From positions 62,001 to 126,000 of the forward strand of contig JAJCXZ010000026.1 of NCBI GenBank assembly GCA_029263175.1: 64,000 bases of DNA. The letters are read 5' to 3'. Shown here piece after piece: positions 1-64,000 of the stretch; within the stretch, counting starts at the first letter, position 1, and the number at the start of each line of letters is the position of its first letter. The DNA is from Acidimicrobiales bacterium. GTDB taxonomy: Bacteria > Actinomycetota > Acidimicrobiia > Acidimicrobiales > Aldehydirespiratoraceae. The position numbers and the translations under genes were made by a program. Under the pieces are notes generated by a model. That model was not told the origin of the DNA and ran no database searches. It was given only the letters and a program-made list of their open reading frames with translations.

Positions 1-2
1 CG

Positions 3-2165
3 GGCCACACCGAGTCGAGGATGGATCACTTCCAACACCTGCTCGGAATCTCGAAGGGGTTGGGGCTCGACCTCCACATGGTTTCGCCCGTCGAAATGTC
101 TGCCATGCATCCGTATTGGGAGGACGACGGCACCGTGATCGCCGGGCTTCTCGACCCGTACGAGGGTGACATCGACCCGAGCCAACTCACCCAGGCCTTC
201 GCACGGCGAGCGCGGGCGCTCGGCGCGTCGGTTCGGCGCCACACGCGCGTGGTCGAAATGACGCAGACCGGCGATGGCTGGTGCGTGGGATGCGAGTCTG
301 CCGATGGGCCGTTCGACATCGAGTGCGAGATCGTGATCAATGCCTCAGGGTTCTATGGCGCAGAGATCGGCCGACTCGCCGGAGTGGAGCTGCCGGTGGC
401 CAACTTGGAGCATCAGTACCTCATCACCGAGCCCGTCGACGGACTAGCGGATCAATCGATCTTCCCGCTCGTGCGCGATCCGGAGCTGATGTTCTACCTC
501 CGCCGCGAGCAGGACGCGTTCCTGTTCGGCAACTACGGCCACGCCGGCCGCACCGTCTGGGCGGACCGGCTGCCCGAAACGTTCGACAGTCGATTGTTCC
601 CACCGTCGACCGATGACATCGCCGACACTGCGGAGAAGGCAATGGCTCATGTGCCCGTCCTCGGCGAGGTCGGCATCGCCCGGTTCGTCAACGGCCCGAT
701 CGCGTACGCCCCTGACGCACAGCCATTGTGCGGACCGACGCCAGGGCTTCCCGGCTTCTTCCAGGCAACCGCCTTCCAGATCGGCATCACCCACGCGGCG
801 GCCGCGGGAAAGGCGCTCACGGAGATGATCACCAGCGGCGATACCGAGTGGGACATGTGGGCGTGGGATCCACGCCGGTTCGGCTCCTGGGCCACCAGCA
901 GCTATGCCAACGCCAGGGTCAGCGAGCTGTACGAGCACCAGTACGACGCACCCTTTCCGCACCGGATCTGGGAGTCGGGACGCCCGGTGCAGCACACACC
1001 CCTCGCACCGACGCTCGCCGACAGGGGCGCCAACTTCGGGCAGATCGCCGGCTGGGAACGTGCCTTCTGGTTCTCCAGCGACGTCCGCTACTCCCACGAC
1101 ACGCTCTCCTACCGAGACGAAGCCTGGCACGACGCAGTCGAGGCCGAATGCATCGCCGTGCGCGACCACGTCGGCGTGATGGATCACGGCGGGTTCACGC
1201 GCTACGAGGTGAGCGGCCCCGACGCGGCGGCCTTCCTGGAGCGGATGTTCGTCGGCCGGGTGCCTTCTGTCGGTCGGGTGAAGCTGTCCTACATGCTTCG
1301 AGCGAATGGCGCGGTCTGGAGTGAAGCAACGATCGCCCACATCGACGACGATCGCTTCCTGCTGCTCGGCCCCACCGCGGCACGAGAGCGTGACATCGAC
1401 TGGCTGTGTGCGCACAAGGGCGAGGCAGACGTCTCGATCGAGCACGGCACCACACGCACTTCGACGCTGATGGTGATGGGGCCTTCGTCGCGCGAACTCC
1501 TGGCGAGGGTCAGCCGGGCCGACCTCTCGGTCGAGAGTGCGCCCTGGATGTCGGTCCGCGACATCGAGGTCGCAGGCATCGGATGTACTGCGCTACGTGT
1601 TTCCTTCGTCGGCGAACTCGGCTGGGAGCTCCATGTGGACGACGACGATCTCGTCACGCTCTACGCGGCCCTGCACGAGTCGGGCGCCGATCTGCAGCTG
1701 ACCGACTTCGGCAGCTATGCGCTCAATGCCATGCGGATCGAGAAGGGATATCACGGGTGGGGTTCGGAGTTCGGCGTGGAGTACACACCGTTCGACGCGA
1801 ACATCGGCCGCTTCATCGCCTTCGACAAGCCGGACTTCATCGGTCGGGATGCCGTGCTGGCGATGCGTGATGATGTCCCGACCTGGGCTTACCGGGTCTT
1901 CTCCCTCGACATCACCGGGTTGCCGGGCCACCCAGCAGACCCCGCGCCATCAGCGCCGATCATGCACAACGGCGATGTCGCCGGCTACGTGACGTCGGCA
2001 TCAGCGGGCTTTCGCACCGGGAAGCGGATCGCGCTGGGTTTCGTCGAAGCACGGTTCGCCGCCGACACAGCGGGAATCACGATCGACGTCCTCGGCACCA
2101 CGTGCCCGGCCACCGTCCACACCCGGGGCCTCTACGACCCCGACCACCGCCGCCCCCGGGCCTAG
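3..2165 (+). CDS. FAD-dependent sarcosine/dimethylglycine dehydrogenase-like protein fused to GcvT domains (5' end outside window)
   Basis: The frame is open to base 3 and the N-terminal FAD-binding glycine motif is missing, so the gene starts outside the window; the first in-frame ATG (21) is internal. What is visible (about 720 residues) reads as the rest of a DAO-type flavin fold to about residue 290, an FAO_M-type linker to about 360, a GcvT N-domain at about 370-610 and a GcvT C-domain to the end. This architecture is that of dimethylglycine and sarcosine dehydrogenases, which demethylate N-methylglycines and hand the one-carbon unit to tetrahydrofolate. The exact substrate cannot be told from sequence. 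The gene ends 4 bases inside the convergent exporter gene. Family call is firm, substrate is not. Confidence 0.85.
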   Translation, partial: GHTESRMDHFQHLLGISKGLGLDLHMVSPVEMSAMHPYWEDDGTVIAGLLDPYEGDIDPSQLTQAFARRARALGASVRRHTRVVEMTQTGDGWCVGCESADGPFDIECEIVINASGFYGAEIGRLAGVELPVANLEHQYLITEPVDGLADQSIFPLVRDPELMFYLRREQDAFLFGNYGHAGRTVWADRLPETFDSRLFPPSTDDIADTAEKAMAHVPVLGEVGIARFVNGPIAYAPDAQPLCGPTPGLPGFFQATAFQIGITHAAAAGKALTEMITSGDTEWDMWAWDPRRFGSWATSSYANARVSELYEHQYDAPFPHRIWESGRPVQHTPLAPTLADRGANFGQIAGWERAFWFSSDVRYSHDTLSYRDEAWHDAVEAECIAVRDHVGVMDHGGFTRYEVSGPDAAAFLERMFVGRVPSVGRVKLSYMLRANGAVWSEATIAHIDDDRFLLLGPTAARERDIDWLCAHKGEADVSIEHGTTRTSTLMVMGPSSRELLARVSRADLSVESAPWMSVRDIEVAGIGCTALRVSFVGELGWELHVDDDDLVTLYAALHESGADLQLTDFGSYALNAMRIEKGYHGWGSEFGVEYTPFDANIGRFIAFDKPDFIGRDAVLAMRDDVPTWAYRVFSLDITGLPGHPADPAPSAPIMHNGDVAGYVTSASAGFRTGKRIALGFVEARFAADTAGITIDVLGTTCPATVHTRGLYDPDHRRPRA

Positions 2166-3700
2166 GCAGCCCGAGCAGGTAGGAACCGCAACGCAACCGC
2201 AGAGCCGAGGAGCGCGACGCAGGCGGCCACGGTGCATGCGACCGAGAGCCCCGAGAGAAACGCATCGCTCACCGCTTCGAGATAGGCAGGGGCGGCGTCG
2301 CCGAGCGACGGAGCGACGAACTGGGCCGCGGCCACCGACTCCTCGGTGGCGTGGCGGGCGTCCACGGGTAGCGACGCGATGAGTTCGTTGTCACCCAGAG
2401 CGTTGATGTAGACGCTGCTGAAGACCGAACCGATGATGGCCACGCCGAGGGTGCCGCCGAGTTCACGAGTGGTGTCGTTCACGGCCGAGCCGATGCCCTC
2501 CTTGTCAGCGGGCAGTGATCCCATGATCGACTCGGTGGCCGGGGCGGTGGTCAGGCCGAGGCCCGCGCCGAGGAAGAACATCTGGCCGATGATCTCGTTG
2601 TAGGAGGTCACCGCACTCGCACTCGAGACCCATGCGAACCCGATGGCCATCATGACGAGCCCGAGGCCGACCACACGGGTCGTGCCGAACCGTTCAGCGA
2701 GCTTCGGCGAGACGATCGAGAAGACAGCGATCGAAATCGCCACGGGGATCGTGCGCAGTCCCGCCTCGAGTGGGCCGTAACCCCGGATCAGCTGGAAGTA
2801 CTGCGTGATCAGGAAGATGAAGCCGAAGAGAGCGAAGAAGGCGGCCGTGATCGCTCCGCTGGCGGCCGTGAAGCGTAGGTTCTGGAAGATGCGAACGGGA
2901 AGCATCGGATGCTCGGCTCGGAGTTCCCAGAGCACGAACAAGGTGATGATCGCTGCTGCGGCGACGAAGCCACCGAGCGTGTTGAGCGACGCCCAGCCCC
3001 ACTCAGGGGCCTCGATGATCGTGAACACGAGCGCGCCGATGGCGGCGATCGAAAGCGCAACACCACCCCAGTCCAGCCGTGGCGCCGCCTGGTCCTTCGA
3101 CTCCGGCACGAGGACGACCGCAGCCGTGATTGCAATCGCAGTGACGGGGATGTTGATCAAGAAGACCGATCCCCACCAGAAGGATTCGAGCAACCAACCC
3201 CCGATGATCGGGCCCGCGGCTACGGCGATCCCGCTCGTGGCGCTCCAGATGCCGATCGCAGCCGCACGTTCCTTGGGGTCGGTGAACACCTTGGCGATGA
3301 TGGCGAGCGTGGCCGGGAAGATCATGGCTGCGCCGATTCCCATCATCGCCCGGGCAACGATCAGCGAACCAGCAGTCCCGACCCACGCCGCATAGGCGGA
3401 CGTGGCACCGAAGGCCACCAGGCCCCCGACGAGCATGAGCTTGCGCCCGTATCGATCGCCGAGGCCACCGGCGGCGAGCAAGAGGCCGGTGAAGACGAGC
3501 AGGTAGGAGTCGACGATCCACTGCAGCTCCCGGGTGGATGCCCCCAGTTCGCGGGACAGCGACGGGAGGGCGACGTTGACGATCGTGCCGTCGAGCACCG
3601 TCACGAAGACAGCGAGAGCGGCGACCGCCAGAATCGCCCAGCGGCGAGGATCGGGCGCAACTACGCCGTCGGTTGTTTCTTCTTGGATTGTGAGCACCAT
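2162..3700 (-). CDS. MFS drug exporter, DHA2 (EmrB/QacA) family, 14 TM segments
   Basis: A 512-residue integral membrane protein. About 14 hydrophobic segments follow a short cytoplasmic N-terminus, and the motif VLDGTIVNVALPSL in the first helix is typical of the DHA2 proton antiporters that export drugs or lipophilic cations. Motif A (GDRYGRK) is present after the second helix. An in-frame ATG at 3736 would add 12 residues, but the ATG at 3700 is preferred: a TTGACA/TACAGT promoter lies just upstream and its -10 ends 6 bases before 3700, which predicts a leaderless message. The divergent TetR gene and shared operator suggest repression relieved by the exported compound. Confidence 0.9.
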   Translation of the reverse strand: MVLTIQEETTDGVVAPDPRRWAILAVAALAVFVTVLDGTIVNVALPSLSRELGASTRELQWIVDSYLLVFTGLLLAAGGLGDRYGRKLMLVGGLVAFGATSAYAAWVGTAGSLIVARAMMGIGAAMIFPATLAIIAKVFTDPKERAAAIGIWSATSGIAVAAGPIIGGWLLESFWWGSVFLINIPVTAIAITAAVVLVPESKDQAAPRLDWGGVALSIAAIGALVFTIIEAPEWGWASLNTLGGFVAAAAIITLFVLWELRAEHPMLPVRIFQNLRFTAASGAITAAFFALFGFIFLITQYFQLIRGYGPLEAGLRTIPVAISIAVFSIVSPKLAERFGTTRVVGLGLVMMAIGFAWVSSASAVTSYNEIIGQMFFLGAGLGLTTAPATESIMGSLPADKEGIGSAVNDTTRELGGTLGVAIIGSVFSSVYINALGDNELIASLPVDARHATEESVAAAQFVAPSLGDAAPAYLEAVSDAFLSGLSVACTVAACVALLGSAVALRFLPARAA

Positions 3701-3701
3701 G

Positions 3702-3736
3702 TTGACACTGTAAAGATCTAATCTTGGCAGTGTCAA
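3702..3736. promoter_or_regulatory. Palindromic operator plus exporter promoter between MFS and TetR genes
   Basis: Arms TTGACACTG (3702-3710) and CAGTGTCAA (3728-3736) are perfect inverted repeats, with inner arms AAGAT and ATCTT around the centre, giving a 35-base imperfect palindrome. Read on the minus strand it contains -35 TTGACA (3736-3731), an 18-base spacer and -10 TACAGT (3712-3707) for the exporter gene. A repressor bound here would cover the whole promoter, as expected for a TetR operator; binding by the neighbouring TetR protein is inferred. Confidence 0.7.
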
Positions 3737-3780
3737 GATAGAGTGGCCGATGTCACCCTCGTTCGATCGGAGTGCACCAC

Positions 3781-4407
3781 ATGACTCACGAACAACCCTC
3801 TGACCAGCATCGCTACCACCACGGCGATCTCGAGAACACGCTGCGAAGTGTTGCGGCTGATCTGATCGCCGAACGCGGCGTGGCGGGCTTCTCGCTGCGT
3901 GAAGTCGCCCGTCGAGCCGGCGTCTCCCACGCAGCCCCCGGACACCATTTCGGCGACGCGTCCGGGCTGCTCACGGCCGTAGCGATCGAGGCCTTCACCC
4001 ACTTGCGCGAGGCAACGTCGGCCGCGATCGAAGGTGTCGACGACCCAAGCGACCGACTCGCAATGCTTGCGCGCGCCTACGTCGAGGTGGCCACGACCAA
4101 TCCCGGGCACTGTGCCGTGGCGTTCCGCCACGACCTGCTCAACAACGACGATCCCGCCCTTCTCGCCGCCGGCGATCAGGCCTTCGCGGTTCTCTCCGAC
4201 GTGGTGCAACACGTGGCCGACACGGTGAACCCGGATCTCGATGTCATCAACACCAGCCGCCTCTGCTGGTCATCGATGCAGGGGCTCATCGAACTTCACC
4301 CCAGCATGACCGTGGTGTCGAAACACCGTGGCGAGGCTGCTCCACCACCCATCGGCGACCTGGCCGAAATCATGGCCCGCCAGGCGTACGCCGGCTTCGA
4401 GCCGTAG
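3781..4407 (+). CDS. TetR/AcrR-family transcriptional repressor
   Basis: A 208-residue regulator. The N-terminal helix-turn-helix is clear (GFSLREVARRAGVSHAAPGHHF, split over helices 2-4), followed by a helical ligand-binding domain of the WHG type found in many actinobacterial TetR proteins. The ATG at 3781 is preferred over the GTG at 3772 because GGAG lies 8 bases before it. It is divergent from the exporter gene with a palindromic operator between them, so it most likely represses the exporter and perhaps itself. The inducer is unknown. Confidence 0.88.
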   Translation: MTHEQPSDQHRYHHGDLENTLRSVAADLIAERGVAGFSLREVARRAGVSHAAPGHHFGDASGLLTAVAIEAFTHLREATSAAIEGVDDPSDRLAMLARAYVEVATTNPGHCAVAFRHDLLNNDDPALLAAGDQAFAVLSDVVQHVADTVNPDLDVINTSRLCWSSMQGLIELHPSMTVVSKHRGEAAPPPIGDLAEIMARQAYAGFEP

Positions 4408-4410
4408 AAG

Positions 4411-4445
4411 CAGTTGCAACGTTTGCTCCGAGGTGAGCTGCAACT
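4411..4445. repeat. Hairpin repeat, copy 1 (between convergent tetR and ychF ends)
   Basis: Arms AGTTGCA (4412-4418) and TGCAACT (4439-4445) enclose the 14-base sequence TTTGCTCCGAGGTG (4422-4435). The same 14 bases form the loop of a second hairpin at 7581-7620. It starts 3 bases after the tetR stop and its last base is the first base of the ychF stop codon. It could act as a two-way terminator, but there is no T-tract. Confidence 0.6.
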
Positions 4446-5518
4446 CAGACGTTGAAGCGGAACTCCATCACGTCGCCGTCCTGGGCGGTGTAGTCCTTGC
4501 CTTCGGAACGGACCTTGCCGACGTCGCGGGCTGCGGACCAGGAACCTGCCTCGAGAAGCTCGTCCCACTGGATCGTCTCGGCTCGGATGAAGCCGCGCTG
4601 GAAGTCGGTATGGATGACGCCCGCACATTCAGGAGCACTGGAGCCGGCACGAAACGTCCAGGCTCGGCTCTCCTTCTCACCGGTGGTCAAGAACGTGCGC
4701 AGCCCCAGCATGTGGTATGCGCTCTTCAGGAAACGCGGAACGGCGCCGTCGCCCAGGCCGAGCGCCTCGAGCATCTCGACCCGCTCATCCTCTTCCATGA
4801 GTGCTGCCTCCGCCTCGAGCTGTACTGACAGCACCACGACCTCAGCGCCATCGAGCTCGTCACGGACAGGCGCCGCGATCTCATCTTCCTGTCCGATCTG
4901 GTCTTCGCCGATGTTGAGCACAGCCATGACCGGCTTGTTGGTGAGGAAGAAATACTCCTTCAGATCGGCGCGATCGTCGGCGCGAAGGTTTGCCCGGTAG
5001 AGCGGTGTGCCTTCACTGAGGTGATCGACGCAAGTTTGCAGGAGCGCGGCCATGGGCTTGAGGGCCGGATCGCCCTTCATCGATCGCTGGGTCTTGTCGA
5101 GCGCCTTCTCGGCGGCGGCGAGATCCGCCAACGCCAGCTCGATCTCCACAACGCGCAAGTGTTCCAGAGGATCGCACGGGCCGGGCACGTCGTCGTCGGG
5201 GACCGCCCGAAGCACGAAGACGATGGCGTCGACCTCACGAATATGGGACAGGAACGCATTGCCGAGGCCTTCGCCCTGGCTCGCTCCCTCGACAAGACCG
5301 CCGATGTCGGTGAATTGCACGGCAGCATGCACGACGTTCTTGCTCTCGCTCATGACGGCGAGTTGATCGAGCCGATGGTCAGGGACCTTGGCCACACCGA
5401 CATTCGGGTCCGTGGTTGCGAAGGCGTAGGGCGCCGCGTGCGCACCGCCGCCGGCCAGTGCGTTGTAGAGAGAACTCTTGCCGGCATTGGGGAGGCCGAC
5501 GAACCCGAAACGTTCCAT
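4445..5518 (-). CDS. ychF: Redox/ribosome-associated ATPase YchF (OLA1 family)
   Basis: A 357-residue Obg-family P-loop protein of typical length. The order is the G1 motif GLPNAGKSSLYNAL near the N-terminus, a G3-type motif (FTDIGGLVEGAS), a helical coiled-coil insertion, and a C-terminal TGS domain ending in DYTAQDGDVMEFRFNV, a YchF hallmark. Family members bind ATP better than GTP and associate with ribosomes, with roles in stress response. The start at 5518 gives the conserved MERFGFVGLPN; the long upstream in-frame extension is rejected. A TAGCCT hexamer (5534-5529) lies 10 bases before the start. Confidence 0.96.
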   Translation of the reverse strand: MERFGFVGLPNAGKSSLYNALAGGGAHAAPYAFATTDPNVGVAKVPDHRLDQLAVMSESKNVVHAAVQFTDIGGLVEGASQGEGLGNAFLSHIREVDAIVFVLRAVPDDDVPGPCDPLEHLRVVEIELALADLAAAEKALDKTQRSMKGDPALKPMAALLQTCVDHLSEGTPLYRANLRADDRADLKEYFFLTNKPVMAVLNIGEDQIGQEDEIAAPVRDELDGAEVVVLSVQLEAEAALMEEDERVEMLEALGLGDGAVPRFLKSAYHMLGLRTFLTTGEKESRAWTFRAGSSAPECAGVIHTDFQRGFIRAETIQWDELLEAGSWSAARDVGKVRSEGKDYTAQDGDVMEFRFNV

Positions 5519-5528
5519 AACCCGGTCG

Positions 5529-5534
5529 AGGCTA
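5529..5534 (-). promoter_or_regulatory. -10 hexamer of ychF
   Basis: TAGCCT on the minus strand, 10 bases before the ychF ATG, predicting a leader of only about 3-4 bases. Confidence 0.45.
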
Positions 5535-5550
5535 TCGACCGACCTCGGAC

Positions 5551-5556
5551 TACCGT
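5551..5556 (+). promoter_or_regulatory. -10 hexamer of the 5563 gene, leaderless
   Basis: TACCGT with a 6-base gap to the GTG at 5563. It sits back to back with the ychF promoter in a 44-base divergent gap. Confidence 0.5.
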
Positions 5557-5562
5557 TGAGGC

Positions 5563-5910
5563 GTGACCGAAGCGATAAAGACGCAAGGGGCCGACTCCTC
5601 CGAAGCAGTGAGCGAACTGGTCGGAGCGGAGCGAGCGTTCTCGAAGTCTCTCGCCGTATCCGCGATTCGCTGCACATTCACCTACGTCTTGATTCCGTTC
5701 GTGTTCCCGCTCGTGGGTTGGGGTGCTGGCGTCGGCCCGTGGATCGGTCTGCCGATCGGAATCGCGGCGATCATCGCCAACGTTGTGAGCATTCGCCGGT
5801 TCCACCGAAGCGACCACAAGTGGAAGTGGCACATGACTGCGATCAACGTCGCCATCATCGGCTTGCTCGTCATCCTCGTCGCCATCGACTCCGCCGAACT
5901 CCTGGGATAG
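5563..5910 (+). CDS. Small integral membrane protein of unknown function
   Basis: 115 residues beginning at a GTG. A charged N-terminal 25 residues is followed by three predicted membrane segments at about 32-52, 58-75 and 93-110. The loop between the second and third is rich in histidine, lysine and arginine (RRFHRSDHKWKWH). I do not recognise a family. Coding status is supported by the spacing from the -10 hexamer and by strong G/C bias at wobble positions. It is followed 28 bases later by the DUF885 gene. Confidence 0.7.
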   Translation: MTEAIKTQGADSSEAVSELVGAERAFSKSLAVSAIRCTFTYVLIPFVFPLVGWGAGVGPWIGLPIGIAAIIANVVSIRRFHRSDHKWKWHMTAINVAIIGLLVILVAIDSAELLG

Positions 5911-5926
5911 CGCCCTCGCCGCTGAG

Positions 5927-5932
5927 TAGATT
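5927..5932 (+). promoter_or_regulatory. -10 hexamer of the DUF885 gene, leaderless
   Basis: TAGATT with a 6-base gap to the GTG at 5939, so transcription should begin at or next to the start codon. Confidence 0.55.
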
Positions 5933-5938
5933 CTCGGC

Positions 5939-7585
5939 GTGACGAACATCTTTGACGTAAGCGACACGGCGGTCGATCGGTTCGCGGCGCACGACCCGCT
6001 TCTCGCCTCCGAGGTCGGTTTGGCGGGTCAGGATCATCGCTGGCCCGACCTCTCCCCCGATGGCGCCGAGGCCGGCCGCGAGCTCGCGGCTGCCATCAAG
6101 GCGGAGGCCCTTGCGTGCTCGACCGACGACGCCGGCGCCGTCCTGGCGCAGCGGGTGTTGGTGGACGACTGCAACTCGATGATCGAGTCGTTCGACGCGA
6201 ACGAACATCTTCGCGACCTGAACAACATCGTCTCGCCCCATCAGAGCATCCGCCATGCCTTCGACGTGATGGCCACCGACACGGCCGAGGACTGGGACCG
6301 GATCGCCACTCGCCTGGAGACAATCCACGAGCCGGTCGCGGGCTACCGAGCGTCGCTCGACCTCGGACTCCGCCAAGGCCTGGGGGCAGCGCGTCGCCAG
6401 GTCGAGGCCGCCATCGCGCAGGGCAAAACCGCTGCCGGCGACAACTCCTCGTTCGCGCATTTCGCCGAGGCGGACGTCGACACGGAACTGGCCGAACGGC
6501 TCCGTGACGGAATCGAGCATGCTCGCCAGGTTTTCGGCGATTTCACCGAGTACCTCCAGTCCGCTTACCTCCCCGCGGCAAGCACGGTCGATGCCGTCGG
6601 ACCCGAGCGCCACGCCCGGCTTTGTCGCCGATGGCTCGGCACCGATCTCGACCTCGTCGAAACCTATGAGTGGGGATGGAGCGAAGTCGAGCGCCTCTGG
6701 ACTGATCTCCAACAGGCCTGCCGTGAGGTCATCGCCGGGGCCCAGCCGCTCGAGGTGATGGGTCAGCTCCAGACCGATCCTGCGTATGCCGCGAACTCTC
6801 TCGAGGAGTTCCTCGAGCTGATGATCGCTCAGCAGGAGTCGACCAGAGCCGCCGTCGTCGGCACTCACTTCGACATCCCGCTTGACCTCCAGCCCGTCGA
6901 TGTGAAGATCGAGCCGGCCGGTGGAGCATCCGCCCCGCACTATGTCCCGGCCAGTGAAGACCTGAGCCGCAACGGTTGCGTTTGGTATCCGGTGGCGGGG
7001 AAGTCGTTCTTTCCTCTCTTCGGCGAGATCACGACGGCAAACCACGAGGGGTACCCGGGGCATCATCTCCAGTTCGCGGCCCAGCTGGCCCAAGGCGAGA
7101 ACCTCTCTCGGTACCAGAGGCTGGTCTCGTGGAATCCCGGCTCGGGTGAAGGTTGGGCGCTGTATGCCGAGCAACTGATGGACGAGCTCGGTCTTCTCGA
7201 ACGCCCAGAGCACCGCGTGGGCCTCCTGGCGAGCCAGATGTTCCGTGCCTGCCGAGTCGCCATCGATATCGGGATCCATCATGGTCTCTCGATCCCGGCC
7301 AGCGCCACGTTTCATCCCGGCGCGGCGTGGACCGCTGACCTTGCCGTCGAGCTGCTCACAACAAGGGCGATGTCACCGCTCGCTGACGCTACCGACGAGG
7401 TCGTGCGCTACTGCGGGTGGCCCGGCCAAGCCATCACCTACAAGGTCGGAGAGCAGGCCATCCTCGACCTGCGCGAGGAAGCCAAGGCTCAGCCCGGTTT
7501 CAATCTCAAGGCCTTCCACTCAAAGGTGCTCGCTCCTGGAGCGGTCGGCCTCGATGCCCTCCGCGAGCAGGTCCGAGCTCGCTAG
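5939..7585 (+). CDS. DUF885 family protein (putative zinc metallopeptidase-like)
   Basis: 548 residues, normal for DUF885, a mostly helical family with a gluzincin-like HExxH-derived signature. The hallmark is visible as HEGYPGHH at residues 369-376, with an ELG/EGWALY stretch downstream (GEGWALYAEQLMDELG) that would supply further ligands. No signal peptide is seen, so the protein is probably cytoplasmic. Peptidase activity is inferred from the motif. A 13-base-pair hairpin repeat overlaps its stop codon and may end the transcript. Confidence 0.85.
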   Translation: MTNIFDVSDTAVDRFAAHDPLLASEVGLAGQDHRWPDLSPDGAEAGRELAAAIKAEALACSTDDAGAVLAQRVLVDDCNSMIESFDANEHLRDLNNIVSPHQSIRHAFDVMATDTAEDWDRIATRLETIHEPVAGYRASLDLGLRQGLGAARRQVEAAIAQGKTAAGDNSSFAHFAEADVDTELAERLRDGIEHARQVFGDFTEYLQSAYLPAASTVDAVGPERHARLCRRWLGTDLDLVETYEWGWSEVERLWTDLQQACREVIAGAQPLEVMGQLQTDPAYAANSLEEFLELMIAQQESTRAAVVGTHFDIPLDLQPVDVKIEPAGGASAPHYVPASEDLSRNGCVWYPVAGKSFFPLFGEITTANHEGYPGHHLQFAAQLAQGENLSRYQRLVSWNPGSGEGWALYAEQLMDELGLLERPEHRVGLLASQMFRACRVAIDIGIHHGLSIPASATFHPGAAWTADLAVELLTTRAMSPLADATDEVVRYCGWPGQAITYKVGEQAILDLREEAKAQPGFNLKAFHSKVLAPGAVGLDALREQVRAR

Positions 7586-7620
7586 TTGCAGCATTTGCTC
7601 CGAGGTGTGCTGCAACTAGC
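7581..7620. repeat. Hairpin repeat, copy 2
   Basis: Perfect 13-base arms GCTAGTTGCAGCA (7581-7593) and TGCTGCAACTAGC (7608-7620) around the loop TTTGCTCCGAGGTG (7594-7607), identical to the loop of copy 1 at 4422-4435. It overlaps the stop codon of the DUF885 gene, and its right arm supplies the first bases of the next gene's -10 hexamer. Confidence 0.7.
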
Positions 7621-7622
7621 CT
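7617..7622 (+). promoter_or_regulatory. -10 hexamer of the PHP gene, leaderless
   Basis: TAGCCT with a 7-base gap to the ATG at 7630. Four of its six bases belong to the right arm of the hairpin repeat. Confidence 0.5.
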
Positions 7623-7629
7623 CCATGAG

Positions 7630-8643
7630 ATGGAGCCTGTCGCCGCGCTGGAACGAGCCGTGTACTACCTGGACCGCGAGCTGGCGCCAGGGCAGAAGGT
7701 GCGGGCGTTCCAGCGAGCGGTTGATGTACTCAGCGAACTCGACGCCGATGAGATCGCAGCCCGCGCGGCGGCGGGCACGCTCACAGAACTCGACGGAATC
7801 GGGAAGTCGACGGCAGAGGTCATCGTCGACGCGATCGATGGCAACGAAGACGGCTATCTCGCGCGGCTCGACGAACGCAGCCGCCTACCGCTCGGGGTCG
7901 GCGCGGACGTCCTCGCCCAGATCAAAGGGGACTGCCACGCCCACACCACCTGGTCAGACGGTGGCGCCCCCCTGCGCGGCATGGTCGAGACAGCCATCGA
8001 GATCGGACACGAGTGGATGGTCATCACCGACCACTCGGCCCGTCTCACCATCGCCCACGGTCTCAACGAGCAACGCCTCGCCAACCAGCTGAGCGAGATC
8101 GCCGACCTGAATGTCGAGTACGCACCTTTCCGCATCCTCACCGGCATGGAAGTCGACATCTTCGAGGACGGCACCCTCGACCTCGCCGACGAAATGCTGG
8201 CCGAGCTCGACGTCGTTGTGGCAAGCGTTCACTCCAAACTCAAGCTGCCCCGCGACGAGATGACCAAGCGCATGGTGATGGCCGTCGCCAGCCCCCACGC
8301 CGACATCCTCGGGCACTGCACCAATCGCAAGCTGGTCGGCCGCGGCCGACCGCCAAGCGAGTTCGACCCTGAGATCGTGTTCGCGGCGTGCTCCCAGTTC
8401 GACACAGCCGTCGAAATCAACTGCCGGCCGGAACGCCAGGACCCACCTGAAGATCTTCTCGAGATCGCCCTCGAATGGGAGTGCAAGGTCGCCATCAACA
8501 CCGATGCCCACGCCCTCGGTCAGCTCGAGTGGCAGGCCTTCGGGGCCGACAAGGCTGTGCGGTGCGGTGTCCCCGTCGAGGACATTGTCAATACCTGGTC
8601 AGCCGACGACGTGGTCGCCTGGACAGGGGCACACGCCGGGTGA
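7630..8643 (+). CDS. PHP-domain phosphoesterase with N-terminal HhH region (PolX C-terminal-like, no polymerase core)
   Basis: 337 residues. Residues 1-75 resemble the 8-kDa helix-hairpin-helix region of PolX polymerases (LTELDGIGKSTAEVI at 51-65). A PHP domain follows from residue 98, with metal ligands in GDCHAHTTWSDG (H103, H105), VITDHS, GMEVDIFEDG, ASVHS and a terminal NTDAHALGQL. The nucleotidyltransferase palm of PolX is absent. Such stand-alone proteins may be nucleases or phosphoesterases; activity is inferred. The start at 7630 is set by the promoter spacing and gives the conserved HhH start. Its stop overlaps the start of a small membrane-protein gene (GTGA). Confidence 0.85.
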   Translation: MEPVAALERAVYYLDRELAPGQKVRAFQRAVDVLSELDADEIAARAAAGTLTELDGIGKSTAEVIVDAIDGNEDGYLARLDERSRLPLGVGADVLAQIKGDCHAHTTWSDGGAPLRGMVETAIEIGHEWMVITDHSARLTIAHGLNEQRLANQLSEIADLNVEYAPFRILTGMEVDIFEDGTLDLADEMLAELDVVVASVHSKLKLPRDEMTKRMVMAVASPHADILGHCTNRKLVGRGRPPSEFDPEIVFAACSQFDTAVEINCRPERQDPPEDLLEIALEWECKVAINTDAHALGQLEWQAFGADKAVRCGVPVEDIVNTWSADDVVAWTGAHAG

Positions 8644-8828
8644 GCACCCGCACGCGACGTCTGGTGATCGCACTGGCGCTCGCAATCGCGATCGTCATTG
8701 CTCTGGCCCTGATCGTGCCCGAGGGCAGCGGCAGCAACCCACAACTCGATGACCTCATCCAGGACGACTACCCAGTCGTGGTGCCCGACGACTCGCCGCC
8801 GCCGACCTACCCCGACAGCGACAGCTGA
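8640..8828 (+). CDS. Small single-pass membrane protein with acidic Pro-rich tail
   Basis: 62 codons starting with a GTG that overlaps the PHP stop by 4 bases (GTGA), the usual arrangement for coupled translation. Residues 1-7 are basic (STRTRR), residues 8-28 form one very hydrophobic segment, and the remainder is acidic and proline-rich (VVPDDSPPPTYPDSDS), which would lie outside the cell. No family recognised. It ends one base before the convergent HD-domain gene. Confidence 0.6.
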   Translation: MSTRTRRLVIALALAIAIVIALALIVPEGSGSNPQLDDLIQDDYPVVVPDDSPPPTYPDSDS

Positions 8829-8829
8829 C

Positions 8830-9408
8830 TCAGCTTTCGATGGGTGCGACGCCAGGCACCCGAGACGGACGAGCAAAGACCTCATCGAGCATCGGCCGGA
8901 ACTCTTCGAGCTGCATCACCGGATACTCCGGGTCAAAGCAGTTCTGGTCGTAGTTGTGGCAGAAGTCGACGCATCGGTCGTAGTGGGGCGAATCGAGGTA
9001 GCGCTCCCGTGCATCTCGATCACCACCGAGATGGTGGAAGTAGTAGTAGCCCTGGAAAACCCCGTGGTGCTTGATCACCCAATGGGTTTCGTCGTCGACA
9101 TAGGGGGCGAGCAAAGCGGCCGCGGCTTCCGAGTGATTCTCCGGTGCGAAGCCGTCGGCCACATCGTGCAGCAGCGCGCCCACGATCATGTCGACGGACT
9201 CGCTGTTGCGAAACGCCCGGGTGCCCGATTGAAGCGAATGCGAGTAGCGGTCGGTTTGATAGCCGAGCGTGTCGCCCTTCAGCAGTCCGAGCATGTTGCA
9301 GAGGTTGTCGACGAGATTCGAACGAGCGTGTTCCTCGAAGGCGGGGCCCAACATCTCGTAGTCGGCTTGATCGCCGTACTGCATCTCGGTCCAGTTCACG
9401 ATGCGCAT
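8830..9408 (-). CDS. HD-domain oxygenase/hydrolase, PhnZ-like
   Basis: 192 residues. The likely metal ligands are H57 (YSHSLQ), H81-D82 (LLHDVADG), H92, H114/H115 (KHHGVFQGYYYFHHLG) and D154 (NYDQNCFDP). This pattern, especially the KHHGVFQGYY stretch, matches the HD-domain group that includes the mixed-valent diiron oxygenases PhnZ and TmpB, which cleave C-P bonds of hydroxy-phosphonates. Function on phosphonates is inference; no other phosphonate gene is adjacent. The start at 9408 is preferred over upstream ATGs because TACACT lies 7 bases before it. Confidence 0.75.
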   Translation of the reverse strand: MRIVNWTEMQYGDQADYEMLGPAFEEHARSNLVDNLCNMLGLLKGDTLGYQTDRYSHSLQSGTRAFRNSESVDMIVGALLHDVADGFAPENHSEAAAALLAPYVDDETHWVIKHHGVFQGYYYFHHLGGDRDARERYLDSPHYDRCVDFCHNYDQNCFDPEYPVMQLEEFRPMLDEVFARPSRVPGVAPIES

Positions 9409-9415
9409 GCCGCGG

Positions 9416-9421
9416 AGTGTA
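9416..9421 (-). promoter_or_regulatory. -10 hexamer of the PhnZ-like gene, leaderless
   Basis: TACACT on the minus strand, 7-base gap to the ATG at 9408. Confidence 0.5.
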
Positions 9422-9434
9422 GGCGGCGGGGCGG

Positions 9435-9440
9435 TACGGT
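9435..9440 (+). promoter_or_regulatory. -10 hexamer of the SDR gene, leaderless
   Basis: TACGGT with an 8-base gap to the ATG at 9449, divergent from the PhnZ-like promoter 14 bases away. Confidence 0.45.
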
Positions 9441-9448
9441 CGCCCGCG

Positions 9449-10279
9449 ATGTCCTCCTCCCGCTTTCTCGTCGCCGGCGCCGGCGACGTCGGCCTCACCC
9501 TCGCCACCGTGTTGTCGGAAGCAGGGTTGGAGGTGTCAACGCTGAACCGGTCCGGACGTTCTGTCGAAGGGGCGACCCCGCTGGTCGCCGATCTCCGCGA
9601 GCTGATGTCACTCAGGGCCGCTATCGGCGAGCGGGAATTCGATGTCGTTGTCATCACGACTGCGCCGGCACGCCGATCCGACGGTGCCTATCGCGCCGCC
9701 TATGTCGACGGACCGGCCAATCTGCTTGCCACCCTCTCCCAGCACCCCGCCCGCGCCGTGCTCACGTCGACGACGGGCGTCTATGGCGATGACGACGGAC
9801 GCTGGATCACTGCGTCGACGCCGCCAAACCCAACTCGTTCCACCGCCGAGATTGTGCTCGACGGGGAGCACCGGCTCGCGGGCAACGTGCCCACCACCGT
9901 CGTCCGAGCGGCAGGGATCTATGGCCCGGGCCGCACCCACCTCATCGATCGGGTGAGAGACGGTCAGATCACAGTCGACGGCTCCACCGAGTGGACCAAC
10001 CGCATTCATCGAGACGACCTCGTGAGTGCCCTGGCCCTCGCAGCCGTGCATCCGTCGCCTCCGGCCCTGGCAATCGCCGTCGACGACGAGCCCGCGCCGC
10101 ACCATGTCGTCACCGCCTGGCTGGCCCGGGAGCTCGGTGTCGAGCCGCCAGCCACGGTCGGGGCCGTCTCGGCGACAACGGGCAAGCGGTGTCGGAACAG
10201 TGAGCTCAAGGACATGGGCTGGGAACCCGCGTACCCAAGCTTTCGCGAGGGATACCGGTCGGTCCTCGCTAGCATTTGA
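9449..10279 (+). CDS. NAD(P)-dependent epimerase/dehydratase-like SDR protein
   Basis: 276 residues with an N-terminal Rossmann motif VAGAGDVGLTLA and an extended-SDR fold resembling YeeZ-type proteins. VLTSTTGVYGDDDG is the usual serine/threonine strand leading to a VYG motif, and VVRAAGIYGPGR is the conserved substrate-side segment. The canonical YxxxK pair is not obvious, so catalysis may be absent or altered. In-frame ATG at 9401 rejected on promoter spacing. Four bases separate its stop from the bL37 gene, which has its own hexamer inside the end of this gene. Confidence 0.8.
   Translation: MSSSRFLVAGAGDVGLTLATVLSEAGLEVSTLNRSGRSVEGATPLVADLRELMSLRAAIGEREFDVVVITTAPARRSDGAYRAAYVDGPANLLATLSQHPARAVLTSTTGVYGDDDGRWITASTPPNPTRSTAEIVLDGEHRLAGNVPTTVVRAAGIYGPGRTHLIDRVRDGQITVDGSTEWTNRIHRDDLVSALALAAVHPSPPALAIAVDDEPAPHHVVTAWLARELGVEPPATVGAVSATTGKRCRNSELKDMGWEPAYPSFREGYRSVLASI
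10270..10275 (+). promoter_or_regulatory. -10 hexamer of the bL37 gene, leaderless
   Basis: TAGCAT inside the end of the SDR gene, 8-base gap to the ATG at 10284. Confidence 0.45.
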
Positions 10280-10283
10280 AGCC

Positions 10284-10373
10284 ATGTCGAAGCGCACGAG
10301 TAAGAAGAAGGCGAAGGTTCGCCGCAGCAAGGCCAACCACGGCCGCAAGCCCAACCTGGGCCGCAACAGCTAG
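10284..10373 (+). CDS. Small ribosomal protein bL37 homologue (29 aa)
   Basis: A 29-residue, strongly basic protein: a lysine/arginine-rich start (MSKRTSKKKAKVRRSK) followed by ANHGRKPNLGRNS. The segment SKANHGRKPN closely matches SKANHGKRPN in the mycobacterial large-subunit protein bL37, first seen in ribosome structures. It would bind 23S rRNA. Such genes are usually missed because of their size. It has its own likely leaderless promoter and is followed by a hairpin terminator at 10400. Homology is recalled from memory, so confidence is good but not complete. Confidence 0.78.
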   Translation: MSKRTSKKKAKVRRSKANHGRKPNLGRNS

Positions 10374-10399
10374 CCTCTGCTCAGCGATTCTGAGCCGCC

Positions 10400-10428
10400 A
10401 CGCCGCTGGATTCATCCGGCGGCGTTTC
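10400..10428 (+). terminator. Intrinsic terminator after bL37
   Basis: ACGCCGCTGGAT (10400-10411) pairs with ATCCGGCGGCGT (10414-10425), one G-T pair, followed by a short TTT. Twenty-six bases after the bL37 stop. Confidence 0.6.
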
Positions 10429-10459
10429 CGCGCCCGGCCCCGATTGGCAGACTGTTCGG

Positions 10460-10819
10460 GTGCGGCTGATCTTTGATGGGGACTGTGGCTTCTGCACGAA
10501 GTCGGCGCGCTGGATCGAGGCGCGTCTGCCCGACGACGTCGACGTCACGCCCTGGCAACTGCTCGACCTCGAGGAGTTCGGACTCAGCCGACGACAGGTC
10601 ACGGTTGCCGCGTGGTGGATCGATGACGCCGGTGCCACTCATCGCGGCCACGAGGCCATCGGGCGAGCCCTGATCGCTGCAGGCGGAGCGTGGTCGCCCA
10701 TCGGGCGCTCGTTTCTGATCCCACCAGGCAGCTGGATCGCTCGACCGAGTTATGCGGTGATCGCCCGCTATCGCCACAAGCTTCCAGGGGCATCCGAGGC
10801 GTGCGGCCTGCCGGAGTAG
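10460..10819 (+). CDS. DCC-family thiol-disulfide oxidoreductase-like protein (DUF393)
   Basis: 119 residues. The family signature FDGDCGFCTKSARW at residues 4-17 gives the DxDCxxC motif, and the rest is the short thioredoxin-like fold of DUF393. These proteins are thought to act on disulfides, but substrates are unknown. The GTG at 10460 is preceded at 6 bases by CAGACT, a plausible variant -10. It stands between the bL37 terminator and the acyl-CoA synthetase genes. Confidence 0.88.
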   Translation: MRLIFDGDCGFCTKSARWIEARLPDDVDVTPWQLLDLEEFGLSRRQVTVAAWWIDDAGATHRGHEAIGRALIAAGGAWSPIGRSFLIPPGSWIARPSYAVIARYRHKLPGASEACGLPE

Positions 10820-10834
10820 TGGTAAACCCTCGGC

Positions 10835-11506
10835 GTGACAATCACCCTCTCCGAAGCTGAGTCCCGACGAGTGGTTGCGGGCTACGGCGTACCGGTATCG
10901 CCGTTCGTCACAGGCACAACCACTGACTCCGTGGTCGCCGCCGCGGCCGAAGACCCCGCCGTCACCTATCCCGTTGTCGCCAAGTTGTGTGGTCGAGCGA
11001 TCGCCCACAAGACGGAGCGCGGCCTGGTGCGGCTTGGCATCGCGGACGAGGCCACCCTGCGTACGGCATGCGACGAGCTACTCGCCAAGGCAGTACCCGA
11101 AGACGGCGAGGTCGAAGTGCTTGTGTCGTCGATGGTCGACGGCAACCGCGAGCTGATCGCCGGACTGAACGACGACCCTCAGTTCGGGATGACGATCATG
11201 GTGGGTGTCGGCGGCATCCTCGCCGAAGCGATCCGCGACGTCAGCTTCCGGCTCGTCCCCATCACCGAGGCCGACGCCGTCGAGATGGTGGACGATCTGG
11301 CTACCCAGCGTCTACTCGGTGAGTTCCGAGGAGAACCCGAAGTCGACCGCCGCGCGCTCACAGCCGCTCTCGTCGCCCTTGCCAACGTCGGCGCCGGCGA
11401 GGCCGGCGTGCGGTCGGCCGACCTCAATCCGCTGATGATCGTCGATGGGAAACCCATCGCCGTCGACGCCCTGCTCGAGCTCGATGAGGCGACTGATCGT
11501 GCCTGA
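10835..11506 (+). CDS. NDP-forming acyl-CoA synthetase, ATP-grasp (beta) subunit
   Basis: 223 residues corresponding to the ATP-grasp domain of NDP-forming acetyl/acyl-CoA synthetases: PVVAKLCGRAIAHKTERGLV near residue 48, GMTIMVGVGGILAE in the middle, and ADLNPLMI near the end. It would carry nucleotide binding and phosphoryl transfer between ADP and the phosphohistidine of the partner subunit. GTG start preceded by TAAACC at 6 bases. It overlaps the next gene by 8 bases, so the two are translationally coupled and probably form one enzyme that makes ATP from an acyl-CoA or the reverse. The acyl group is unknown. Confidence 0.88.
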   Translation: MTITLSEAESRRVVAGYGVPVSPFVTGTTTDSVVAAAAEDPAVTYPVVAKLCGRAIAHKTERGLVRLGIADEATLRTACDELLAKAVPEDGEVEVLVSSMVDGNRELIAGLNDDPQFGMTIMVGVGGILAEAIRDVSFRLVPITEADAVEMVDDLATQRLLGEFRGEPEVDRRALTAALVALANVGAGEAGVRSADLNPLMIVDGKPIAVDALLELDEATDRA

Positions 11507-12956
11507 TCTCTCGGCCCTCTTCGACCCCAAGGGGATCATCATCACCGGGGTGTCCAACCATCCGGGCAAGTTCGGCTTCGTCGCCCTGCACCATCTGTTG
11601 GTCTCGGGCTACGAGGGCGCAGTCTTCCCCGTGGGGCGCGAGTCCGGCGAGGTGCTCGGGCTCTCGGTGCTCACCTCGATCGACGACGTACCCAAGGGTG
11701 CCGCCGACATGGTCTTCATCTGCACACCGACGACGATCAACGAGGGGCTACTGCGACAGGCCGCGGCAAAAGGAGTCACCGCGGCGTTCTGTGCAGCCGG
11801 CGGCTATCGCGAGGCCGGACCCGCAGGGGTCGAGGCCGAGCGAAGCCTTGTCGCTCTCTGCCACGAGCTCGGCATCGCGCTCGCGGGCCCGAACGGCCAG
11901 GGCGTCATTTCCACACCATCGAACATGTGCGCTCAGATCGTGGCCCCTTATGCCCCTGCCGGCAAGATCGCCATCGCCAGCCAGTCCGGCAACTTCGTGT
12001 CCAGCTTCTTGAACATGGCTCACCACACTGGCGTCGGCGTCTCCCGAGCCGTCGCGGCAGGGAACGCGGCCGTCCTGGGCGTCGCCGACTATCTCGAGTA
12101 CTTCGCTGACGATCCGGAGACGGCGGTCAGCCTGGTCTACATCGAGTCGGTCGACGATGGCCGCGAGATGTTCGAACGCATTCGCCCACTCGCCGAACGC
12201 AAACCCATCGTCGCGGTGAAGGGCGGCGCCTCCGACGCCGGCGCCCGGGCCGCGGCGAGCCACACCGGCGCGCTCGCCAGCGACGACGCCGTGTTCGACG
12301 GCATGTGTCGCCAAGCCGGTGTCATCCGTGCCCGCGATGTCGAGGAGGCGTTCGAGGCCGCGGCGACCTTCGCCACCCAACCGATCCCCGACGGCGACCG
12401 CGTCGTCGTGGTCACCACCGTTGGAGGCTGGGGCGTCGCCGCGGTCGATGCCATGGCCGAGACCCGGCTCACCCCTGTTCCACTGCCCGACGATCTGATG
12501 GCGGCAATCGATGCAAAGCTTCCGCCTCGCTGGAGCAAGAACAATCCCATCGACATGGCCGGCGGCGAGACGCGCGACACGGTGCCGGAGATCCTCCAGC
12601 TCGTGGCCGAGCATCCCGAGGTCGATGCGGTGGTGATGCTCGGCGTTGGCATCCAGTCCAACACCGCCCGCATGCTTCGCGACGGCCACTTCTTCCCAGA
12701 CCACGGACTCGAACGGATCGCCGCCTTCCACGAGAGACAGGACACTCGGTACGGCGAAGCCGCGGCTGAGATCTCCGAGGTGACCGGCACGCCGATCGTC
12801 GTGGCCACCGAGCTCGCCAACGCCCGACCCGACAATCCTGCCCCGACCGCGTTGCGCGACGCAGGGAAGATGTGTCACGCCTCGGCAGGGCGTGCGGTGC
12901 GCTCGTTGCACCACCTGGCGCAGTACTCGGCATGGCGACGGGCCCGCGGCCTCTAG
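11499..12956 (+). CDS. NDP-forming acyl-CoA synthetase, CoA-binding/ligase (alpha) subunit
   Basis: 485 residues from the GTG at 11499. A CoA-binding Rossmann domain (LFDPKGIIITGVSN onward) occupies residues 1-140, followed by two flavodoxin-like ligase domains with SQSGNFVSS at 161-169 and the phosphoryl-accepting histidine in ASHTGALA (H255). The C-terminal part (about 300-485) matches the second ligase domain. The GTG is chosen because of the 8-base overlap with the upstream gene and a GAGG about 10 bases before it; an ATG at 11484 is possible. Acts with the ATP-grasp subunit. Confidence 0.88.
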   Translation: MPDLSALFDPKGIIITGVSNHPGKFGFVALHHLLVSGYEGAVFPVGRESGEVLGLSVLTSIDDVPKGAADMVFICTPTTINEGLLRQAAAKGVTAAFCAAGGYREAGPAGVEAERSLVALCHELGIALAGPNGQGVISTPSNMCAQIVAPYAPAGKIAIASQSGNFVSSFLNMAHHTGVGVSRAVAAGNAAVLGVADYLEYFADDPETAVSLVYIESVDDGREMFERIRPLAERKPIVAVKGGASDAGARAAASHTGALASDDAVFDGMCRQAGVIRARDVEEAFEAAATFATQPIPDGDRVVVVTTVGGWGVAAVDAMAETRLTPVPLPDDLMAAIDAKLPPRWSKNNPIDMAGGETRDTVPEILQLVAEHPEVDAVVMLGVGIQSNTARMLRDGHFFPDHGLERIAAFHERQDTRYGEAAAEISEVTGTPIVVATELANARPDNPAPTALRDAGKMCHASAGRAVRSLHHLAQYSAWRRARGL

Positions 12957-12959
12957 GGT
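12954..12959 (+). promoter_or_regulatory. -10 hexamer of the 12966 gene, leaderless
   Basis: TAGGGT, whose TAG is the stop codon of the upstream synthetase gene, with a 6-base gap to the ATG at 12966. Confidence 0.5.
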
Positions 12960-12965
12960 CGTGCC

Positions 12966-13298
12966 ATGGCAACCACTCCCCCTCCGCCATATCTCGCTGT
13001 CCTGTTCACGAATCGGCGTGCCCCTGGCCACGACGATGCCTACGACACGACGGCCGGACGCATGGTCGAACTCGCTCAGACAATCGATGGCTTCCTCGGT
13101 ATCGAATCCGTCCGGGATGCCGATCAGACTGGAATCACCATCTCCTACTGGCGCGACCATGAAGCCATCGAGACGTGGCGAACCCATCCCGAGCACCTGG
13201 ACGCTCAGGCTGCCGGACGACGAGAGTGGTACGCCTGGTACGAGTTGAGAATCGCCGAAGTCACTCGCGCCTCCTCGTACGAGGCCTCCGATGGCTGA
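12966..13298 (+). CDS. Antibiotic biosynthesis monooxygenase (ABM)-like protein
   Basis: 110 residues, a single dimeric ferredoxin-like ABM domain: YLAVLFTNRR as first strand, GFLGIESVRD at about 45-54, GITISYWRDHEAIETW at 58-73 and a final WYAWYELRIAEVTR strand. This family includes small cofactor-free monooxygenases and haem-degrading or stress proteins; no substrate can be assigned. It overlaps the queuosine salvage gene by 8 bases, so the pair is cotranscribed. Confidence 0.85.
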   Translation: MATTPPPPYLAVLFTNRRAPGHDDAYDTTAGRMVELAQTIDGFLGIESVRDADQTGITISYWRDHEAIETWRTHPEHLDAQAAGRREWYAWYELRIAEVTRASSYEASDG

Positions 13299-14259
13299 AC
13301 CGGTAGCGCCTGACATCTTCGACCGCATCCGTAGCTCGTGCGCAGCCGTGGCGGCCGCGAGCGTCCACGTCACCATCGACGAGTCGAAGATCGCCGCTTT
13401 CGCCGGCCGCATCGACCTTGAGCTTCCGCCGAACGACCCCGGGCAGAAACCACTCGGTCGCCCCGAGTCCACCGCGGCGTTCGTGATGTCGCTCGACGCC
13501 ATCAACTTCGGCAGCGGCTACTTCCCCTACATCCAGAAGCGTCCCGGGATGTCCGGGTACCACACCATCGCGGCGAGCCTCCGCGACTTCGTGGCCGACA
13601 CCGGGGCGATCACCGCGGCACGGCTCGCTGACCTCACGCTCGACGATGTGGCCGCGATCTTCGACCAGCTCCTCGATGGCGGGCCCGCGCATGAGCTGAT
13701 GCATCTCTTCACGACGGCGCTGCACGACCTCGCTGCGTTCATCGAGCACACCGGCGATGGGACCTTCCTGTCGGTGGTCGAGGCTGCCGACGGATCCGCC
13801 TCGACGCTTGTCGAGATGCTCGACGAAATGCCCTACTACCACGATGTACACCAGCACCCGGCCGGTGACGTCCTGCTCTACAAGCGAGCTCAGATCACGG
13901 TGCAGGATCTCGCTGTCACCTTCGACCACAAAGGTCCCGGCCACTTCGAGGATCTCCGGTCACTGACAATGTTCGCCGACAATCTCGTTCCTCACGTCTT
14001 GCGGGTGAACGAGATCCTTCGCTTCAGCCCCGAGTTGTTGGCCCGGATCGAGGCCGTCGAGGACATACCGGTCGGCTCGGTCGAGGAGGTCGAGATCCGC
14101 GCCTGCGGACTCCATGCGGTCGAACTTCTGACCACCGAGGTACGAAACCTGGGCAACCGCGTCACGACCGCTGCGCTCGACAACATCCTCTGGAACACAG
14201 GTGCGCAGGCGATCTACAAGTCGGTTCCTCGACACCGAAGCCGCTGCGTCTTCTACTGA
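13291..14259 (+). CDS. qng1: Queuosine 5'-phosphate N-glycosylase/hydrolase (Qng1, DUF2419)
   Basis: 322 residues, close to the family's usual 320-340. Family features I recognise are LDAINFGSGYFP near residue 70, MSGYHTIAASLRD near 87, YKRAQITVQDLA near 195, LTMFADNLVPHVLR near 227 and a C-terminal PRHRSRCVFY resembling the PHHRT end of Qng1 proteins. Qng1 releases the base queuine from queuosine-5'-phosphate so that tRNA-guanine transglycosylase can reuse it in GUN-anticodon tRNAs. No de novo queuosine gene is in the window. Translationally coupled to the ABM gene. Confidence 0.85.
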   Translation: MAEPVAPDIFDRIRSSCAAVAAASVHVTIDESKIAAFAGRIDLELPPNDPGQKPLGRPESTAAFVMSLDAINFGSGYFPYIQKRPGMSGYHTIAASLRDFVADTGAITAARLADLTLDDVAAIFDQLLDGGPAHELMHLFTTALHDLAAFIEHTGDGTFLSVVEAADGSASTLVEMLDEMPYYHDVHQHPAGDVLLYKRAQITVQDLAVTFDHKGPGHFEDLRSLTMFADNLVPHVLRVNEILRFSPELLARIEAVEDIPVGSVEEVEIRACGLHAVELLTTEVRNLGNRVTTAALDNILWNTGAQAIYKSVPRHRSRCVFY

Positions 14260-14330
14260 GCGCTGAGCGGGTGTGACCGACGGCACGTTGCGGAACGGCG
14301 GCCCCCTACGCATACGGCCGTCGCGCGAGC

Positions 14331-14336
14331 TACGGT
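14331..14336 (+). promoter_or_regulatory. Probable -10 hexamer of the nucleoside transporter operon
   Basis: TACGGT about 79 bases before the lipoprotein ATG; with the GGAGGG ribosome site this predicts a leader of roughly 70 bases, unlike the leaderless neighbours. No convincing -35 was seen. Confidence 0.35.
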
Positions 14337-14414
14337 TTCCGGACCGTGTCCCGTGTCGACATTCGACCCGGACAAACGATTACCCACCCACCTCGGGTGA
14401 AACTGGAGGGTTCT

Positions 14415-15641
14415 ATGCGTAAGCGACTATTGCTTCTATTGGCAGTGCTGCTGTCCTTCTCGCTGATTGCCGCCGCCTGTGGCGACGACGACAGCGAGGC
14501 CGATGCTGGTGCGGACGATGCCGGCACCGACGATGCCGGCACCGACGACTCTGCCGCCGACGACGACATGGCCGAAGACACTTCGGATGGCTCTGAAGAC
14601 GAGAGCGACATGGACGAGGACGAAGGCGACATGGCCGAAGACGAAGGCGACATGGCCGAAGAGCCCGTCGCCAGCGTTGGTCTCGTGTTCGACATCGGTG
14701 GCGAGGGCGACCTCTCCTTCAATGACTCCGCCGCCGCCGGTCTTGCCCGCGCCGAGGCCGAGCTCAACGTGACCACCAGCAAGGTCTCCCCCAACGACGA
14801 CGGCTCGAACCGTGCCGAGCTCTTGCAGCTCCAGGCCGACTCCAGCGACATCGTCATCGCCGTGGGCTTCCTCTTCGAGACTGACGCCGCTGCCGTTGGT
14901 AGCGCCAACGCCGGCTCGAACTTCGGTGTCATCGACTCCTCGATGCTCGACTTCTCCGGCGAGACCCCCGCTCCTTACGCGGACAACATCGCCGGCCTGG
15001 TCTTCTCCGAAGAGCAGGGCTCGTTCCTCGTCGGTGCCGCTGCTGCTCTCAAGAGCACCAACGGTCATCTCGGCTTCATCGGTGGCGTTTGCTGCTTCGG
15101 TCTGATCGAGAAGTTCGAGGCCGGCTTCATCGCTGGTGCGAAGGCTGTCAACCCCGACATCACGATCACGTCGCAGTACATCACTGAGTTCCCGAACTTC
15201 GATGGCTTCAACGATCCGGCTTCCGGCCGGGAGACTGCACTGGCCATGTTCGAGGGTGGCGCTGACGTCGTCTACCACGCTGCCGGCGGTACCGGCCTCG
15301 GATTGTTCCAGGCTGCCAAGGAGCACACCGAGGCGTCAGGCACGAAGGTCTGGGGCATCGGCGTCGACTCCGATCAGTACAACACCGTTGATGCTGAGCT
15401 TCAGGAGTACGTGCTGACCTCGATGCTCAAGCGTGTCGACACCGCCGTGTTCGAGATCATCAAGGCCCACATCGAAGGCACCTTCGGTCCGGGTGAGCAG
15501 CGCTACGACCTCTCTGTCGACGGCGTTGGCTACTCGACCACCGGCGGCTTCGTCGACGACATCGTCGACCAGCTCGAAGAGTTCAAGGCGTCGATCATCG
15601 CCGGCGACATTGTCGTGCCGACCGATCCGGCCGAGGCCTGA
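14415..15641 (+). CDS. BMP-family ABC transporter substrate-binding lipoprotein (nucleoside-type)
   Basis: 408 residues. A lipoprotein signal peptide (MRKRLLLLLAVLLSFSLIAAAC) ends at a lipobox cysteine at residue 22. An acidic, repetitive linker of about 60 residues rich in D, E, A and M follows, then a BMP/PnrA domain from about residue 90 to the end (VGLVFDIGGEGDLSFND, HLGFIGG, WGIGVDSDQYN). BMP proteins capture nucleosides outside the membrane for the ATPase and permeases encoded next. The ATG at 14415 has a strong GGAGGG site 4 bases upstream. A stable hairpin follows at 15712, so this gene is probably transcribed at a higher level than the rest. Confidence 0.92.
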   Translation: MRKRLLLLLAVLLSFSLIAAACGDDDSEADAGADDAGTDDAGTDDSAADDDMAEDTSDGSEDESDMDEDEGDMAEDEGDMAEEPVASVGLVFDIGGEGDLSFNDSAAAGLARAEAELNVTTSKVSPNDDGSNRAELLQLQADSSDIVIAVGFLFETDAAAVGSANAGSNFGVIDSSMLDFSGETPAPYADNIAGLVFSEEQGSFLVGAAAALKSTNGHLGFIGGVCCFGLIEKFEAGFIAGAKAVNPDITITSQYITEFPNFDGFNDPASGRETALAMFEGGADVVYHAAGGTGLGLFQAAKEHTEASGTKVWGIGVDSDQYNTVDAELQEYVLTSMLKRVDTAVFEIIKAHIEGTFGPGEQRYDLSVDGVGYSTTGGFVDDIVDQLEEFKASIIAGDIVVPTDPAEA

Positions 15642-15711
15642 TCAAGCACGTAGTACTGAGGGCACAAACCGAGCGGATCAAAGAGATCTGCTCTTCCATG
15701 TGACTTGAGCG

Positions 15712-15750
15712 GCGGGGCCGGGATACATTCCCGGCCCCGCTGTCGTTTTC
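15712..15750 (+). terminator. Terminator or attenuator between lipoprotein and ATPase genes
   Basis: Perfect 12-base arms GCGGGGCCGGGA (15712-15723) and TCCCGGCCCCGC (15729-15740), 5-base loop, then TGTCGTTTTC. It lies inside the operon, 70 bases after the lipoprotein stop and 30 before the ATPase start. Confidence 0.75.
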
Positions 15751-15779
15751 TCGAGCGGGTGCGCGAGGGAGGAATCTTC

Positions 15780-17309
15780 ATGGCACTGGCCATTGAGTTG
15801 TCTGGGATCACCAAGAGGTTCCCGGGCGTTGTCGCCAACGATGATGTGAATCTGGCCGTCGAGGCCGGCGAGATCCACGCGATCTGTGGCGAGAACGGAG
15901 CCGGCAAGTCGACTCTCATGAAGATCCTCTATGGGATGCAGCTCGCCGACGAGGGTGAGATGAAGGTCAACGGTAAGACGGTGAGCTTCGCGAGTCCTGG
16001 CGAGGCCATCGACGCCGGCATCGGCATGGTGCATCAGCACTTCATGCTCGCCCCGCAGCTGACAGTGCTCGAGAACGTGATCCTCGGCGCCGAGCCGATG
16101 ATGCGCGGCGGCCGAATCGACGTTGCCGAGGCGAAGACGCATCTACACGAGGTCGGGGATGCGTACGGACTCACCATCGATCCCGATGATCTCGTCGAAA
16201 CCCTCGAGGTCGGCGAGAAGCAGCGGGTGGAGATCATCAAGGTTCTGTATCGGGGCGCCAGGATTCTGATCCTCGACGAGCCCACCGCCGTCCTCGTCCC
16301 GGACGAAGTCGACGAGCTGTTCCGCAACATGCGCGACCTCAAGGCCGCCGGCACAACCATCCTGTTCATCGATCACAAGCTCGAAGAGGTGCTCGCCATT
16401 GCCGACTCGATCACCGTTCTCCGTCAAGGCAAGACCGTCGCGACCGTCAAGCCCGAAGACGTCAGCACGGGCGACCTGGCTGAACTGATGGTCGGCTCTG
16501 AGCTCCCGACACCCGAGACCACCGAGTCCACGGTCACCGATGAGGTCGCACTCATTGTCACCGGGCTCACACTTCTGGATGAGGACCACCGACCTGCGGT
16601 CGACGATGTCTCAGTGCGAGTGCATCGAGGCGAAGTCGTCGGCGTGGCCGGCGTCGAAGGCAACGGCCAAACCGAACTCGTCAACGCCATCATCGGCACT
16701 CAAGCCACGGCCGCCGGCAGCATCACGCTCCTCGGCGCGGACATCACCCACGAATCCGTGCGTCACCGCCGAGAAGCCGGAATCGGCTATATCCCCCAGG
16801 ACCGCCACCATGAGGGTCTGCTGCTCGAGGCACCCCTGTGGGAGAACGCTGCACTCGGTCATCAGACCAAGGCACCATTCTCATCGGGGCTGTGGTTCAA
16901 CCGTGCCGGAGCACGAGCGCGAACCGAGGAGATCCGGGAGCAGTTCGATGTCCGCACCCCCGACATCGACGTCAGCGCCCATGCGCTGTCCGGCGGCAAC
17001 CAGCAGAAGCTGATCGTTGGTCGCGAGATGAGCGCTTCCCCCGAAGTGTTGATCGCCGCTCACCCGACCCGCGGCATCGACGTCGGCGCCCAAGCAGCCG
17101 TATGGGACGAGATCCGCCATGCTCGCAGCGCCGGAATGGCCACACTGCTGATCTCCGCCGATCTCGACGAACTGATCGGTCTCTCCGACACGATCGTCGT
17201 GATGTACAAGGGTCGCCTGGTCGCCGAGGTCGACCCGGCCACGATCACTCCACGAGAACTGGGGAGCTACATGACCGGTGCAGCGCTCGACAACGAGGTC
17301 GACTCATGA
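15780..17309 (+). CDS. ABC transporter ATP-binding protein with two nucleotide-binding domains (NupA/YufO-like)
   Basis: 509 residues holding two ABC domains in one chain, as in nucleoside and sugar importers. Domain 1 has Walker A GENGAGKST near residue 40 and a Walker B ILILDEPTAVL. Its signature region reads LEVGEKQRVEI, weaker than LSGGQ. Domain 2 has VEGNGQTEL in place of a standard Walker A, signature LSGGNQQK and a degenerate Walker B (VLIAAHPTRGID). Such asymmetry is normal for this family. Start at 15780 has GGAGGAA 6 bases upstream. Energises the two permeases encoded by the following overlapping genes. Confidence 0.93.
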   Translation: MALAIELSGITKRFPGVVANDDVNLAVEAGEIHAICGENGAGKSTLMKILYGMQLADEGEMKVNGKTVSFASPGEAIDAGIGMVHQHFMLAPQLTVLENVILGAEPMMRGGRIDVAEAKTHLHEVGDAYGLTIDPDDLVETLEVGEKQRVEIIKVLYRGARILILDEPTAVLVPDEVDELFRNMRDLKAAGTTILFIDHKLEEVLAIADSITVLRQGKTVATVKPEDVSTGDLAELMVGSELPTPETTESTVTDEVALIVTGLTLLDEDHRPAVDDVSVRVHRGEVVGVAGVEGNGQTELVNAIIGTQATAAGSITLLGADITHESVRHRREAGIGYIPQDRHHEGLLLEAPLWENAALGHQTKAPFSSGLWFNRAGARARTEEIREQFDVRTPDIDVSAHALSGGNQQKLIVGREMSASPEVLIAAHPTRGIDVGAQAAVWDEIRHARSAGMATLLISADLDELIGLSDTIVVMYKGRLVAEVDPATITPRELGSYMTGAALDNEVDS

Positions 17310-18415
17310 TCGAGCAGTCCACCACCAGGCGACTGATGATGCAGTTCGCGGCTCCGGTCGGCGCAGTTGTGTTGTCGATCGTGATGTCCGCGTTCATCTT
17401 GATGATCGCCGGCAGCAACCCGGCCACCGCATACGGCGACATGCTCAGCCACGCTTTCAAGCTCGAAACGTCCGTCTCGATGATCAACCGCGCCACGCCG
17501 CTCTACATCTCCGGAGTGGCGGCCGCAATCGGCTTCAAGATGAACATCTTCAACATCGGCGTTGAGGGCCAGTACCGAATGGCCGCCATCTTCGCCGCCT
17601 ATGTCGGCGGCGCCATCGCGCTGCCGGGCATCCTCCATATCGGCCTGATTCTCGTCGTGGCCATGATGGTCGGTGGCGCCTGGGCCGGCATCGCCGGAGC
17701 GCTCAACACCGAGCGCGGCGTCAACATCGTGATCTCCACGATCATGCTCAACGGCATCGCCCTTGGAATCATCGCCTGGCTCGTGCGCAGTTGGCAGGCC
17801 GAGGGTGAGATCGTGGTGGTCGGTGTGGGCACCGAGCCGATCGACGACTCCGGACTGATCCCCAACCTCAACTTCATCCCCGAGATATTCGGCGACATCC
17901 GCAGCGAAGAACTCACCGGCGTCCTTGTCATCGCCCTCGTGGTCGGCGTCGCCTATCACGTGCTCCTCAACCGCACCGTGTTCGGCTACGACCTGCGCTC
18001 GAGCGGTCTCAACCCCTTCGCCGCCCGCGCCGGCGGAGTGCCGCCGAAGCGCATGATCATGGTCGCCATGCTGATGAGTGGCGCCGTCGGCGGCCTCGTC
18101 GGCATCGCCGAGATCATGGACAAGGCTCGCTACGACCCCAACTTCGTCGGCTTCCTCGGATTCAACGGAATCTCCGTGGCCCTGCTCGGCCGCAACCATC
18201 CGGCCGGCATCGCCGTCGGCGCCCTGCTCTGGGCGTTCCTCGATGCATCATCAGACATTCTGCAAGTCACCGGCGCAGCCCCCAAGGAGATCGTCGACAT
18301 CATGCGAGGCGTGATCCTGCTCAGCGCAGTCATCGGCTACGAGATCGTGCGCCGAATCCGGGTGCGTGACGAAGCCGCACAAGCTGCAGCTCGATTGGCG
18401 GAGGTGGCAGCATGA
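17306..18415 (+). CDS. ABC transporter permease 1 (nucleoside-type, BPD_transp_2)
   Basis: 369 residues, about ten membrane segments, with the conserved region AIGFKMNIFNIGVEGQYRMA near residue 72 and GVPPKRMIMVAMLMSGA near 245. This is the NupB/YufP type of permease that forms half of the nucleoside channel. Starts in an ATGA overlap with the ATPase stop and ends in an ATGA overlap with permease 2, so all three are translated as a unit. Confidence 0.92.
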   Translation: MIEQSTTRRLMMQFAAPVGAVVLSIVMSAFILMIAGSNPATAYGDMLSHAFKLETSVSMINRATPLYISGVAAAIGFKMNIFNIGVEGQYRMAAIFAAYVGGAIALPGILHIGLILVVAMMVGGAWAGIAGALNTERGVNIVISTIMLNGIALGIIAWLVRSWQAEGEIVVVGVGTEPIDDSGLIPNLNFIPEIFGDIRSEELTGVLVIALVVGVAYHVLLNRTVFGYDLRSSGLNPFAARAGGVPPKRMIMVAMLMSGAVGGLVGIAEIMDKARYDPNFVGFLGFNGISVALLGRNHPAGIAVGALLWAFLDASSDILQVTGAAPKEIVDIMRGVILLSAVIGYEIVRRIRVRDEAAQAAARLAEVAA

Positions 18416-19680
18416 ACGAGATCACCCGCCTCATGAACCGAGCCCCCAAGTGGGCCACGTGGATGATCTACGCAGCCGTCGGAGTGTTCATTCTCACTGT
18501 CGTTCAATCGCTCACCGATACCGAACGCCTCACCAGCGCCACCACGTCCAGTGCGATGCTGCGATGGGCGGTGCCGATCATGCTCGCCGGCCTCGGAGGC
18601 CTGTTCTCGGAGCGCGCCGGTGTCGTCAACATCGGGCTCGAGGGAATGCTCGCCCTCGGCATGTGGTTCGGGGCCTGGGGCACGATCAACTACGGGCCCT
18701 GGTGGGGTCTCGTCATCGGCATCATCGGTGGCGGGCTGGGTGGACTCGTCCATGCCATCGCCACCGTGACCTTCGGTGTCGACCACATCATCTCCGGCGT
18801 GGCGATCATCATCGCCGCTCCGGGCATCACCCGATTCCTGTCGTTGGAGATCTTCGCCAACTACGACGGTGGCTCCATCACCCAGTCGCCGGGCGTGGAC
18901 GGGGTCGGAAAGTTCACCTTCCCGTTCCTGGCCGGCGGCAGTATCGGCGGCTGGAAATCGCCCGACATCCTCGGCTGGTTCATGGACCACGGATGGTGGT
19001 TCATCTCCGATCTGGCGAGTGTGGGCCGCGGCCTCACGTTCAATCTGAGCCAGATGACGATCCTCGCCTACCTGCTCGTACCACTCATAGGTTGGGTGCT
19101 CTGGCGCACTCGCTTCGGTCTTCGATTGCGAATCGCGGGCGAAAACCCTCAGGCCGGCGAGAGCCAAGGCGTCAATATCCTGCGCTACAAGTACATCGCC
19201 GTCCTGCTGTCGGGCGCCTTGGCCGGCTTCGGTGGCGCATACATCGCATCGCCCGAGCTCAACGGCATCTATCTCGAGGGCTCCACGTTGAACCGAGGCT
19301 TCATCGGCCTCGCGGCACTGATCATCGGCAACTGGCGCCCGGCCGGCGTCATGGCCGGAGCGCTCCTGTTCGCGTACCCGACTGCTCTCGGCAAGCGTGA
19401 CCTCGAAGGCACTTCCACACACTCGCTCTTGCTGGTGGCGGTCATCGCTCTGGCATTCGTGGTGTTGTGGGCGTTGTCTCGCAACAAGACCGGCGATGCG
19501 GTTCTTGCGGGGGTGCTCGCGCTCCTTGCCGGGTTCTGGTTCCTCGCCGCCGACACCGTGCCCAAATGGTGGACCGACGTCCAGCCACAATTGATCGTGA
19601 TCCTCGTGCTGGTCTTCTTCGCCCAGCGGCTCCGGATGCCAATGGCGGTCGGTCAGCCATACCGCAAGGGCGAATCCTGA
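18412..19680 (+). CDS. ABC transporter permease 2 (nucleoside-type, BPD_transp_2)
   Basis: 422 residues. The core resembles NupC/YufQ, with GLFSERAGVVNIGLEGMLALG near residue 63 and FGLRLRIAGENPQAGESQGV near 235. After the usual end of the domain there are extra hydrophobic segments (about 340-405), making it longer than typical permeases of about 310 residues. Starts in an ATGA overlap with permease 1. A long palindrome begins 1 base after its stop codon. Confidence 0.92.
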   Translation: MNEITRLMNRAPKWATWMIYAAVGVFILTVVQSLTDTERLTSATTSSAMLRWAVPIMLAGLGGLFSERAGVVNIGLEGMLALGMWFGAWGTINYGPWWGLVIGIIGGGLGGLVHAIATVTFGVDHIISGVAIIIAAPGITRFLSLEIFANYDGGSITQSPGVDGVGKFTFPFLAGGSIGGWKSPDILGWFMDHGWWFISDLASVGRGLTFNLSQMTILAYLLVPLIGWVLWRTRFGLRLRIAGENPQAGESQGVNILRYKYIAVLLSGALAGFGGAYIASPELNGIYLEGSTLNRGFIGLAALIIGNWRPAGVMAGALLFAYPTALGKRDLEGTSTHSLLLVAVIALAFVVLWALSRNKTGDAVLAGVLALLAGFWFLAADTVPKWWTDVQPQLIVILVLVFFAQRLRMPMAVGQPYRKGES

Positions 19681-19681
19681 C

Positions 19682-19716
19682 CAAGTCACGCTGGGGACAG
19701 TCCCCAGCGTGACTTG
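19682..19716. repeat. 35-base perfect palindrome
   Basis: CAAGTCACGCTGGGGAC (19682-19698), a single A, then GTCCCCAGCGTGACTTG (19700-19716): 17-base perfect arms. It lies right after the transporter operon and could fold into a very stable hairpin ending it. There is no T-tract on either side, so a dispersed repeat of REP type is as likely as a simple terminator. Confidence 0.8.
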
Positions 19717-19780
19717 CGAGTGCGAACTGGGTGATCGTCAGGAGTAGCCGGCCACTTCGGCGCCAGGCATCGACGCATCG

Positions 19781-19786
19781 TAGGCT
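19781..19786 (+). promoter_or_regulatory. -10 hexamer of the PhyH gene, leaderless
   Basis: TAGGCT with a 7-base gap to the ATG at 19794. Confidence 0.5.
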
Positions 19787-19793
19787 CGGCAGC

Positions 19794-20636
19794 ATGCTGA
19801 CCGCAGCGCAACTCGCCGACTGGGAACGCGACGGATTCCTCGTCCTCCCAGGCTTCTACGACCAGGCCGACTGCGTCGGTCTGAAGGCACACGTGGAGAC
19901 CCTGCTCGACGAGATCAACCCGGAAACCGACGGTGACACCTCTGTGTTCTCCACCACCGAGCAGAGCCACGCCCAGGACGACTGGTTCCTCGGCTCGGGC
20001 GACACCATTCGCTGGTTCTTCGAAGACGGCGCAATTGTCGACGGCAACCTCACCCGACCGATGTCGCTGGCCGTCAACAAGATCGGTCACGCCATGCACG
20101 ACCTCGATCCAGTCTTCGACGCGTTCTCCCGGCGACCCCAGATGGCCGAGATCGCCGGCGAAGTCGGCCTGGCCGACCCCAAGCTCCTCCAGTCGATGTA
20201 CATCTTCAAGCAGCCAGGGATCGGCGGCGAGGTCGTGTGCCACACCGACCACACGTTCTTGTGGACCGAACCCCAGTCCGTGATCGGGTTCTGGGTTGCC
20301 ATCGAGGATGCCACTGTCGACAACGGTTGCCTGTGGGCGCTCCCGGGGGGCCACCGAATCCCGGTCAAGTCCCGCTTCCGTCTGACCGGCGAGGGTGACG
20401 GCACCACGAACGAGATGTTCGACGAGACCCCCTATCCCACCGATGATCTCGTTCCGCTCGAAGCGGAGGCGGGCACGCTGGTGGTTCTTCACGGCACGCT
20501 GCCCCACTGGAGCGGCCCCAACACGTCGTCGATCAGCCGCCACGCCTACACGCTTCACCTGATCGACGGCGAGGCGGACTACCCGGCCGACAACTGGCTC
20601 CAGCGTCGCCCGGAGATGCCCCTACGGGGCTTCTGA
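19794..20636 (+). CDS. Phytanoyl-CoA dioxygenase (PhyH) family Fe(II)/2-oxoglutarate oxygenase
   Basis: 280 residues with a double-stranded beta-helix. The iron ligands are visible as HTDHTFLW near residue 150 (HxD) and the distal histidine in LHGTLPHWSGPN near 230; R in SISRHAYTLH near 245 would hold 2-oxoglutarate. Overall it resembles PHYHD1-type proteins. The substrate is unknown; the family also contains the phosphonate hydroxylase PhnY. An upstream in-frame start at 19731 is rejected because of the promoter spacing. Its 3' end overlaps the convergent MFS gene by 15 bases. Confidence 0.88.
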   Translation: MLTAAQLADWERDGFLVLPGFYDQADCVGLKAHVETLLDEINPETDGDTSVFSTTEQSHAQDDWFLGSGDTIRWFFEDGAIVDGNLTRPMSLAVNKIGHAMHDLDPVFDAFSRRPQMAEIAGEVGLADPKLLQSMYIFKQPGIGGEVVCHTDHTFLWTEPQSVIGFWVAIEDATVDNGCLWALPGGHRIPVKSRFRLTGEGDGTTNEMFDETPYPTDDLVPLEAEAGTLVVLHGTLPHWSGPNTSSISRHAYTLHLIDGEADYPADNWLQRRPEMPLRGF

Positions 20637-21806
20637 GTGCTGCATCGGCAAGCGGTAGACCAGCAACGCTGAAACCCCGGCGAGGCCGACACCGCCCCAC
20701 CAAACCGGGCCGTAGGTCCCCCAGGTGTCGACGACCCAACCGGCGATCGGGCTGACGATCGTAATCCCTCCGAGGAACCCGAGGATCACCGGGCCCGAAG
20801 CTCGGCCGGCATCTCGCGTCGGCATGCTGATCACGACCGCAAGATTGATCACTGCGTTCCACGCGGTGTACCCGACTCCGTAGAAGAGCACCATCGGAGC
20901 GATCACCCATACACCGACGGTGGTGGACGACGCCAGCATGACGCTCGCCCCGGCACCGAGCAGCGCCAACTGCGCCAGCATTCTCGTCGGTTGACCACGC
21001 TCGGCGGCACGAGCAGCCATGATTCGCGCCACCATCCCGATGAGGCCGGAGACCGCCACCGTTCGACCCGCCCACAACGCGGAGACGTCCAGCTCCTCCT
21101 CGAGGAACAGCGGCAGGAACCGGCCGATTGCGCCGCTGGCCATCCCCATCAGCAGGGCATACAGCGCGAGTCGCCGGATGAACGGCGGAAGCGGGGACTC
21201 CGAACCATTCTCGCCACGCATGCTCGCGTCGCCGCGCATGCCTTGATCCTCCGGCCGGGGAAGAATGCGCGACACACCGATCAAGATCGCGACGAACGCA
21301 AGCCCGGCGACCAAACACGCTCCCTGCCACGTCGATGCGCTCTCCAGCGGCGGCATCGCCAACCCCACGATCACGATGGCCAGCGTCACACCGGATTGCT
21401 TCAGACCCATCGCCATTCCCTGGTCGCCCGGTGCAACCGCAGCGGCGATGTACGCGTTGCATGCGGGGTTGCTCCACCCCTGGGCGATGCCCGCGACCAG
21501 CAGCGCGGCGGCAACAATCCAAACGTTGCTCGCAACACCCAGGATGAGCATGCCGCCGGCGCCGAACGCCATCGTGGCGAGCACCGCGCGGCGTGGCCCT
21601 ATGACATCGGCAAGGCGACCCAGGAAAGGAGCGGTCAACGCGCCCAGGCCAGTGTTCAAACCGCCGACCAGACCCAACGTTGCCCGACTGATCTCGAGAT
21701 CATCGATCATCGCCGATGCCAGCACCGCGACGGTGAAGAGGCTGAACGTCGACGTCACCATCGCAGTGATCATCATCGCGGGGATGAGACCTCTGCGGGC
21801 GGGCAT
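20622..21806 (-). CDS. MFS transporter, 12 TM segments
   Basis: 394 residues with two six-helix halves separated by a charged loop at about 185-205. Motif A appears as GRLADVIGPRRA after helix 2. GLKQSGVTLAIVIVGL in helix 5 region resembles the proline/glycine-rich motif C of efflux-type carriers. Substrate unknown. Divergent from the adenosine deaminase gene, each with its own hexamer in a 31-base gap. Confidence 0.88.
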   Translation of the reverse strand: MPARRGLIPAMMITAMVTSTFSLFTVAVLASAMIDDLEISRATLGLVGGLNTGLGALTAPFLGRLADVIGPRRAVLATMAFGAGGMLILGVASNVWIVAAALLVAGIAQGWSNPACNAYIAAAVAPGDQGMAMGLKQSGVTLAIVIVGLAMPPLESASTWQGACLVAGLAFVAILIGVSRILPRPEDQGMRGDASMRGENGSESPLPPFIRRLALYALLMGMASGAIGRFLPLFLEEELDVSALWAGRTVAVSGLIGMVARIMAARAAERGQPTRMLAQLALLGAGASVMLASSTTVGVWVIAPMVLFYGVGYTAWNAVINLAVVISMPTRDAGRASGPVILGFLGGITIVSPIAGWVVDTWGTYGPVWWGGVGLAGVSALLVYRLPMQHSEAP

Positions 21807-21812
21807 CCGGGC

Positions 21813-21818
21813 ACGCTA
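21813..21818 (-). promoter_or_regulatory. -10 hexamer of the MFS gene, leaderless
   Basis: TAGCGT on the minus strand, 6-base gap to the ATG at 21806. Confidence 0.5.
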
Positions 21819-21826
21819 CCCCGGGA

Positions 21827-21832
21827 TAGCCT
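21827..21832 (+). promoter_or_regulatory. -10 hexamer of add, leaderless
   Basis: TAGCCT with a 5-base gap to the ATG at 21838. Confidence 0.5.
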
Positions 21833-21837
21833 GGGGT

Positions 21838-22956
21838 ATGGAAACCCACATCACCGGTCCGGACGTTGGGCCACCGACGCCTGAGCGGATCCGCCGAGCC
21901 CCCAAGGTGTTGCTCCATGATCATCTCGACGGTGGTCTGCGTCCCACCTCGATCATCGAGCTTGCCGACGAGTCCGGCTACACCGACCTCCCGACCAACA
22001 ACGCGGCAGAGCTGTCGCAGTGGATGCTTCGCGGAGCCAACCGCAAGAACCTCACGCTCTACCTCGAGACGTTTGCTCACACCGTCGGCGTCATGCAGAC
22101 CGAGGATGCGATCCATCGCGTGGCCCGTGAGTGTGCAGAGGACCTTGCCGCCGATGGCGTCGTCTATGCCGAGATCCGCTTCGCTCCGGAGCTACACACC
22201 GAGCGAGGGCTGAGCCTCGATGCGGTGATCGAAGCGGCGCTCGCAGGATTCGATGCGGGCTCGGCCGGCACCGATCTCACCGTGCGAGTCATTTGTTCGG
22301 CCATGCGCCACCAGCACAACGGGCTCGAGGTCGCCCAGGCTGCGGTGCGCTACCGCGACCAGGGCGTCGTGGCCTTCGACATCGCCGGCCCGGAGGACGG
22401 CTTCCCGCCTGACGATCATCTCGTCGCTTTCCAGTTCTGCCAGCGCGAGAACTTCCACATCACGATCCATGCGGGTGAGGCATACGGCCCCCGCTCGATC
22501 TGGAAGGCGGTTCAGTTTTGCGGAGCGGAGCGTCTCGGCCATGGCATCCGAATCATGGAGGACATGGAGCGCGACGCCGATGGCGACCGAAAGCTCGGCC
22601 GGCTTGCCCACTATCTCCGCGACGCTCGCATCCCGCTGGAGGTCTGCCCCACCAGTAACGTCAACACCGGTGTTGTCGACCGGTTGGCCGATCATCCGAT
22701 CGACGAGCTGATCCAGCTTCGGTTCAGGGTCACCGTCAACACCGACAACCGCCTCATGTCCGGTGTCTCCATGTCTTCGGAGATGATGGCGCTGAGTGAG
22801 ACGTTCGGCTACGGGTGGGATCGCCTGCGCTGGCTCACGGTCAATGCCATGAAGTCGAGCTTCCTGCCGTTCCGTGAGCGTCTTCAGCTCATCGAGCAGG
22901 TCATCAAGCCCCGCTATGCACCTCTCGAGGCCTCGGAGTCCGAGCCCCCGATCTAG
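21838..22956 (+). CDS. add: Adenosine deaminase
   Basis: 372 residues, a TIM-barrel amidohydrolase. Zinc ligands are seen in LLHDHLDGG (H27, H29) and ITIHAGE, the catalytic glutamate is in that HAGE motif, and the final aspartate region reads VTVNTDNRLMSG as in bacterial adenosine deaminases. It converts adenosine or deoxyadenosine to inosine in the cytoplasm, feeding purine salvage after uptake by the nearby nucleoside transporter. An upstream open frame is rejected; the ATG at 21838 is placed by the promoter and by the length of the family. Confidence 0.95.
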   Translation: METHITGPDVGPPTPERIRRAPKVLLHDHLDGGLRPTSIIELADESGYTDLPTNNAAELSQWMLRGANRKNLTLYLETFAHTVGVMQTEDAIHRVARECAEDLAADGVVYAEIRFAPELHTERGLSLDAVIEAALAGFDAGSAGTDLTVRVICSAMRHQHNGLEVAQAAVRYRDQGVVAFDIAGPEDGFPPDDHLVAFQFCQRENFHITIHAGEAYGPRSIWKAVQFCGAERLGHGIRIMEDMERDADGDRKLGRLAHYLRDARIPLEVCPTSNVNTGVVDRLADHPIDELIQLRFRVTVNTDNRLMSGVSMSSEMMALSETFGYGWDRLRWLTVNAMKSSFLPFRERLQLIEQVIKPRYAPLEASESEPPI

Positions 22957-22959
22957 AGT
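22954..22959 (+). promoter_or_regulatory. -10 hexamer of the M16 gene, leaderless
   Basis: TAGAGT with a 7-base gap to the ATG at 22967; its TAG is the add stop codon. Confidence 0.5.
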
Positions 22960-22966
22960 CTCGCCC

Positions 22967-25876
22967 ATGTGGAACAGGCGATGGTGGGCCGCGACGGCGC
23001 TTTCGGCGGCGGTCTTGGCGACCGCATGCTCCACCGTGACTCCCGAGGAACTGGCGGACGAGTACGGCCTCGATCAGCCGGCCGACGGCGGTGAGACCAC
23101 CGGCGGAGACGACACCGCCGGTGGCGATCGGTCCTCGGATCTCGAACTGTCCGACTATGCACCGGCCCCTGATCCCACACCGCTCGGCTTCGACTCCGAT
23201 ACACGTGTGGGAGTTCTCGACAACGGGCTCACCTACTACCTCCGGGAGAACGACAGCCCGGGCTCGTCGATTGAGCTCCGGCTGGTCGTGCACGCCGGAT
23301 CGGTCCAGCAGGAGGTCGCCGACAGCGGCGTCGCCCACTTCCTCGAGCACATGTTGTTCAACGGCACCGACGACTTCCCCGGCAACGAGCTGAAGGATGC
23401 GCTGGAGAGCCTGGGGATCCAGTTCGGCCCCGAACTCAATGCATTCACCTCGTTCGACGAGACTGTCTACGAGCTCTGGGCCCAAACCGACACCGAAGCT
23501 TCCGTCGACACCGCCATCCAGGTGCTCGCACAGTGGGCGTCGGCGGCCACCATCGACTCGTCCGAGGTCGCTGCCGAACGAGGGGTCGTCCGAGATGAAC
23601 TCCGCCAGCGCACCGAGTCCGCCGACGGTCAGATCTTCATCGACCTCATCGACATCTACACCGAAGGCACGGGCTACGAGGGTGCATCTCCGATCGGTAC
23701 GGCCGAATGGGCCGAGACCATGGAGGCTGCGCCGCTGCGGGCGTTCTACGACCGTTGGTACCGGCCCGACAACATGGCGGTCGTAATCGTCGGCGACGTG
23801 CCCGTCGACGTTCTCGAAGAGAAGCTGATCGACGCCTTCGACGAGATTTTCGCCCGCGGCGACGACCATCCGACGCGATCGCCTGTGACCCCCGCGATCT
23901 CGGCCGACCCCATCGCCGAAATCATCACTCATCCGGAAAACGTGGCCGACAACTTGTCGGTCGATTTCCCGCTCACCGCGTGGGACCAGGGCACCGTCGG
24001 CGGGTCGAAGCTGATCATCTGGGAAACGCTGATCGCCGACATCCTCACCCGGCGGCTCACCAATGCCTGGTTCGACGGGACCCTGACATCAGACGGTGAG
24101 CCGTACATCGATGAATTCTCACTGAACCGAGGCCTTCGCTTCTACGGCAGCAATCTTCGCAGCAGCGACCTCGAAGCCAGCCTTGCGGAATACCTGGGGA
24201 TTCTGCGAGGCGCGGCTGACTCCGGATTCACCGACGAGGAGGTCACCGATGCCGTCGCCCAGTTCGGTGCCGGCCTCGACTCCTGGGAAGCCTCGCTCGG
24301 CTCGACCCAGGACGGAAGCTACGCCTGGTGGTACACCAATCACTTCCTGACCGGCGTCTGGGGCGAAGGCGAGCAGTCATGGATCGACCGCGAGCGTGGC
24401 GTGATCGACTCGATCTCCACCGAAGAACTCTCCGCCCATTGGCGCTGGACCCTGGCCCGCGGCGGCCCGATCATCGCCGCCATCGGCGCGGATGCGTCCA
24501 CGCTGCCATCGATCGACTCGATGCTGGATATCGCCGAGACCACGGTGGGCTCGGCCACCAGCGACGGCTTCGTTGCGATCGACGAGCTCATGGACGTGCC
24601 GGCGGCGGTCGAGCCAACGGACAGCTACACCGTGCTCGATGACGCCCAGGTCTGGCAGTACGAGAACGGCGCCCGCGTCGTCTTCCAGCACACGGAGATC
24701 GTCGAGGGTTCGGTCTCCTTCGAGGCCGGCTCCCTCGGTGGATACAGCGCCCTTCGCGATGTCTCCTTCGCGGAAGCAGTGCTGGCTTCGAACGCGGTCG
24801 CAGGATCCGGCGTCGGCCCCCACTCCCCCGCCCAACTCGATCAGTTTCTGTCGGACAAGAGTGTCGGGGTCGGCCCGTTCATCTTCACTGAAGGAGAAGG
24901 GTTCAGCGGAGGCGGTGCCGTCGAAGACATCGAGACCCTGTTCCAGCTCTACCACCTGATGATGACCGCCCCTCGAATCGATGCAACCGCATTCCGAAGT
25001 GCAATCGCGGAGGGACAGATCTCCATTGATCAGGTCGGCGCCGACGCTGCCACGGAAGCGGAACTCGAACTGTGGTTCCTGTCGTATCGCCCCGAGCGCA
25101 ACAGCTGGGTTCCCACCCAGGCTGAGTTGGATGCCGCGACGCCCGACTCGTTGCTCGAGATCTTCACGTCACGATTTGGTCGGGTCGACGACCTGGTCAT
25201 CTCGATCGCCGGCGATGCTGACGTGGACGTGATCGAGCGGCTCGCCGGCACCTATGTCGGCACGTTGCCCGCAGGGCCCGACGACAGCTTCGCCAACGAG
25301 CTCGTGGCCGAACGCACCGGCGTCACCGCGATCGAGATCCCGCTTCGAGGCGACGCGGCGAACGGCGGAATCGCATGGCATTTCGATTCAAGATCGGAGT
25401 GGGACCTCGATGACGCGATTACCGCCCGGGTGCTCGAGACTCTGATCCAGACACTGATCATCGACTCGCCCCGCGAGGACCTCGGCGCTTCCTATGGCGG
25501 GTCGGCGGTCATCACCCCGTGGCCCATACCGGTCGAGCGAATGGATCTCACGATCCGGGTCAACGGCGATCCAGACCGCATAGACGAGATTCGCACCGCC
25601 GTCTTTGCCGGGTTGACCGACCTTGTCGAAGCGGGGCCGAGCCAAGACGCCTTCGACCGGGCAGTGGCTGTACTGCGAGCCGACTACGGATTCGTGAGCA
25701 ACAACGTGTTCACGGAACAGAATGCGAGCGCCGTGAGCGGGCTGGATGATGGCGCCCTCACCACTCTCAACCGCAATCGCGAACTCGAAGCGGTCACGAT
25801 CGCCGATGTCCGACAACTGGCGGCGCGGCTGATCGACTTCGGCACCTACGGCGAAGTCGCTCGAGTCCCCGCGTAG
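22967..25876 (+). CDS. M16 family zinc protease, lipoprotein, full-length double-domain
   Basis: 969 residues. A signal peptide ends in a lipobox (AAVLATAC, cysteine near residue 22), so the protein is probably anchored outside the membrane. The N-terminal half carries the inverted zinc motif HFLEH (H124, E127, H128) followed by a downstream glutamate in the ETVYELWAQTDTE region. The C-terminal half is a second M16 fold without the motif, the usual inactive half. Related double-domain proteins are PqqL-like or pitrilysin-like. Role probably degradation of extracellular peptides. Confidence 0.88.
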   Translation: MWNRRWWAATALSAAVLATACSTVTPEELADEYGLDQPADGGETTGGDDTAGGDRSSDLELSDYAPAPDPTPLGFDSDTRVGVLDNGLTYYLRENDSPGSSIELRLVVHAGSVQQEVADSGVAHFLEHMLFNGTDDFPGNELKDALESLGIQFGPELNAFTSFDETVYELWAQTDTEASVDTAIQVLAQWASAATIDSSEVAAERGVVRDELRQRTESADGQIFIDLIDIYTEGTGYEGASPIGTAEWAETMEAAPLRAFYDRWYRPDNMAVVIVGDVPVDVLEEKLIDAFDEIFARGDDHPTRSPVTPAISADPIAEIITHPENVADNLSVDFPLTAWDQGTVGGSKLIIWETLIADILTRRLTNAWFDGTLTSDGEPYIDEFSLNRGLRFYGSNLRSSDLEASLAEYLGILRGAADSGFTDEEVTDAVAQFGAGLDSWEASLGSTQDGSYAWWYTNHFLTGVWGEGEQSWIDRERGVIDSISTEELSAHWRWTLARGGPIIAAIGADASTLPSIDSMLDIAETTVGSATSDGFVAIDELMDVPAAVEPTDSYTVLDDAQVWQYENGARVVFQHTEIVEGSVSFEAGSLGGYSALRDVSFAEAVLASNAVAGSGVGPHSPAQLDQFLSDKSVGVGPFIFTEGEGFSGGGAVEDIETLFQLYHLMMTAPRIDATAFRSAIAEGQISIDQVGADAATEAELELWFLSYRPERNSWVPTQAELDAATPDSLLEIFTSRFGRVDDLVISIAGDADVDVIERLAGTYVGTLPAGPDDSFANELVAERTGVTAIEIPLRGDAANGGIAWHFDSRSEWDLDDAITARVLETLIQTLIIDSPREDLGASYGGSAVITPWPIPVERMDLTIRVNGDPDRIDEIRTAVFAGLTDLVEAGPSQDAFDRAVAVLRADYGFVSNNVFTEQNASAVSGLDDGALTTLNRNRELEAVTIADVRQLAARLIDFGTYGEVARVPA

Positions 25877-25910
25877 AGCGTCGGCGCCGCGCTCGTGGCA
25901 TGCTCAGCTC

Positions 25911-26534
25911 ATGCGCGTCACCGTTGCCGACCATCCACTCGTTGCTGATCGCCTCACCCGAATGCGGGCGCGTGAAACCGATCGGCCGGGGTTTCGCCGC
26001 GCCCTGACTGAACTGAGCGGCTACCTCATCTACGAGGCCACCCGCGAGCACGCCATCACCCCCATCGAGATCGACACGCCGATGGGCCCGACAGTGGGTG
26101 CTCACATCGCCGACCTACCACTTCTCGTGCCGGTCATGCGGGCCGGTCTCGGGATGCTCAGCGCCGCGCTGGATCTGCTCCCTGACGCCCGGACCGGATT
26201 CGTCGGCATGAAGCGGGACGAAGAAACGCTGCTTCCCCACGCCTACGTCAATACCGTTCCCGACCAGCTCGATGGACGGGAGGTCTTCGTCCTCGACCCC
26301 ATGCTTGCCACAGGGGGCTCGGCCATTCAAACCTGTGCCGAGCTCCGCCGGTCCGGGGCCGGACGCATCACCCTGGTTTGTGTTCTCGCCGCTCCCGAGG
26401 GCGTGGAGGCACTACGAGAGTCGGACACGGCCGATGCACTCGTCACCGGCGCGATCGACGAGCGCCTCAACGAGGTCGGCTTCATCCTGCCGGGTCTCGG
26501 TGACGCCGGCGATCGCCAGTTCGGCCTCAACTGA
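25911..26534 (+). CDS. upp: Uracil phosphoribosyltransferase
   Basis: 207 residues, the standard UPRT length. MRAGLGM near residue 78 and the PRPP-binding loop VFVLDPMLATGGSA near 125-138 are diagnostic, and the C-terminal PGLGDAGDRQFG loop contacts uracil. It makes UMP from uracil and PRPP. CATGCT lies 6 bases before the ATG, a weak variant of the leaderless promoter. The 2-hydroxyacid dehydrogenase gene begins 3 bases after its stop. Confidence 0.96.
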   Translation: MRVTVADHPLVADRLTRMRARETDRPGFRRALTELSGYLIYEATREHAITPIEIDTPMGPTVGAHIADLPLLVPVMRAGLGMLSAALDLLPDARTGFVGMKRDEETLLPHAYVNTVPDQLDGREVFVLDPMLATGGSAIQTCAELRRSGAGRITLVCVLAAPEGVEALRESDTADALVTGAIDERLNEVGFILPGLGDAGDRQFGLN

Positions 26535-26537
26535 TCG

Positions 26538-27467
26538 ATGCCGGCTGCCCGCAACCTGGTCGCTGTCGAACCGGCGACCCGTCCCGAGATGCACCAGGCC
26601 ATCGCCCGCGCCGTGGAGGAGGCGGGCGGCACCGTCGTCCCGATCGACGAGGCCAGCTGCCTCATGTTCGCCGACCCGATGGCCGCGGATGCGTTCCCTG
26701 AGCTGATCGCCCAGGCCACCAACGTCGAATGGGTCCAGCTTCCGTACGCCGGTGTAGAGACCTTTCTCAGGCACCTCGACCCTGCCTACACGTGGACCTG
26801 CGGCAAGGGTGTCTATGCCCCGCCGGTCGCCGAGTGGATCATGACAGCGCTCCTAACGGCGTTTCGAGACATCCCCACCTTCGCCCGTGCCAATCGCTGG
26901 CCGGTACAGACGGGCCGGAACCTGCTCGGGTCCCGACTTGCCATCCTCGGTGGCGGTGGCATCACCGAGGCATTCCTGCCACTGATCGAGCCTTGGGGCT
27001 GCGATGTCACCGTCGTCCGCCGCCAGGCGACCGCCCTCCCTGGTGCCACGCGCACGGTGACGACCGACGAGCTGGACGTCGTTCTGGCCGAGGTCGACGC
27101 CGTGATCATCGCCCTCGCGCTCACGCCGGAGACCATCGGCATCATCGATGCCGACCGGCTCGGCTCGATGCGAAATGATGCCTGGCTTCTCAACGTCGGG
27201 CGAGGCGGCCATGTGGTCACCGACGACTTGGTCGCTGCCCTGCGAAACAACGAGATCGCGGGCGCCGTGCTCGACGTCACTGACCCCGAACCGCTCCCCG
27301 ATGGCCACCCGCTCTGGGGGCTCGACAACTGCTTGATCACGCCGCATGTCGGCAACACCCCCGCGATGGGGCTTCCATTGATCGTCGACCGGATTCGGGA
27401 GAACGTCGCTCGGTGGATCGCCGGTGAACCCCTGATCGGCCCGGTCGATGTCGAGCTGGGGTACTGA
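26538..27467 (+). CDS. D-isomer-specific 2-hydroxyacid dehydrogenase family protein
   Basis: 309 residues. The catalytic triad is visible as R222 (NVGRGG), E251 (DPEPLP) and H270 (TPHVGN). The nucleotide loop reads LGGGGITEAF near 137-146; the last glycine of the usual GxGxxG is replaced, so cofactor binding may be atypical. It probably reduces a 2-oxoacid with NAD(P)H; the substrate is not predictable. The gene is 3 bases after upp and likely cotranscribed with it. Confidence 0.85.
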   Translation: MPAARNLVAVEPATRPEMHQAIARAVEEAGGTVVPIDEASCLMFADPMAADAFPELIAQATNVEWVQLPYAGVETFLRHLDPAYTWTCGKGVYAPPVAEWIMTALLTAFRDIPTFARANRWPVQTGRNLLGSRLAILGGGGITEAFLPLIEPWGCDVTVVRRQATALPGATRTVTTDELDVVLAEVDAVIIALALTPETIGIIDADRLGSMRNDAWLLNVGRGGHVVTDDLVAALRNNEIAGAVLDVTDPEPLPDGHPLWGLDNCLITPHVGNTPAMGLPLIVDRIRENVARWIAGEPLIGPVDVELGY

Positions 27468-27498
27468 GCTGCGGCCCGGGCGCTAACCTCGCACGACC

Positions 27499-28074
27499 AT
27501 GCTCGATCACGTCTTCACCGACGCCATCGGCGCCCTCCGCGACGCCTTCGAAACCGCCCGCCTCGAGCGCCAGGCGTTCGAAGAACGATTCCAGAGCGAC
27601 GTGCTTCTCGGCGACCTCACCTGGCAGACCTCCTACGGCCTCCCCGGCGAGGGCCTTCCACCGCGTGTCCAAGCCGATATCTCGTGCGCCTGGCCGACCT
27701 GGTCACAGACCGCCTACCGGAGCTGGTACGTCGAAGAGGAGCTCACCGAGCCGCCGCGCATCGAGATCGAGATCGTGTTCCGACGCCAGAGACTCGCCAT
27801 GTTCCCTGACCCGACAGTGGTCATTGCCGCGCTCCCGCTCGACTCCCCCCGCATTGGGGTCGAGGCACTCACGCGCAGTGGCCCGACCGTCGAGTCGATC
27901 TACGGCTCGGACCTCACCGCAGCCGAATACGCCATCGAAGTGAGCTACGAAGGCGGTTACGACCTCGACGAAGACGGTTTGGCCGACGGATCCACCCTCG
28001 ACCAGCACTTCGGCTCCCTCGGTGGCTGGATCGCCGCCACCCTCGTCACCGTCGGTGACATCCCCTACACCTAG
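27499..28074 (+). CDS. Hypothetical protein with a DxDxDG calcium-binding-like loop
   Basis: 191 residues with no recognised family. The N-terminal 35 residues are helical and charged. The middle is beta-rich with many aromatic and acidic residues (WPTWSQTAYRSWYVEEEL). Near residue 155 there is YDLDEDGLADG, a DxDxDG loop as in EF-hand or thrombospondin-type calcium sites. No signal peptide. TAACCT (27484-27489) lies 9 bases before the ATG. It converges on the enoyl-CoA hydratase gene. Confidence 0.7.
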   Translation: MLDHVFTDAIGALRDAFETARLERQAFEERFQSDVLLGDLTWQTSYGLPGEGLPPRVQADISCAWPTWSQTAYRSWYVEEELTEPPRIEIEIVFRRQRLAMFPDPTVVIAALPLDSPRIGVEALTRSGPTVESIYGSDLTAAEYAIEVSYEGGYDLDEDGLADGSTLDQHFGSLGGWIAATLVTVGDIPYT

Positions 28075-28098
28075 TTTCCTGCCCGTTCGAGTCTCGAG

Positions 28099-28935
28099 CT
28101 AGAGGCCGCGGCGAACCTCTCCCAGGTCCTCGAAGGCAGGGTCGCGCTTCTCTTGTATGGCGGTGAGCGCTTCGGCCATGTCGGAGGGTTGGAACATGCC
28201 GGTCTGCCAGAGCGCCATGTACTTCAGTCCCTCTTCAACCGAGTGATCACGGGTGAAGTTGATCATCTCCTTGGTGCCGTGAATCGCCAGCGGTGTCTTG
28301 CTGGCGATCTCGGCGGCGATCTCGTGAACGCCGGACAGCATCGCATCGTGATCAGCGAACACCTCGTTGACGAGGCCCACCGCGGCGGCACGGGTCGCTG
28401 ACATGCGTCGTCCGGTGTAGGCCAGCTCCCGAACGATCCCCTCCGGGATGAGCTTGGGGAGGCGCTGAAGGGTGCCGACGTCGGCGGTCATCCCGATGTT
28501 GATCTCCTGAATGCAGAACCAGGCGTCCTCGGTGGCGTAGCGACAGTCGGCGGCTGTCACCAGGTCGACGGCACCACCCACCGCACCGCCCTGGATTGCC
28601 GCGAGCACCGGCATACGGGCCTCCTCGAGGGCGGTGAACGCACGCTGGAGATGCAGGACGTTGTATCGGAAGTTGGCATGGCGCCGACCGGCGCTGAGCG
28701 ATACTTCGCCATCCAGATCGCCGCCGAAGACGGCCAGGTCCATCCCCGCGCAGAAGTGTTTTCCGGTGGAACTCAACACGACAACTCGCGTGTGGCCGCC
28801 GTCGGACAGGCCGTCGACGATCTCGGGGAGCTCGCTCCAGAACTCCGGAATCATGGAGTTGAGCTGCTCCGGACGGTTCAGGCGCACATGCGCCACGCCC
28901 TCGGTTTCCTCGACCTCAAAGCACGTGTATCCCAT
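28099..28935 (-). CDS. Enoyl-CoA hydratase/isomerase family protein
   Basis: 278 residues, a crotonase fold. The oxyanion-hole segments are GKHFCAGMDLAVFGG near residue 58 and AIQGGAVGGAVDLVTAADCR near 115-134. The later acidic position (IQEINIGMTADVGTLQRLP) resembles the aspartate of dienoyl-CoA isomerases (ECH1 type) rather than the hydratase glutamate pair, so delta(3,5)-delta(2,4)-dienoyl-CoA isomerase is a plausible activity. Probably used in fatty-acid oxidation. ATG at 28935 fits the -10 hexamer. Confidence 0.88.
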   Translation of the reverse strand: MGYTCFEVEETEGVAHVRLNRPEQLNSMIPEFWSELPEIVDGLSDGGHTRVVVLSSTGKHFCAGMDLAVFGGDLDGEVSLSAGRRHANFRYNVLHLQRAFTALEEARMPVLAAIQGGAVGGAVDLVTAADCRYATEDAWFCIQEINIGMTADVGTLQRLPKLIPEGIVRELAYTGRRMSATRAAAVGLVNEVFADHDAMLSGVHEIAAEIASKTPLAIHGTKEMINFTRDHSVEEGLKYMALWQTGMFQPSDMAEALTAIQEKRDPAFEDLGEVRRGL

Positions 28936-28942
28936 GGGACGA

Positions 28943-28948
28943 AGATTA
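28943..28948 (-). promoter_or_regulatory. -10 hexamer of the enoyl-CoA hydratase gene, leaderless
   Basis: TAATCT on the minus strand, 7-base gap to the ATG at 28935. Confidence 0.5.
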
Positions 28949-28998
28949 GGTCGCGCGGAGCGTCCTCAAGGAACTCCAGGTGGCGCGGTCGTCGCCAT

Positions 28999-29982
28999 TC
29001 ACTGACCAGCGACGAGATCCCCCAGCGACACACGAGGGCGAGCACCGATGTGGGAGATGATCTCACCCGCGGCAACGCCGCCCATGTAGGCGCACCGTTC
29101 GAGCGGCGCACCGTGGGCCAGGCCGTAGAGGAAGCCAGAGGCGTAGAGATCACCGGCGCCGGTTGCATCGACGACATGCGCCACCGGAGATGCAGCGACC
29201 TCGATGCGGTCCTCGCGGGTCATGATCACCGAGCCCTTCGCAGATCGGGTGAGCGCTGCCATCGGGACCAGGTCGGTGATCTGACGACTGGCTGCCTCGA
29301 AGTCGTCGGTGAGGAACAGCGAGCCGATCTCGGCCTCGTTGGCGAACACCAGATCAACCTTGTCAGCCAGGAGTTCAAGCCACTCCTCGCGATGACGATC
29401 AACACAGAACGAGTCAGACAGCGTGATGGCGACAAGACGACCCGCATTGCTCGCCACATCCATGGCGTGACGAATTGCCGCCTTGGCCTCATCGGTGTCG
29501 TAGAGGTACCCCTCGCAGTAGGTGATCCGCGCCGACTCCACCACCGCGTCATCGATGTCGGACGGGTCGAGGAACGCCGAGATCCCGAGGAAGGTGTTCA
29601 TCGTGCGCTCCGCGTCAGGCGTGACCTGGATCAGACAACGTGCGGTCGGAGCACCGACAGGAGCCGGCCTGACGTCGAACGCCACACCCGCGGCGCGTAG
29701 ATCGTGAGCGAAGACCTCGCCGAGTTGATCATTGCGCACCTTGCCGAGGTAGGCCGCTGATCCACCGAAGCTCGCAACACCCACTGCAGTGTTTGCCGCC
29801 GAGCCGCCGGACGCCTCGATGCCGGGCGGCATTGCGGCGTAGAGACTCGTGGCCCGTTCGGCGTCGATAAGGGTCATTGCGCCCTTCACGAGTCGGTGTT
29901 CCTCGATAAAGGACTCCGGGACCGTGACGATCACATCGACGATGGCATTGCCTACGCCGACAACATCCAAGATTGGTTCCAC
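28999..29982 (-). CDS. PfkB-family carbohydrate/nucleoside kinase (adenosine kinase-like)
   Basis: 327 residues. Ribokinase-fold features are VVGVGNAIVDVIV at the start, GGSAANTAVGVA near residue 60 and the C-terminal catalytic motif DATGAGDLYASGF near 270, with the aspartate as base. The overall pattern resembles bacterial adenosine kinase-like PfkB proteins. With adenosine deaminase, UPRT and a nucleoside importer in the same region, a nucleoside substrate is likely, but ribose or another sugar is not excluded. GTG start with GGAG 6 bases upstream. Confidence 0.85.
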   Translation of the reverse strand: MEPILDVVGVGNAIVDVIVTVPESFIEEHRLVKGAMTLIDAERATSLYAAMPPGIEASGGSAANTAVGVASFGGSAAYLGKVRNDQLGEVFAHDLRAAGVAFDVRPAPVGAPTARCLIQVTPDAERTMNTFLGISAFLDPSDIDDAVVESARITYCEGYLYDTDEAKAAIRHAMDVASNAGRLVAITLSDSFCVDRHREEWLELLADKVDLVFANEAEIGSLFLTDDFEAASRQITDLVPMAALTRSAKGSVIMTREDRIEVAASPVAHVVDATGAGDLYASGFLYGLAHGAPLERCAYMGGVAAGEIISHIGARPRVSLGDLVAGQ

Positions 29983-30033
29983 GAGAGCTCCGAACGCGTC
30001 AAAGAACGGGCCGAACCCTAGCGGCAGACGAGA

Positions 30034-30192
30034 TCAGGCAGCGGCTTCCAGTTCGCGACCCCGTGCGATCGCTGCCGCGAATGCCTCGTCGTCGACATCG
30101 ACGTCCGCGTCGGGCCACTCTCCCCACTCGGTGTCTGTCCATTCGTTGGCGGGCACCCGCTTCGCTTGCTGTTCGTTGATTTCACGCCTCAT
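30034..30192 (-). CDS. Small acidic protein, unknown function
   Basis: 52 codons from an ATG at 30192: MRREINEQQAKRVPANEW followed by an acidic, tryptophan-containing stretch and an alanine-rich helix. No family recognised. GAGAAAG about 12 bases upstream could serve as a ribosome site, and the position fits the gap between the PfkB gene and the divergent aminopeptidase gene. It could be a chance open frame. Confidence 0.45.
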   Translation of the reverse strand: MRREINEQQAKRVPANEWTDTEWGEWPDADVDVDDEAFAAAIARGRELEAAA

Positions 30193-30244
30193 GACGAACT
30201 CGCTTTCTCTATCCGCTGATTCCAGTGAAGCGCATTGTTGTATT

Positions 30245-30276
30245 ACACGGGTGTCGTTCGTTTTACGGTCCCGTGT
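30245..30276. promoter_or_regulatory. Inverted repeat upstream of the M1 aminopeptidase gene
   Basis: ACACGGG (30245-30251) and CCCGTGT (30270-30276) are 7-base inverted arms 18 bases apart, centred about 37 bases before the aminopeptidase -10. Possible regulator site; no regulator gene is adjacent. Confidence 0.3.
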
Positions 30277-30291
30277 CAATCGGTGCCTCAG

Positions 30292-30297
30292 TAGCCT
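30292..30297 (+). promoter_or_regulatory. -10 hexamer of the M1 aminopeptidase gene
   Basis: TAGCCT with gaps of 3 and 6 bases to the tandem ATGs at 30301 and 30304; the second fits the leaderless spacing seen elsewhere. Confidence 0.5.
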
Positions 30298-30303
30298 CGG
30301 ATG

Positions 30304-32844
30304 ATGACCGCCCCTGAGACCTCTGCGACCGGAAGCGACACCACACCGAACGACCCTCGGCTTCCCCGCCATGTCGTCCCGAGCCACTACGACATCCACC
30401 TTGCGCCACGTATCCCCGACGCCGCGTTCACCGGCTTCGTCTCGATCGATGTCGCCCTCACGGAGACAACCTCGGAGATCGTGTTCAACGCCGCGGAACT
30501 CACGATCGAGTCGGTCACCATCAACCGCGCCGACCAGTCCGTATCACCGGCATGGCGACTCGACGACCTCGCCGAACGTATCCACCTCGACCTCGAAACT
30601 CCCATGGCCGCGGGCCCAGCCACGATCGCGATCAGCTTCGCGGGCATCTTGAACGACCAACTTCGCGGCTTCTACCGCTCGACGTTCACCGACGACGACG
30701 GCGTCGAACACACGATTGCCACGTCGCAGATGCAGTCCACGGATGCGCGGCGGGCCTTCCCATGCTGGGATGAACCGGAGTGGAAGGCGACCTACACCAC
30801 CACGCTCGATGTCGATGCTGATCACCTCGCCGTCTCCAATGCTTCGATCGTGCAGGAGACGGTGCTGGACAACGGTCTGCGTCGCGTCGAGTTCGCCGAG
30901 ACGATGAAGATGTCGACCTATCTCGTGGCGTTCGTGGTCGGCCCGCTGGAAGCCACCGAGCCGGTTGACGCCGGTGGTGTACCGGTTCGCGTCGTTCATC
31001 GTCCGGGTCAGGGACACCTCACCACGTTTGCGCTCGACGTCGCCGTCCATGCGCTGAGTTGGTTCCAGGAGTACTACGACATCCCCTACCCCGGCGACAA
31101 GGTCGACCTGATCGCCGTGCCCGACTTCGCGTTCGGCGCCATGGAGAATCTCGGCTGCGTCACCTTCCGCGATGTGTTGCTCGTCATCGACCCGGCCACA
31201 GCCAGCCAACCCGAGCTCCAGCGGGCCGCGGATGTCATCAACCACGAACTCGCTCACATGTGGTTCGGCGACCTCGTCACGATGCAGTGGTGGGAGGGCA
31301 TCTGGTTGAACGAAGCCTTCGCCACGTTCATGGAGATCGCCTGCTCTGATGCCTACCGCCCGGACTGGCGCGTGTGGGACACGTTTGGCCGTATGCGGTC
31401 AATGGCCTTCGATGTCGACTCGCTGTGCGCCACCAGGGCCATCGAGTACCCGGTGCACTCCCCCGAAGAGGCTGAGGGCATGTTCGACATCCTCACCTAC
31501 GAGAAGGGAGCATCGGTGTTGCGCATGCTCGAGCAACACATCGGCCCCGACGTCTTTCGCGACGGCGTACGTCGCTATCTGAAGACCCACGCGTACAAGA
31601 ACACCGAGACCACCGACCTGTGGGACGCGCTCGAGGCGGCGAGTGGCGAGCCCGTCCGCACGATGATGGACGGCTGGATCTACCAGGGCGGCCATCCCGT
31701 CATCGATGTCGAGGACACTCCCCACGGCGTCCGGGTTTCCCAGTCACAGTTCACCCTCGATCCCGAGGCGGCTGATGACCGACGCTGGAGCGTTCCGTTG
31801 GCCATCGCCCACGGCGAAGGAACGGCGCGACTCCTCCTCACTGACAGAGCGACCGTGCTCACCGGCATCAGCGAGCCGAAGACCGCCAACGCGGGTGGGG
31901 CGGGCTTCTTTCGCACCAAGCTGTCCCCGGACACCACCGTCAGCACGTTGACATCGGACTTTGCCGCCGCCAGTCCTGCCGATCGCCACACCTTGGTGGA
32001 CGACGCGTGGGCGCTCACGGTCGCTGGTCGTTGGGAAGCCACCGACTTCGTCGCTGTTGCCCGGGCTTGCGCCGACGACGATGATCTCAACGTGTGGCAA
32101 GCGGTGAGCGCCGGGCTTTCCGACATCGCCCACATCCTCGAGGGGGATGCCCTGGTGGCATTTCAGGGGGTCGTGCGAGACATCGCCCGCCCGGCCTTTG
32201 ACCGGGTCGGAATCGAGCCTGGCGCATACGACGACGACCGCACCCGCGAACGCCGTGCAACGCTGGTCCGTCTGCTGGGGGTCACCGGCGCCGACGCCGC
32301 GCTCATCGATGCATCCGCTGGACTACTCGACCACGCTGACGCATCTCTTGCCGCCGCGGCGCTTACTGTGGCCACGCACCATGGCGACGAGTCGATGTAT
32401 CAGCAGGTCCATGCCGCGTGGCAGGCGGCCGACACGCCGCAGTCGGAGGTCAGGAACCTTCGCGCCCTCGCGAATTTCCCGTCGGTTGACATGGTCAACT
32501 GGCTGGTCGACGAGATTCTCGACGGCACCGTCCGCACCCAGGATGGCCCCTACGTTCTGCGCAACGCCCTGCACAATCGCGAAGCAGGCGAGAAGGTGTG
32601 GCAACGCATCAAGGACAACTGGGACGACATCAACCGGCGCTTTCCGAGCAACTCCCTTTCTCGGATGCTCGAAGGCATCACCGCTCTCGATACCGATTCC
32701 GGGGTGGCCGATGTGGCGGCGTTCCTCGCGGAGAACCCGGTCCCTCAGGGCGAAAAGCAGATCGAACAACTCCAAGAGCGCCAACGAATCAATGCTGCAC
32801 TCCGGGCGCGCGAGTCCCGACGGCTCAGCCGCAGCCTCACCTGA
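30304..32844 (+). CDS. pepN: M1 family zinc aminopeptidase (PepN/ERAP type)
   Basis: 846 residues from the second of two tandem ATGs. The N-terminal beta domain is followed by the exopeptidase motif GAMEN and the zinc site HELAH (H314, E315, H318) with the third ligand E337 (NEAFA), as in gluzincins. An ERAP1-like C-terminal helical domain fills the remainder. No signal peptide, so cytoplasmic. It removes N-terminal residues from peptides. Coordinates could start 3 bases earlier if the first ATG is used. Confidence 0.95.
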   Translation: MTAPETSATGSDTTPNDPRLPRHVVPSHYDIHLAPRIPDAAFTGFVSIDVALTETTSEIVFNAAELTIESVTINRADQSVSPAWRLDDLAERIHLDLETPMAAGPATIAISFAGILNDQLRGFYRSTFTDDDGVEHTIATSQMQSTDARRAFPCWDEPEWKATYTTTLDVDADHLAVSNASIVQETVLDNGLRRVEFAETMKMSTYLVAFVVGPLEATEPVDAGGVPVRVVHRPGQGHLTTFALDVAVHALSWFQEYYDIPYPGDKVDLIAVPDFAFGAMENLGCVTFRDVLLVIDPATASQPELQRAADVINHELAHMWFGDLVTMQWWEGIWLNEAFATFMEIACSDAYRPDWRVWDTFGRMRSMAFDVDSLCATRAIEYPVHSPEEAEGMFDILTYEKGASVLRMLEQHIGPDVFRDGVRRYLKTHAYKNTETTDLWDALEAASGEPVRTMMDGWIYQGGHPVIDVEDTPHGVRVSQSQFTLDPEAADDRRWSVPLAIAHGEGTARLLLTDRATVLTGISEPKTANAGGAGFFRTKLSPDTTVSTLTSDFAAASPADRHTLVDDAWALTVAGRWEATDFVAVARACADDDDLNVWQAVSAGLSDIAHILEGDALVAFQGVVRDIARPAFDRVGIEPGAYDDDRTRERRATLVRLLGVTGADAALIDASAGLLDHADASLAAAALTVATHHGDESMYQQVHAAWQAADTPQSEVRNLRALANFPSVDMVNWLVDEILDGTVRTQDGPYVLRNALHNREAGEKVWQRIKDNWDDINRRFPSNSLSRMLEGITALDTDSGVADVAAFLAENPVPQGEKQIEQLQERQRINAALRARESRRLSRSLT

Positions 32845-32895
32845 CCATCGGCCTCCAGCACTCATGGTCCGTACTCGACGGACCGATAGCTGACC

Positions 32896-34071
32896 GTGGC
32901 TCCAATCCTGCCGACGACCCAGCTTCCGTCAGTCGACGTCTTCGCCATTGAGGACGACGCGGCGCAACTGACATGGCGCCGCCTGCCCGGCGGTCAACTC
33001 ACCGCGCTGGTCGAGGACCAGGAGCAAGACCTCGGTGCCGTTCACGGGCCCGGGGCCGCGGACCTCCGCGGACTCCGGCCTGGAACTACCCAGACCATTG
33101 ATGTCCTTGTCGATGGTCGAGTCACGGCGCAGACCTCGGTGCGCACCTTGCCGGCCGCGTCGACCTCCGCCACAAAGATCGCCACCATCAGCGACCTCCA
33201 TTTCGGCGAGACCGGCTTTGGTCTCGTCAAGAGGATTCGGGACCATGGTGCAGATCCGTATCCGCTGCGATGCGCACAAAGCGCGGCGCGCGATGCCGTC
33301 GCGTGGGGGGCCGAACTACTCGTGATAAAGGGAGACATCACCTGTCACAGTCGACCCGAAGAATGGGAGATGTTCGATGAATTCCTCGCCGATGTACCGA
33401 TCCCGATCATGGCCATCCCCGGAAACCACGATGTTCTCGGCCATCTGGGCTCACTTGATGCCACGGTCGAACTGCAGCGGCGCAGCCTGTTCCCAGCGCC
33501 GGTGACGACGCGAGACATCGATGGTTTCCGTATCGTCGCCGTTGACTCGACCGTCCCCGGTCACAGCTGGGGTCGCGTCGGTCGCTGGCGTGACGAGATT
33601 CGGGACGCAGTCGACACGGATCGCCCGTCCATGGTGTTCACCCATCATCATTTCGAGGCACGTGCGCTCCCCTGGTTCTGGCCGCTGGGAGTTCGATACC
33701 TGGATGGCACAGCTCTCGTCGACTCGCTGCTCGAGGCCAACCCCGATCTCTTCTTCTCCGCCGGCCATACCCATCGGAATCGCATGCGTCGACACGGCTC
33801 GGCCGTGATCACCGAGGTCTCGTCCACGAAGGACTATCCCGGGGTCTGGGCCGGCTACGTTTTGTCCGGAACCGGGATCCGACAGGTGGTGCGCCGCGTC
33901 TCTGATCCTGACAGCCTTCGATGGACCGACCGGACGCACGCGGCAGTCGGTGGGATCTGGGGTCGATGGTCGCCTGGGCAGCTGCACCAGCGAAGCTTCG
34001 CCCACGAGTGGTCGCGCCCCTACGGCGAAGTGCTGCTGGAAGCTCAGGCCTGGGCTTCGCCCAACGTGTGA
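32896..34071 (+). CDS. Calcineurin-like metallophosphoesterase with N-terminal beta domain
   Basis: 391 residues. The first 90 residues are beta-rich and resemble a fibronectin-III-like module. The metallophosphoesterase core follows: ISDLHFGE near residue 98, KGDITC near 142, GNHDVLGH near 175 and GHTHRNR near 290, with FTHHHFE before it. These give the full set of metal ligands. Substrate unknown. No clear signal peptide. The 3' end overlaps the convergent riboflavin gene by 28 bases. Confidence 0.85.
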   Translation: MAPILPTTQLPSVDVFAIEDDAAQLTWRRLPGGQLTALVEDQEQDLGAVHGPGAADLRGLRPGTTQTIDVLVDGRVTAQTSVRTLPAASTSATKIATISDLHFGETGFGLVKRIRDHGADPYPLRCAQSAARDAVAWGAELLVIKGDITCHSRPEEWEMFDEFLADVPIPIMAIPGNHDVLGHLGSLDATVELQRRSLFPAPVTTRDIDGFRIVAVDSTVPGHSWGRVGRWRDEIRDAVDTDRPSMVFTHHHFEARALPWFWPLGVRYLDGTALVDSLLEANPDLFFSAGHTHRNRMRRHGSAVITEVSSTKDYPGVWAGYVLSGTGIRQVVRRVSDPDSLRWTDRTHAAVGGIWGRWSPGQLHQRSFAHEWSRPYGEVLLEAQAWASPNV

Positions 34072-35042
34072 CCCATCCGGGTGCGCTTGGTTTCGAGGTA
34101 GCGCAGGTTCTCAGGGTTCGATGGGATCTCGATCGCCACCCGTTCCACGATCTCCAGGCCATAGCCATCGAGCCCACCGAGCTTCGTCGGGTTGTTTGTC
34201 ATCAGCCGCATCTGCCGAACACCGAGACTGGCGAGCATCCCGGCGCCAACGCCGTATTCGCGCGAGTCGACCGGGAGACCCTGGGCCGAGTTGGCGTCGA
34301 CTGTGTCAAGGCCGGCGTCCTGCAATGCGTAGGCCCGCAGCTTGTGCCCGATACCGATGCCGCGACCCTCATGGCCGCGGAGGTAGATGAGGACACCACG
34401 GCCTTCGTCCGCGATCATCTGTAGTGCAAGCCGCAACTGCGGCCCGCAGTCACAACGGATCGACGCAAGGATGTCGCCGGTGAGGCACTCACTGTGCACC
34501 CGGACGAGCGGCGGCTCACCCCCGACGACATCACCCATCACATAGGCGACATGCTCCTCACCATCGACCACCGAGCGGTAGGCGTGGGCCACGAACTCGC
34601 CGTAGCTGGTGGGCAACCGGGCCTCGGCGAAGTGCTCCACCAAGTGCTCGCTGTTGCCACGAAACCGGACGAGATCCGTCGTCGAGACCAATGAGAGCCC
34701 ATGCTCGTCGGCAAACAATCGGCAGTCTGCGAGCGTCATTGCCTCGCCCGTCGTCGTGGTGAGTCCGGTCACGGCGCCTCCCTCGGGTTGGAGGGCGAGA
34801 CGGCAGAGCTCGACTGCTGCTCTCGTGTGACCAGAAGGACGCCAGGTGTCAGCCGTGGAGATCGGGACGCAGACCACCCCGCTGGAGTGGCGGGCCATCC
34901 ATTCTGTGGTCTCGGGTGTCAGCGATGCAGCCGTGCCCACGAGAACGCCTTCGCTTTCGGGCAGGTCGCCATCCACGACGACGACGAACTCGCCGCGTCC
35001 GAGGGCGTCGATCGCGTTTTGGATGGGGTCGAGCTGGATCAC
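34044..35042 (-). CDS. ribA: RibBA-like protein: intact GTP cyclohydrolase II with eroded DHBP-synthase domain
   Basis: 332 residues from a GTG at 35042 with GGAG 5 bases upstream. The C-terminal GTP cyclohydrolase II domain is complete: zinc cysteines in SECLTGDILASIRCDCG, RGHEGRGIGI and DSREYGVGA, so it should open GTP in the first step of riboflavin synthesis. The N-terminal half should be DHBP synthase, but its acidic DDEDRENEG motif reads DGDLPESEG and only about 9 residues lie between VVCVPIS and SGHTRAAVELCR, where active enzymes have roughly 70. That half is therefore probably inactive. Confidence 0.88.
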   Translation of the reverse strand: MIQLDPIQNAIDALGRGEFVVVVDGDLPESEGVLVGTAASLTPETTEWMARHSSGVVCVPISTADTWRPSGHTRAAVELCRLALQPEGGAVTGLTTTTGEAMTLADCRLFADEHGLSLVSTTDLVRFRGNSEHLVEHFAEARLPTSYGEFVAHAYRSVVDGEEHVAYVMGDVVGGEPPLVRVHSECLTGDILASIRCDCGPQLRLALQMIADEGRGVLIYLRGHEGRGIGIGHKLRAYALQDAGLDTVDANSAQGLPVDSREYGVGAGMLASLGVRQMRLMTNNPTKLGGLDGYGLEIVERVAIEIPSNPENLRYLETKRTRMGHTLGEAQA

Positions 35043-35052
35043 GCTGCTCCGA

Positions 35053-35175
35053 TCAACGCCTGGGGCGAACCAGCCGCTCGATGTACCTTGACAGCACCTC
35101 GGCTTTGGCACTCAATCTGCTGCCCACGCTAGGCCTTCGGAGCGTGGCCTCAGACATTTCCCGATCAGAGTTCAT
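35053..35175 (-). CDS. Possible 40-residue basic protein between ribF and ribA
   Basis: An ATG at 35175 opens 40 codons ending 11 bases before the ribA GTG. The product (MNSDREMSEATLRR ... LSRYIERLVRPRR) is helical and basic. I counted 28 of 40 wobble bases as G or C, lower than the neighbours but above random for a non-coding frame. No ribosome site. It may instead be leader sequence; a short hairpin (35124-35147) lies inside it. Confidence 0.35.
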   Translation of the reverse strand: MNSDREMSEATLRRPSVGSRLSAKAEVLSRYIERLVRPRR

Positions 35176-35206
35176 CGAATCGGATGGGACGGTCAAGACC
35201 GATCCC

Positions 35207-36163
35207 TCAGCCGGTTGCCCGAAGGACTGTTCGAGCATCGTCGACATCGCTCTTGAGTTGAGCCGTCAACTGATCGATTCCATCGAATTTCCGCTCGCTT
35301 CGAAGGAAGTCCACGAACTCCACAGAGACCTGTTGGCCGTAGAGGTCACCTTCGAAATCGATCAAGTGGACCTCGAGCAATGATTGCTCGGCATGCTCGT
35401 AGAACGTCGGCCGACGGCCGATGTTGATGGCACATGCATGTCGAGTACCGTCGGCCAGCGTGCACCACCCGGCATAGACGGCGTCGGCCGGCCATGCCAT
35501 CACCTTGGGGACCGGAATGTTGGCCGTCGGGAAACCAATCTGTCGGCCGCGCCGATCACCGAGCTCGACGACACCTCGCACCTCATACGGGCGACCGAGC
35601 ATCTGGGCGGCTCGTCCGACGTCGCCGCCCGCAAGGGCCCGTCTGATCTTCGTCGATGAGACCGGCTCCCTCGCTTCGTCGCTGTGACGAATCAGCTCGA
35701 GGGCGAGAACTTCGAACCCCCATTGCTCGCCGAAGGTGGTGAGTCCATCGACGTTTCCCGATCGACCCGCGCCGAAATGGAAGTCCTCTCCGACCACAAT
35801 CGCCTTCGTGTGCAATGCGGCGACGAAGACCTGCTGCACAAAGTCCGCGGCGTCGGTCCGGGCCCGTTCTTCGTCAAAGGAGATGACGTAGGAGTAGTCG
35901 ATGCCTTGGTCAGCGATGAGTTCGAGCTTCTGCTCGAGTGTGGTCAGGAGGCGAGGAGCACTCTCGGGCCGCACGACATGAGCCGGGTGACCATCGAACG
36001 TCACAACCGCAGTAGCGATACCGAGTCGATCGGCGGTGGCCCTGACCGTTCGGAATATCTCCTGGTGACCCAGGTGCACCCCGTCGAAAACCCCGATCGT
36101 CGACGCGACGTTCACACCTTCGGGAAGGTGGTCTTGGCGATCGTGAAGAAGCTCCATGCGCAC
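35207..36163 (-). CDS. ribF: Bifunctional riboflavin kinase/FAD synthetase
   Basis: 318 residues. The N-terminal FAD-synthetase (nucleotidyltransferase) domain shows GVFDGVHLGHQEI near residue 24, VTFDGHP near 54 and SSTKIRRAL near 168. The C-terminal riboflavin kinase domain shows GFPTANI near 215 and AINIGRRPTF near 250. It makes FMN and then FAD from riboflavin. An ATG at 36157 is an alternative start. It follows truB in the usual actinobacterial order and precedes the ribA-like gene, so riboflavin synthesis and activation are adjacent. Confidence 0.95.
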   Translation of the reverse strand: MRMELLHDRQDHLPEGVNVASTIGVFDGVHLGHQEIFRTVRATADRLGIATAVVTFDGHPAHVVRPESAPRLLTTLEQKLELIADQGIDYSYVISFDEERARTDAADFVQQVFVAALHTKAIVVGEDFHFGAGRSGNVDGLTTFGEQWGFEVLALELIRHSDEAREPVSSTKIRRALAGGDVGRAAQMLGRPYEVRGVVELGDRRGRQIGFPTANIPVPKVMAWPADAVYAGWCTLADGTRHACAINIGRRPTFYEHAEQSLLEVHLIDFEGDLYGQQVSVEFVDFLRSERKFDGIDQLTAQLKSDVDDARTVLRATG

Positions 36164-36214
36164 TCGCAGCGGTCGGCGACACCAGAACGCTATCGGCGGC
36201 CCCGGCCACTTGGC

Positions 36215-37090
36215 TCACTGGGGAATGACCACCGAGGGCTTCGCCCCGTCCCGGTGCAACTCATAGACGGCGAGTAGAACGCCACCCTCGGTGAGGACCG
36301 ACCAGGGCCCGTTTCCTTCTGCGCCGAGCGTCGCCAGCGGTAGAACTCTCCCGTGGCCGACCAGGACGGCAACCTCGTCGTCCACCACGCACTGGGGCAG
36401 GTGGGACACGGCAGCCGTAACCGGTAGCAGCGTGGGCTCCTCGATGGTGCCTGCCTGATCCAGACCAAATCCTCCCACCGCAGTGCGGCGCAGTCTCCGC
36501 AGATGTGCGCCACCGCCGAGTGCGGTTCCGAGGTCGGCCGCGAGTGTGCGGATGTAGGTGCCGGACGAGCAATCAATATCGGCTCGCCAGACCCCCGGCT
36601 CATCGGTGGGTTCGATATCGAATCGGTGCACCGTGACCGGCCGAGGCCGACGCTCGACTTCGATGCCCTCGCGGGCGAGTTCGTGCAGCCGCTTGCCATC
36701 GACCTTGATGGCCGAGACCATCGGCGGGATCTGCATGATCGGGCCGGTCAAGTCGACGACCGCGGCTCGAACCTGCTCCTCCGTCACACCGGACATGTCG
36801 TAGGTGGCGGTGACCTCACCCGCAGCATCGAGCGTGGTGGTCTCGACGCCCAGAACGATCTCGCCGACGTACGACTTGCCCAGTTCGGTGAGAAAGCGCA
36901 GGAGTCGAGTCGCCTTGCCCACACCGAGCACCAAGACGCCGGTGGCATCGGGGTCGAGCGTGCCGCTGTGACCGATCTTGCGAGTGCCGAGAACCCCACG
37001 GGATTTCGCCACCACATCGTGGCTCGTCCACTCCGCCGGCTTGTCGATTATGACAACGCCGTGAGGCCCCTGATCACTCTTCTTCGCCAT
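36215..37090 (-). CDS. truB: tRNA pseudouridine-55 synthase
   Basis: 291 residues. The catalytic loop is GHSGTLDPDATGVLVLGVG near residue 40, with the aspartate as nucleophile; further hallmarks are KSYVGEIVLGVETTTLDAAG and SSGTYIRTLAADLG. It isomerises U55 in the T-loop of tRNAs. A short C-terminal PUA-like region is present. It overlaps rbfA by 17 bases in the rimP-to-ribF operon. Confidence 0.96.
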   Translation of the reverse strand: MAKKSDQGPHGVVIIDKPAEWTSHDVVAKSRGVLGTRKIGHSGTLDPDATGVLVLGVGKATRLLRFLTELGKSYVGEIVLGVETTTLDAAGEVTATYDMSGVTEEQVRAAVVDLTGPIMQIPPMVSAIKVDGKRLHELAREGIEVERRPRPVTVHRFDIEPTDEPGVWRADIDCSSGTYIRTLAADLGTALGGGAHLRRLRRTAVGGFGLDQAGTIEEPTLLPVTAAVSHLPQCVVDDEVAVLVGHGRVLPLATLGAEGNGPWSVLTEGGVLLAVYELHRDGAKPSVVIPQ

Positions 37091-37499
37091 GGTCTTCTTG
37101 CGCTGCGGTCTGGGTCACCGGCGACGCCCGCAGGATGTCTTCGATCCGGCCAGCCGAACGCAGGGCAAGGTCGGGTTGGAATTCGAGGATCGGGGCCCGG
37201 CGCAACTTCGACTGCGTCGCCACAAGGTGGCGGAGCTTTCCGCCGTGCTCTTCGAACGCTTCGGCGATCTCCGGCGCGTGATCGTCGTTGAGCGACGTGA
37301 ACCACACCACCGCCCGGTAGAGGTCGCGATCGACATCGACACCCGTGATCGACACCAACGCCAGGCGGTCATCGTCGATCGACTCGATGCCCTCGGCGAC
37401 GAGTCGGTGCACAATGCCACCGAGCTTCGCCGTTCGGTTTCCGGCGGCCGGGTCGTGCCCGCCGCGCCGACCCCGACCGGATGAACTTCGTCGTGCCAT
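37074..37499 (-). CDS. rbfA: 30S ribosome-binding factor A
   Basis: 141 residues with a KH-like fold. The N-terminal 25 residues are unusually rich in arginine, serine and glycine; the core runs from about residue 27 to 115 (VDVDRDLYRAVVWFTS, HLVATQSKLRRAPILEFQPD). RbfA helps mature the 16S rRNA 5' end and is a cold-shock factor. Starts in an ATGA overlap with the upstream ylxP stop and overlaps truB at its end. Confidence 0.93.
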   Translation of the reverse strand: MARRSSSGRGRRGGHDPAAGNRTAKLGGIVHRLVAEGIESIDDDRLALVSITGVDVDRDLYRAVVWFTSLNDDHAPEIAEAFEEHGGKLRHLVATQSKLRRAPILEFQPDLALRSAGRIEDILRASPVTQTAAQEDHGEEE

Positions 37500-37789
37500 C
37501 AGTCCTCCTCCAACCAGCGTTGCCAGGTCTCCAAGACCTCGACCTCGGGAAACGACCAGACGAAACGTTCCGCCTCATCGATCATGTCAGATGCGTGGCT
37601 CGGCGAGCTCGAAACGGCCGCGAGGCCGATCGTGGCTCGCTGCCACTCATCTTGACGATTCGTCTCGGCCACCGCAACGGTGAACCGGTTACGCAAGCCG
37701 TCGATGACAGGCCGTAGAACAGCCCGCTTCTCCTTCAGCGACTGACACGCAGCGAGTCGAAGCTCGATCTCGAGCGCCAGAACGTGCAT
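37499..37789 (-). CDS. ylxP: DUF503 family protein (YlxP)
   Basis: 96 residues matching DUF503: HVLALEIELRLAACQSLKEKRAVLRPVIDGLR at the N-terminus gives the SLKEKR signature, then NRFTVAVAE. The family is small, dimeric and of uncertain function, and is nearly always encoded between infB and rbfA, as here, suggesting a role in translation or ribosome assembly. It starts 17 bases after infB and ends in an overlap with rbfA. Confidence 0.92.
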   Translation of the reverse strand: MHVLALEIELRLAACQSLKEKRAVLRPVIDGLRNRFTVAVAETNRQDEWQRATIGLAAVSSSPSHASDMIDEAERFVWSFPEVEVLETWQRWLEED

Positions 37790-37806
37790 GCCACCAGCCG
37801 ACAGGG

Positions 37807-40665
37807 TCAGCTATCGAGGGTGCGCGCTATCTCGCGCTCCTCATAGGTCTCGATGATGTCGCCATCCTTGAGATCCTGGAAATCAGAGAGACCGATACCG
37901 CACTCGTAGCCGGCCGCCACCTCCCGGGCATCGTCCTTGAAACGCCGGAGCGAGTTGACGGAGCCCTTCCAGATGATCGTGCCCTCGCGGAGGAAACGAA
38001 CCTTGGAACCGCGGGTGATGACACCGTTGGTGACGTAGCAGCCGGCGATCTTGCCGATGCGGGGGACGCTGAAGATCTCGCGAACCTCGGCATCGCCGGT
38101 GACGACTTCTTCGTACGTCGGTGCCAACATGCCGACCATTGCCGACTCGATGTCCTCGAGCAGCTTGTAGATGATCTCGTAGGTACGGATCTCAACCTGC
38201 TCGGCCTCGGCGAGATCTCGGGCCTTTCGGTCCGGACGAACGTTGAAGCCGATGATCGACGCGTTGGACGCCGCCGCAAGCTGGATGTCGTTCTCGGTGA
38301 TCCCGCCGACGCCACGATGCACGAAGCCGATCTTGACCTCGTCGCGTTCGAGCTTGCGCAGGCTCTCCGTGACCGCTTCGAGCGAACCGTTCACATCGGC
38401 CTTGACGACCATGTTGAGCGTCGCCGCTTCACCCCGCTGGATCTGCTCGAAGATGTCTTCGAGCTTCGCTCCACCCGACAGCGCATGGGCTTCACGACCG
38501 AGATTGGACTGGCGCTGCCAGTGCTCGCGGGTGTCGGCCACCCGACTGGCGACCTTCTCGCTGGGCGCGACCACGAAGTCATCGCCGGCGGCGGCGACAT
38601 CGGAGAGACCGAGCACCTGGACGGGAGTCGAGGGACCCGCTTCTTTGATCTGCTCGCCCTTGTCGTTGATGAGCGCACGAACACGACCCCACGCAGCACC
38701 GGCGACAAGGGGATCGCCGACCTTGAGAGTGCCTCGCTGGACCAGAATCGTGGCGACAGGACCACGGCCGATATCCAAATTCGCCTCGAGCACAACGCCA
38801 CTGGCGCGGCCCTCAGGAGAAGCTCGGAGGTCTTCGACCTCAGCGACCAACAGCAGCTGGTCGAGCAACTCTTCGATGCCCACATTCTGCAACGCAGAGA
38901 CACGACTGAAGATCGTCTCGCCGCCCCACTCCTCCGGCACCAGACCATGCTCGGCAACACCGGCAATGGCCTTGTCGGGGTCAGCGTTTTCGCGATCGAT
39001 CTTGTTGACCGCAACCACGATCGGCACTTCGGCCGCCTTGGCGTGGTTGATGGCCTCGATGGTCTGCGGCATGACGCCGTCGTCCGCCGCCACCATCAGG
39101 ATCACGATGTCAGTCGAGTTGGCGCCACGGGCGCGCATCGCGGTGAACGCCTCATGGCCCGGGGTATCGATGAACGTGATCATCTGACCATCACGTTCGA
39201 TTTGGTACGCGCCGATGTGCTGGGTGATGCCGCCGGCCTCACCCTCGACGACATTGGCGTTGCGGATGCGGTCGAGCAAGAGAGTCTTACCGTGATCGAC
39301 GTGACCCATGACGGTGATCACCGGCGGCCGGATCGGCGCGTCAGCATCCTCGCCAACGAGGTTGAGCATCTTCTGCAGCTCGACCTCTTGTTCCTCGCCG
39401 ATGTCGACAAGGCGGATTTCCGCCCCGATCTCCTCGGCGAACAGCTCGATCATTTCATCGGACAGCGACTGTGTCGCGGTGACCATCTCGCCGGCCTGCA
39501 TGAGGAACCGGACGACATCGGCCGCCGTGCGGTTCAGCTTCGGACCGAGATCGAGAGCGGTGGAGGCCCGCTCGATGACAACTTCTCCGGCGGGAACGGG
39601 TGCGTTCTCGGGGGTGTAGGACGGTGCGTCCATCGGCTGAAGTTCTTCGCGGCTGCGACGACGACGACCCTTGCGGCGCGGCGGACGCTGACCGGGGCCA
39701 CCCGGACGTCCACCAGGACCACCACGACCGCCACCAGGACCACCACGACCGCCCCCAGGAGGGGCGCCGGCGCCTGGAACAGATTCACGAGGACCACCCG
39801 GACGGGGTCGACCACCAGGAGCCGGACCACCACGCGACGGACCTGCCGGCGCACCACCAGGACGGGGACGACCACCAGGCGGTGGCGGAATCGCACGACC
39901 GCTGCCAGAACGGGGCGGCGGAGGCGGCGGGATCGGCTTGCCAGAACCTGATGTCGGCGGGCGCTTCGACGGGTCAACGGCGACACGCTTCTTCAGCACC
40001 TTCTTGACAACCTTCTTCACGACCTTCTTGACCGCAGGAGCGGCTGCAGTCGCGGGTGCCGGCGCGGGCGCAGGCTCCTCGGTGACACGTTTCGGCGGTG
40101 CGGCACTGCCACTCGAGGAGATGACGCGCTTCGACCGTGCCGGTGCTTTCTCCGCAGGGCCCTCAACGACCTCAGGGGTGGCCTCGGCAGCCGCCTCAAC
40201 GGTCGCCGCTTCAGGCTCAGGGGCCTCAACGACCTCAGGAGCGGCTTCGACCGCTTCAACCGGGGCGTCGACCTCGGCAGCAATCTCGGCCTCTACGAGA
40301 GCCGGCGGCGCCTCGTCGACTTCCAGCTCAACCTCCGCCGTTGCAGCGGGAGTCGTTGACTTCGATGCGGTCTTTTTTGCAGTCTTTTTCGCGGTCTTTT
40401 TCGCGGTCTTCTTGGCCGCCTTCTTGGCAGTCTTCTTCGATGACTTCTTGGCCGCCTTCTTCGCCGCTTTCGGCTCAGGCGGCTGCTCGTCACGAATGAG
40501 ACCCTCGCGTTCGGCCTTGCGGCGGACGCGGTCGGCCTGGGCGTCGACGATACTCGACGAGTGACTCTTCACACCGATGCCGAGGGCATCGGAGAGGTCT
40601 AGGGTCTCCTTGTTGGTGAGACCCAACTCGCGAGCGAGTTCGTAGACGCGGATATTGGCTGGCAC
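37807..40665 (-). CDS. infB: Translation initiation factor IF-2
   Basis: 952 residues, GTG start. The N-terminal IF2_N region (ANIRVYELARELGLTNKETL) is followed by about 380 residues of low complexity: a lysine/alanine repeat block (AKKTAKKTAKK), an acidic alanine-rich block, then a glycine/proline/arginine-rich block. The GTPase domain begins near residue 445 with GHVDHGKT, then DTPGHEAFTAMRARG and NKIDRE, and domains II-IV follow. It places initiator tRNA on the 30S subunit. Long disordered N-termini of this kind are normal in actinobacteria. Confidence 0.97.
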   Translation of the reverse strand: MPANIRVYELARELGLTNKETLDLSDALGIGVKSHSSSIVDAQADRVRRKAEREGLIRDEQPPEPKAAKKAAKKSSKKTAKKAAKKTAKKTAKKTAKKTASKSTTPAATAEVELEVDEAPPALVEAEIAAEVDAPVEAVEAAPEVVEAPEPEAATVEAAAEATPEVVEGPAEKAPARSKRVISSSGSAAPPKRVTEEPAPAPAPATAAAPAVKKVVKKVVKKVLKKRVAVDPSKRPPTSGSGKPIPPPPPPRSGSGRAIPPPPGGRPRPGGAPAGPSRGGPAPGGRPRPGGPRESVPGAGAPPGGGRGGPGGGRGGPGGRPGGPGQRPPRRKGRRRRSREELQPMDAPSYTPENAPVPAGEVVIERASTALDLGPKLNRTAADVVRFLMQAGEMVTATQSLSDEMIELFAEEIGAEIRLVDIGEEQEVELQKMLNLVGEDADAPIRPPVITVMGHVDHGKTLLLDRIRNANVVEGEAGGITQHIGAYQIERDGQMITFIDTPGHEAFTAMRARGANSTDIVILMVAADDGVMPQTIEAINHAKAAEVPIVVAVNKIDRENADPDKAIAGVAEHGLVPEEWGGETIFSRVSALQNVGIEELLDQLLLVAEVEDLRASPEGRASGVVLEANLDIGRGPVATILVQRGTLKVGDPLVAGAAWGRVRALINDKGEQIKEAGPSTPVQVLGLSDVAAAGDDFVVAPSEKVASRVADTREHWQRQSNLGREAHALSGGAKLEDIFEQIQRGEAATLNMVVKADVNGSLEAVTESLRKLERDEVKIGFVHRGVGGITENDIQLAAASNASIIGFNVRPDRKARDLAEAEQVEIRTYEIIYKLLEDIESAMVGMLAPTYEEVVTGDAEVREIFSVPRIGKIAGCYVTNGVITRGSKVRFLREGTIIWKGSVNSLRRFKDDAREVAAGYECGIGLSDFQDLKDGDIIETYEEREIARTLDS

Positions 40666-40760
40666 GTGAGGCGATTGCCCTTCTGGCTGAAGACCTCCGA
40701 GGACGATCCTCAGCCGATCAATACTTCACGACGGACGATTACTCGCCCATCGGTGTGGTC

Positions 40761-41027
40761 TCAACAACCTCCGTGCGGACACGCGGGAGGCTGCATTGGC
40801 CACGAACTCATGAGCCTAGCGACCCAGTCGGCGTTCACCTCGACTCGAAGCGACCGCCCGAACGCCCGACGCTTCTCCGCCAACGCAACGCACTCACGAC
40901 TGGGACCGACCCAAGCACCTCGACCGGGACCCGAGCCGACGGTCAGACCATCAGCATCGGCTCCGACTCGTACGAGCGAGCCCGAATCGAGCACCTGTCG
41001 GCACCCGACACACGAACGCTCCGGCAA
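40761..41027 (-). CDS. ylxR: YlxR family RNA-binding protein (RnpM-like)
   Basis: 88 residues from a TTG at 41027, three bases after the nusA stop. The family signature RSCVGCRQV near residue 5 and GRGAWVGPSRECVALAEKRRAFGRSLR near 35-60 are clear. YlxR proteins bind RNA, in Bacillus RNase P RNA, and are encoded between nusA and infB. The TTG start is dictated by the lack of any other start before the GCRQ motif. A 95-base gap separates it from infB. Confidence 0.9.
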   Translation of the reverse strand: MPERSCVGCRQVLDSGSLVRVGADADGLTVGSGPGRGAWVGPSRECVALAEKRRAFGRSLRVEVNADWVARLMSSWPMQPPACPHGGC

Positions 41028-41030
41028 GGC

Positions 41031-42368
41031 CTACTCTTCTTCGCCGGGCTGATCGTCGGAGGGCTCGTCGTCGGAGGGCTCAGCGTCGCTCTCGTCCGCA
41101 CTGTCTGGCGAGTCGGCGCTGTCGGCCGAGTCGGCACTGTCAGAGGAATCGCCCGAAGGTTCATCGGCGTTTTCGTCATCGCCGGAGACTTCCGCGCCGG
41201 AACCCCCGTCGTCTTCTGTCACCTCGGCGGCAGCAACCGGCTCGTCGGGACTGGCGGCTTCGGCATCGGAGGCAGCTTCCCACTCGGCGATGCTCATGGC
41301 GGGACTGCCGTCTGCGGGCTGCCAGAGCTGCTCGCCGGACTCAGCGTCCACGATCCACTCGCCATCAGCCCACTCGACATCGCCATACGCCTGCTCTTCA
41401 GCGAATTGAGTTTCGGACTTGATGTTGATGCCCCAGCCGGTGAGACGAGAAGCAAGACGGGCGTTTTGGCCCTCCTTGCCGATCGCCAGCGACAGCTGGT
41501 AGTCGGGCACGATCACGTCACAGTCACCAGTGGCCCCATCGGGGCGGACCTCGGTGACCTTGGCCGGTGACAGCGCGCGTGTGACGAACTCCTGAAGGTC
41601 CTCGTTGAACGGGACGATGTCGATCTTCTCGCCCCGCAACTCGTTCACGACCTGGCGTACACGAGCACCCCGGGCGCCGACACACGCGCCGACCGGATCG
41701 ACGTTGTTGTCGTTTGACCAGACGGCGATCTTCGTGCGGTGTCCCGGTTCGCGAGCGCACGCCTTGATCTCGACGATGCCGTCGGCGATCTCGGGAACCT
41801 CGAGCTCGAACAGACGCTTGACCAGACCCGGATGGGTGCGGCTCACGACGATCTGAGGACCCTTGGCGGTCTTGCGGACCTCGACGATGTAGGCCTTGAT
41901 GCGAGCCGTGTTGTCGGGACGCTCGTATGGGACCTGCTCAGCCTGCGGCAACAACGCCTCGACCCGACCGAGGTCGAGCAGGGTGTAGCGCGCATCGGTC
42001 TGCTGGATCATGCCGGTGACGATGTCGCCTTCACGACCGGCGTACTCCTCGTACTTGAGCTCGCGCTCGGCCTCGCGGATGCGCTGTGTCATCACCTGAC
42101 GGGCGGTCTGGGCGGCGATGCGACCGAAGTTCTCCGGGGTGACGTCGTACTCGTCGCCGATCGGCTCGCCCTCTTCGTCGAGATCCTGGGCGAAGACCCG
42201 GAATTCGAGCGTGTCGGGGTCGATGGTGACCCACGCGTACTCGTTCGCATCAGGCATTCGCTTGTAGGCGGACTCCAACGCATCTGCGAGCGCGCCAAAG
42301 AGCGCATCGACGGTGATGCCTCGTTCGACAGCAAGCGCCTGCAGCGCTTCCATCATCTCCTGGTTCAT
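41031..42368 (-). CDS. nusA: Transcription termination/antitermination factor NusA
   Basis: 445 residues. N-terminal RNA-polymerase-binding domain to about 120, S1 domain at about 125-200 (GDIVTGMIQQTD), then two KH domains (DPVGACVGARGARVRQVVNELRGEK, IGKEGQNARLASRLTGW). Beyond residue 355 there is an acidic, serine/aspartate-rich tail with SADSADSADS repeats and a GEEE end, longer and more acidic than usual. The start at 42368 has GAGGAGG 7 bases upstream and overlaps the rimP stop (ATGA). Confidence 0.96.
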   Translation of the reverse strand: MNQEMMEALQALAVERGITVDALFGALADALESAYKRMPDANEYAWVTIDPDTLEFRVFAQDLDEEGEPIGDEYDVTPENFGRIAAQTARQVMTQRIREAERELKYEEYAGREGDIVTGMIQQTDARYTLLDLGRVEALLPQAEQVPYERPDNTARIKAYIVEVRKTAKGPQIVVSRTHPGLVKRLFELEVPEIADGIVEIKACAREPGHRTKIAVWSNDNNVDPVGACVGARGARVRQVVNELRGEKIDIVPFNEDLQEFVTRALSPAKVTEVRPDGATGDCDVIVPDYQLSLAIGKEGQNARLASRLTGWGINIKSETQFAEEQAYGDVEWADGEWIVDAESGEQLWQPADGSPAMSIAEWEAASDAEAASPDEPVAAAEVTEDDGGSGAEVSGDDENADEPSGDSSDSADSADSADSPDSADESDAEPSDDEPSDDQPGEEE

Positions 42369-42868
42369 GACATGGCCTCCTCGGAGTTGGGGCGATCTTT
42401 CCTGGGTCCACCCGGCTTCGGGGTGGGTCCCCACTCAAAGACGGTGCGTGCCTTCGAGATATCTGTGTAGGCAAGTCGGCGTGAACCGGAGGGGGTGGTG
42501 AGTTCCACGCCCTCGGCGTCAACGGCCACGACTTCGCCTTCGAACCGACGGGCACCATCGATCTCGACGAAGGTCTTGATCTTGACCCGCTCGCCCATGG
42601 CGCCCTGATAGTGCGCCTCGGTGCGCAGAGGGCGCTCGAGCCCGGGACTTGACACCTCGAGGGTGAAGCGGCCGGGAATGGGATCGGTCTCGTCGAGCAT
42701 GAAGCTTGTCGAGCGGCTGATGCGCTTGATGTCGTCGATGCCGATGCCATCCTCGTGATCGATGAGGATGCGCAGGATTCCGCCGGCGAACTCGATGTCG
42801 TAGAGGTCGGCGCCCGCCCCCTCGACAATCGGGGCAACGAGCTCTCGAACGCGATCGATCACTGACAT
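42365..42868 (-). CDS. rimP: Ribosome maturation factor RimP
   Basis: 167 residues. N-terminal domain ends with the hallmark VSSPGLERPLRTEAHY near residue 72-87, and the C-terminal SH3-like domain follows (GEVVAVDAEGVELTT). RimP is needed for 30S subunit maturation. A strong AAAGGAGG ribosome site lies 6-7 bases before the ATG. First gene of the rimP-nusA-ylxR-infB-ylxP-rbfA-truB-ribF run, following a terminator at 42927. Confidence 0.95.
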   Translation of the reverse strand: MSVIDRVRELVAPIVEGAGADLYDIEFAGGILRILIDHEDGIGIDDIKRISRSTSFMLDETDPIPGRFTLEVSSPGLERPLRTEAHYQGAMGERVKIKTFVEIDGARRFEGEVVAVDAEGVELTTPSGSRRLAYTDISKARTVFEWGPTPKPGGPRKDRPNSEEAMS

Positions 42869-42911
42869 CTCGTTGCCTCCTTTCGCGGCGATGAATCTGC
42901 CTGAGTAATTC

Positions 42912-42947
42912 CCCTGAATCGAGAAAGGCGTGGCCTAGGGCCACGCC
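42912..42947 (-). terminator. Intrinsic terminator ahead of rimP
   Basis: GGCGTGGCC (42927-42935), TAG, GGCCACGCC (42939-42947), followed on the minus strand by TTTCTC. It should end transcripts coming from ispG and the 43403 gene, and isolate the rimP operon. Confidence 0.75.
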
Positions 42948-42986
42948 ACAACCAGAATTCCGGGTGTGAAAGTTGGACCGAGGATA

Positions 42987-43403
42987 TCAGGCCTCGGGGG
43001 CGCTTACGGCCGCGACGAACTTCCGATGCACCCGGCTGAGCTCGACTCGCCTTCCGTTCGGACTGATGTCGACACCTGGCAGGAATCGTTTGAGCGCCAA
43101 AGTGGCGAGAACCCACAGCACCGCCGACAGCACCGCGATGATCGCACCGAGAGGCAGAAGGAGTGCGAACCGGCTGAGCGCGCCGCCCAGGACAAAACAT
43201 GCAACTCCGCCGTAGATCGCAGACTTCTGGCGGCGACGAAGGTACTGGACGTGGTCGAACTCGGCTTGGGTGAGAGGGACCAACACTTGCTCGCCCGACT
43301 TACCCGCAGGGACGTAACCATCGGCTCTCCCGCCCGACTTCACCGAGACCGGCGGCAGACGACGCTCGACGGCGGCGTGTCGATCGACCTCCACCCGAGC
43401 CAT
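42987..43403 (-). CDS. Membrane protein of unknown function, two TM segments
   Basis: 138 residues. An N-terminal cytoplasmic part of about 60 residues is followed by two hydrophobic segments (SAIYGGVACFVLGGAL and LLLPLGAIIAVLSAVLWVLATLAL) and a basic C-terminal tail. No family recognised. The ATG is one base after the ispG stop codon, so it is translated together with ispG and is certainly a gene of that operon. A terminator follows at 42947. Confidence 0.75.
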   Translation of the reverse strand: MARVEVDRHAAVERRLPPVSVKSGGRADGYVPAGKSGEQVLVPLTQAEFDHVQYLRRRQKSAIYGGVACFVLGGALSRFALLLPLGAIIAVLSAVLWVLATLALKRFLPGVDISPNGRRVELSRVHRKFVAAVSAPEA

Positions 43404-43404
43404 G

Positions 43405-44634
43405 TCAGTGACCGCGACGGATCTCGGCGATCACCGCTTCAGCGTTGTTGGCATCGTCGCCGCGGTCGTTGAGGTTGCGATCGCGATCTTCCGCGGCGGC
43501 TCGTTTCGCGGCGTCCTTGGTGTTGACCGCCCGTTCGAGCGCAGCGTCAGCGCCGTGCTCATGGATGAACTCAGCCCACTCGACGAGCGTGTCGACCATC
43601 TCGTCCTCTGGCACCACCATCACGTTTTGACCCTTGACGAACAGGTGGCCGCGCTTGTTGCCGGCGGCGATTCCGAGATCGGCGTCGCGCGCTTCACCAG
43701 GGCCGTTCACCACACAACCCATCACCGCGACCTGAAGCGGAATCTCACGCTCGCCGAACGCAGCCATCGCATCGTTGGCGATCGTGACCACGTCGACTTC
43801 GGCGCGCCCGCAGCTCGGGCACGAGATGAGGTCGATGTTCTTTCGGTCGCGGAGCCCGAGAGTCTCGAGGAGCTGGCGGCCTGCCCTGGCCTCCTCCACC
43901 GGGTCAGCCGTGAGCGAGTAGCGAATCGTGTCGCCAATGCCCTCAGCCAACAAGGTGGCCATTCCGGCCGTTGCCTTGAGCGTGCCGATCGGTGGCGGAC
44001 CCGCCTCGGTGACGCCGAGATGCAGCGGATGGTCGGTGACCTCGGCCAGCTGGCGGTAGGCCTCGATCATCAGCGGCACGCTCGATGCCTTGACCGAGAT
44101 CTTGATCAGATCGAAACCCACGTCGTCGAAATAGCGGATCTCATCGAGTGCCGACTCGACCATCGCCTCCGGGGTGACCTTGCCGCCATACTTCGTGTAG
44201 AGGTCGGGGTGAAGCGAGCCACCGTTGACCCCGATTCGGATCGGCACATTGCGATCCTTCGCTTCGCGGGCCACGAGCTTGATGTGCTCGGGTTTGCGAA
44301 TGTTGCCCGGGTTGAGCCGTAAGCAGTGGACACCGGCTTCGAGTGCCTCGAGCGCCCGGCGGTACTGGTGGTGGATGTCAGCCACGATGGGTACCGGGGA
44401 GCGGGGCACGATGCGGGCGAGCCCTTCGGCTGCCTCCGGTTCGTTGCACGTGCAGCGCACAATGTCGCAGCCGGCTGCAGCGAGGGCGTAGATCTGTTGA
44501 AGCGTGGCTTCGTGATCCGCGGTCTTGGTGACAGTCATCGACTGAACGGTGATCGGCGCTCCCCCACCGACGGGCACATCACCCACCATGATCTGCTTGG
44601 TCTCGCGACGGGGGAAGCTCTGCGTGAATTCCAC
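43405..44634 (-). CDS. ispG: (E)-4-hydroxy-3-methylbut-2-enyl-diphosphate synthase
   Basis: 409 residues. The iron-sulfur cluster cysteines are in SCPSCGR and GCVVNGPGE, and the substrate barrel shows RLNPGNI and RIGVNGGSL. It performs the penultimate step of the non-mevalonate isoprenoid pathway, alongside dxr two genes away. The last 45 residues form a charged tail beyond the usual end. GTG start with its own leaderless-type hexamer in the 13-base gap after rseP. Confidence 0.96.
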   Translation of the reverse strand: MEFTQSFPRRETKQIMVGDVPVGGGAPITVQSMTVTKTADHEATLQQIYALAAAGCDIVRCTCNEPEAAEGLARIVPRSPVPIVADIHHQYRRALEALEAGVHCLRLNPGNIRKPEHIKLVAREAKDRNVPIRIGVNGGSLHPDLYTKYGGKVTPEAMVESALDEIRYFDDVGFDLIKISVKASSVPLMIEAYRQLAEVTDHPLHLGVTEAGPPPIGTLKATAGMATLLAEGIGDTIRYSLTADPVEEARAGRQLLETLGLRDRKNIDLISCPSCGRAEVDVVTIANDAMAAFGEREIPLQVAVMGCVVNGPGEARDADLGIAAGNKRGHLFVKGQNVMVVPEDEMVDTLVEWAEFIHEHGADAALERAVNTKDAAKRAAAEDRDRNLNDRGDDANNAEAVIAEIRRGH

Positions 44635-44640
44635 GCTGTG

Positions 44641-44646
44641 AATCTA
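44641..44646 (-). promoter_or_regulatory. -10 hexamer of ispG, leaderless
   Basis: TAGATT on the minus strand, 6-base gap to the GTG at 44634, just before the rseP stop codon at 44648. Confidence 0.5.
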
Positions 44647-44647
44647 C

Positions 44648-46135
44648 TTACCCGAGATTGATTGGGTCGATGATGTCGCGGAAGAGGGCCAGGAGGCCGA
44701 AACCGACGAGCACCAAGAAGACCGCGTAGGTCAGCGGAAGCAGCTTGTTGTAGTCGACCCGATGTTGGCGTCCACCGATCGAGCGGACACGTTCATACAT
44801 GGCGACGACCACGTGACCTCCATCGAGGGGCGGGAACGGAAACATGTTGAAGATCCCGATGAAGATGTTGAGGCCGGCAAGGAACAGCAGTGCGTTCTCG
44901 AAGCCCTCTCCGGACAGGATCGTGCCGGCGCGAGCTGCACCGTAGATCGACAGGATGCGGTCCTCGTCGGGATTGTCAGCGTCGAGGAGCCGGCCGGCGG
45001 ACTGGCGTTCTGCGCTGTTGGTCGCTTCGTCGAGCTGCTCCTGCGCGCTCTCGGTGTTGCCCGTGACGGTGTCGGAAACAAAGTTGCCCAACCCGCCACC
45101 GGTGATGAGCTCCCACATGTTCTCGAAGGCGAGCTTCGTGTAGTCGACCAAGCCCGTGACCGCCCGGCCGACGCCATCGATCGGGCCCACGTTCTCGGCG
45201 ATTCGCTCCTGAGAGATCCCGAAGAAGCCGACCACAGCCTCATCGGCCGGAAGAATCCCGTTGACCGCGATGTCGTCGAACAGCTGAAGTTCGGCCGCAT
45301 CGACCGGGTCGACCACGACAGCAATCGTGTCGCCGACCTTGCCGTCAAGCTGTGCGAGCACGTCGTCCCAACTGGAGACGTCCACTCCGTCGATCTGCAA
45401 GATGCGGTCATTCTCGAGAAGGCCGCCGAACGCGTCAGCTCCGTCGTCGCTGAGTCGTGCACCGATCGTGACGGTGTCGTCGATGGTCCGGCCATCTCTG
45501 ATGTAGGTGATGTCGATGGTTTCGCCACCGCGCTCGCGGACGAGCTCGCCGAAGTGAATGAAACTGCCGACTTCGATCCCGTCAATCGCCACGATCTCAT
45601 CGCCGACCTCGATGCCGAGATCGACAGCAGCGCTCTGGCTGGAGACCGAGCCGACGGCCCAAGCCTCATCGTCGCTCGGGTCGCCCCAGCCGACAAAGAA
45701 GGCATAGAGGAGGACCAGCGCCATGAGAAAGTGCATGATCGACCCGGCGGAGACGACAAGAAGCTTCCGCGGAAACGACTTCGCCCGGTAGGCCCGGGGC
45801 TCGTCCTCTTCGGGTACATCTTCGAGACTGCTCATGCCCTCGATGCGCACATAGGCACCCGCGGGGATGGCCTTCACGCCGTACTCGGTTTCGCCGCGTC
45901 GAAACGACCAGAGCCGTGGACCGAAGCCGATGAAGAACTCGGTGGCCTTCATGCCAGTCCATCGAGCCGTGAGGTAGTGGCCCATCTCGTGCATGAAGAT
46001 CATGAAGATGATCGCCACAACGACGAAGACCCAGGTCCAGCTGGCGAGAAGGCCGAGCGCGAGGAGCAGCCCGAGCAACAACACCAAACCGGTGATGTCG
46101 CCCTTCGGCTCTTGATGCGTGGTGGGTTCGGTCAT
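44648..46135 (-). CDS. rseP: Site-2 protease, M50 family (RseP/Rip1-like)
   Basis: 495 residues. Active-site HEMGH at residues 49-53 sits in the second membrane segment, and NMFPFPPLDGGH near residue 420 carries the third ligand. Two PDZ-type regions lie between (about 135-310), followed by an extra amphipathic stretch of about 100 residues before the LDG segment. Such proteases cut membrane-bound anti-sigma factors or remnant signal peptides. It starts in an ATGA overlap with dxr. Confidence 0.94.
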   Translation of the reverse strand: MTEPTTHQEPKGDITGLVLLLGLLLALGLLASWTWVFVVVAIIFMIFMHEMGHYLTARWTGMKATEFFIGFGPRLWSFRRGETEYGVKAIPAGAYVRIEGMSSLEDVPEEDEPRAYRAKSFPRKLLVVSAGSIMHFLMALVLLYAFFVGWGDPSDDEAWAVGSVSSQSAAVDLGIEVGDEIVAIDGIEVGSFIHFGELVRERGGETIDITYIRDGRTIDDTVTIGARLSDDGADAFGGLLENDRILQIDGVDVSSWDDVLAQLDGKVGDTIAVVVDPVDAAELQLFDDIAVNGILPADEAVVGFFGISQERIAENVGPIDGVGRAVTGLVDYTKLAFENMWELITGGGLGNFVSDTVTGNTESAQEQLDEATNSAERQSAGRLLDADNPDEDRILSIYGAARAGTILSGEGFENALLFLAGLNIFIGIFNMFPFPPLDGGHVVVAMYERVRSIGGRQHRVDYNKLLPLTYAVFLVLVGFGLLALFRDIIDPINLG

Positions 46136-47310
46136 ACGGCGACAAGCTCCTGAATCACAGCGGCCGCCTCATCTCGAGCCCGGCTGTCCATGTCGAGTAC
46201 AACCCCGACATCAGTGGCAGATGTTCCCGGCCAGCGCTGAAGGGCACCATCCACCACGTCGGCAATGTCGACCCAACGGATCTGGCCCTTGAGGAATGCA
46301 TCCACTGCGACCTCATTGGCGGCACTGAACCATGCCGGCGCGGTCTCGCCGGCACGACCGGCGTCGTATGCCAGACCGAGGCCGGGGAAGGCCTCGAGAT
46401 CGGGCGGCTGGAAGTCGAGTCGAGAGAGTTCTGACCAGTCGATGTCGCCATATGGCACTTCCAATCGGTCAGGGAAGGCCAATGCGTAGCCAATGCACAG
46501 CCGCATGTCGGGTTTCGACAGCTGTGCGATGGTGGCCCCGTCGGTGTAGGTGACCATCGAATGGATGATCGACTGGGGGTGGACGACCACGTCGATGTCG
46601 TCGAAACCGATGCCGAAGAGTTCGTGGGCCTCGATTACCTCGAGCCCCTTGTTCACCAACGTGCTCGAATCGATCGTGATCTTCGGGCCCATCGACCATG
46701 TGGGGTGGGCGAGTGCGTTGTCGATCGTGACACTCTCGAGATCGGCGCGGCTGCGGCCTCGAAACGGCCCTCCGCTGGCGGTGAGCACCACTCCGCGGAC
46801 ACGATCAGCGTCGCCGATCTTTCCGGTGATCTCGTTTGCACGCAGACACTGGTGGACGGCACAGTGCTCGCTGTCGACCGGCACCAACTCCGCTCCAGGC
46901 GTGGCCCACGCTCGTTGCACCACCGGGCCGGCGGCGATCAAGGACTCCTTGTTGGCCAGGCCGAGGCGCTTTCCGGCCTCCAGAGTGGCCATGGTGACCG
47001 AGAGGCCGGCAAAGCCGACCACTCCGTTGATGGTGACGTCGCTGACCACCGCAGCCTCAGCCATCGCGTTGGCGCCGACCAGCAGGGTGGTGCCGTCGGG
47101 GAGTCGCTCGGCAAGTCCGACGGCCGCGGACTCGTCGGCCACGGCGACGATGTCGGGTCGGAATTCGTTGGCTTGCTCGACAACGGTGTCAACCGAGGTT
47201 CCAACCCCAAGGGCTTCGACGCGATAGTTCTGCGGCGAGGCCCGTACGACGTCGAGCGTCTGCGTGCCGATAGAGCCTGAAGAGCCGAGGACGGCGATCG
47301 TGGTGGTCAC
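46132..47310 (-). CDS. dxr: 1-deoxy-D-xylulose-5-phosphate reductoisomerase
   Basis: 392 residues. NADPH loop VLGSSGSIGTQTLDV at the N-terminus; the metal and substrate sites appear as PVDSEHCAVHQCL, TASGGPFRG and SSTLVNKGLEVIEAHELFG. It makes 2-C-methylerythritol 4-phosphate, the committed step of the non-mevalonate pathway, and is coupled to rseP by overlap. GTG start. Confidence 0.97.
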   Translation of the reverse strand: MTTTIAVLGSSGSIGTQTLDVVRASPQNYRVEALGVGTSVDTVVEQANEFRPDIVAVADESAAVGLAERLPDGTTLLVGANAMAEAAVVSDVTINGVVGFAGLSVTMATLEAGKRLGLANKESLIAAGPVVQRAWATPGAELVPVDSEHCAVHQCLRANEITGKIGDADRVRGVVLTASGGPFRGRSRADLESVTIDNALAHPTWSMGPKITIDSSTLVNKGLEVIEAHELFGIGFDDIDVVVHPQSIIHSMVTYTDGATIAQLSKPDMRLCIGYALAFPDRLEVPYGDIDWSELSRLDFQPPDLEAFPGLGLAYDAGRAGETAPAWFSAANEVAVDAFLKGQIRWVDIADVVDGALQRWPGTSATDVGVVLDMDSRARDEAAAVIQELVAV

Positions 47311-47317
47311 GGCCTCG

Positions 47318-47323
47318 ACGCTA
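47318..47323 (-). promoter_or_regulatory. -10 hexamer of dxr, leaderless
   Basis: TAGCGT on the minus strand, 7-base gap to the GTG at 47310. Confidence 0.5.
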
Positions 47324-47373
47324 GGCCGGTCGACCGGCGCACCGTGCGCGGCTCACGTAAGCGCACGTGCGGC

Positions 47374-48693
47374 TCAGGTGGAGAAGACGTACTGCGACAC
47401 GTACCACGTGACGGGCAGCACGAACAGCAGGCCGTCAAAGCGATCGAGCAGGCCGCCGTGGCCGGGCAGGATCGAGCCCATGTCCTTGATTCCGAGGTCC
47501 CGCTTGATGAGCGACTCCACCAGGTCACCCACCGGAGCCGCAGCGGCCGCGAAGAGACCGAGGATGATCATCGCGGTGAGGCCACCACCGTGATCTGAAC
47601 TGGCCAACGGCGCCGGTTGACCCAGCACGCCCATGAGGATCGCGGCGGCGAGAGCAACGGCGAATCCGCCGATGAGCCCTTCGATGGTCTTGTTGGGGCT
47701 TGCGGGTGAGAGGGAGCGTTGTCCGATCGTCTTGCCGATGGCCAGGCCACCGACGTCGTAGGCCACCGTGACGATGATGGCAACGGTGAGCAGGCCGGTG
47801 CCATGAGTCTCATCCGAGGCCAACAACAGCGCGGCGAACGAGCCGAGCACGCCGATGTGGAGTATGCCGAGCATCGTGGATCCGAGCCCACGCATCGCCC
47901 CGTCGTGGGCAACGCCAAGGAGGTACCAGAGCGCCCCGAAAATGAAGGCCAGGACCAAGACCATGGTGATTGCGGCTTCGCCACGCCAGTAAACGGCGAG
48001 GGGCATGGCCACAGTGGCGGTGAGGCCGAGCAGCACCGCGGGCTGGTACCCGGCGACACGAACGGCGTTGTAGTACTCGACCGCGGCGAGACCGAGCGCA
48101 ATGGTGACGACGGCGAGAGCGGCTACGGGACCGACCGCCATGGCAGCGAGTACGAGCGCCGCGAGGCCAACACCGACCGCGACGGCCATCGGCATGTCGC
48201 GATCGCCGGAATTGCCGACTGTGGCCCCGAGTTGAGCTGCGATTGACTCTTCCTCGGTCGGGCCGGGCTCACCCATCGCTGCAGTGGCGCGACGCGACGG
48301 ACGCTGTTGGTCGTCGAATGTGAAGAAGTCGTCGGCCGTTTCGGTCTGACCGATCTGAATCGGTTCGTCCGCGGCGGGTGCCGGTTCCTCCGCCCAGACA
48401 GGACTGTTCGACACACCGGCCCATGCGGCCAGTTCGTCGGGCTCCGCCTCGGCGAGCGATGGCTCAGGCGATGGGTCGAAGGTGACCGATTCCGCCGCGC
48501 CGGTGTTGCCACCGATCTGTGGAACTGCACCGGTTGCCGGTTCGCTCCAGTGCGGGATGGCATCGTCGTCGTCATCGAAGGACATGTCGTCATCGCCGAA
48601 GACGCTGCGGCCAGGGGCTGCAAAATCGTCGTCTGGGATGTCGCCACCCTCGACGGCTTGGAGGCCTTCGAGATCGTTGGAATCGTCGGTCAC
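47374..48693 (-). CDS. cdsA: Phosphatidate cytidylyltransferase with long acidic N-terminal extension
   Basis: 439 residues. Residues 1-165 are soluble, acidic and low-complexity ([16 protein letters not shown]), which standard CdsA proteins of about 270-290 residues lack. From residue 168 there are about eight membrane segments, and the family signature [19 protein letters not shown] with GGLLDRFD stands near residues 394-420. It makes CDP-diacylglycerol for phospholipid synthesis. GTG start with GGAAGG 9 bases upstream. Lies between frr and dxr as in other actinobacteria, without rlmN. Confidence 0.94.
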
Positions 48694-48722
48694 GGGATTC
48701 GCCCTTCCAGTGCTTGTCGAGG

Positions 48723-50847
<2,125 letters not shown>

Positions 50848-50886
50848 GTCTCGATCTTCCTTGCGTGCGGTGGGTGAACGTGGCGG

Positions 50887-51843
50887 TCAGGCTTCGGGCG
50901 TGCCGTCGTCGCCGGCAGCCGGGAGGCTCTCTTCGACAGGAGCTTCGGCGGGAGCAGCGGCTTCCTCGACAGGAGCTTCAGCGGGAACAGCGGCTTCCTC
51001 GACAGGAGCTTCAGGGGTGGCAACCTGGGCAGCGGCGACGCGAGCCTCGCGCTCGGCAGCTTCCGCGGCCGCCGCAGTGCGGGCCTGAACCTGCTGCTCG
51101 GCAACTTCGGCTTCCTGGAGGGCATTGCGCTTGACAGCTTCGGCACCTTGACGCTTGGAGTTGATGAAGCGGCCTTCGAGAACGGCGTCGGAGATGACAC
51201 GGCTCATGAGCTCACCGGCGCGAATCGCGTCGTCGTTGCCAGGGATGGCGTAGTCCACGAGGTCGGGGTCACAGTTGGTGTCGACCACGGCAACGATCGG
51301 GATCCCGATCTTGCGGGCCTCGGTCACGGCGATGTGCTCCTTCTTCGTGTCGAGCACGAAGACAGCGTCGGGAAGCTTGGCCATGTCGCGGATACCACCG
51401 AGGTTGCGCTCGAGCTTCACGAGCTCACGGCCGATGAGGAGGGCTTCCTTCTTCGGCATGGCCTCGAACTCGCCCGAGTCACGCATGCGGCGGTAGTCCT
51501 GCATTTTGCCGACACGCTTGGAGATGGTCTGGAAGTTGGTGAGCATGCCGCCGAGCCAACGCTCGTTGATGTACGGCATGTTGCAGCGCTCGGCGTACGA
51601 CTGGATCGAGTCCTGGGCCTGCTTCTTGGTGCCGATGAACAGCACCGTTCCGCCGTTGGCGACGAGATCACGGATGAACACGTAGGACGACTCGAGATGG
51701 TTGAGCGTCTGGTGTAGATCGACGATGTGGATGCCGGAGCGCTCGCCGTGGATGAATCGCTTCATCTTCGGGTTCCAACGACGGGTCTGATGACCGAAGT
51801 GGACGCCGGCTTCCAACAACTGCTTCATGGAAATGACTGCCAT
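50887..51843 (-). CDS. rpsB: 30S ribosomal protein S2
   Basis: 318 residues. The S2 core fills residues 1-230 ([45 protein letters not shown]). The last 85 residues are an alanine/glutamate/proline tail with a tandem 11-residue repeat. GGGAG lies 10 bases before the ATG. A possible promoter on the minus strand is TCGTCA, 17 bases, TATTGA at about 51,935-51,907, giving a leader of about 60 bases. Confidence 0.97.
50933..51015 (-). repeat. 33-base tandem repeat in the rpsB tail
   Basis: Units start at 50933, 50966 and 50999 (the last partial), each encoding an 11-residue APVEEAA-PAE block in the S2 C-terminal tail. Confidence 0.75.
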
Positions 51844-51858
51844 GATATTTTCTCCCGG

Positions 51859-52687
51859 TTACAGATTCGTGCGGGACGCCGAAGCGACCGGGTAGTGCAC
51901 GAACCGAATCAATAGCCATCGACACCGATTGTGACGAATCGGACCCTGATGGGCCGTCGAGCAGTGTAGCGGCGTCCAGCGCGGCCGCGACCCCTCGCTC
52001 GCGTCGATCATGCTCGGCAGGGCCCAGTCGAAGAATCGGTTGAGAAGTCCTTCGCAGACGGGCGGCGCTCCCCCCGAGCGCAAGGGCGACTCGCAACGCT
52101 GAGTTCAGGATTCCGTCGTGGGTCTGCGTGCGACCGAGCTCGAGATAGTGAAGTCGTTCAGAGCGCTCGACCAGATCTCCGAATTGATGGCCACGCTCCG
52201 CGAGATCTCCCTCGACAAGCTCGACGTTGATCACCCGCACTCCGAAGAGCGATGCCGGGTCGACATAGAGCCCATCGATCCGGGTCCCGAAGTGAAATCC
52301 GGAACCCGCAACTCCGACAGGCTCTCCGACCTCGACCATGTCCCCTCGAGCGACAAGAATCGCCTCGACGTACGAGTAGCTCGATTTCAGACCCCCGCCG
52401 TGGTCGATGGTCAGGTACAGCTGCCCCGCCACCGGTCCGGCAAACACGACTGTGCCAGCACCGGCCGCAACAATCGACTCGCCGGGTGAGGTGTCGTATT
52501 CGATGCCTCGATTGCCCGATCCATACGGCCCTTCCGGCGGCCGGAACGGATCGAGCACCGCTGCCGAAGTCGGTGGCCGAAGGAGAGTCTCGGTTGCCGA
52601 CGCCGGCGCGGCGGCGGTGACGAGCAGAAACAGCAGGGCCGGTAGCACCGGCCCGCGAAGACGAACAAAGACGTTGCGAACGCACAT
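51859..52687 (-). CDS. Secreted degenerate LytM/M23-domain protein, probable frameshift near 52070
   Basis: A signal peptide ([18 protein letters not shown]) is followed by a LytM domain at about residues 45-150. All zinc-ligand positions but one are changed: NRGIEYD for HRGVD, SYSYV for YSHL, SGFHFG for HLHFG, so a non-catalytic binding or activator role is likely. The frame that encodes LytM runs on without a stop to 51668, 176 bases inside rpsB, which is implausible. At C52070-52075 wobble bias shifts frames: in 51961-52020 I count 19 of 20 G/C in the frame ending at 51859 and 13 of 20 in each other frame. Joined product about 275 residues. Possibly a sequencing error or real slippage. Confidence 0.6.
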
Positions 52688-52761
52688 GACAAACCCACAT
52701 CAGAGACAGTTGACGGGGAAGCAGGGCCGGGGAGTGGGTTGAGCGGCAGTCCGCTCGGGCT

Positions 52762-53538
52762 CTAGGCCGGTTCGCGTTCGGCGGCGCCGAGCCGTGACCG
52801 GAGCTGGAGGACCGCTTTGGTGTGGATCTGACACACCCGGCTCTCGGTGACGCTGAGCACACGGCCGATCTCGGCGAGCGTGAGCCCCTCGTAGTAGTAG
52901 AGGGTGAGCACGATCTTTTCGCGCTCTGGCATGCGGTTGATCGACTCGGCGAGAATCTGGCGCATCTCTTCGACTTCGTAGACGCCCATCGGACCGTCAC
53001 CGGAGTCAGCGACGGTGTCGCCGAGAGTGACGGATTCGCCGCGGTCGCCCCCGGCCAACATCTCGTCGAGGGCGGCGACACCCACGAAGGAGATCTGGCT
53101 CAGGGTGGTCTGAAGCTGCTGCTCGCTGATCTCCATCTCGGCCGCCACCTCCTGATCGGTGGGGGGTCGATGGTGTTCGGCCTCGAGCTTGGCCATCGCC
53201 CGCTCGAGGGTGCGAGCCTTGCTTCGAACCGAGCGTGGTACCCAGTCGATCGAGCGCAACTCATCAAGGATCGCTCCCTTGATGCGAGCGATCGCGTAGG
53301 TCTCGAACTTGTAGCCCCGCTCGGGATCGAACTTCTCGATCGCATCGATCAGACCGAATACTCCGAAGCTGACGAGATCGGCCTGCTCCACGTTGCGGGG
53401 TAGACCGACTCCGACGCGGCCGGCCACGTACTTCACCAGCGGCGAGTACTGAATGATGAGTTTGTCGCGGAGCTCTTGTGAGCGCGACTGCTTGAACTCG
53501 GTCCAGAGCTTTGCGGTGTCGGCGTTGCGATCGGTCAC
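52762..53538 (-). CDS. whiG: Sigma factor of the FliA/WhiG group
   Basis: 258 residues, a sigma-70 group 3 factor. Region 2 shows [37 protein letters not shown], region 3 [11 protein letters not shown] and region 4 the [29 protein letters not shown]. In actinobacteria this family includes WhiG (sporulation) and motility sigmas. No flagellar gene is in the window; the target set is unknown. GTG start 12 bases after the xerC stop. Confidence 0.92.
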
Positions 53539-53550
53539 GTGGACTGGTTC

Positions 53551-54429
53551 CTAAGCACGGGGATGAGTCTGGCGGTGAATGTCGCGCAAACGCTCGCGGC
53601 TGACACGGGTGTAGATCTGCGTCGTGGCAAGGTCGGCATGACCCAAGAGTTCCTGCACAGAACGCAAATCGGCACCACCATCCAAAAGATGAGTGGCGAA
53701 TGTATGACGAAGTGCATGGGGATGTGTGGGACTGGCGGCACGACGATCCAGGATTCGCCTCACATCGCGTGGCGAGAGTGCGCGCCCACGGCGGTTGAGA
53801 AAAACGGCTTCGGCGGGAGACTCGGCGGTGGCCAGACCCTGGCGGCCCCTGTCGAGCCATGACCTCAGCTCCTCGGCAGCAGGCTCCGACAGCGGGAGTC
53901 TCCGCTGCTTGTTGCCCTTGCCCCAGACCGTGATCGCATCGAAACCGTGCGCAATGTCGGTGCGGGTGAGGCCGCAGAGTTCGCTCACTCGCAAACCACT
54001 CCCGTAGAGCAACTCGACGATCGTGCGATCCCGCAGATCGATCACCGGATCCTGAGCGGATCGCGGTGAACCTTCGACCAATGCATCGAGCTCCGAAGCC
54101 GACAGAATGCGCGGCAATGTGGAGGATCCGCGAGGCGCCGAGAGGCCGGCGGCTGGGTCCGAAACGAGACGATCCGAGCGCCGTGCCCAGTCGAAGTAAC
54201 GCCGGATGACCGACGCCTTTCGGGCCGTGGTGCGACGGGCATATCCCTCGCCATCGAGGTGGGCGAGATATCGCCGCAGGTGCCGTCGGGTGGTGGCGTC
54301 GGGCGAGTCGACCCTCTGTGATTGCAGCCACAGTACGGCATCGCGCATGTCGCGCGAGTAGACCTCGAGCGTCGAGGGAGCGACCCGAGTGAGCGACTCG
54401 AGCCAGAGGGGGAGGTCCCAGGGGGGCAC
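53551..54429 (-). CDS. xerC: Tyrosine recombinase XerC
   Basis: 292 residues. The SAM-like core-binding domain lies at about 5-85 and the catalytic domain after 105 with all six residues visible: R147 (YGSGLRVSEL), K171, H238 and R241 (HALRHTFATHLL), H264 (GHADLATTQIY) and Y273. Its place between dprA and whiG is the conserved chromosomal position of XerC, so chromosome-dimer resolution is more likely than phage integration. GTG start 6 bases after a TAGGGT. Confidence 0.93.
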   Translation of the reverse strand: MPPWDLPLWLESLTRVAPSTLEVYSRDMRDAVLWLQSQRVDSPDATTRRHLRRYLAHLDGEGYARRTTARKASVIRRYFDWARRSDRLVSDPAAGLSAPRGSSTLPRILSASELDALVEGSPRSAQDPVIDLRDRTIVELLYGSGLRVSELCGLTRTDIAHGFDAITVWGKGNKQRRLPLSEPAAEELRSWLDRGRQGLATAESPAEAVFLNRRGRALSPRDVRRILDRRAASPTHPHALRHTFATHLLDGGADLRSVQELLGHADLATTQIYTRVSRERLRDIHRQTHPRA

Positions 54430-54435
54430 CCGGCC

Positions 54436-54441
54436 ACCCTA
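54436..54441 (-). promoter_or_regulatory. -10 hexamer of xerC, leaderless
   Basis: TAGGGT on the minus strand, 6-base gap to the GTG at 54429, in the 75-base gap after dprA. Confidence 0.5.
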
Positions 54442-54504
54442 GTACCTCACGTGTGGTGTGACTCCGACCACCCCTCGCGCGCACGCTGCGTGTCGGTGCC
54501 GCCG

Positions 54505-55578
54505 TCATGAGCGTCGTACACGCACACCGTCGGCGACGACATGTCCGCTGCTCATGAGCCGCTCGAGGGCAAGATAGACCGCACTGAGTTCGAGCCCGCT
54601 GTAGTGAACTATCTCGTCGACTGACGTCGGCCCGTCATCGATTGCGGCGAAGACCACGCCCGCGTCGCCGCTCGGTGCCGGCCGCCCTCCCGAACGCCGG
54701 ATAGCGGAATCGATCGTGGCGAGACCCAGAGCCATCAGCACGTCGTCGGCGCTGCGGACTGGGGCACAGCCATCCACCAGCAACTGATTGGTGCCATCCG
54801 CGGCGCCGTTCTTGACCGAGCCAGGCACCGCCATCACATCGATGCCCCGCCTCACCGCCTCGTCGACGGTCAACAGGCTTCCGCCGGCCGCGCGAGACTC
54901 GACCACCACGACCAGATCAGACATCGCCGCGATAAGCCGGTTGCGGGCAGGGAATCGCCACGGCTCAGGCTCCGCACCGACCGGGGCCTCCGTGCAGACA
55001 CACCCGACCGAGGCCACCTGCGCCCAGAGCTCTCGATGCCGCACCGGATAGACGACATCGATGCCGCTACCGACCACGGCGACCGGACGCACTCCCCCGG
55101 CGGCAACGGCCCCCCGGTGAGCGGCGCCGTCCACCCCGAGGGCAAGCCCGGACACCACCGAGACCCCCGCCTCCGAGAGCGAGGCCCCGAGCTCGAACGC
55201 AATCTCCTGGCCCGGGCCACTACAGCGGCGAGTGCCGACGATGCCCACTGTTGGCGTGGCGACATCAGGCAGCTCTCCCTGCCTGAACAGCACAGGCGCG
55301 GGATCGATGTCGTTGCGAAGTGCTGGCGGATGGTCATCGTCGTGCCACGAGGTCACTCGACAGCTCAGCGCCGCGAGTCGCGCCGCGACCTGGTCGAGGT
55401 CCACGCCGGCGAGACAAGTCGCCCACCGGGACCGGTGATCCTGTGGTACCGCCGGCGCCTTGCCCTCGCTGACCAGCGCCCACGCATCGGCCGGCGCGCG
55501 TTCGTCGAGAAGCTGGCCCAACCGCCGGCTCGACATACCAGGGAGAGCCGCGAGCGCAGCGAGCTTGCTCTCAGACAT
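54505..55578 (-). CDS. dprA: DNA processing protein DprA
   Basis: 357 residues from the ATG at 55578 (GGAGG 5 bases upstream). A short N-terminal region precedes the Rossmann-like DprA core (VGIVGTRRCSGPGQEIAFELGASL, SGLALGVDGAAHRGAV, FPARNRLIAAMSDLVVVVE) and a C-terminal winged-helix region (about 300-355) follows. DprA loads RecA on incoming single-stranded DNA during transformation. Overlaps comM by 8 bases. Confidence 0.94.
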   Translation of the reverse strand: MSESKLAALAALPGMSSRRLGQLLDERAPADAWALVSEGKAPAVPQDHRSRWATCLAGVDLDQVAARLAALSCRVTSWHDDDHPPALRNDIDPAPVLFRQGELPDVATPTVGIVGTRRCSGPGQEIAFELGASLSEAGVSVVSGLALGVDGAAHRGAVAAGGVRPVAVVGSGIDVVYPVRHRELWAQVASVGCVCTEAPVGAEPEPWRFPARNRLIAAMSDLVVVVESRAAGGSLLTVDEAVRRGIDVMAVPGSVKNGAADGTNQLLVDGCAPVRSADDVLMALGLATIDSAIRRSGGRPAPSGDAGVVFAAIDDGPTSVDEIVHYSGLELSAVYLALERLMSSGHVVADGVRVRRS

Positions 55579-57079
55579 GGTCGCCTCCGATCGGGGGACG
55601 CGCCCGCAGTTGAAGCGCCGCCGAAATGTCGGTCTCGCGCAAACCATCCCCTCCATCATCGAGGTCCCGGATGGTTCGGGCGACGCAACGCAGACGTCGC
55701 AGACCGCGCGCACTGAGCCTCCCCCCATCCAGTGCCTCGGCGACCATCGCCGTGGCGGGCTCATCCAGCCGGGCCACATCGTCGAGAAGAGAGTCGCTCA
55801 TCTCGGCGTTGGAATGGGCGCCACGAGTGGCCGACATCGCTCGAACCTCGGCGACACGCTCAGCGACGGCCCACGACGCTTCGCCCGGATCCACCGAGAG
55901 CAACGCGGAGGTGGAGGGCCGATCAACGTGGACCATGAGGTCGATGCGGTCGAGGAGCGGACCGGAGATCCGCCGTGAATAGCGAGCGCGCTCGGGGGCT
56001 TGGCAACGACATCCAACGCTGCCTCCCTCACCACAAGGGCACGGGTTCATGGCGGCGACGAGCAACACTCGAGCCGGGTGCTCATGCGTCCAGCCGCTGC
56101 GCGCCACCCTCACCACCCCTTCCTCGAGCGGTTGTCGTAGCGCATCGAGCACGCTGGGCGGGAACTCCCCCAGCTCATCGAGGAAGAGCACACCGCCCGA
56201 TGCGGCACTGATCTCGCCGGGGCGAGATGACCTCGACCCTCCCCCGACAAGCGCTGACATCGACGTGTTGTGGTGAGGCGCCCGAAACGGCGGCCGAGTG
56301 ACAAGCCCGGACGGCGGCAGCCGCAAGCCAGCCGCACTGTGCACCCGAGTCACGCTGAGCGCATCGTCGTGAGTCAGATCAGGGAGAATTCCGGGTAGTC
56401 GGCGCGCCAGCATGGTCTTGCCTGCGCCGGGCGGGCCGACAAGCAGCAGGTGGTGCCCGCCGGCCGCGGCGACCTCCAACGCGGCTCGGGCCTGCCCCTG
56501 GCCGCGAACGTCGGCGAGATCCGGCTCGGGTTCAACCGGATCGTCGGGCAGCGTCATGTCGACATCGGGCCACGGCAGGCCGAAGTTCAGCGCATCGACC
56601 ACGTCACGCAAGCGGCGAACGGGCCGGATTCGTGATCCAGCGACCAACGCGGTGACGCGAGCGTCGCCCGCCGGCACAATCACTCGAGGTGCGGGAACTG
56701 CGTCGACCAGCGGAAGTGCACCGACGATCGGCCGCACCGACCCGTCGAGGCCCAGCTCGCCAAAGGCCCCGAGCCCCTCGATCTGTGCGGCGAGAATTTG
56801 TTCGGACGCGACCAGCAATCCGATGGCGACCGGCAAATCGAGTGCCGCCCCGGTCTTTGGCAAGCCGCCCGGGGCGAGGTTGACCGTGATGCGCTTCATC
56901 GGCCAGGTGAGGTCGCTCGACTCGAGCGCGGCTCGCACTCGGTCTCGCGCTTCTCGGCAAGTGGCATCGGGCAAGCCCACGATCGAGAACGAGGGCAGCC
57001 CGTTCGCTACGTGGACTTCGACGGAAACGGGAACCGCATCCACCCCGACAAGGGTGGATGAAACAACGGTGGCGAGCAT
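55571..57079 (-). CDS. comM: Mg-chelatase-like AAA ATPase ComM/YifB
   Basis: 502 residues. N-terminal Lon-protease-like (ChlI) domain to about 165, then AAA+ core with Walker A LVGPPGAGKTMLARRLPG near 215 and Walker B GVLFLDELGEF near 300, and a C-terminal helical region. ComM is a branch-migration helicase that helps integrate DNA taken up by transformation. ATG with GGAGG 5 bases upstream. Confidence 0.95.
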   Translation of the reverse strand: MLATVVSSTLVGVDAVPVSVEVHVANGLPSFSIVGLPDATCREARDRVRAALESSDLTWPMKRITVNLAPGGLPKTGAALDLPVAIGLLVASEQILAAQIEGLGAFGELGLDGSVRPIVGALPLVDAVPAPRVIVPAGDARVTALVAGSRIRPVRRLRDVVDALNFGLPWPDVDMTLPDDPVEPEPDLADVRGQGQARAALEVAAAGGHHLLLVGPPGAGKTMLARRLPGILPDLTHDDALSVTRVHSAAGLRLPPSGLVTRPPFRAPHHNTSMSALVGGGSRSSRPGEISAASGGVLFLDELGEFPPSVLDALRQPLEEGVVRVARSGWTHEHPARVLLVAAMNPCPCGEGGSVGCRCQAPERARYSRRISGPLLDRIDLMVHVDRPSTSALLSVDPGEASWAVAERVAEVRAMSATRGAHSNAEMSDSLLDDVARLDEPATAMVAEALDGGRLSARGLRRLRCVARTIRDLDDGGDGLRETDISAALQLRARPPIGGDHV

Positions 57080-57167
57080 GGCGACCTCCGAACAAGAACT
57101 GTTGGGAGGTCATCGTTCATGGCCGACGACCGAGCGCTAGATGCACCATACGGCGCCGGTGTGACAA

Positions 57168-57551
57168 TCAGCCGAGAACTTCACGGGAGTAGCGAGCGAC
57201 CGCTTCGATCTGTGACTCGCTGAGCGAGCCGGCAAACGACGGCATGCCATTCTTGCCATCGGAGATGATCTCCAACTGGTCGGCAATGTCTGGGTAGGCC
57301 GCCACAACGGCGCCATCGGCGAGCTTGGGACCCGTTCCCCCGCCGCCGCTCGAACCATGGCATCGAGCGCAGCGAGAGCTGTAGATCTCGCGTCCTTCGG
57401 AGAGTTCGGCGTCAGGCAGCCCGTCGTCACCGAGAGGCACCTCGGGCGACGCCGCGGCGCAAGCACCACCAGCCAGCGCGAGGACGAAGACAACGAGAGC
57501 GGCTCGGAACGGAACAAGAGAATGCCAGGAAAGGAGGTGGCGTCGAGTCAC
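57168..57551 (-). CDS. c-type cytochrome lipoprotein
   Basis: 127 residues. A signal peptide ends at a lipobox (ALAGGAC, C31), so the protein is anchored outside the membrane. A single haem site CARCH (C61, C64, H65) and a methionine in KNGMPSFAG (M104) as axial ligand form a class I mono-haem cytochrome c. It probably shuttles electrons at the membrane surface. GTG start with TATCGT 6 bases upstream. Confidence 0.9.
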   Translation of the reverse strand: MTRRHLLSWHSLVPFRAALVVFVLALAGGACAAASPEVPLGDDGLPDAELSEGREIYSSRCARCHGSSGGGGTGPKLADGAVVAAYPDIADQLEIISDGKNGMPSFAGSLSESQIEAVARYSREVLG

Positions 57552-57557
57552 ACGAAG

Positions 57558-57563
57558 ACGATA
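57558..57563 (-). promoter_or_regulatory. -10 hexamer of the cytochrome c gene, leaderless
   Basis: TATCGT on the minus strand, 6-base gap to the GTG at 57551. It shares bases with the divergent small-protein promoter (GATACT at 57560-57565). Confidence 0.5.
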
Positions 57564-57571
57564 CTGAGGTC

Positions 57572-57682
57572 ATGGGCATGGACCCCACACGACCGCATCG
57601 CCGCCGCCCGACCGACATCGTGTTTGTCATTGCCGCCTGCCTGACCACGATCGCCTTGCTCATCTGGGCCCTGTTCCTGTGA
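57572..57682 (+). CDS. 36-residue single-pass membrane protein
   Basis: MGMDPTRPHRRRPTDIVFV and a hydrophobic stretch (IAACLTTIALLIWALFL) to the stop: basic start, one membrane helix, nothing beyond. GATACT lies 6 bases before the ATG; a second ATG follows two codons later. Too short for most gene finders. It lies between a divergent cytochrome gene and a zinc-binding protein gene 18 bases downstream. Confidence 0.5.
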   Translation: MGMDPTRPHRRRPTDIVFVIAACLTTIALLIWALFL

Positions 57683-57700
57683 GCGGCAGGATGCCCGAAT

Positions 57701-57925
57701 ATGGATGACCCAGAGGCCTACGGGGAGGTCGAGGTCCGCTTCTTGCAGCCCTATCAGGCGACCAAGATGTACGTCTGCCCGAATTGCAACCGCGACATCC
57801 CGCCCGGCACCGGCCACTACGCAGTTGTGCCCAAGGAGGCGCCCGATCTGCGCCGCCACTGGCATCGTGGCTGCTGGGACGGGCGAAAGACACGCAAGGC
57901 GCCGACCAAGCGAAAGCGGCGCTAG
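57701..57925 (+). CDS. Small actinobacterial zinc-binding protein
   Basis: 74 residues. YVCPNCNRDIPPGTGH (C26, C29, H39) and RRHWHRGCW (H53, H55, C58) make a zinc-ribbon-like site, and the C-terminus is basic (TRKAPTKRKRR). I recognise the pattern from small actinobacterial proteins usually labelled ATP/GTP-binding or hypothetical, with CPGCDQEI and RRHWHxxCW segments. Function unknown; a nucleic-acid role would fit the basic tail. Confidence 0.75.
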   Translation: MDDPEAYGEVEVRFLQPYQATKMYVCPNCNRDIPPGTGHYAVVPKEAPDLRRHWHRGCWDGRKTRKAPTKRKRR

Positions 57926-57937
57926 AGCGAGTGGACA

Positions 57938-57943
57938 TAGGGT
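57938..57943 (+). promoter_or_regulatory. -10 hexamer of the M20 peptidase gene, leaderless
   Basis: TAGGGT with a 7-base gap to the ATG at 57951. Confidence 0.5.
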
Positions 57944-57950
57944 TGCGGTG

Positions 57951-59359
<1,409 letters not shown>

Positions 59360-59363
<4 letters not shown>

Positions 59364-59701
59364 AACGCCCCCTCGATGACTTCGACGGTGGGCCCCATCA
59401 CCGTGGCCACATCGAACCGGAGGTTGCCGCGACGGTCGTGCACATCGAGCCACGACATCGCAGTGCGGCGCAGGAAACGTTGCTTCCGACCATCGACAGC
59501 CTCGAACCCGCTGCCGTAGCGCGCCGACGACCGGGTCTTCACTTCGCAGAACACGATCTCGTCGCCACGGCCGAGGACAAGGTCGATCTCGCCGCCGCGC
59601 ACTTGCCAGTTCTGGTCCAGCACCGCGTATCCCGCCGATTCGTAGTGACGCGCCACCCGGCGCTCACCCCACCGCCCCAGAGCAACTCGTGATTGGTCCA
59701 T
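59360..59701 (-). CDS. yraN: YraN/UPF0102 family endonuclease-like protein
   Basis: 113 residues with the Holliday-junction-resolvase-like signature: GRWGERRVARHYESAGYAVL, then GEIDLVLGRGDEIVFCEVKTRSS. The E-D-EVK set is the nuclease-like core. Function unproven. Normally sits between rnhB and comM; both rnhB and lepB are missing here. Its 3' end overlaps the convergent M20 gene by 4 bases. Confidence 0.93.
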
Positions 59702-59707
59702 GAACCG

Positions 59708-59713
59708 AAGCTA
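59708..59713 (-). promoter_or_regulatory. -10 hexamer of yraN, leaderless
   Basis: TAGCTT on the minus strand, 6-base gap to the ATG at 59701. Confidence 0.5.
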
Positions 59714-59737
59714 GGAGGAGGGTGTGACACTCGACGC

Positions 59738-60199
59738 CTAGTCCAGCCGGGTGAGTTTCTCCACCAGACCGTTGAGCGTCTGGATGTGAGCATCCTGCCG
59801 TTCGAGCAACCGCTCCACCGTCTGCCGGTGGGCGGCGAGCTCCATCTCATACTTGGCGGCCAGCGCATCGGTGGCATTGGCCAGATCCGTGCTGTGGGCT
59901 TCGGTCAGCCGTTGAACGCCGGCCGCAAGCTCGGCGACGATGGCGGTCAGATCCGCAACTTGTTGACCCAACGACACCGCGGACTCCGACGGCGCGGCAG
60001 GCGGTGTTGGCTCAGATGGCGGCAGCACTGGCGGCGAGGCCCCGGCCTCGGTCAGCGGTTGGGACGGGTGGCGACGCCGGGTCGCGGGCTCGGGCCGCTC
60101 GGCCTCCTCGATGCGTTGGCGCGCGGCGCGGACATGATCAAGGCCCATGCGACGGCGGGCCTCGCTGTAGCTCACATCCTCATCGTCACCGCGGGCCAT
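59738..60199 (-). CDS. Hypothetical coiled-coil protein
   Basis: 153 residues. Residues 1-40 are charged (YSEARRRMGLDHVRAARQRIEEAE), residues 45-75 are proline-rich, and residues 80-150 form a long heptad-patterned helix (VSLGQQVADLTAIVAELAAG ... VERLLERQDAHIQTL). No membrane segment and no family recognised. It occupies the place where lepB and rnhB normally stand between rplS and yraN. Confidence 0.75.
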   Translation of the reverse strand: MARGDDEDVSYSEARRRMGLDHVRAARQRIEEAERPEPATRRRHPSQPLTEAGASPPVLPPSEPTPPAAPSESAVSLGQQVADLTAIVAELAAGVQRLTEAHSTDLANATDALAAKYEMELAAHRQTVERLLERQDAHIQTLNGLVEKLTRLD

Positions 60200-60205
60200 G
60201 CGACG

Positions 60206-60211
60206 AGGCTA
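60206..60211 (-). promoter_or_regulatory. -10 hexamer of the coiled-coil gene, leaderless
   Basis: TAGCCT on the minus strand, 6-base gap to the ATG at 60199. Confidence 0.5.
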
Positions 60212-60279
60212 GGGGCCAAGCATCAGCCCCGTCGATTGCGAACCGGGTCGACGTTCGCCGAAATGCGAAGCAGACAGCT

Positions 60280-60627
60280 TCAGTTGAAGCGCTTTTCCTT
60301 GACCTTGGCTGCCTTACCGATGCGGTCACGGAGGTAGTAGAGCTTCGCGCGACGGACGTCGCCACGAGCACCGACCTCGATCTTCTCGACGATCGGGGTG
60401 TGCAGCGGGAAGGTGCGCTCCACGCCGACGCCGAAGCTGAGCTTGCGGACGGTGAAGGTTTCACGCACACCGGAGCCTTGGCGGCGGATGACGACACCCT
60501 CGAACAGCTGGGTGCGCTCGCGGTTGCCCTCGATGACGCGAACGTGCACCTTCAGTGCATCGCCGGGGCCAAAATCGGGGATGTCGTCCCGGAGGCTGAG
60601 GTTGTCGACAAGATCGGTGGGCTGCAT
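60280..60627 (-). CDS. rplS: 50S ribosomal protein L19
   Basis: 115 residues, standard length: [33 protein letters not shown] and [17 protein letters not shown] are characteristic. L19 lies at the subunit interface. A likely -10 (TAAACT, 60702-60697) gives a leader of about 65 bases after trmD. Confidence 0.97.
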
Positions 60628-60696
60628 TGCTGCCTCATACGGAACGGGAGGTGAGACTCGTGGAACTGGCTGGTCGGTTGACCGGGCCAGCAGTCG

Positions 60697-60702
60697 AGTT
60701 TA
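60697..60702 (-). promoter_or_regulatory. Possible -10 hexamer of rplS
   Basis: TAAACT on the minus strand in the 114-base gap between trmD and rplS, about 69 bases before the start. No good -35. Confidence 0.3.
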
Positions 60703-60741
60703 GGGGGGCGATGCCCCGGTCCCACCCTGCGATTGACAGGA

Positions 60742-61473
60742 TCAGAGGCCGAACTCCGTCAGCAGCTCCTGGTCGGCCGCCGTCAGTCCGCCCCGTGCCT
60801 CGATCAGATCTGGTCGGAGGCGGATGGTGCGAGCGAGTGCCTGTGCCTGTCGCCAGCGCTCGACCTTCCCGTGATCACCGGATCGCAGCACGGCCGGCAC
60901 GCTCCATCCTCGGAACTCCGCGGGCCTCGTGTAGTGCGGGTATTCGAGGAGACCATCGCTGAACGACTCGTCCTCGATCGATGTCGAATTGCCCAACACG
61001 CCAGGAACCAACCGACCCACGGCCTCGAGAATGAGGAGCGCGCCGATCTCGCCGCCGGCCAGAACGAAGTCACCAACAGAGACCTCGCCGTCGACCAGGT
61101 GGTCGCGCACTCGTTCATCGACACCTTCGTAGCGGCCGCACAGGAGCGAGAATCCCCCGGACTCCGCCAGTTCGTGAGCCATGGTCTGGTCGAAGCGGCG
61201 TCCGGCCGGCGAGAGGTAGAGCAGCGGCCGCGGGGGATCGATGGCCTCGACAGCACCGAACAACGGCTCGGGTTTCATCACCATTCCTGCACCGCCACCG
61301 AATGGTGCATCGTCGACGGTGCCATGGACATCGGTCGTGGTGGCGCGCAGGTCATGGGCTCGCACATCGAGCAGACCTACGCTTCGGCCTCTCCCGATGA
61401 CCGACTCGTCGGCCATCCGGTCGATCATCTCCGGGAAGATCGTGAAGATGTCGACGCGAAGAGACACGTCCAT
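60742..61473 (-). CDS. trmD: tRNA (guanine-N1)-methyltransferase
   Basis: 243 residues from the ATG at 61473, one base overlapping the rimM stop (TGATG). Knotted SPOUT motifs are visible: DDAPFGGGAGMVMKPEP, LLCGRYEGVDERV and SVGDFVLAGGEIGALLILEAV. It methylates G37 of tRNAs to prevent frameshifting. Confidence 0.97.
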   Translation of the reverse strand: MDVSLRVDIFTIFPEMIDRMADESVIGRGRSVGLLDVRAHDLRATTTDVHGTVDDAPFGGGAGMVMKPEPLFGAVEAIDPPRPLLYLSPAGRRFDQTMAHELAESGGFSLLCGRYEGVDERVRDHLVDGEVSVGDFVLAGGEIGALLILEAVGRLVPGVLGNSTSIEDESFSDGLLEYPHYTRPAEFRGWSVPAVLRSGDHGKVERWRQAQALARTIRLRPDLIEARGGLTAADQELLTEFGL

Positions 61474-61940
61474 CAACCGTTGTCCAGCTCAAAGAGCCCG
61501 GCAGGCACATCAACTCGGATCTCGACCCCCGGTTGGTAGGACACGATGAACTGCACCGGCACGAGGTGGCCCGTGTCGAGTTCGAGAATGTCGGAGGCCG
61601 GATTCTCGAGAACTCGAGCGACTCGGCCGCGGGGTTCGTCGTCCTGATCGATCACCATGGCATCGAACAGCTCGTGGATCCAGAGCTCATCGGGGTCATC
61701 GATGGGTTCTGCCGAAAGAACAGTGTTTCGGAGCGCCTCGGACTGATCGCGATAGTCCACACCCTGGAACTTCACGATGAACCCGTTCTTGTGCGGACGC
61801 GACGAAACGACGGTCATCGGACCGCCGGGAGTCGACAGAACCGACCCGGGATCGAGCCGTTCCGTTCGGTTGGACGTGAGTACGACGTTCACATCGCCGC
61901 GCACACCGTGCGGACTGGTGATGCGGCCGATTTCGAGCAT
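61473..61940 (-). CDS. rimM: Ribosome maturation factor RimM
   Basis: 155 residues, slightly short. LEIGRITSPHGVRGDVNVV at the start and the C-terminal PRC-barrel (ELWIHELFDAMVIDQDDEPRGRVARVLE ... DILEL) are clear. Needed for 30S maturation. The start at 61940 gives the conserved IGRI(T)SPHG; the longer upstream frame is rejected. Confidence 0.95.
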   Translation of the reverse strand: MLEIGRITSPHGVRGDVNVVLTSNRTERLDPGSVLSTPGGPMTVVSSRPHKNGFIVKFQGVDYRDQSEALRNTVLSAEPIDDPDELWIHELFDAMVIDQDDEPRGRVARVLENPASDILELDTGHLVPVQFIVSYQPGVEIRVDVPAGLFELDNG

Positions 61941-61965
61941 CGAATCGCTCGCTGACGCAGAGGCG

Positions 61966-62214
61966 TCAGTCGACGAACTCGACCTCGATGTTCGACAGGT
62001 CGTCGTCGACGCCGGCGGCACGCACGACGGTGCGAATCGCACCGGCCACACGTCCACGCTTGCCGATCACACGACCCATGTCGCCGTCACCGACAGTGAC
62101 GTCGAGCCGCAGGGCGCCGTCGTTGTCGCTGGTCGAGACGGACACAGCGTCGGGGTTGTCGACGATCTGCTTGACGACATATTCGCAAACCGCGGCAGCG
62201 GCGTCAGCGCTCAT
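61966..62214 (-). CDS. khpA: KH-domain RNA-binding protein KhpA
   Basis: 82 residues, one KH domain with the GKRGR loop ([22 protein letters not shown]). KhpA binds RNA and is encoded between rpsP and rimM across Gram-positive bacteria, as here. Overlaps the rpsP stop by 4 bases. Confidence 0.95.
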
Positions 62215-62600
62215 TCGTCGCCCTCGGCGTCAGCAGCGGCTTCTTCGGAGGGAGCGGCGGCGGCCTCAGCGGCCTCCGCATCCTTTTCGACCTGCTTCTT
62301 GCTCTTGCGAGCCTCACGCTCGGGAACAGCGGCATCAATGGCTTCACCGGTGTGTTCGGTCCATGCGCCAGAGATCTTCAGGAGCTTCTCGACACGCTCG
62401 GTCGGCTGGGCGCCGTGTCCGAGCCAGTGAACCGCACGCTCGTTGTCGATCTTGATGATCGAAGGATCCTGGCGGGGCTCGTAGGTGCCGATGATTTCGA
62501 TGAAACGTCCGTTGCGCGGGGAACGCGAATCGGCGGCAACAACGCGGTAGGTGGGCTGCTTTTTCTTGCCCATCCGCATGAGGCGGAGCTTGACTGCCAT
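62211..62600 (-). CDS. rpsP: 30S ribosomal protein S16
   Basis: 129 residues. The S16 core ([32 protein letters not shown]) ends near residue 82, followed by a lysine then alanine/glutamate-rich tail that is longer than usual. The ATG at 62600 is the conserved start; an upstream in-frame ATG at 62654 is rejected. Confidence 0.97.
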
Positions 62601-62744
62601 TTTCGTGTGGTCTTTCTTCGGAGATGAAATGCGCGGCGAAACGGGGCCGGGCAACCGGTTAATTCAATCTGGGGAGGGGGTCCGTTCCAACCTTCAGCGG
62701 GAATTCGCTGAGAAGAGGCGCTCGCCCGTCCGGACCATGCAGGG

Positions 62745-62750
62745 TAGCGT
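62745..62750 (+). promoter_or_regulatory. -10 hexamer of the 62759 gene, leaderless
   Basis: TAGCGT with an 8-base gap to the ATG at 62759. Confidence 0.45.
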
Positions 62751-62758
62751 CGGATTTC

Positions 62759-63358
62759 ATGGCGCCGACTGAGTCGGCTGCGACCGACGCCCCGCTGATG
62801 GATGTTTTTGTTGTCGACGCGTCCGGCGAGCTCTTGTCGTATGACCCCTCGGCCGACCCGGCCAACGAGGACCCGCTGCTCGACCTGAAGGCGATAGGGG
62901 TCGATGCGGTGCGGCAGCTTCGCGAAGTTCGGGCCACCGCCGGGCAACGACCCGGAGCCTTGACGGCTGGGACCGCCAGAGACGGCCATCGCGAGGAGAT
63001 CTTCCAGCCGGTGTTCGTGTCGCCTCTCGCGGCGCGCCGCATCTTTCTCACCGACGCTCCATTTGGTACCGGTAGCCAAGGGATGCACGTCGATCGGTCG
63101 AGCCGACGCGATCTCGGCGACACGCTGACGTGGCAGGTCAGTGTGCGCACAGGTCGGTGGCGACGCCCGAGGCCCGCCCTTCTCTACGTTCATCCCTCAC
63201 CGTCAGCGAACCTCACGGTCCTCGAACTCATCCCCGACCGTCCCCGGCGATTCCGTACGAAGTGTTTCATCCGCGTCGGTGTGATCGCCGTCGACAACCT
63301 CGGGGTGCGGCTCCGCCGCATCGCTCAACAAGACCGGTCGATCATCGTTCGGGCGTGA
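62759..63358 (+). CDS. Conserved-looking hypothetical protein, divergent from rpsP
   Basis: 199 residues with no recognised family. The N-terminus is acidic (DPSADPANEDPLLDL), the middle (about 75-110) reads FQPVFVSPLAARRIFLTDAPFGTG, and the C-terminal half is rich in arginine and beta-strand residues (CFIRVGVIAVDNLGVRLRRI). No signal peptide or membrane segment. The hexamer spacing and wobble bias support coding. It shares a 158-base divergent region with rpsP. Confidence 0.65.
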   Translation: MAPTESAATDAPLMDVFVVDASGELLSYDPSADPANEDPLLDLKAIGVDAVRQLREVRATAGQRPGALTAGTARDGHREEIFQPVFVSPLAARRIFLTDAPFGTGSQGMHVDRSSRRDLGDTLTWQVSVRTGRWRRPRPALLYVHPSPSANLTVLELIPDRPRRFRTKCFIRVGVIAVDNLGVRLRRIAQQDRSIIVRA

Positions 63359-63427
63359 CTTCCGAGCTGCCCGAGCATCGCAAGGGGCATCAACTCTTCG
63401 GATCGAGTCGATCATGAAGATCGCTCC

Positions 63428-63469
63428 CGGAAAACGGCGAACGCCGCCGACCCAGAAGGCCGGCGGCGT
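63428..63469 (-). terminator. Intrinsic terminator of the cold-shock gene
   Basis: On the minus strand the 9-base arms ACGCCGCCG and CGGCGGCGT (63469-63461, 63449-63441) are followed by a TTTT run near 63436-63429. Seventeen bases after the csp stop. Confidence 0.75.
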
Positions 63470-63485
63470 CTACCAGAGTGTTAGA

Positions 63486-63683
63486 TCAGATCGCGCGGAC
63501 GTTCTGAGCTTCCTCGCCTTTACGGCCAGGAGCGACGTCGAATTCGACGAGCTGACCCTCTTCGAGCGACTTGTAACCGTCGCCCGCGATGTTGGAGAAG
63601 TGAACGAAAACGTCGTCGCCACCATCTCGAGAAATAAAGCCGAAGCCCTTTTCATTGTTGAAGAACTTGACTGTTCCTTGCAT
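63486..63683 (-). CDS. Cold-shock protein (CspA family)
   Basis: 65 residues, one cold-shock domain. RNP1 is KGFGFIS and RNP2 is VFVHFS. It binds single-stranded RNA/DNA and acts as an RNA chaperone. It has a leader of about 45 bases, an AAGGA about 13 bases before the ATG, and AT-richer surroundings than neighbours, typical for csp genes. Confidence 0.96.
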
Positions 63684-63731
63684 AATAAACCACTTTTCCT
63701 TCGATCAGACCTGGTGTCCGACCTGTGCTGA

Positions 63732-63737
63732 AGCGTA
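63732..63737 (-). promoter_or_regulatory. Probable -10 hexamer of the cold-shock gene
   Basis: TACGCT on the minus strand, about 48 bases before the ATG, leaving room for a short structured leader. Confidence 0.4.
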
Positions 63738-63744
63738 GGGACTT

Positions 63745-63771
63745 CTGACGAGAAACCGCTTTTCTCGGTCA
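63745..63771. terminator. Hairpin between ffh and the cold-shock gene
   Basis: CTGACGAGAAA and TTTCTCGGTCAG pair with one bulged G around CCGCT. It lies 23-49 bases after the ffh stop; with no T-tract it may be a weak terminator. Confidence 0.45.
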
Positions 63772-63793
63772 GATCTTCACAAAGCAATCTCGG

Positions 63794-64000
63794 CTAGCTC
63801 AGCCCCGGAAAGCCTTCGCCATCGTCGAGGCCAGGGAGGCTGAGGGGCATCTTCGGGACTTTTGCCGGACCTTTTTCGGTCACGCGACCGCCGCCTTGCT
63901 TGTGTCGGCCTCCCTTCTTCCCCTTCTTTCCCTTCGCCTTCTGGCGCTGCTTCGGATTCATCTTCTTGGTTCCGAAGCCCGCGAACTGCTTCATCATCTT
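63794..64000 (-). CDS. ffh: Signal recognition particle protein Ffh, C-terminal end only
   Basis: Only the last 68 residues lie in the window; the frame is open through base 64000. MMKQFAGFGTKK and the lysine/glycine-rich tail (AKGKKGKKGGRHKQGGGR) match the end of the Ffh M domain, and the position next to rpsP is the conserved one in actinobacteria. Ffh binds signal peptides and 4.5S RNA to target proteins to the membrane. The tail ends PLSLPGLDDGEGFPGLS. Confidence 0.85.
   Translation of the reverse strand, partial: KMMKQFAGFGTKKMNPKQRQKAKGKKGKKGGRHKQGGGRVTEKGPAKVPKMPLSLPGLDDGEGFPGLS

Follow-up and report, generated by a model that had tools for sequence, protein, structure and literature searches.

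A Conserved bL37-Type Ribosomal Protein Gene of Acidimicrobiia, Probably Expressed from a Leaderless mRNA

The bL37 Gene and Its Product

The window, i.e., the whole stretch of 64,000 nucleotides that was analyzed, carries on its plus strand a short gene that starts with an ATG at 10284, ends with a TAG at 10371-10373 and encodes a product of 29 residues (MSKRTSKKKAKVRRSKANHGRKPNLGRNS). Its surroundings are described in Table 1. The decapeptide SKANHGRKPN, on which the initial annotation had based its assignment to the ribosomal protein bL37, is indeed present and occupies residues 15-24. Alignment with mycobacterial bL37, which had been suggested as a check, led to bL37-type chains with weak scores: a phmmer search of PDB sequences (E up to 10) matched five distinct sequences with E values of 0.033 to 0.2 (best, 0.033), four of which carry the name bL37 in one or more entries, the remaining one being labeled just "peptide". 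No match reached an E value of 0.001 or better; the matched chains are only 22-24 residues long, and the matches are weak because the sequences are short.

The sole NCBIfam match of the peptide is NF047428 (ribo_Myco_bL37; E 1.1e-6), and Pfam gave no match for it. Its score of 28.7 bits is 1.3 bits short of the curated cut-off of 30 and, therefore, the window copy is not filed under this model. Searching the whole genome (4.4 Mb) with NF047428 gave a single match at E <= 1, located at the bL37 locus (E 6.3e-5, 26.3 bits). Furthermore, a profile built from Acidimicrobiia peptides retrieved, at E 9e-5 to 2e-3, bL37 from a family (f56) that we call mycobacteria-like because its peptides nearly match the solved chains of mycobacteria. 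Two other families, f34 and f39, have intermediate forms. Overall, the product has the ANHG-x-x-PN core, the basic N-terminal part and the length (about 24-29 residues) of the broad bL37 family, and it is connected to experimentally seen bL37 by the PDB matches (E 0.03-0.2), NF047428 and the Acidimicrobiia profile.

The initial annotation also considered the gene too short for normal gene prediction. This is plausible: longer frames overlap it on both strands, and mechanical ORF calling reports instead an ORF of 115 aa that begins with a GTG at 10026. Since the window copy scores too low for NF047428 as curated, bL37 genes of this type may often escape annotation.

Table 1. Features at and around the bL37 locus (positions in the window unless a contig is given).
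Feature	Position	Strand	Basis or remark
bL37 gene, 29 codons and TAG stop	10284..10373	+	reading frame, PDB and NCBIfam matches, conservation, selection
C-terminal tail codons (LGRNS), past the point where the solved bL37 chains stop	10356..10370	+	PDB chains, alignment, count among representatives
-10 element TAGCAT (TANNNT), separated by 8 nt from the ATG and overlapping the end of the upstream gene	10270..10275	+	sequence; conserved spacing in relatives
Small hairpin past the stop codon	10379..10395	+	folding
Possible terminator: hairpin of 11 pairs, T run poor	10400..10425	+	folding; relatives
Upstream neighbor, NAD-dependent epimerase/dehydratase family (PF01370), ending 4 nt before the bL37 ATG	9401..10279	+	
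Downstream neighbor, DCC1-like thiol-disulfide oxidoreductase (PF04134)	10460..10819	+	
YchF-type GTPase (PF06071, PF01926), open frame from stop to stop; bL37-side end of the translation-gene block	4445..5677	-	
bS22 (COX24_C-type; locus L247), GTG start, TAGCGT 8 nt upstream	C26:47935-48018	same as bL37	outside the window, 14 kb before its start

Occurrence in Acidimicrobiia and Beyond

An ortholog was found in 54 of the 61 genomes of the order, including the one studied here: 34 of 37 in the same family and 20 of 24 elsewhere. This occurrence and the single NF047428 match in the genome indicate that the identity as bL37 is not due to chance. In a sample of 296 genomes of the phylum, 68 matched at E <= 0.1. 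The class accounts for 35 genomes of this sample, 33 of them with bL37 if the genomes without a match, 208 of which come in addition to those listed, are ordered by kinship, as they appear to be. The two sets overlap by six genomes, which makes 90 genomes of the class in total. The bL37 frame is present in 81 of them, with one copy each at the thresholds used; a lack of conservation of the frame in related genomes, named by the initial annotation as the result that would speak against it, was thus looked for and not observed. The nine other genomes gave no credible copy, a lax profile search yielding only weak matches in two cases (E 0.3 and 1.1), which were not counted.

Among the best 80 of 239 matches, the relatives are mostly labeled Acidimicrobiales, Acidimicrobiaceae, Acidimicrobiia, Microthrix or Microthrixaceae, and some only "Actinomycetota" or "bacterium"; these names assign the window to the class Acidimicrobiia. 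Two metagenome assemblies labeled Bifidobacterium breve (loci L118 and L124) carry a bL37 of the Acidimicrobiia type (MSQRTQKKKANVRRKKANHGRKPNAGRNS); their label looks wrong. Outside the class, the phylum sample contains 35 genomes with a match at E <= 0.1. Of the 27 that were retrieved, 24 have a bL37-like peptide. Papers are cited here by PMC number from extracts of their text; one of them reports that bL37 is restricted to high-G+C actinobacteria (PMC5876184). The present work shows it in a deep class, Acidimicrobiia, with 81 of 90 genomes carrying it.

Promoter and Predicted Leaderless Expression

The upstream regions were compared in a set of 164 loci, of which 144 are distinct and 143 extend 80 nt upstream; 103 representatives were left after dropping loci at least 70% identical over 40 nt upstream. 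The promoter hexamer proposed by the initial annotation is well conserved: TANNNT lies 6-10 nt ahead of the start codon in 94 of these 103 non-redundant loci, although a strict sigma-70 scan found no site at the window bL37. The surrounding positions predict such a motif in 2.2%, and 200 mononucleotide shuffles gave a mean of 4.3 and a maximum of 11. The promoter consensus of the representatives, anchored on the motif, is CCGnTAgCcT. The nine exceptions comprise seven loci with a Shine-Dalgarno-like sequence and two with TANNNT at 11 nt. Shine-Dalgarno-like sequences precede the start codon in only one of the 94 TANNNT loci compared to seven of the nine others (Fisher p ~1e-8, a value that is only indicative since the loci are related), and none precedes the window ATG.

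Of the 45 long ORFs of the window, 10 have a signal of this kind at a 5′ start codon (5 if only the first start is considered), compared to none of 442 internal start codons. This agrees with published work in which over 20% of the genes of actinobacteria are leaderless (PMC3160421). The signal described there is a TANNNT that precedes the start codon by about 10-12 bp, with a peak near 12. The first T of the motif is found 12-16 nt upstream in the TANNNT loci of bL37, and the window gene shows the combination of TANNNT and no Shine-Dalgarno sequence that characterizes leaderless genes; the distance of 14 nt in the window, compared to the published peak, would leave room for a leader of a few nucleotides. 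The -10 motif of Mycobacterium tuberculosis is centered 7-12 bp before the transcription start (PMC3898074). That of the window is centered about 11 bp before the ATG, so that a leader would be absent or a few nucleotides long. Since the spacing of TANNNT is conserved and a Shine-Dalgarno sequence is lacking, the bL37 mRNA is probably leaderless, with a predicted start at or very near the ATG.

Alternatively, read-through from the epimerase gene could account for most of the expression of the bL37 ortholog, the TANNNT being minor or unused. The short distance and common strand of the two genes would fit, but the spacing of TANNNT is kept while the upstream sequence varies widely among relatives, and read-through would leave an ATG devoid of a Shine-Dalgarno sequence. 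We therefore consider this unlikely. It is very likely that the locus holds a bL37 ortholog of Acidimicrobiia with its own TANNNT promoter and a leaderless or nearly leaderless mRNA.

One small group of loci (L117, L126, L129, L130 and L135) has a TANNNT about 20 nt upstream and a GGAGG-like sequence before the start codon, from which it seems that bL37 has gained a leader in these relatives. This Shine-Dalgarno clade is represented by L117, L130 and L135 among the 103 loci.

On the downstream side, the folding of the 70 nt after the stop codon is equaled by only 5 of 200 shuffles (z -2.6). The terminator claimed by the initial annotation remains unproven: the larger hairpin exists, but a terminator scan found none on the bL37 strand and, in 102 of the 103 representatives, stems are hardly commoner right after bL37 (37/102) than 300 nt further on (32/102). 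A conserved terminator was rejected on this absence of enrichment in relatives.

Neighborhood and Linkage to bS22

The initial annotation placed the gene far from other ribosomal genes. This holds for uL2 and uL30, which are on other contigs (C93 and C29, respectively), but not for bS22, the second small ribosomal protein of actinobacteria, whose gene lies 24 kb upstream of bL37 on the same contig and the same strand. A search with PF08213 detected bS22 in all of the 20 class genomes tested, above the cut-off in 17. The two genes are 5-25 kb apart (within 26 kb) in 11 of these genomes, on the same strand in 10 of them; they are on separate contigs in eight others and 1.5 Mb apart in a single-contig genome (G038).

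Eight of the 11 linked regions were compared, using only complete rows for two genomes (G000 and G010). All eight have translation genes (ksgA, metG, rsmI and others) between bS22 and bL37, in the common order GHMP kinase (IspE), RrnaAD (KsgA), TatD, methionyl-tRNA synthetase, TP_methylase (RsmI), DUF192 and YchF GTPase, in which the names beyond those of Pfam are our interpretation of the Pfam matches. As exceptions, DUF192 and YchF were not detected in G058, and the first two genes share one open frame in G047; the methionyl-tRNA synthetase matches are of just 26-30% in four of the eight regions. An earlier paper describes rpfB-ksgA-ispE beside tatD as a conserved arrangement of Actinobacteria (PMC6009663).

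The start codon of bS22 is also preceded by TANNNT in 18 of the 20 class genomes (accepted spacing 5-11 nt, observed spacing 8-11 nt), or 17 of 20 at 5-10 nt. The motif was found in none of the six mycobacteria-like genomes and none of the seven f34 genomes that were read; in the six mycobacteria-like genomes, bS22 was devoid both of TANNNT and of the Shine-Dalgarno patterns that were searched. A strict coupling between the leader types of bS22 and bL37 was ruled out, since the clade with a Shine-Dalgarno sequence before bL37 keeps the TANNNT of bS22 (2/2 read, L267 and L268). It is also contradicted in family f39, where bL37 has TANNNT in 3/3 while bS22, judged by eye, appears to be Shine-Dalgarno-led or is unclear.

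In M. tuberculosis, by contrast with the leaderless mRNAs predicted here for bL37 and bS22, none of the ribosomal proteins is reported to be leaderless (PMC3898074, extract), although that set may omit these two. In the extracts of open-licence literature that we found on bL37, bS22 and leaderless genes of Acidimicrobiia, no leaderless bL37 or bS22 gene is described. A connection between bS22 and leaderless translation has been proposed (PMC6582356, extract), and the expression predicted here makes it testable. One could imagine, with little confidence, that bS22 and bL37 of Acidimicrobiia form a frequently linked pair, both leaderless, which flanks the ksgA-metG-rsmI-ychF block and whose production, if ribosomes carrying bS22 and bL37 translate leaderless messages differently, would read out the composition of the ribosome and thereby tune itself. 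This predicted leaderless and often linked arrangement, found across the class, is of more interest than the bL37 gene itself.

The linkage also bears on the nature of the product. A small basic nucleic-acid-binding peptide, or a secreted antimicrobial one, might merely resemble bL37: the peptide is highly basic, and bL37 of Cutibacterium acnes inhibits two staphylococci in disc tests (PMC10085706, extract), a result that is no evidence of secretion. However, we saw no signal sequence by eye, nearly all genomes of the class have the gene in single copy, its ANHGxxPN core is conserved, and roughly half of the genomes compared show linkage to translation genes, all of which makes such a peptide very improbable. 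A ribosomal protein of bL37 type is the preferred reading.

Selection and Form of the Protein

In an ungapped comparison of 30 loci of the family anchored on the ATG, mean divergence is 18% within the ORF but 62-72% in its flanks. Divergence reaches 0.33 at third codon positions compared to 0.10 and 0.11 at the others, and pS (0.42) is about four times pN (0.11) in the bL37 frame, the ratio being reversed in the two other frames. The bL37 frame is under purifying selection. A spurious ORF, conserved because of an RNA element or an overlapping gene, has a negligible probability despite the short length and the longer overlapping frames, since third positions differ most, pS exceeds pN in the bL37 frame only and an Rfam scan of the window at gathering scores was empty. 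A tRNA scan of the window was empty as well. Taken as a whole, sequence, profile, conservation and selection bear out the 29-residue bL37 gene: judging from these sequence comparisons, it is a genuine, conserved ortholog or relative in Acidimicrobiia of the large-subunit protein bL37, with predicted binding to the ribosome.

Ten residues (S2, K3, K16, A17, N18, G20, P23, N24, G26 and R27) are invariant in the first-aligned 41 distinct peptides. In two other members of the class, PL replaces the PN of the core (KRPLVGRR in L162 and KKPLCGRR in L159). Gly-Arg follows PNx in 102 of the 103 class representatives, whereas the solved bL37 chains stop at most one residue past PN and lack this tail. 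Outside the class, a Gly-Arg tail is found in 9 of 10 f34 loci and a Gly-Lys tail in 3 of 3 f39 loci, while the peptides of the mycobacteria-like family, f63 and f51 terminate at PNA, PNS or RRPA. The presence of the tail in f34 and f39 suggests that the short mycobacterial form may be derived.

Family f51 (L168, L169, L171, L176, L199 and L200), with genomes of about 8-10 Mb, has a bL37-like peptide that terminates in GR(A/S)NHGRRPA. Two of the six f51 genomes searched have a second bL37-like gene, whose product terminates in ANHGSRPQS or ANHGRRPQC; such pairs are possibly paralogs with separate roles.

Proposed Role in the Ribosome

The pocket and contacts of bL37 have been described for mycobacteria and Cutibacterium (PMC5876184 and PMC10085706, extracts). 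By homology, the basic N-terminal part of the Acidimicrobiia protein would form a helix, and its ANHGRKPN loop would fill the 23S rRNA pocket made of H39, H40, H72 and H89, beside the tip of the 5S rRNA and near the peptidyl transferase center. The protein could thus act as a structural pin that stabilizes the region near H89 and 5S rRNA, the additional LGRNS tail taking the C-terminus further along the rRNA. Its transcription would proceed from its own TANNNT promoter, with a transcript starting at or within a few nucleotides of the ATG and translated as a leaderless message.

Comparison with Known Systems

The N-terminal extension of uL30 in Borrelia (PMC10618245) and CLaSP in Coxiella (PMC13392368) are reported, in the extracts, to occupy the same rRNA pocket. 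Unlike in Acidimicrobiia, neither is a separate bL37 gene. Replacement of bL37 by an extended uL30, as in Borrelia, is unsupported in the nine class genomes lacking bL37: in the eight that could be read, uL30 has a start codon 20-32 residues before the matched motif, much like in bL37-bearing genomes, four of them having in addition a farther in-frame start (38-53 residues), so that longer starts are possible from the DNA and the comparison is a weak one; the ninth (G226) was unreadable by the pattern used.

The bL37 of C. acnes (PDB 8crx chain V) likewise has a basic N-terminus, its core being ANHGKRPN, but it has 24 residues and no Gly-Arg tail. The closest comparison is with the bL37 of Mycobacterium smegmatis and M. 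tuberculosis (e.g., PDB 5o60 chain 3, 7kgb chain v; NF047428), which is likewise encoded by a single short gene and has a basic N-terminus and an ANHG(K/R)(K/R)PN core. Three differences separate the two systems: the Acidimicrobiia protein has 29 residues with an xGRNS tail compared to 24 in mycobacteria; its mRNA is predicted to be leaderless, whereas GGAGG is found in 5/5 mycobacteria-like loci; and bS22 is often linked to bL37 in Acidimicrobiia, whereas a distance of at least about 0.9 Mb separates the two genes in the three mycobacteria-like genomes that have both on one contig.
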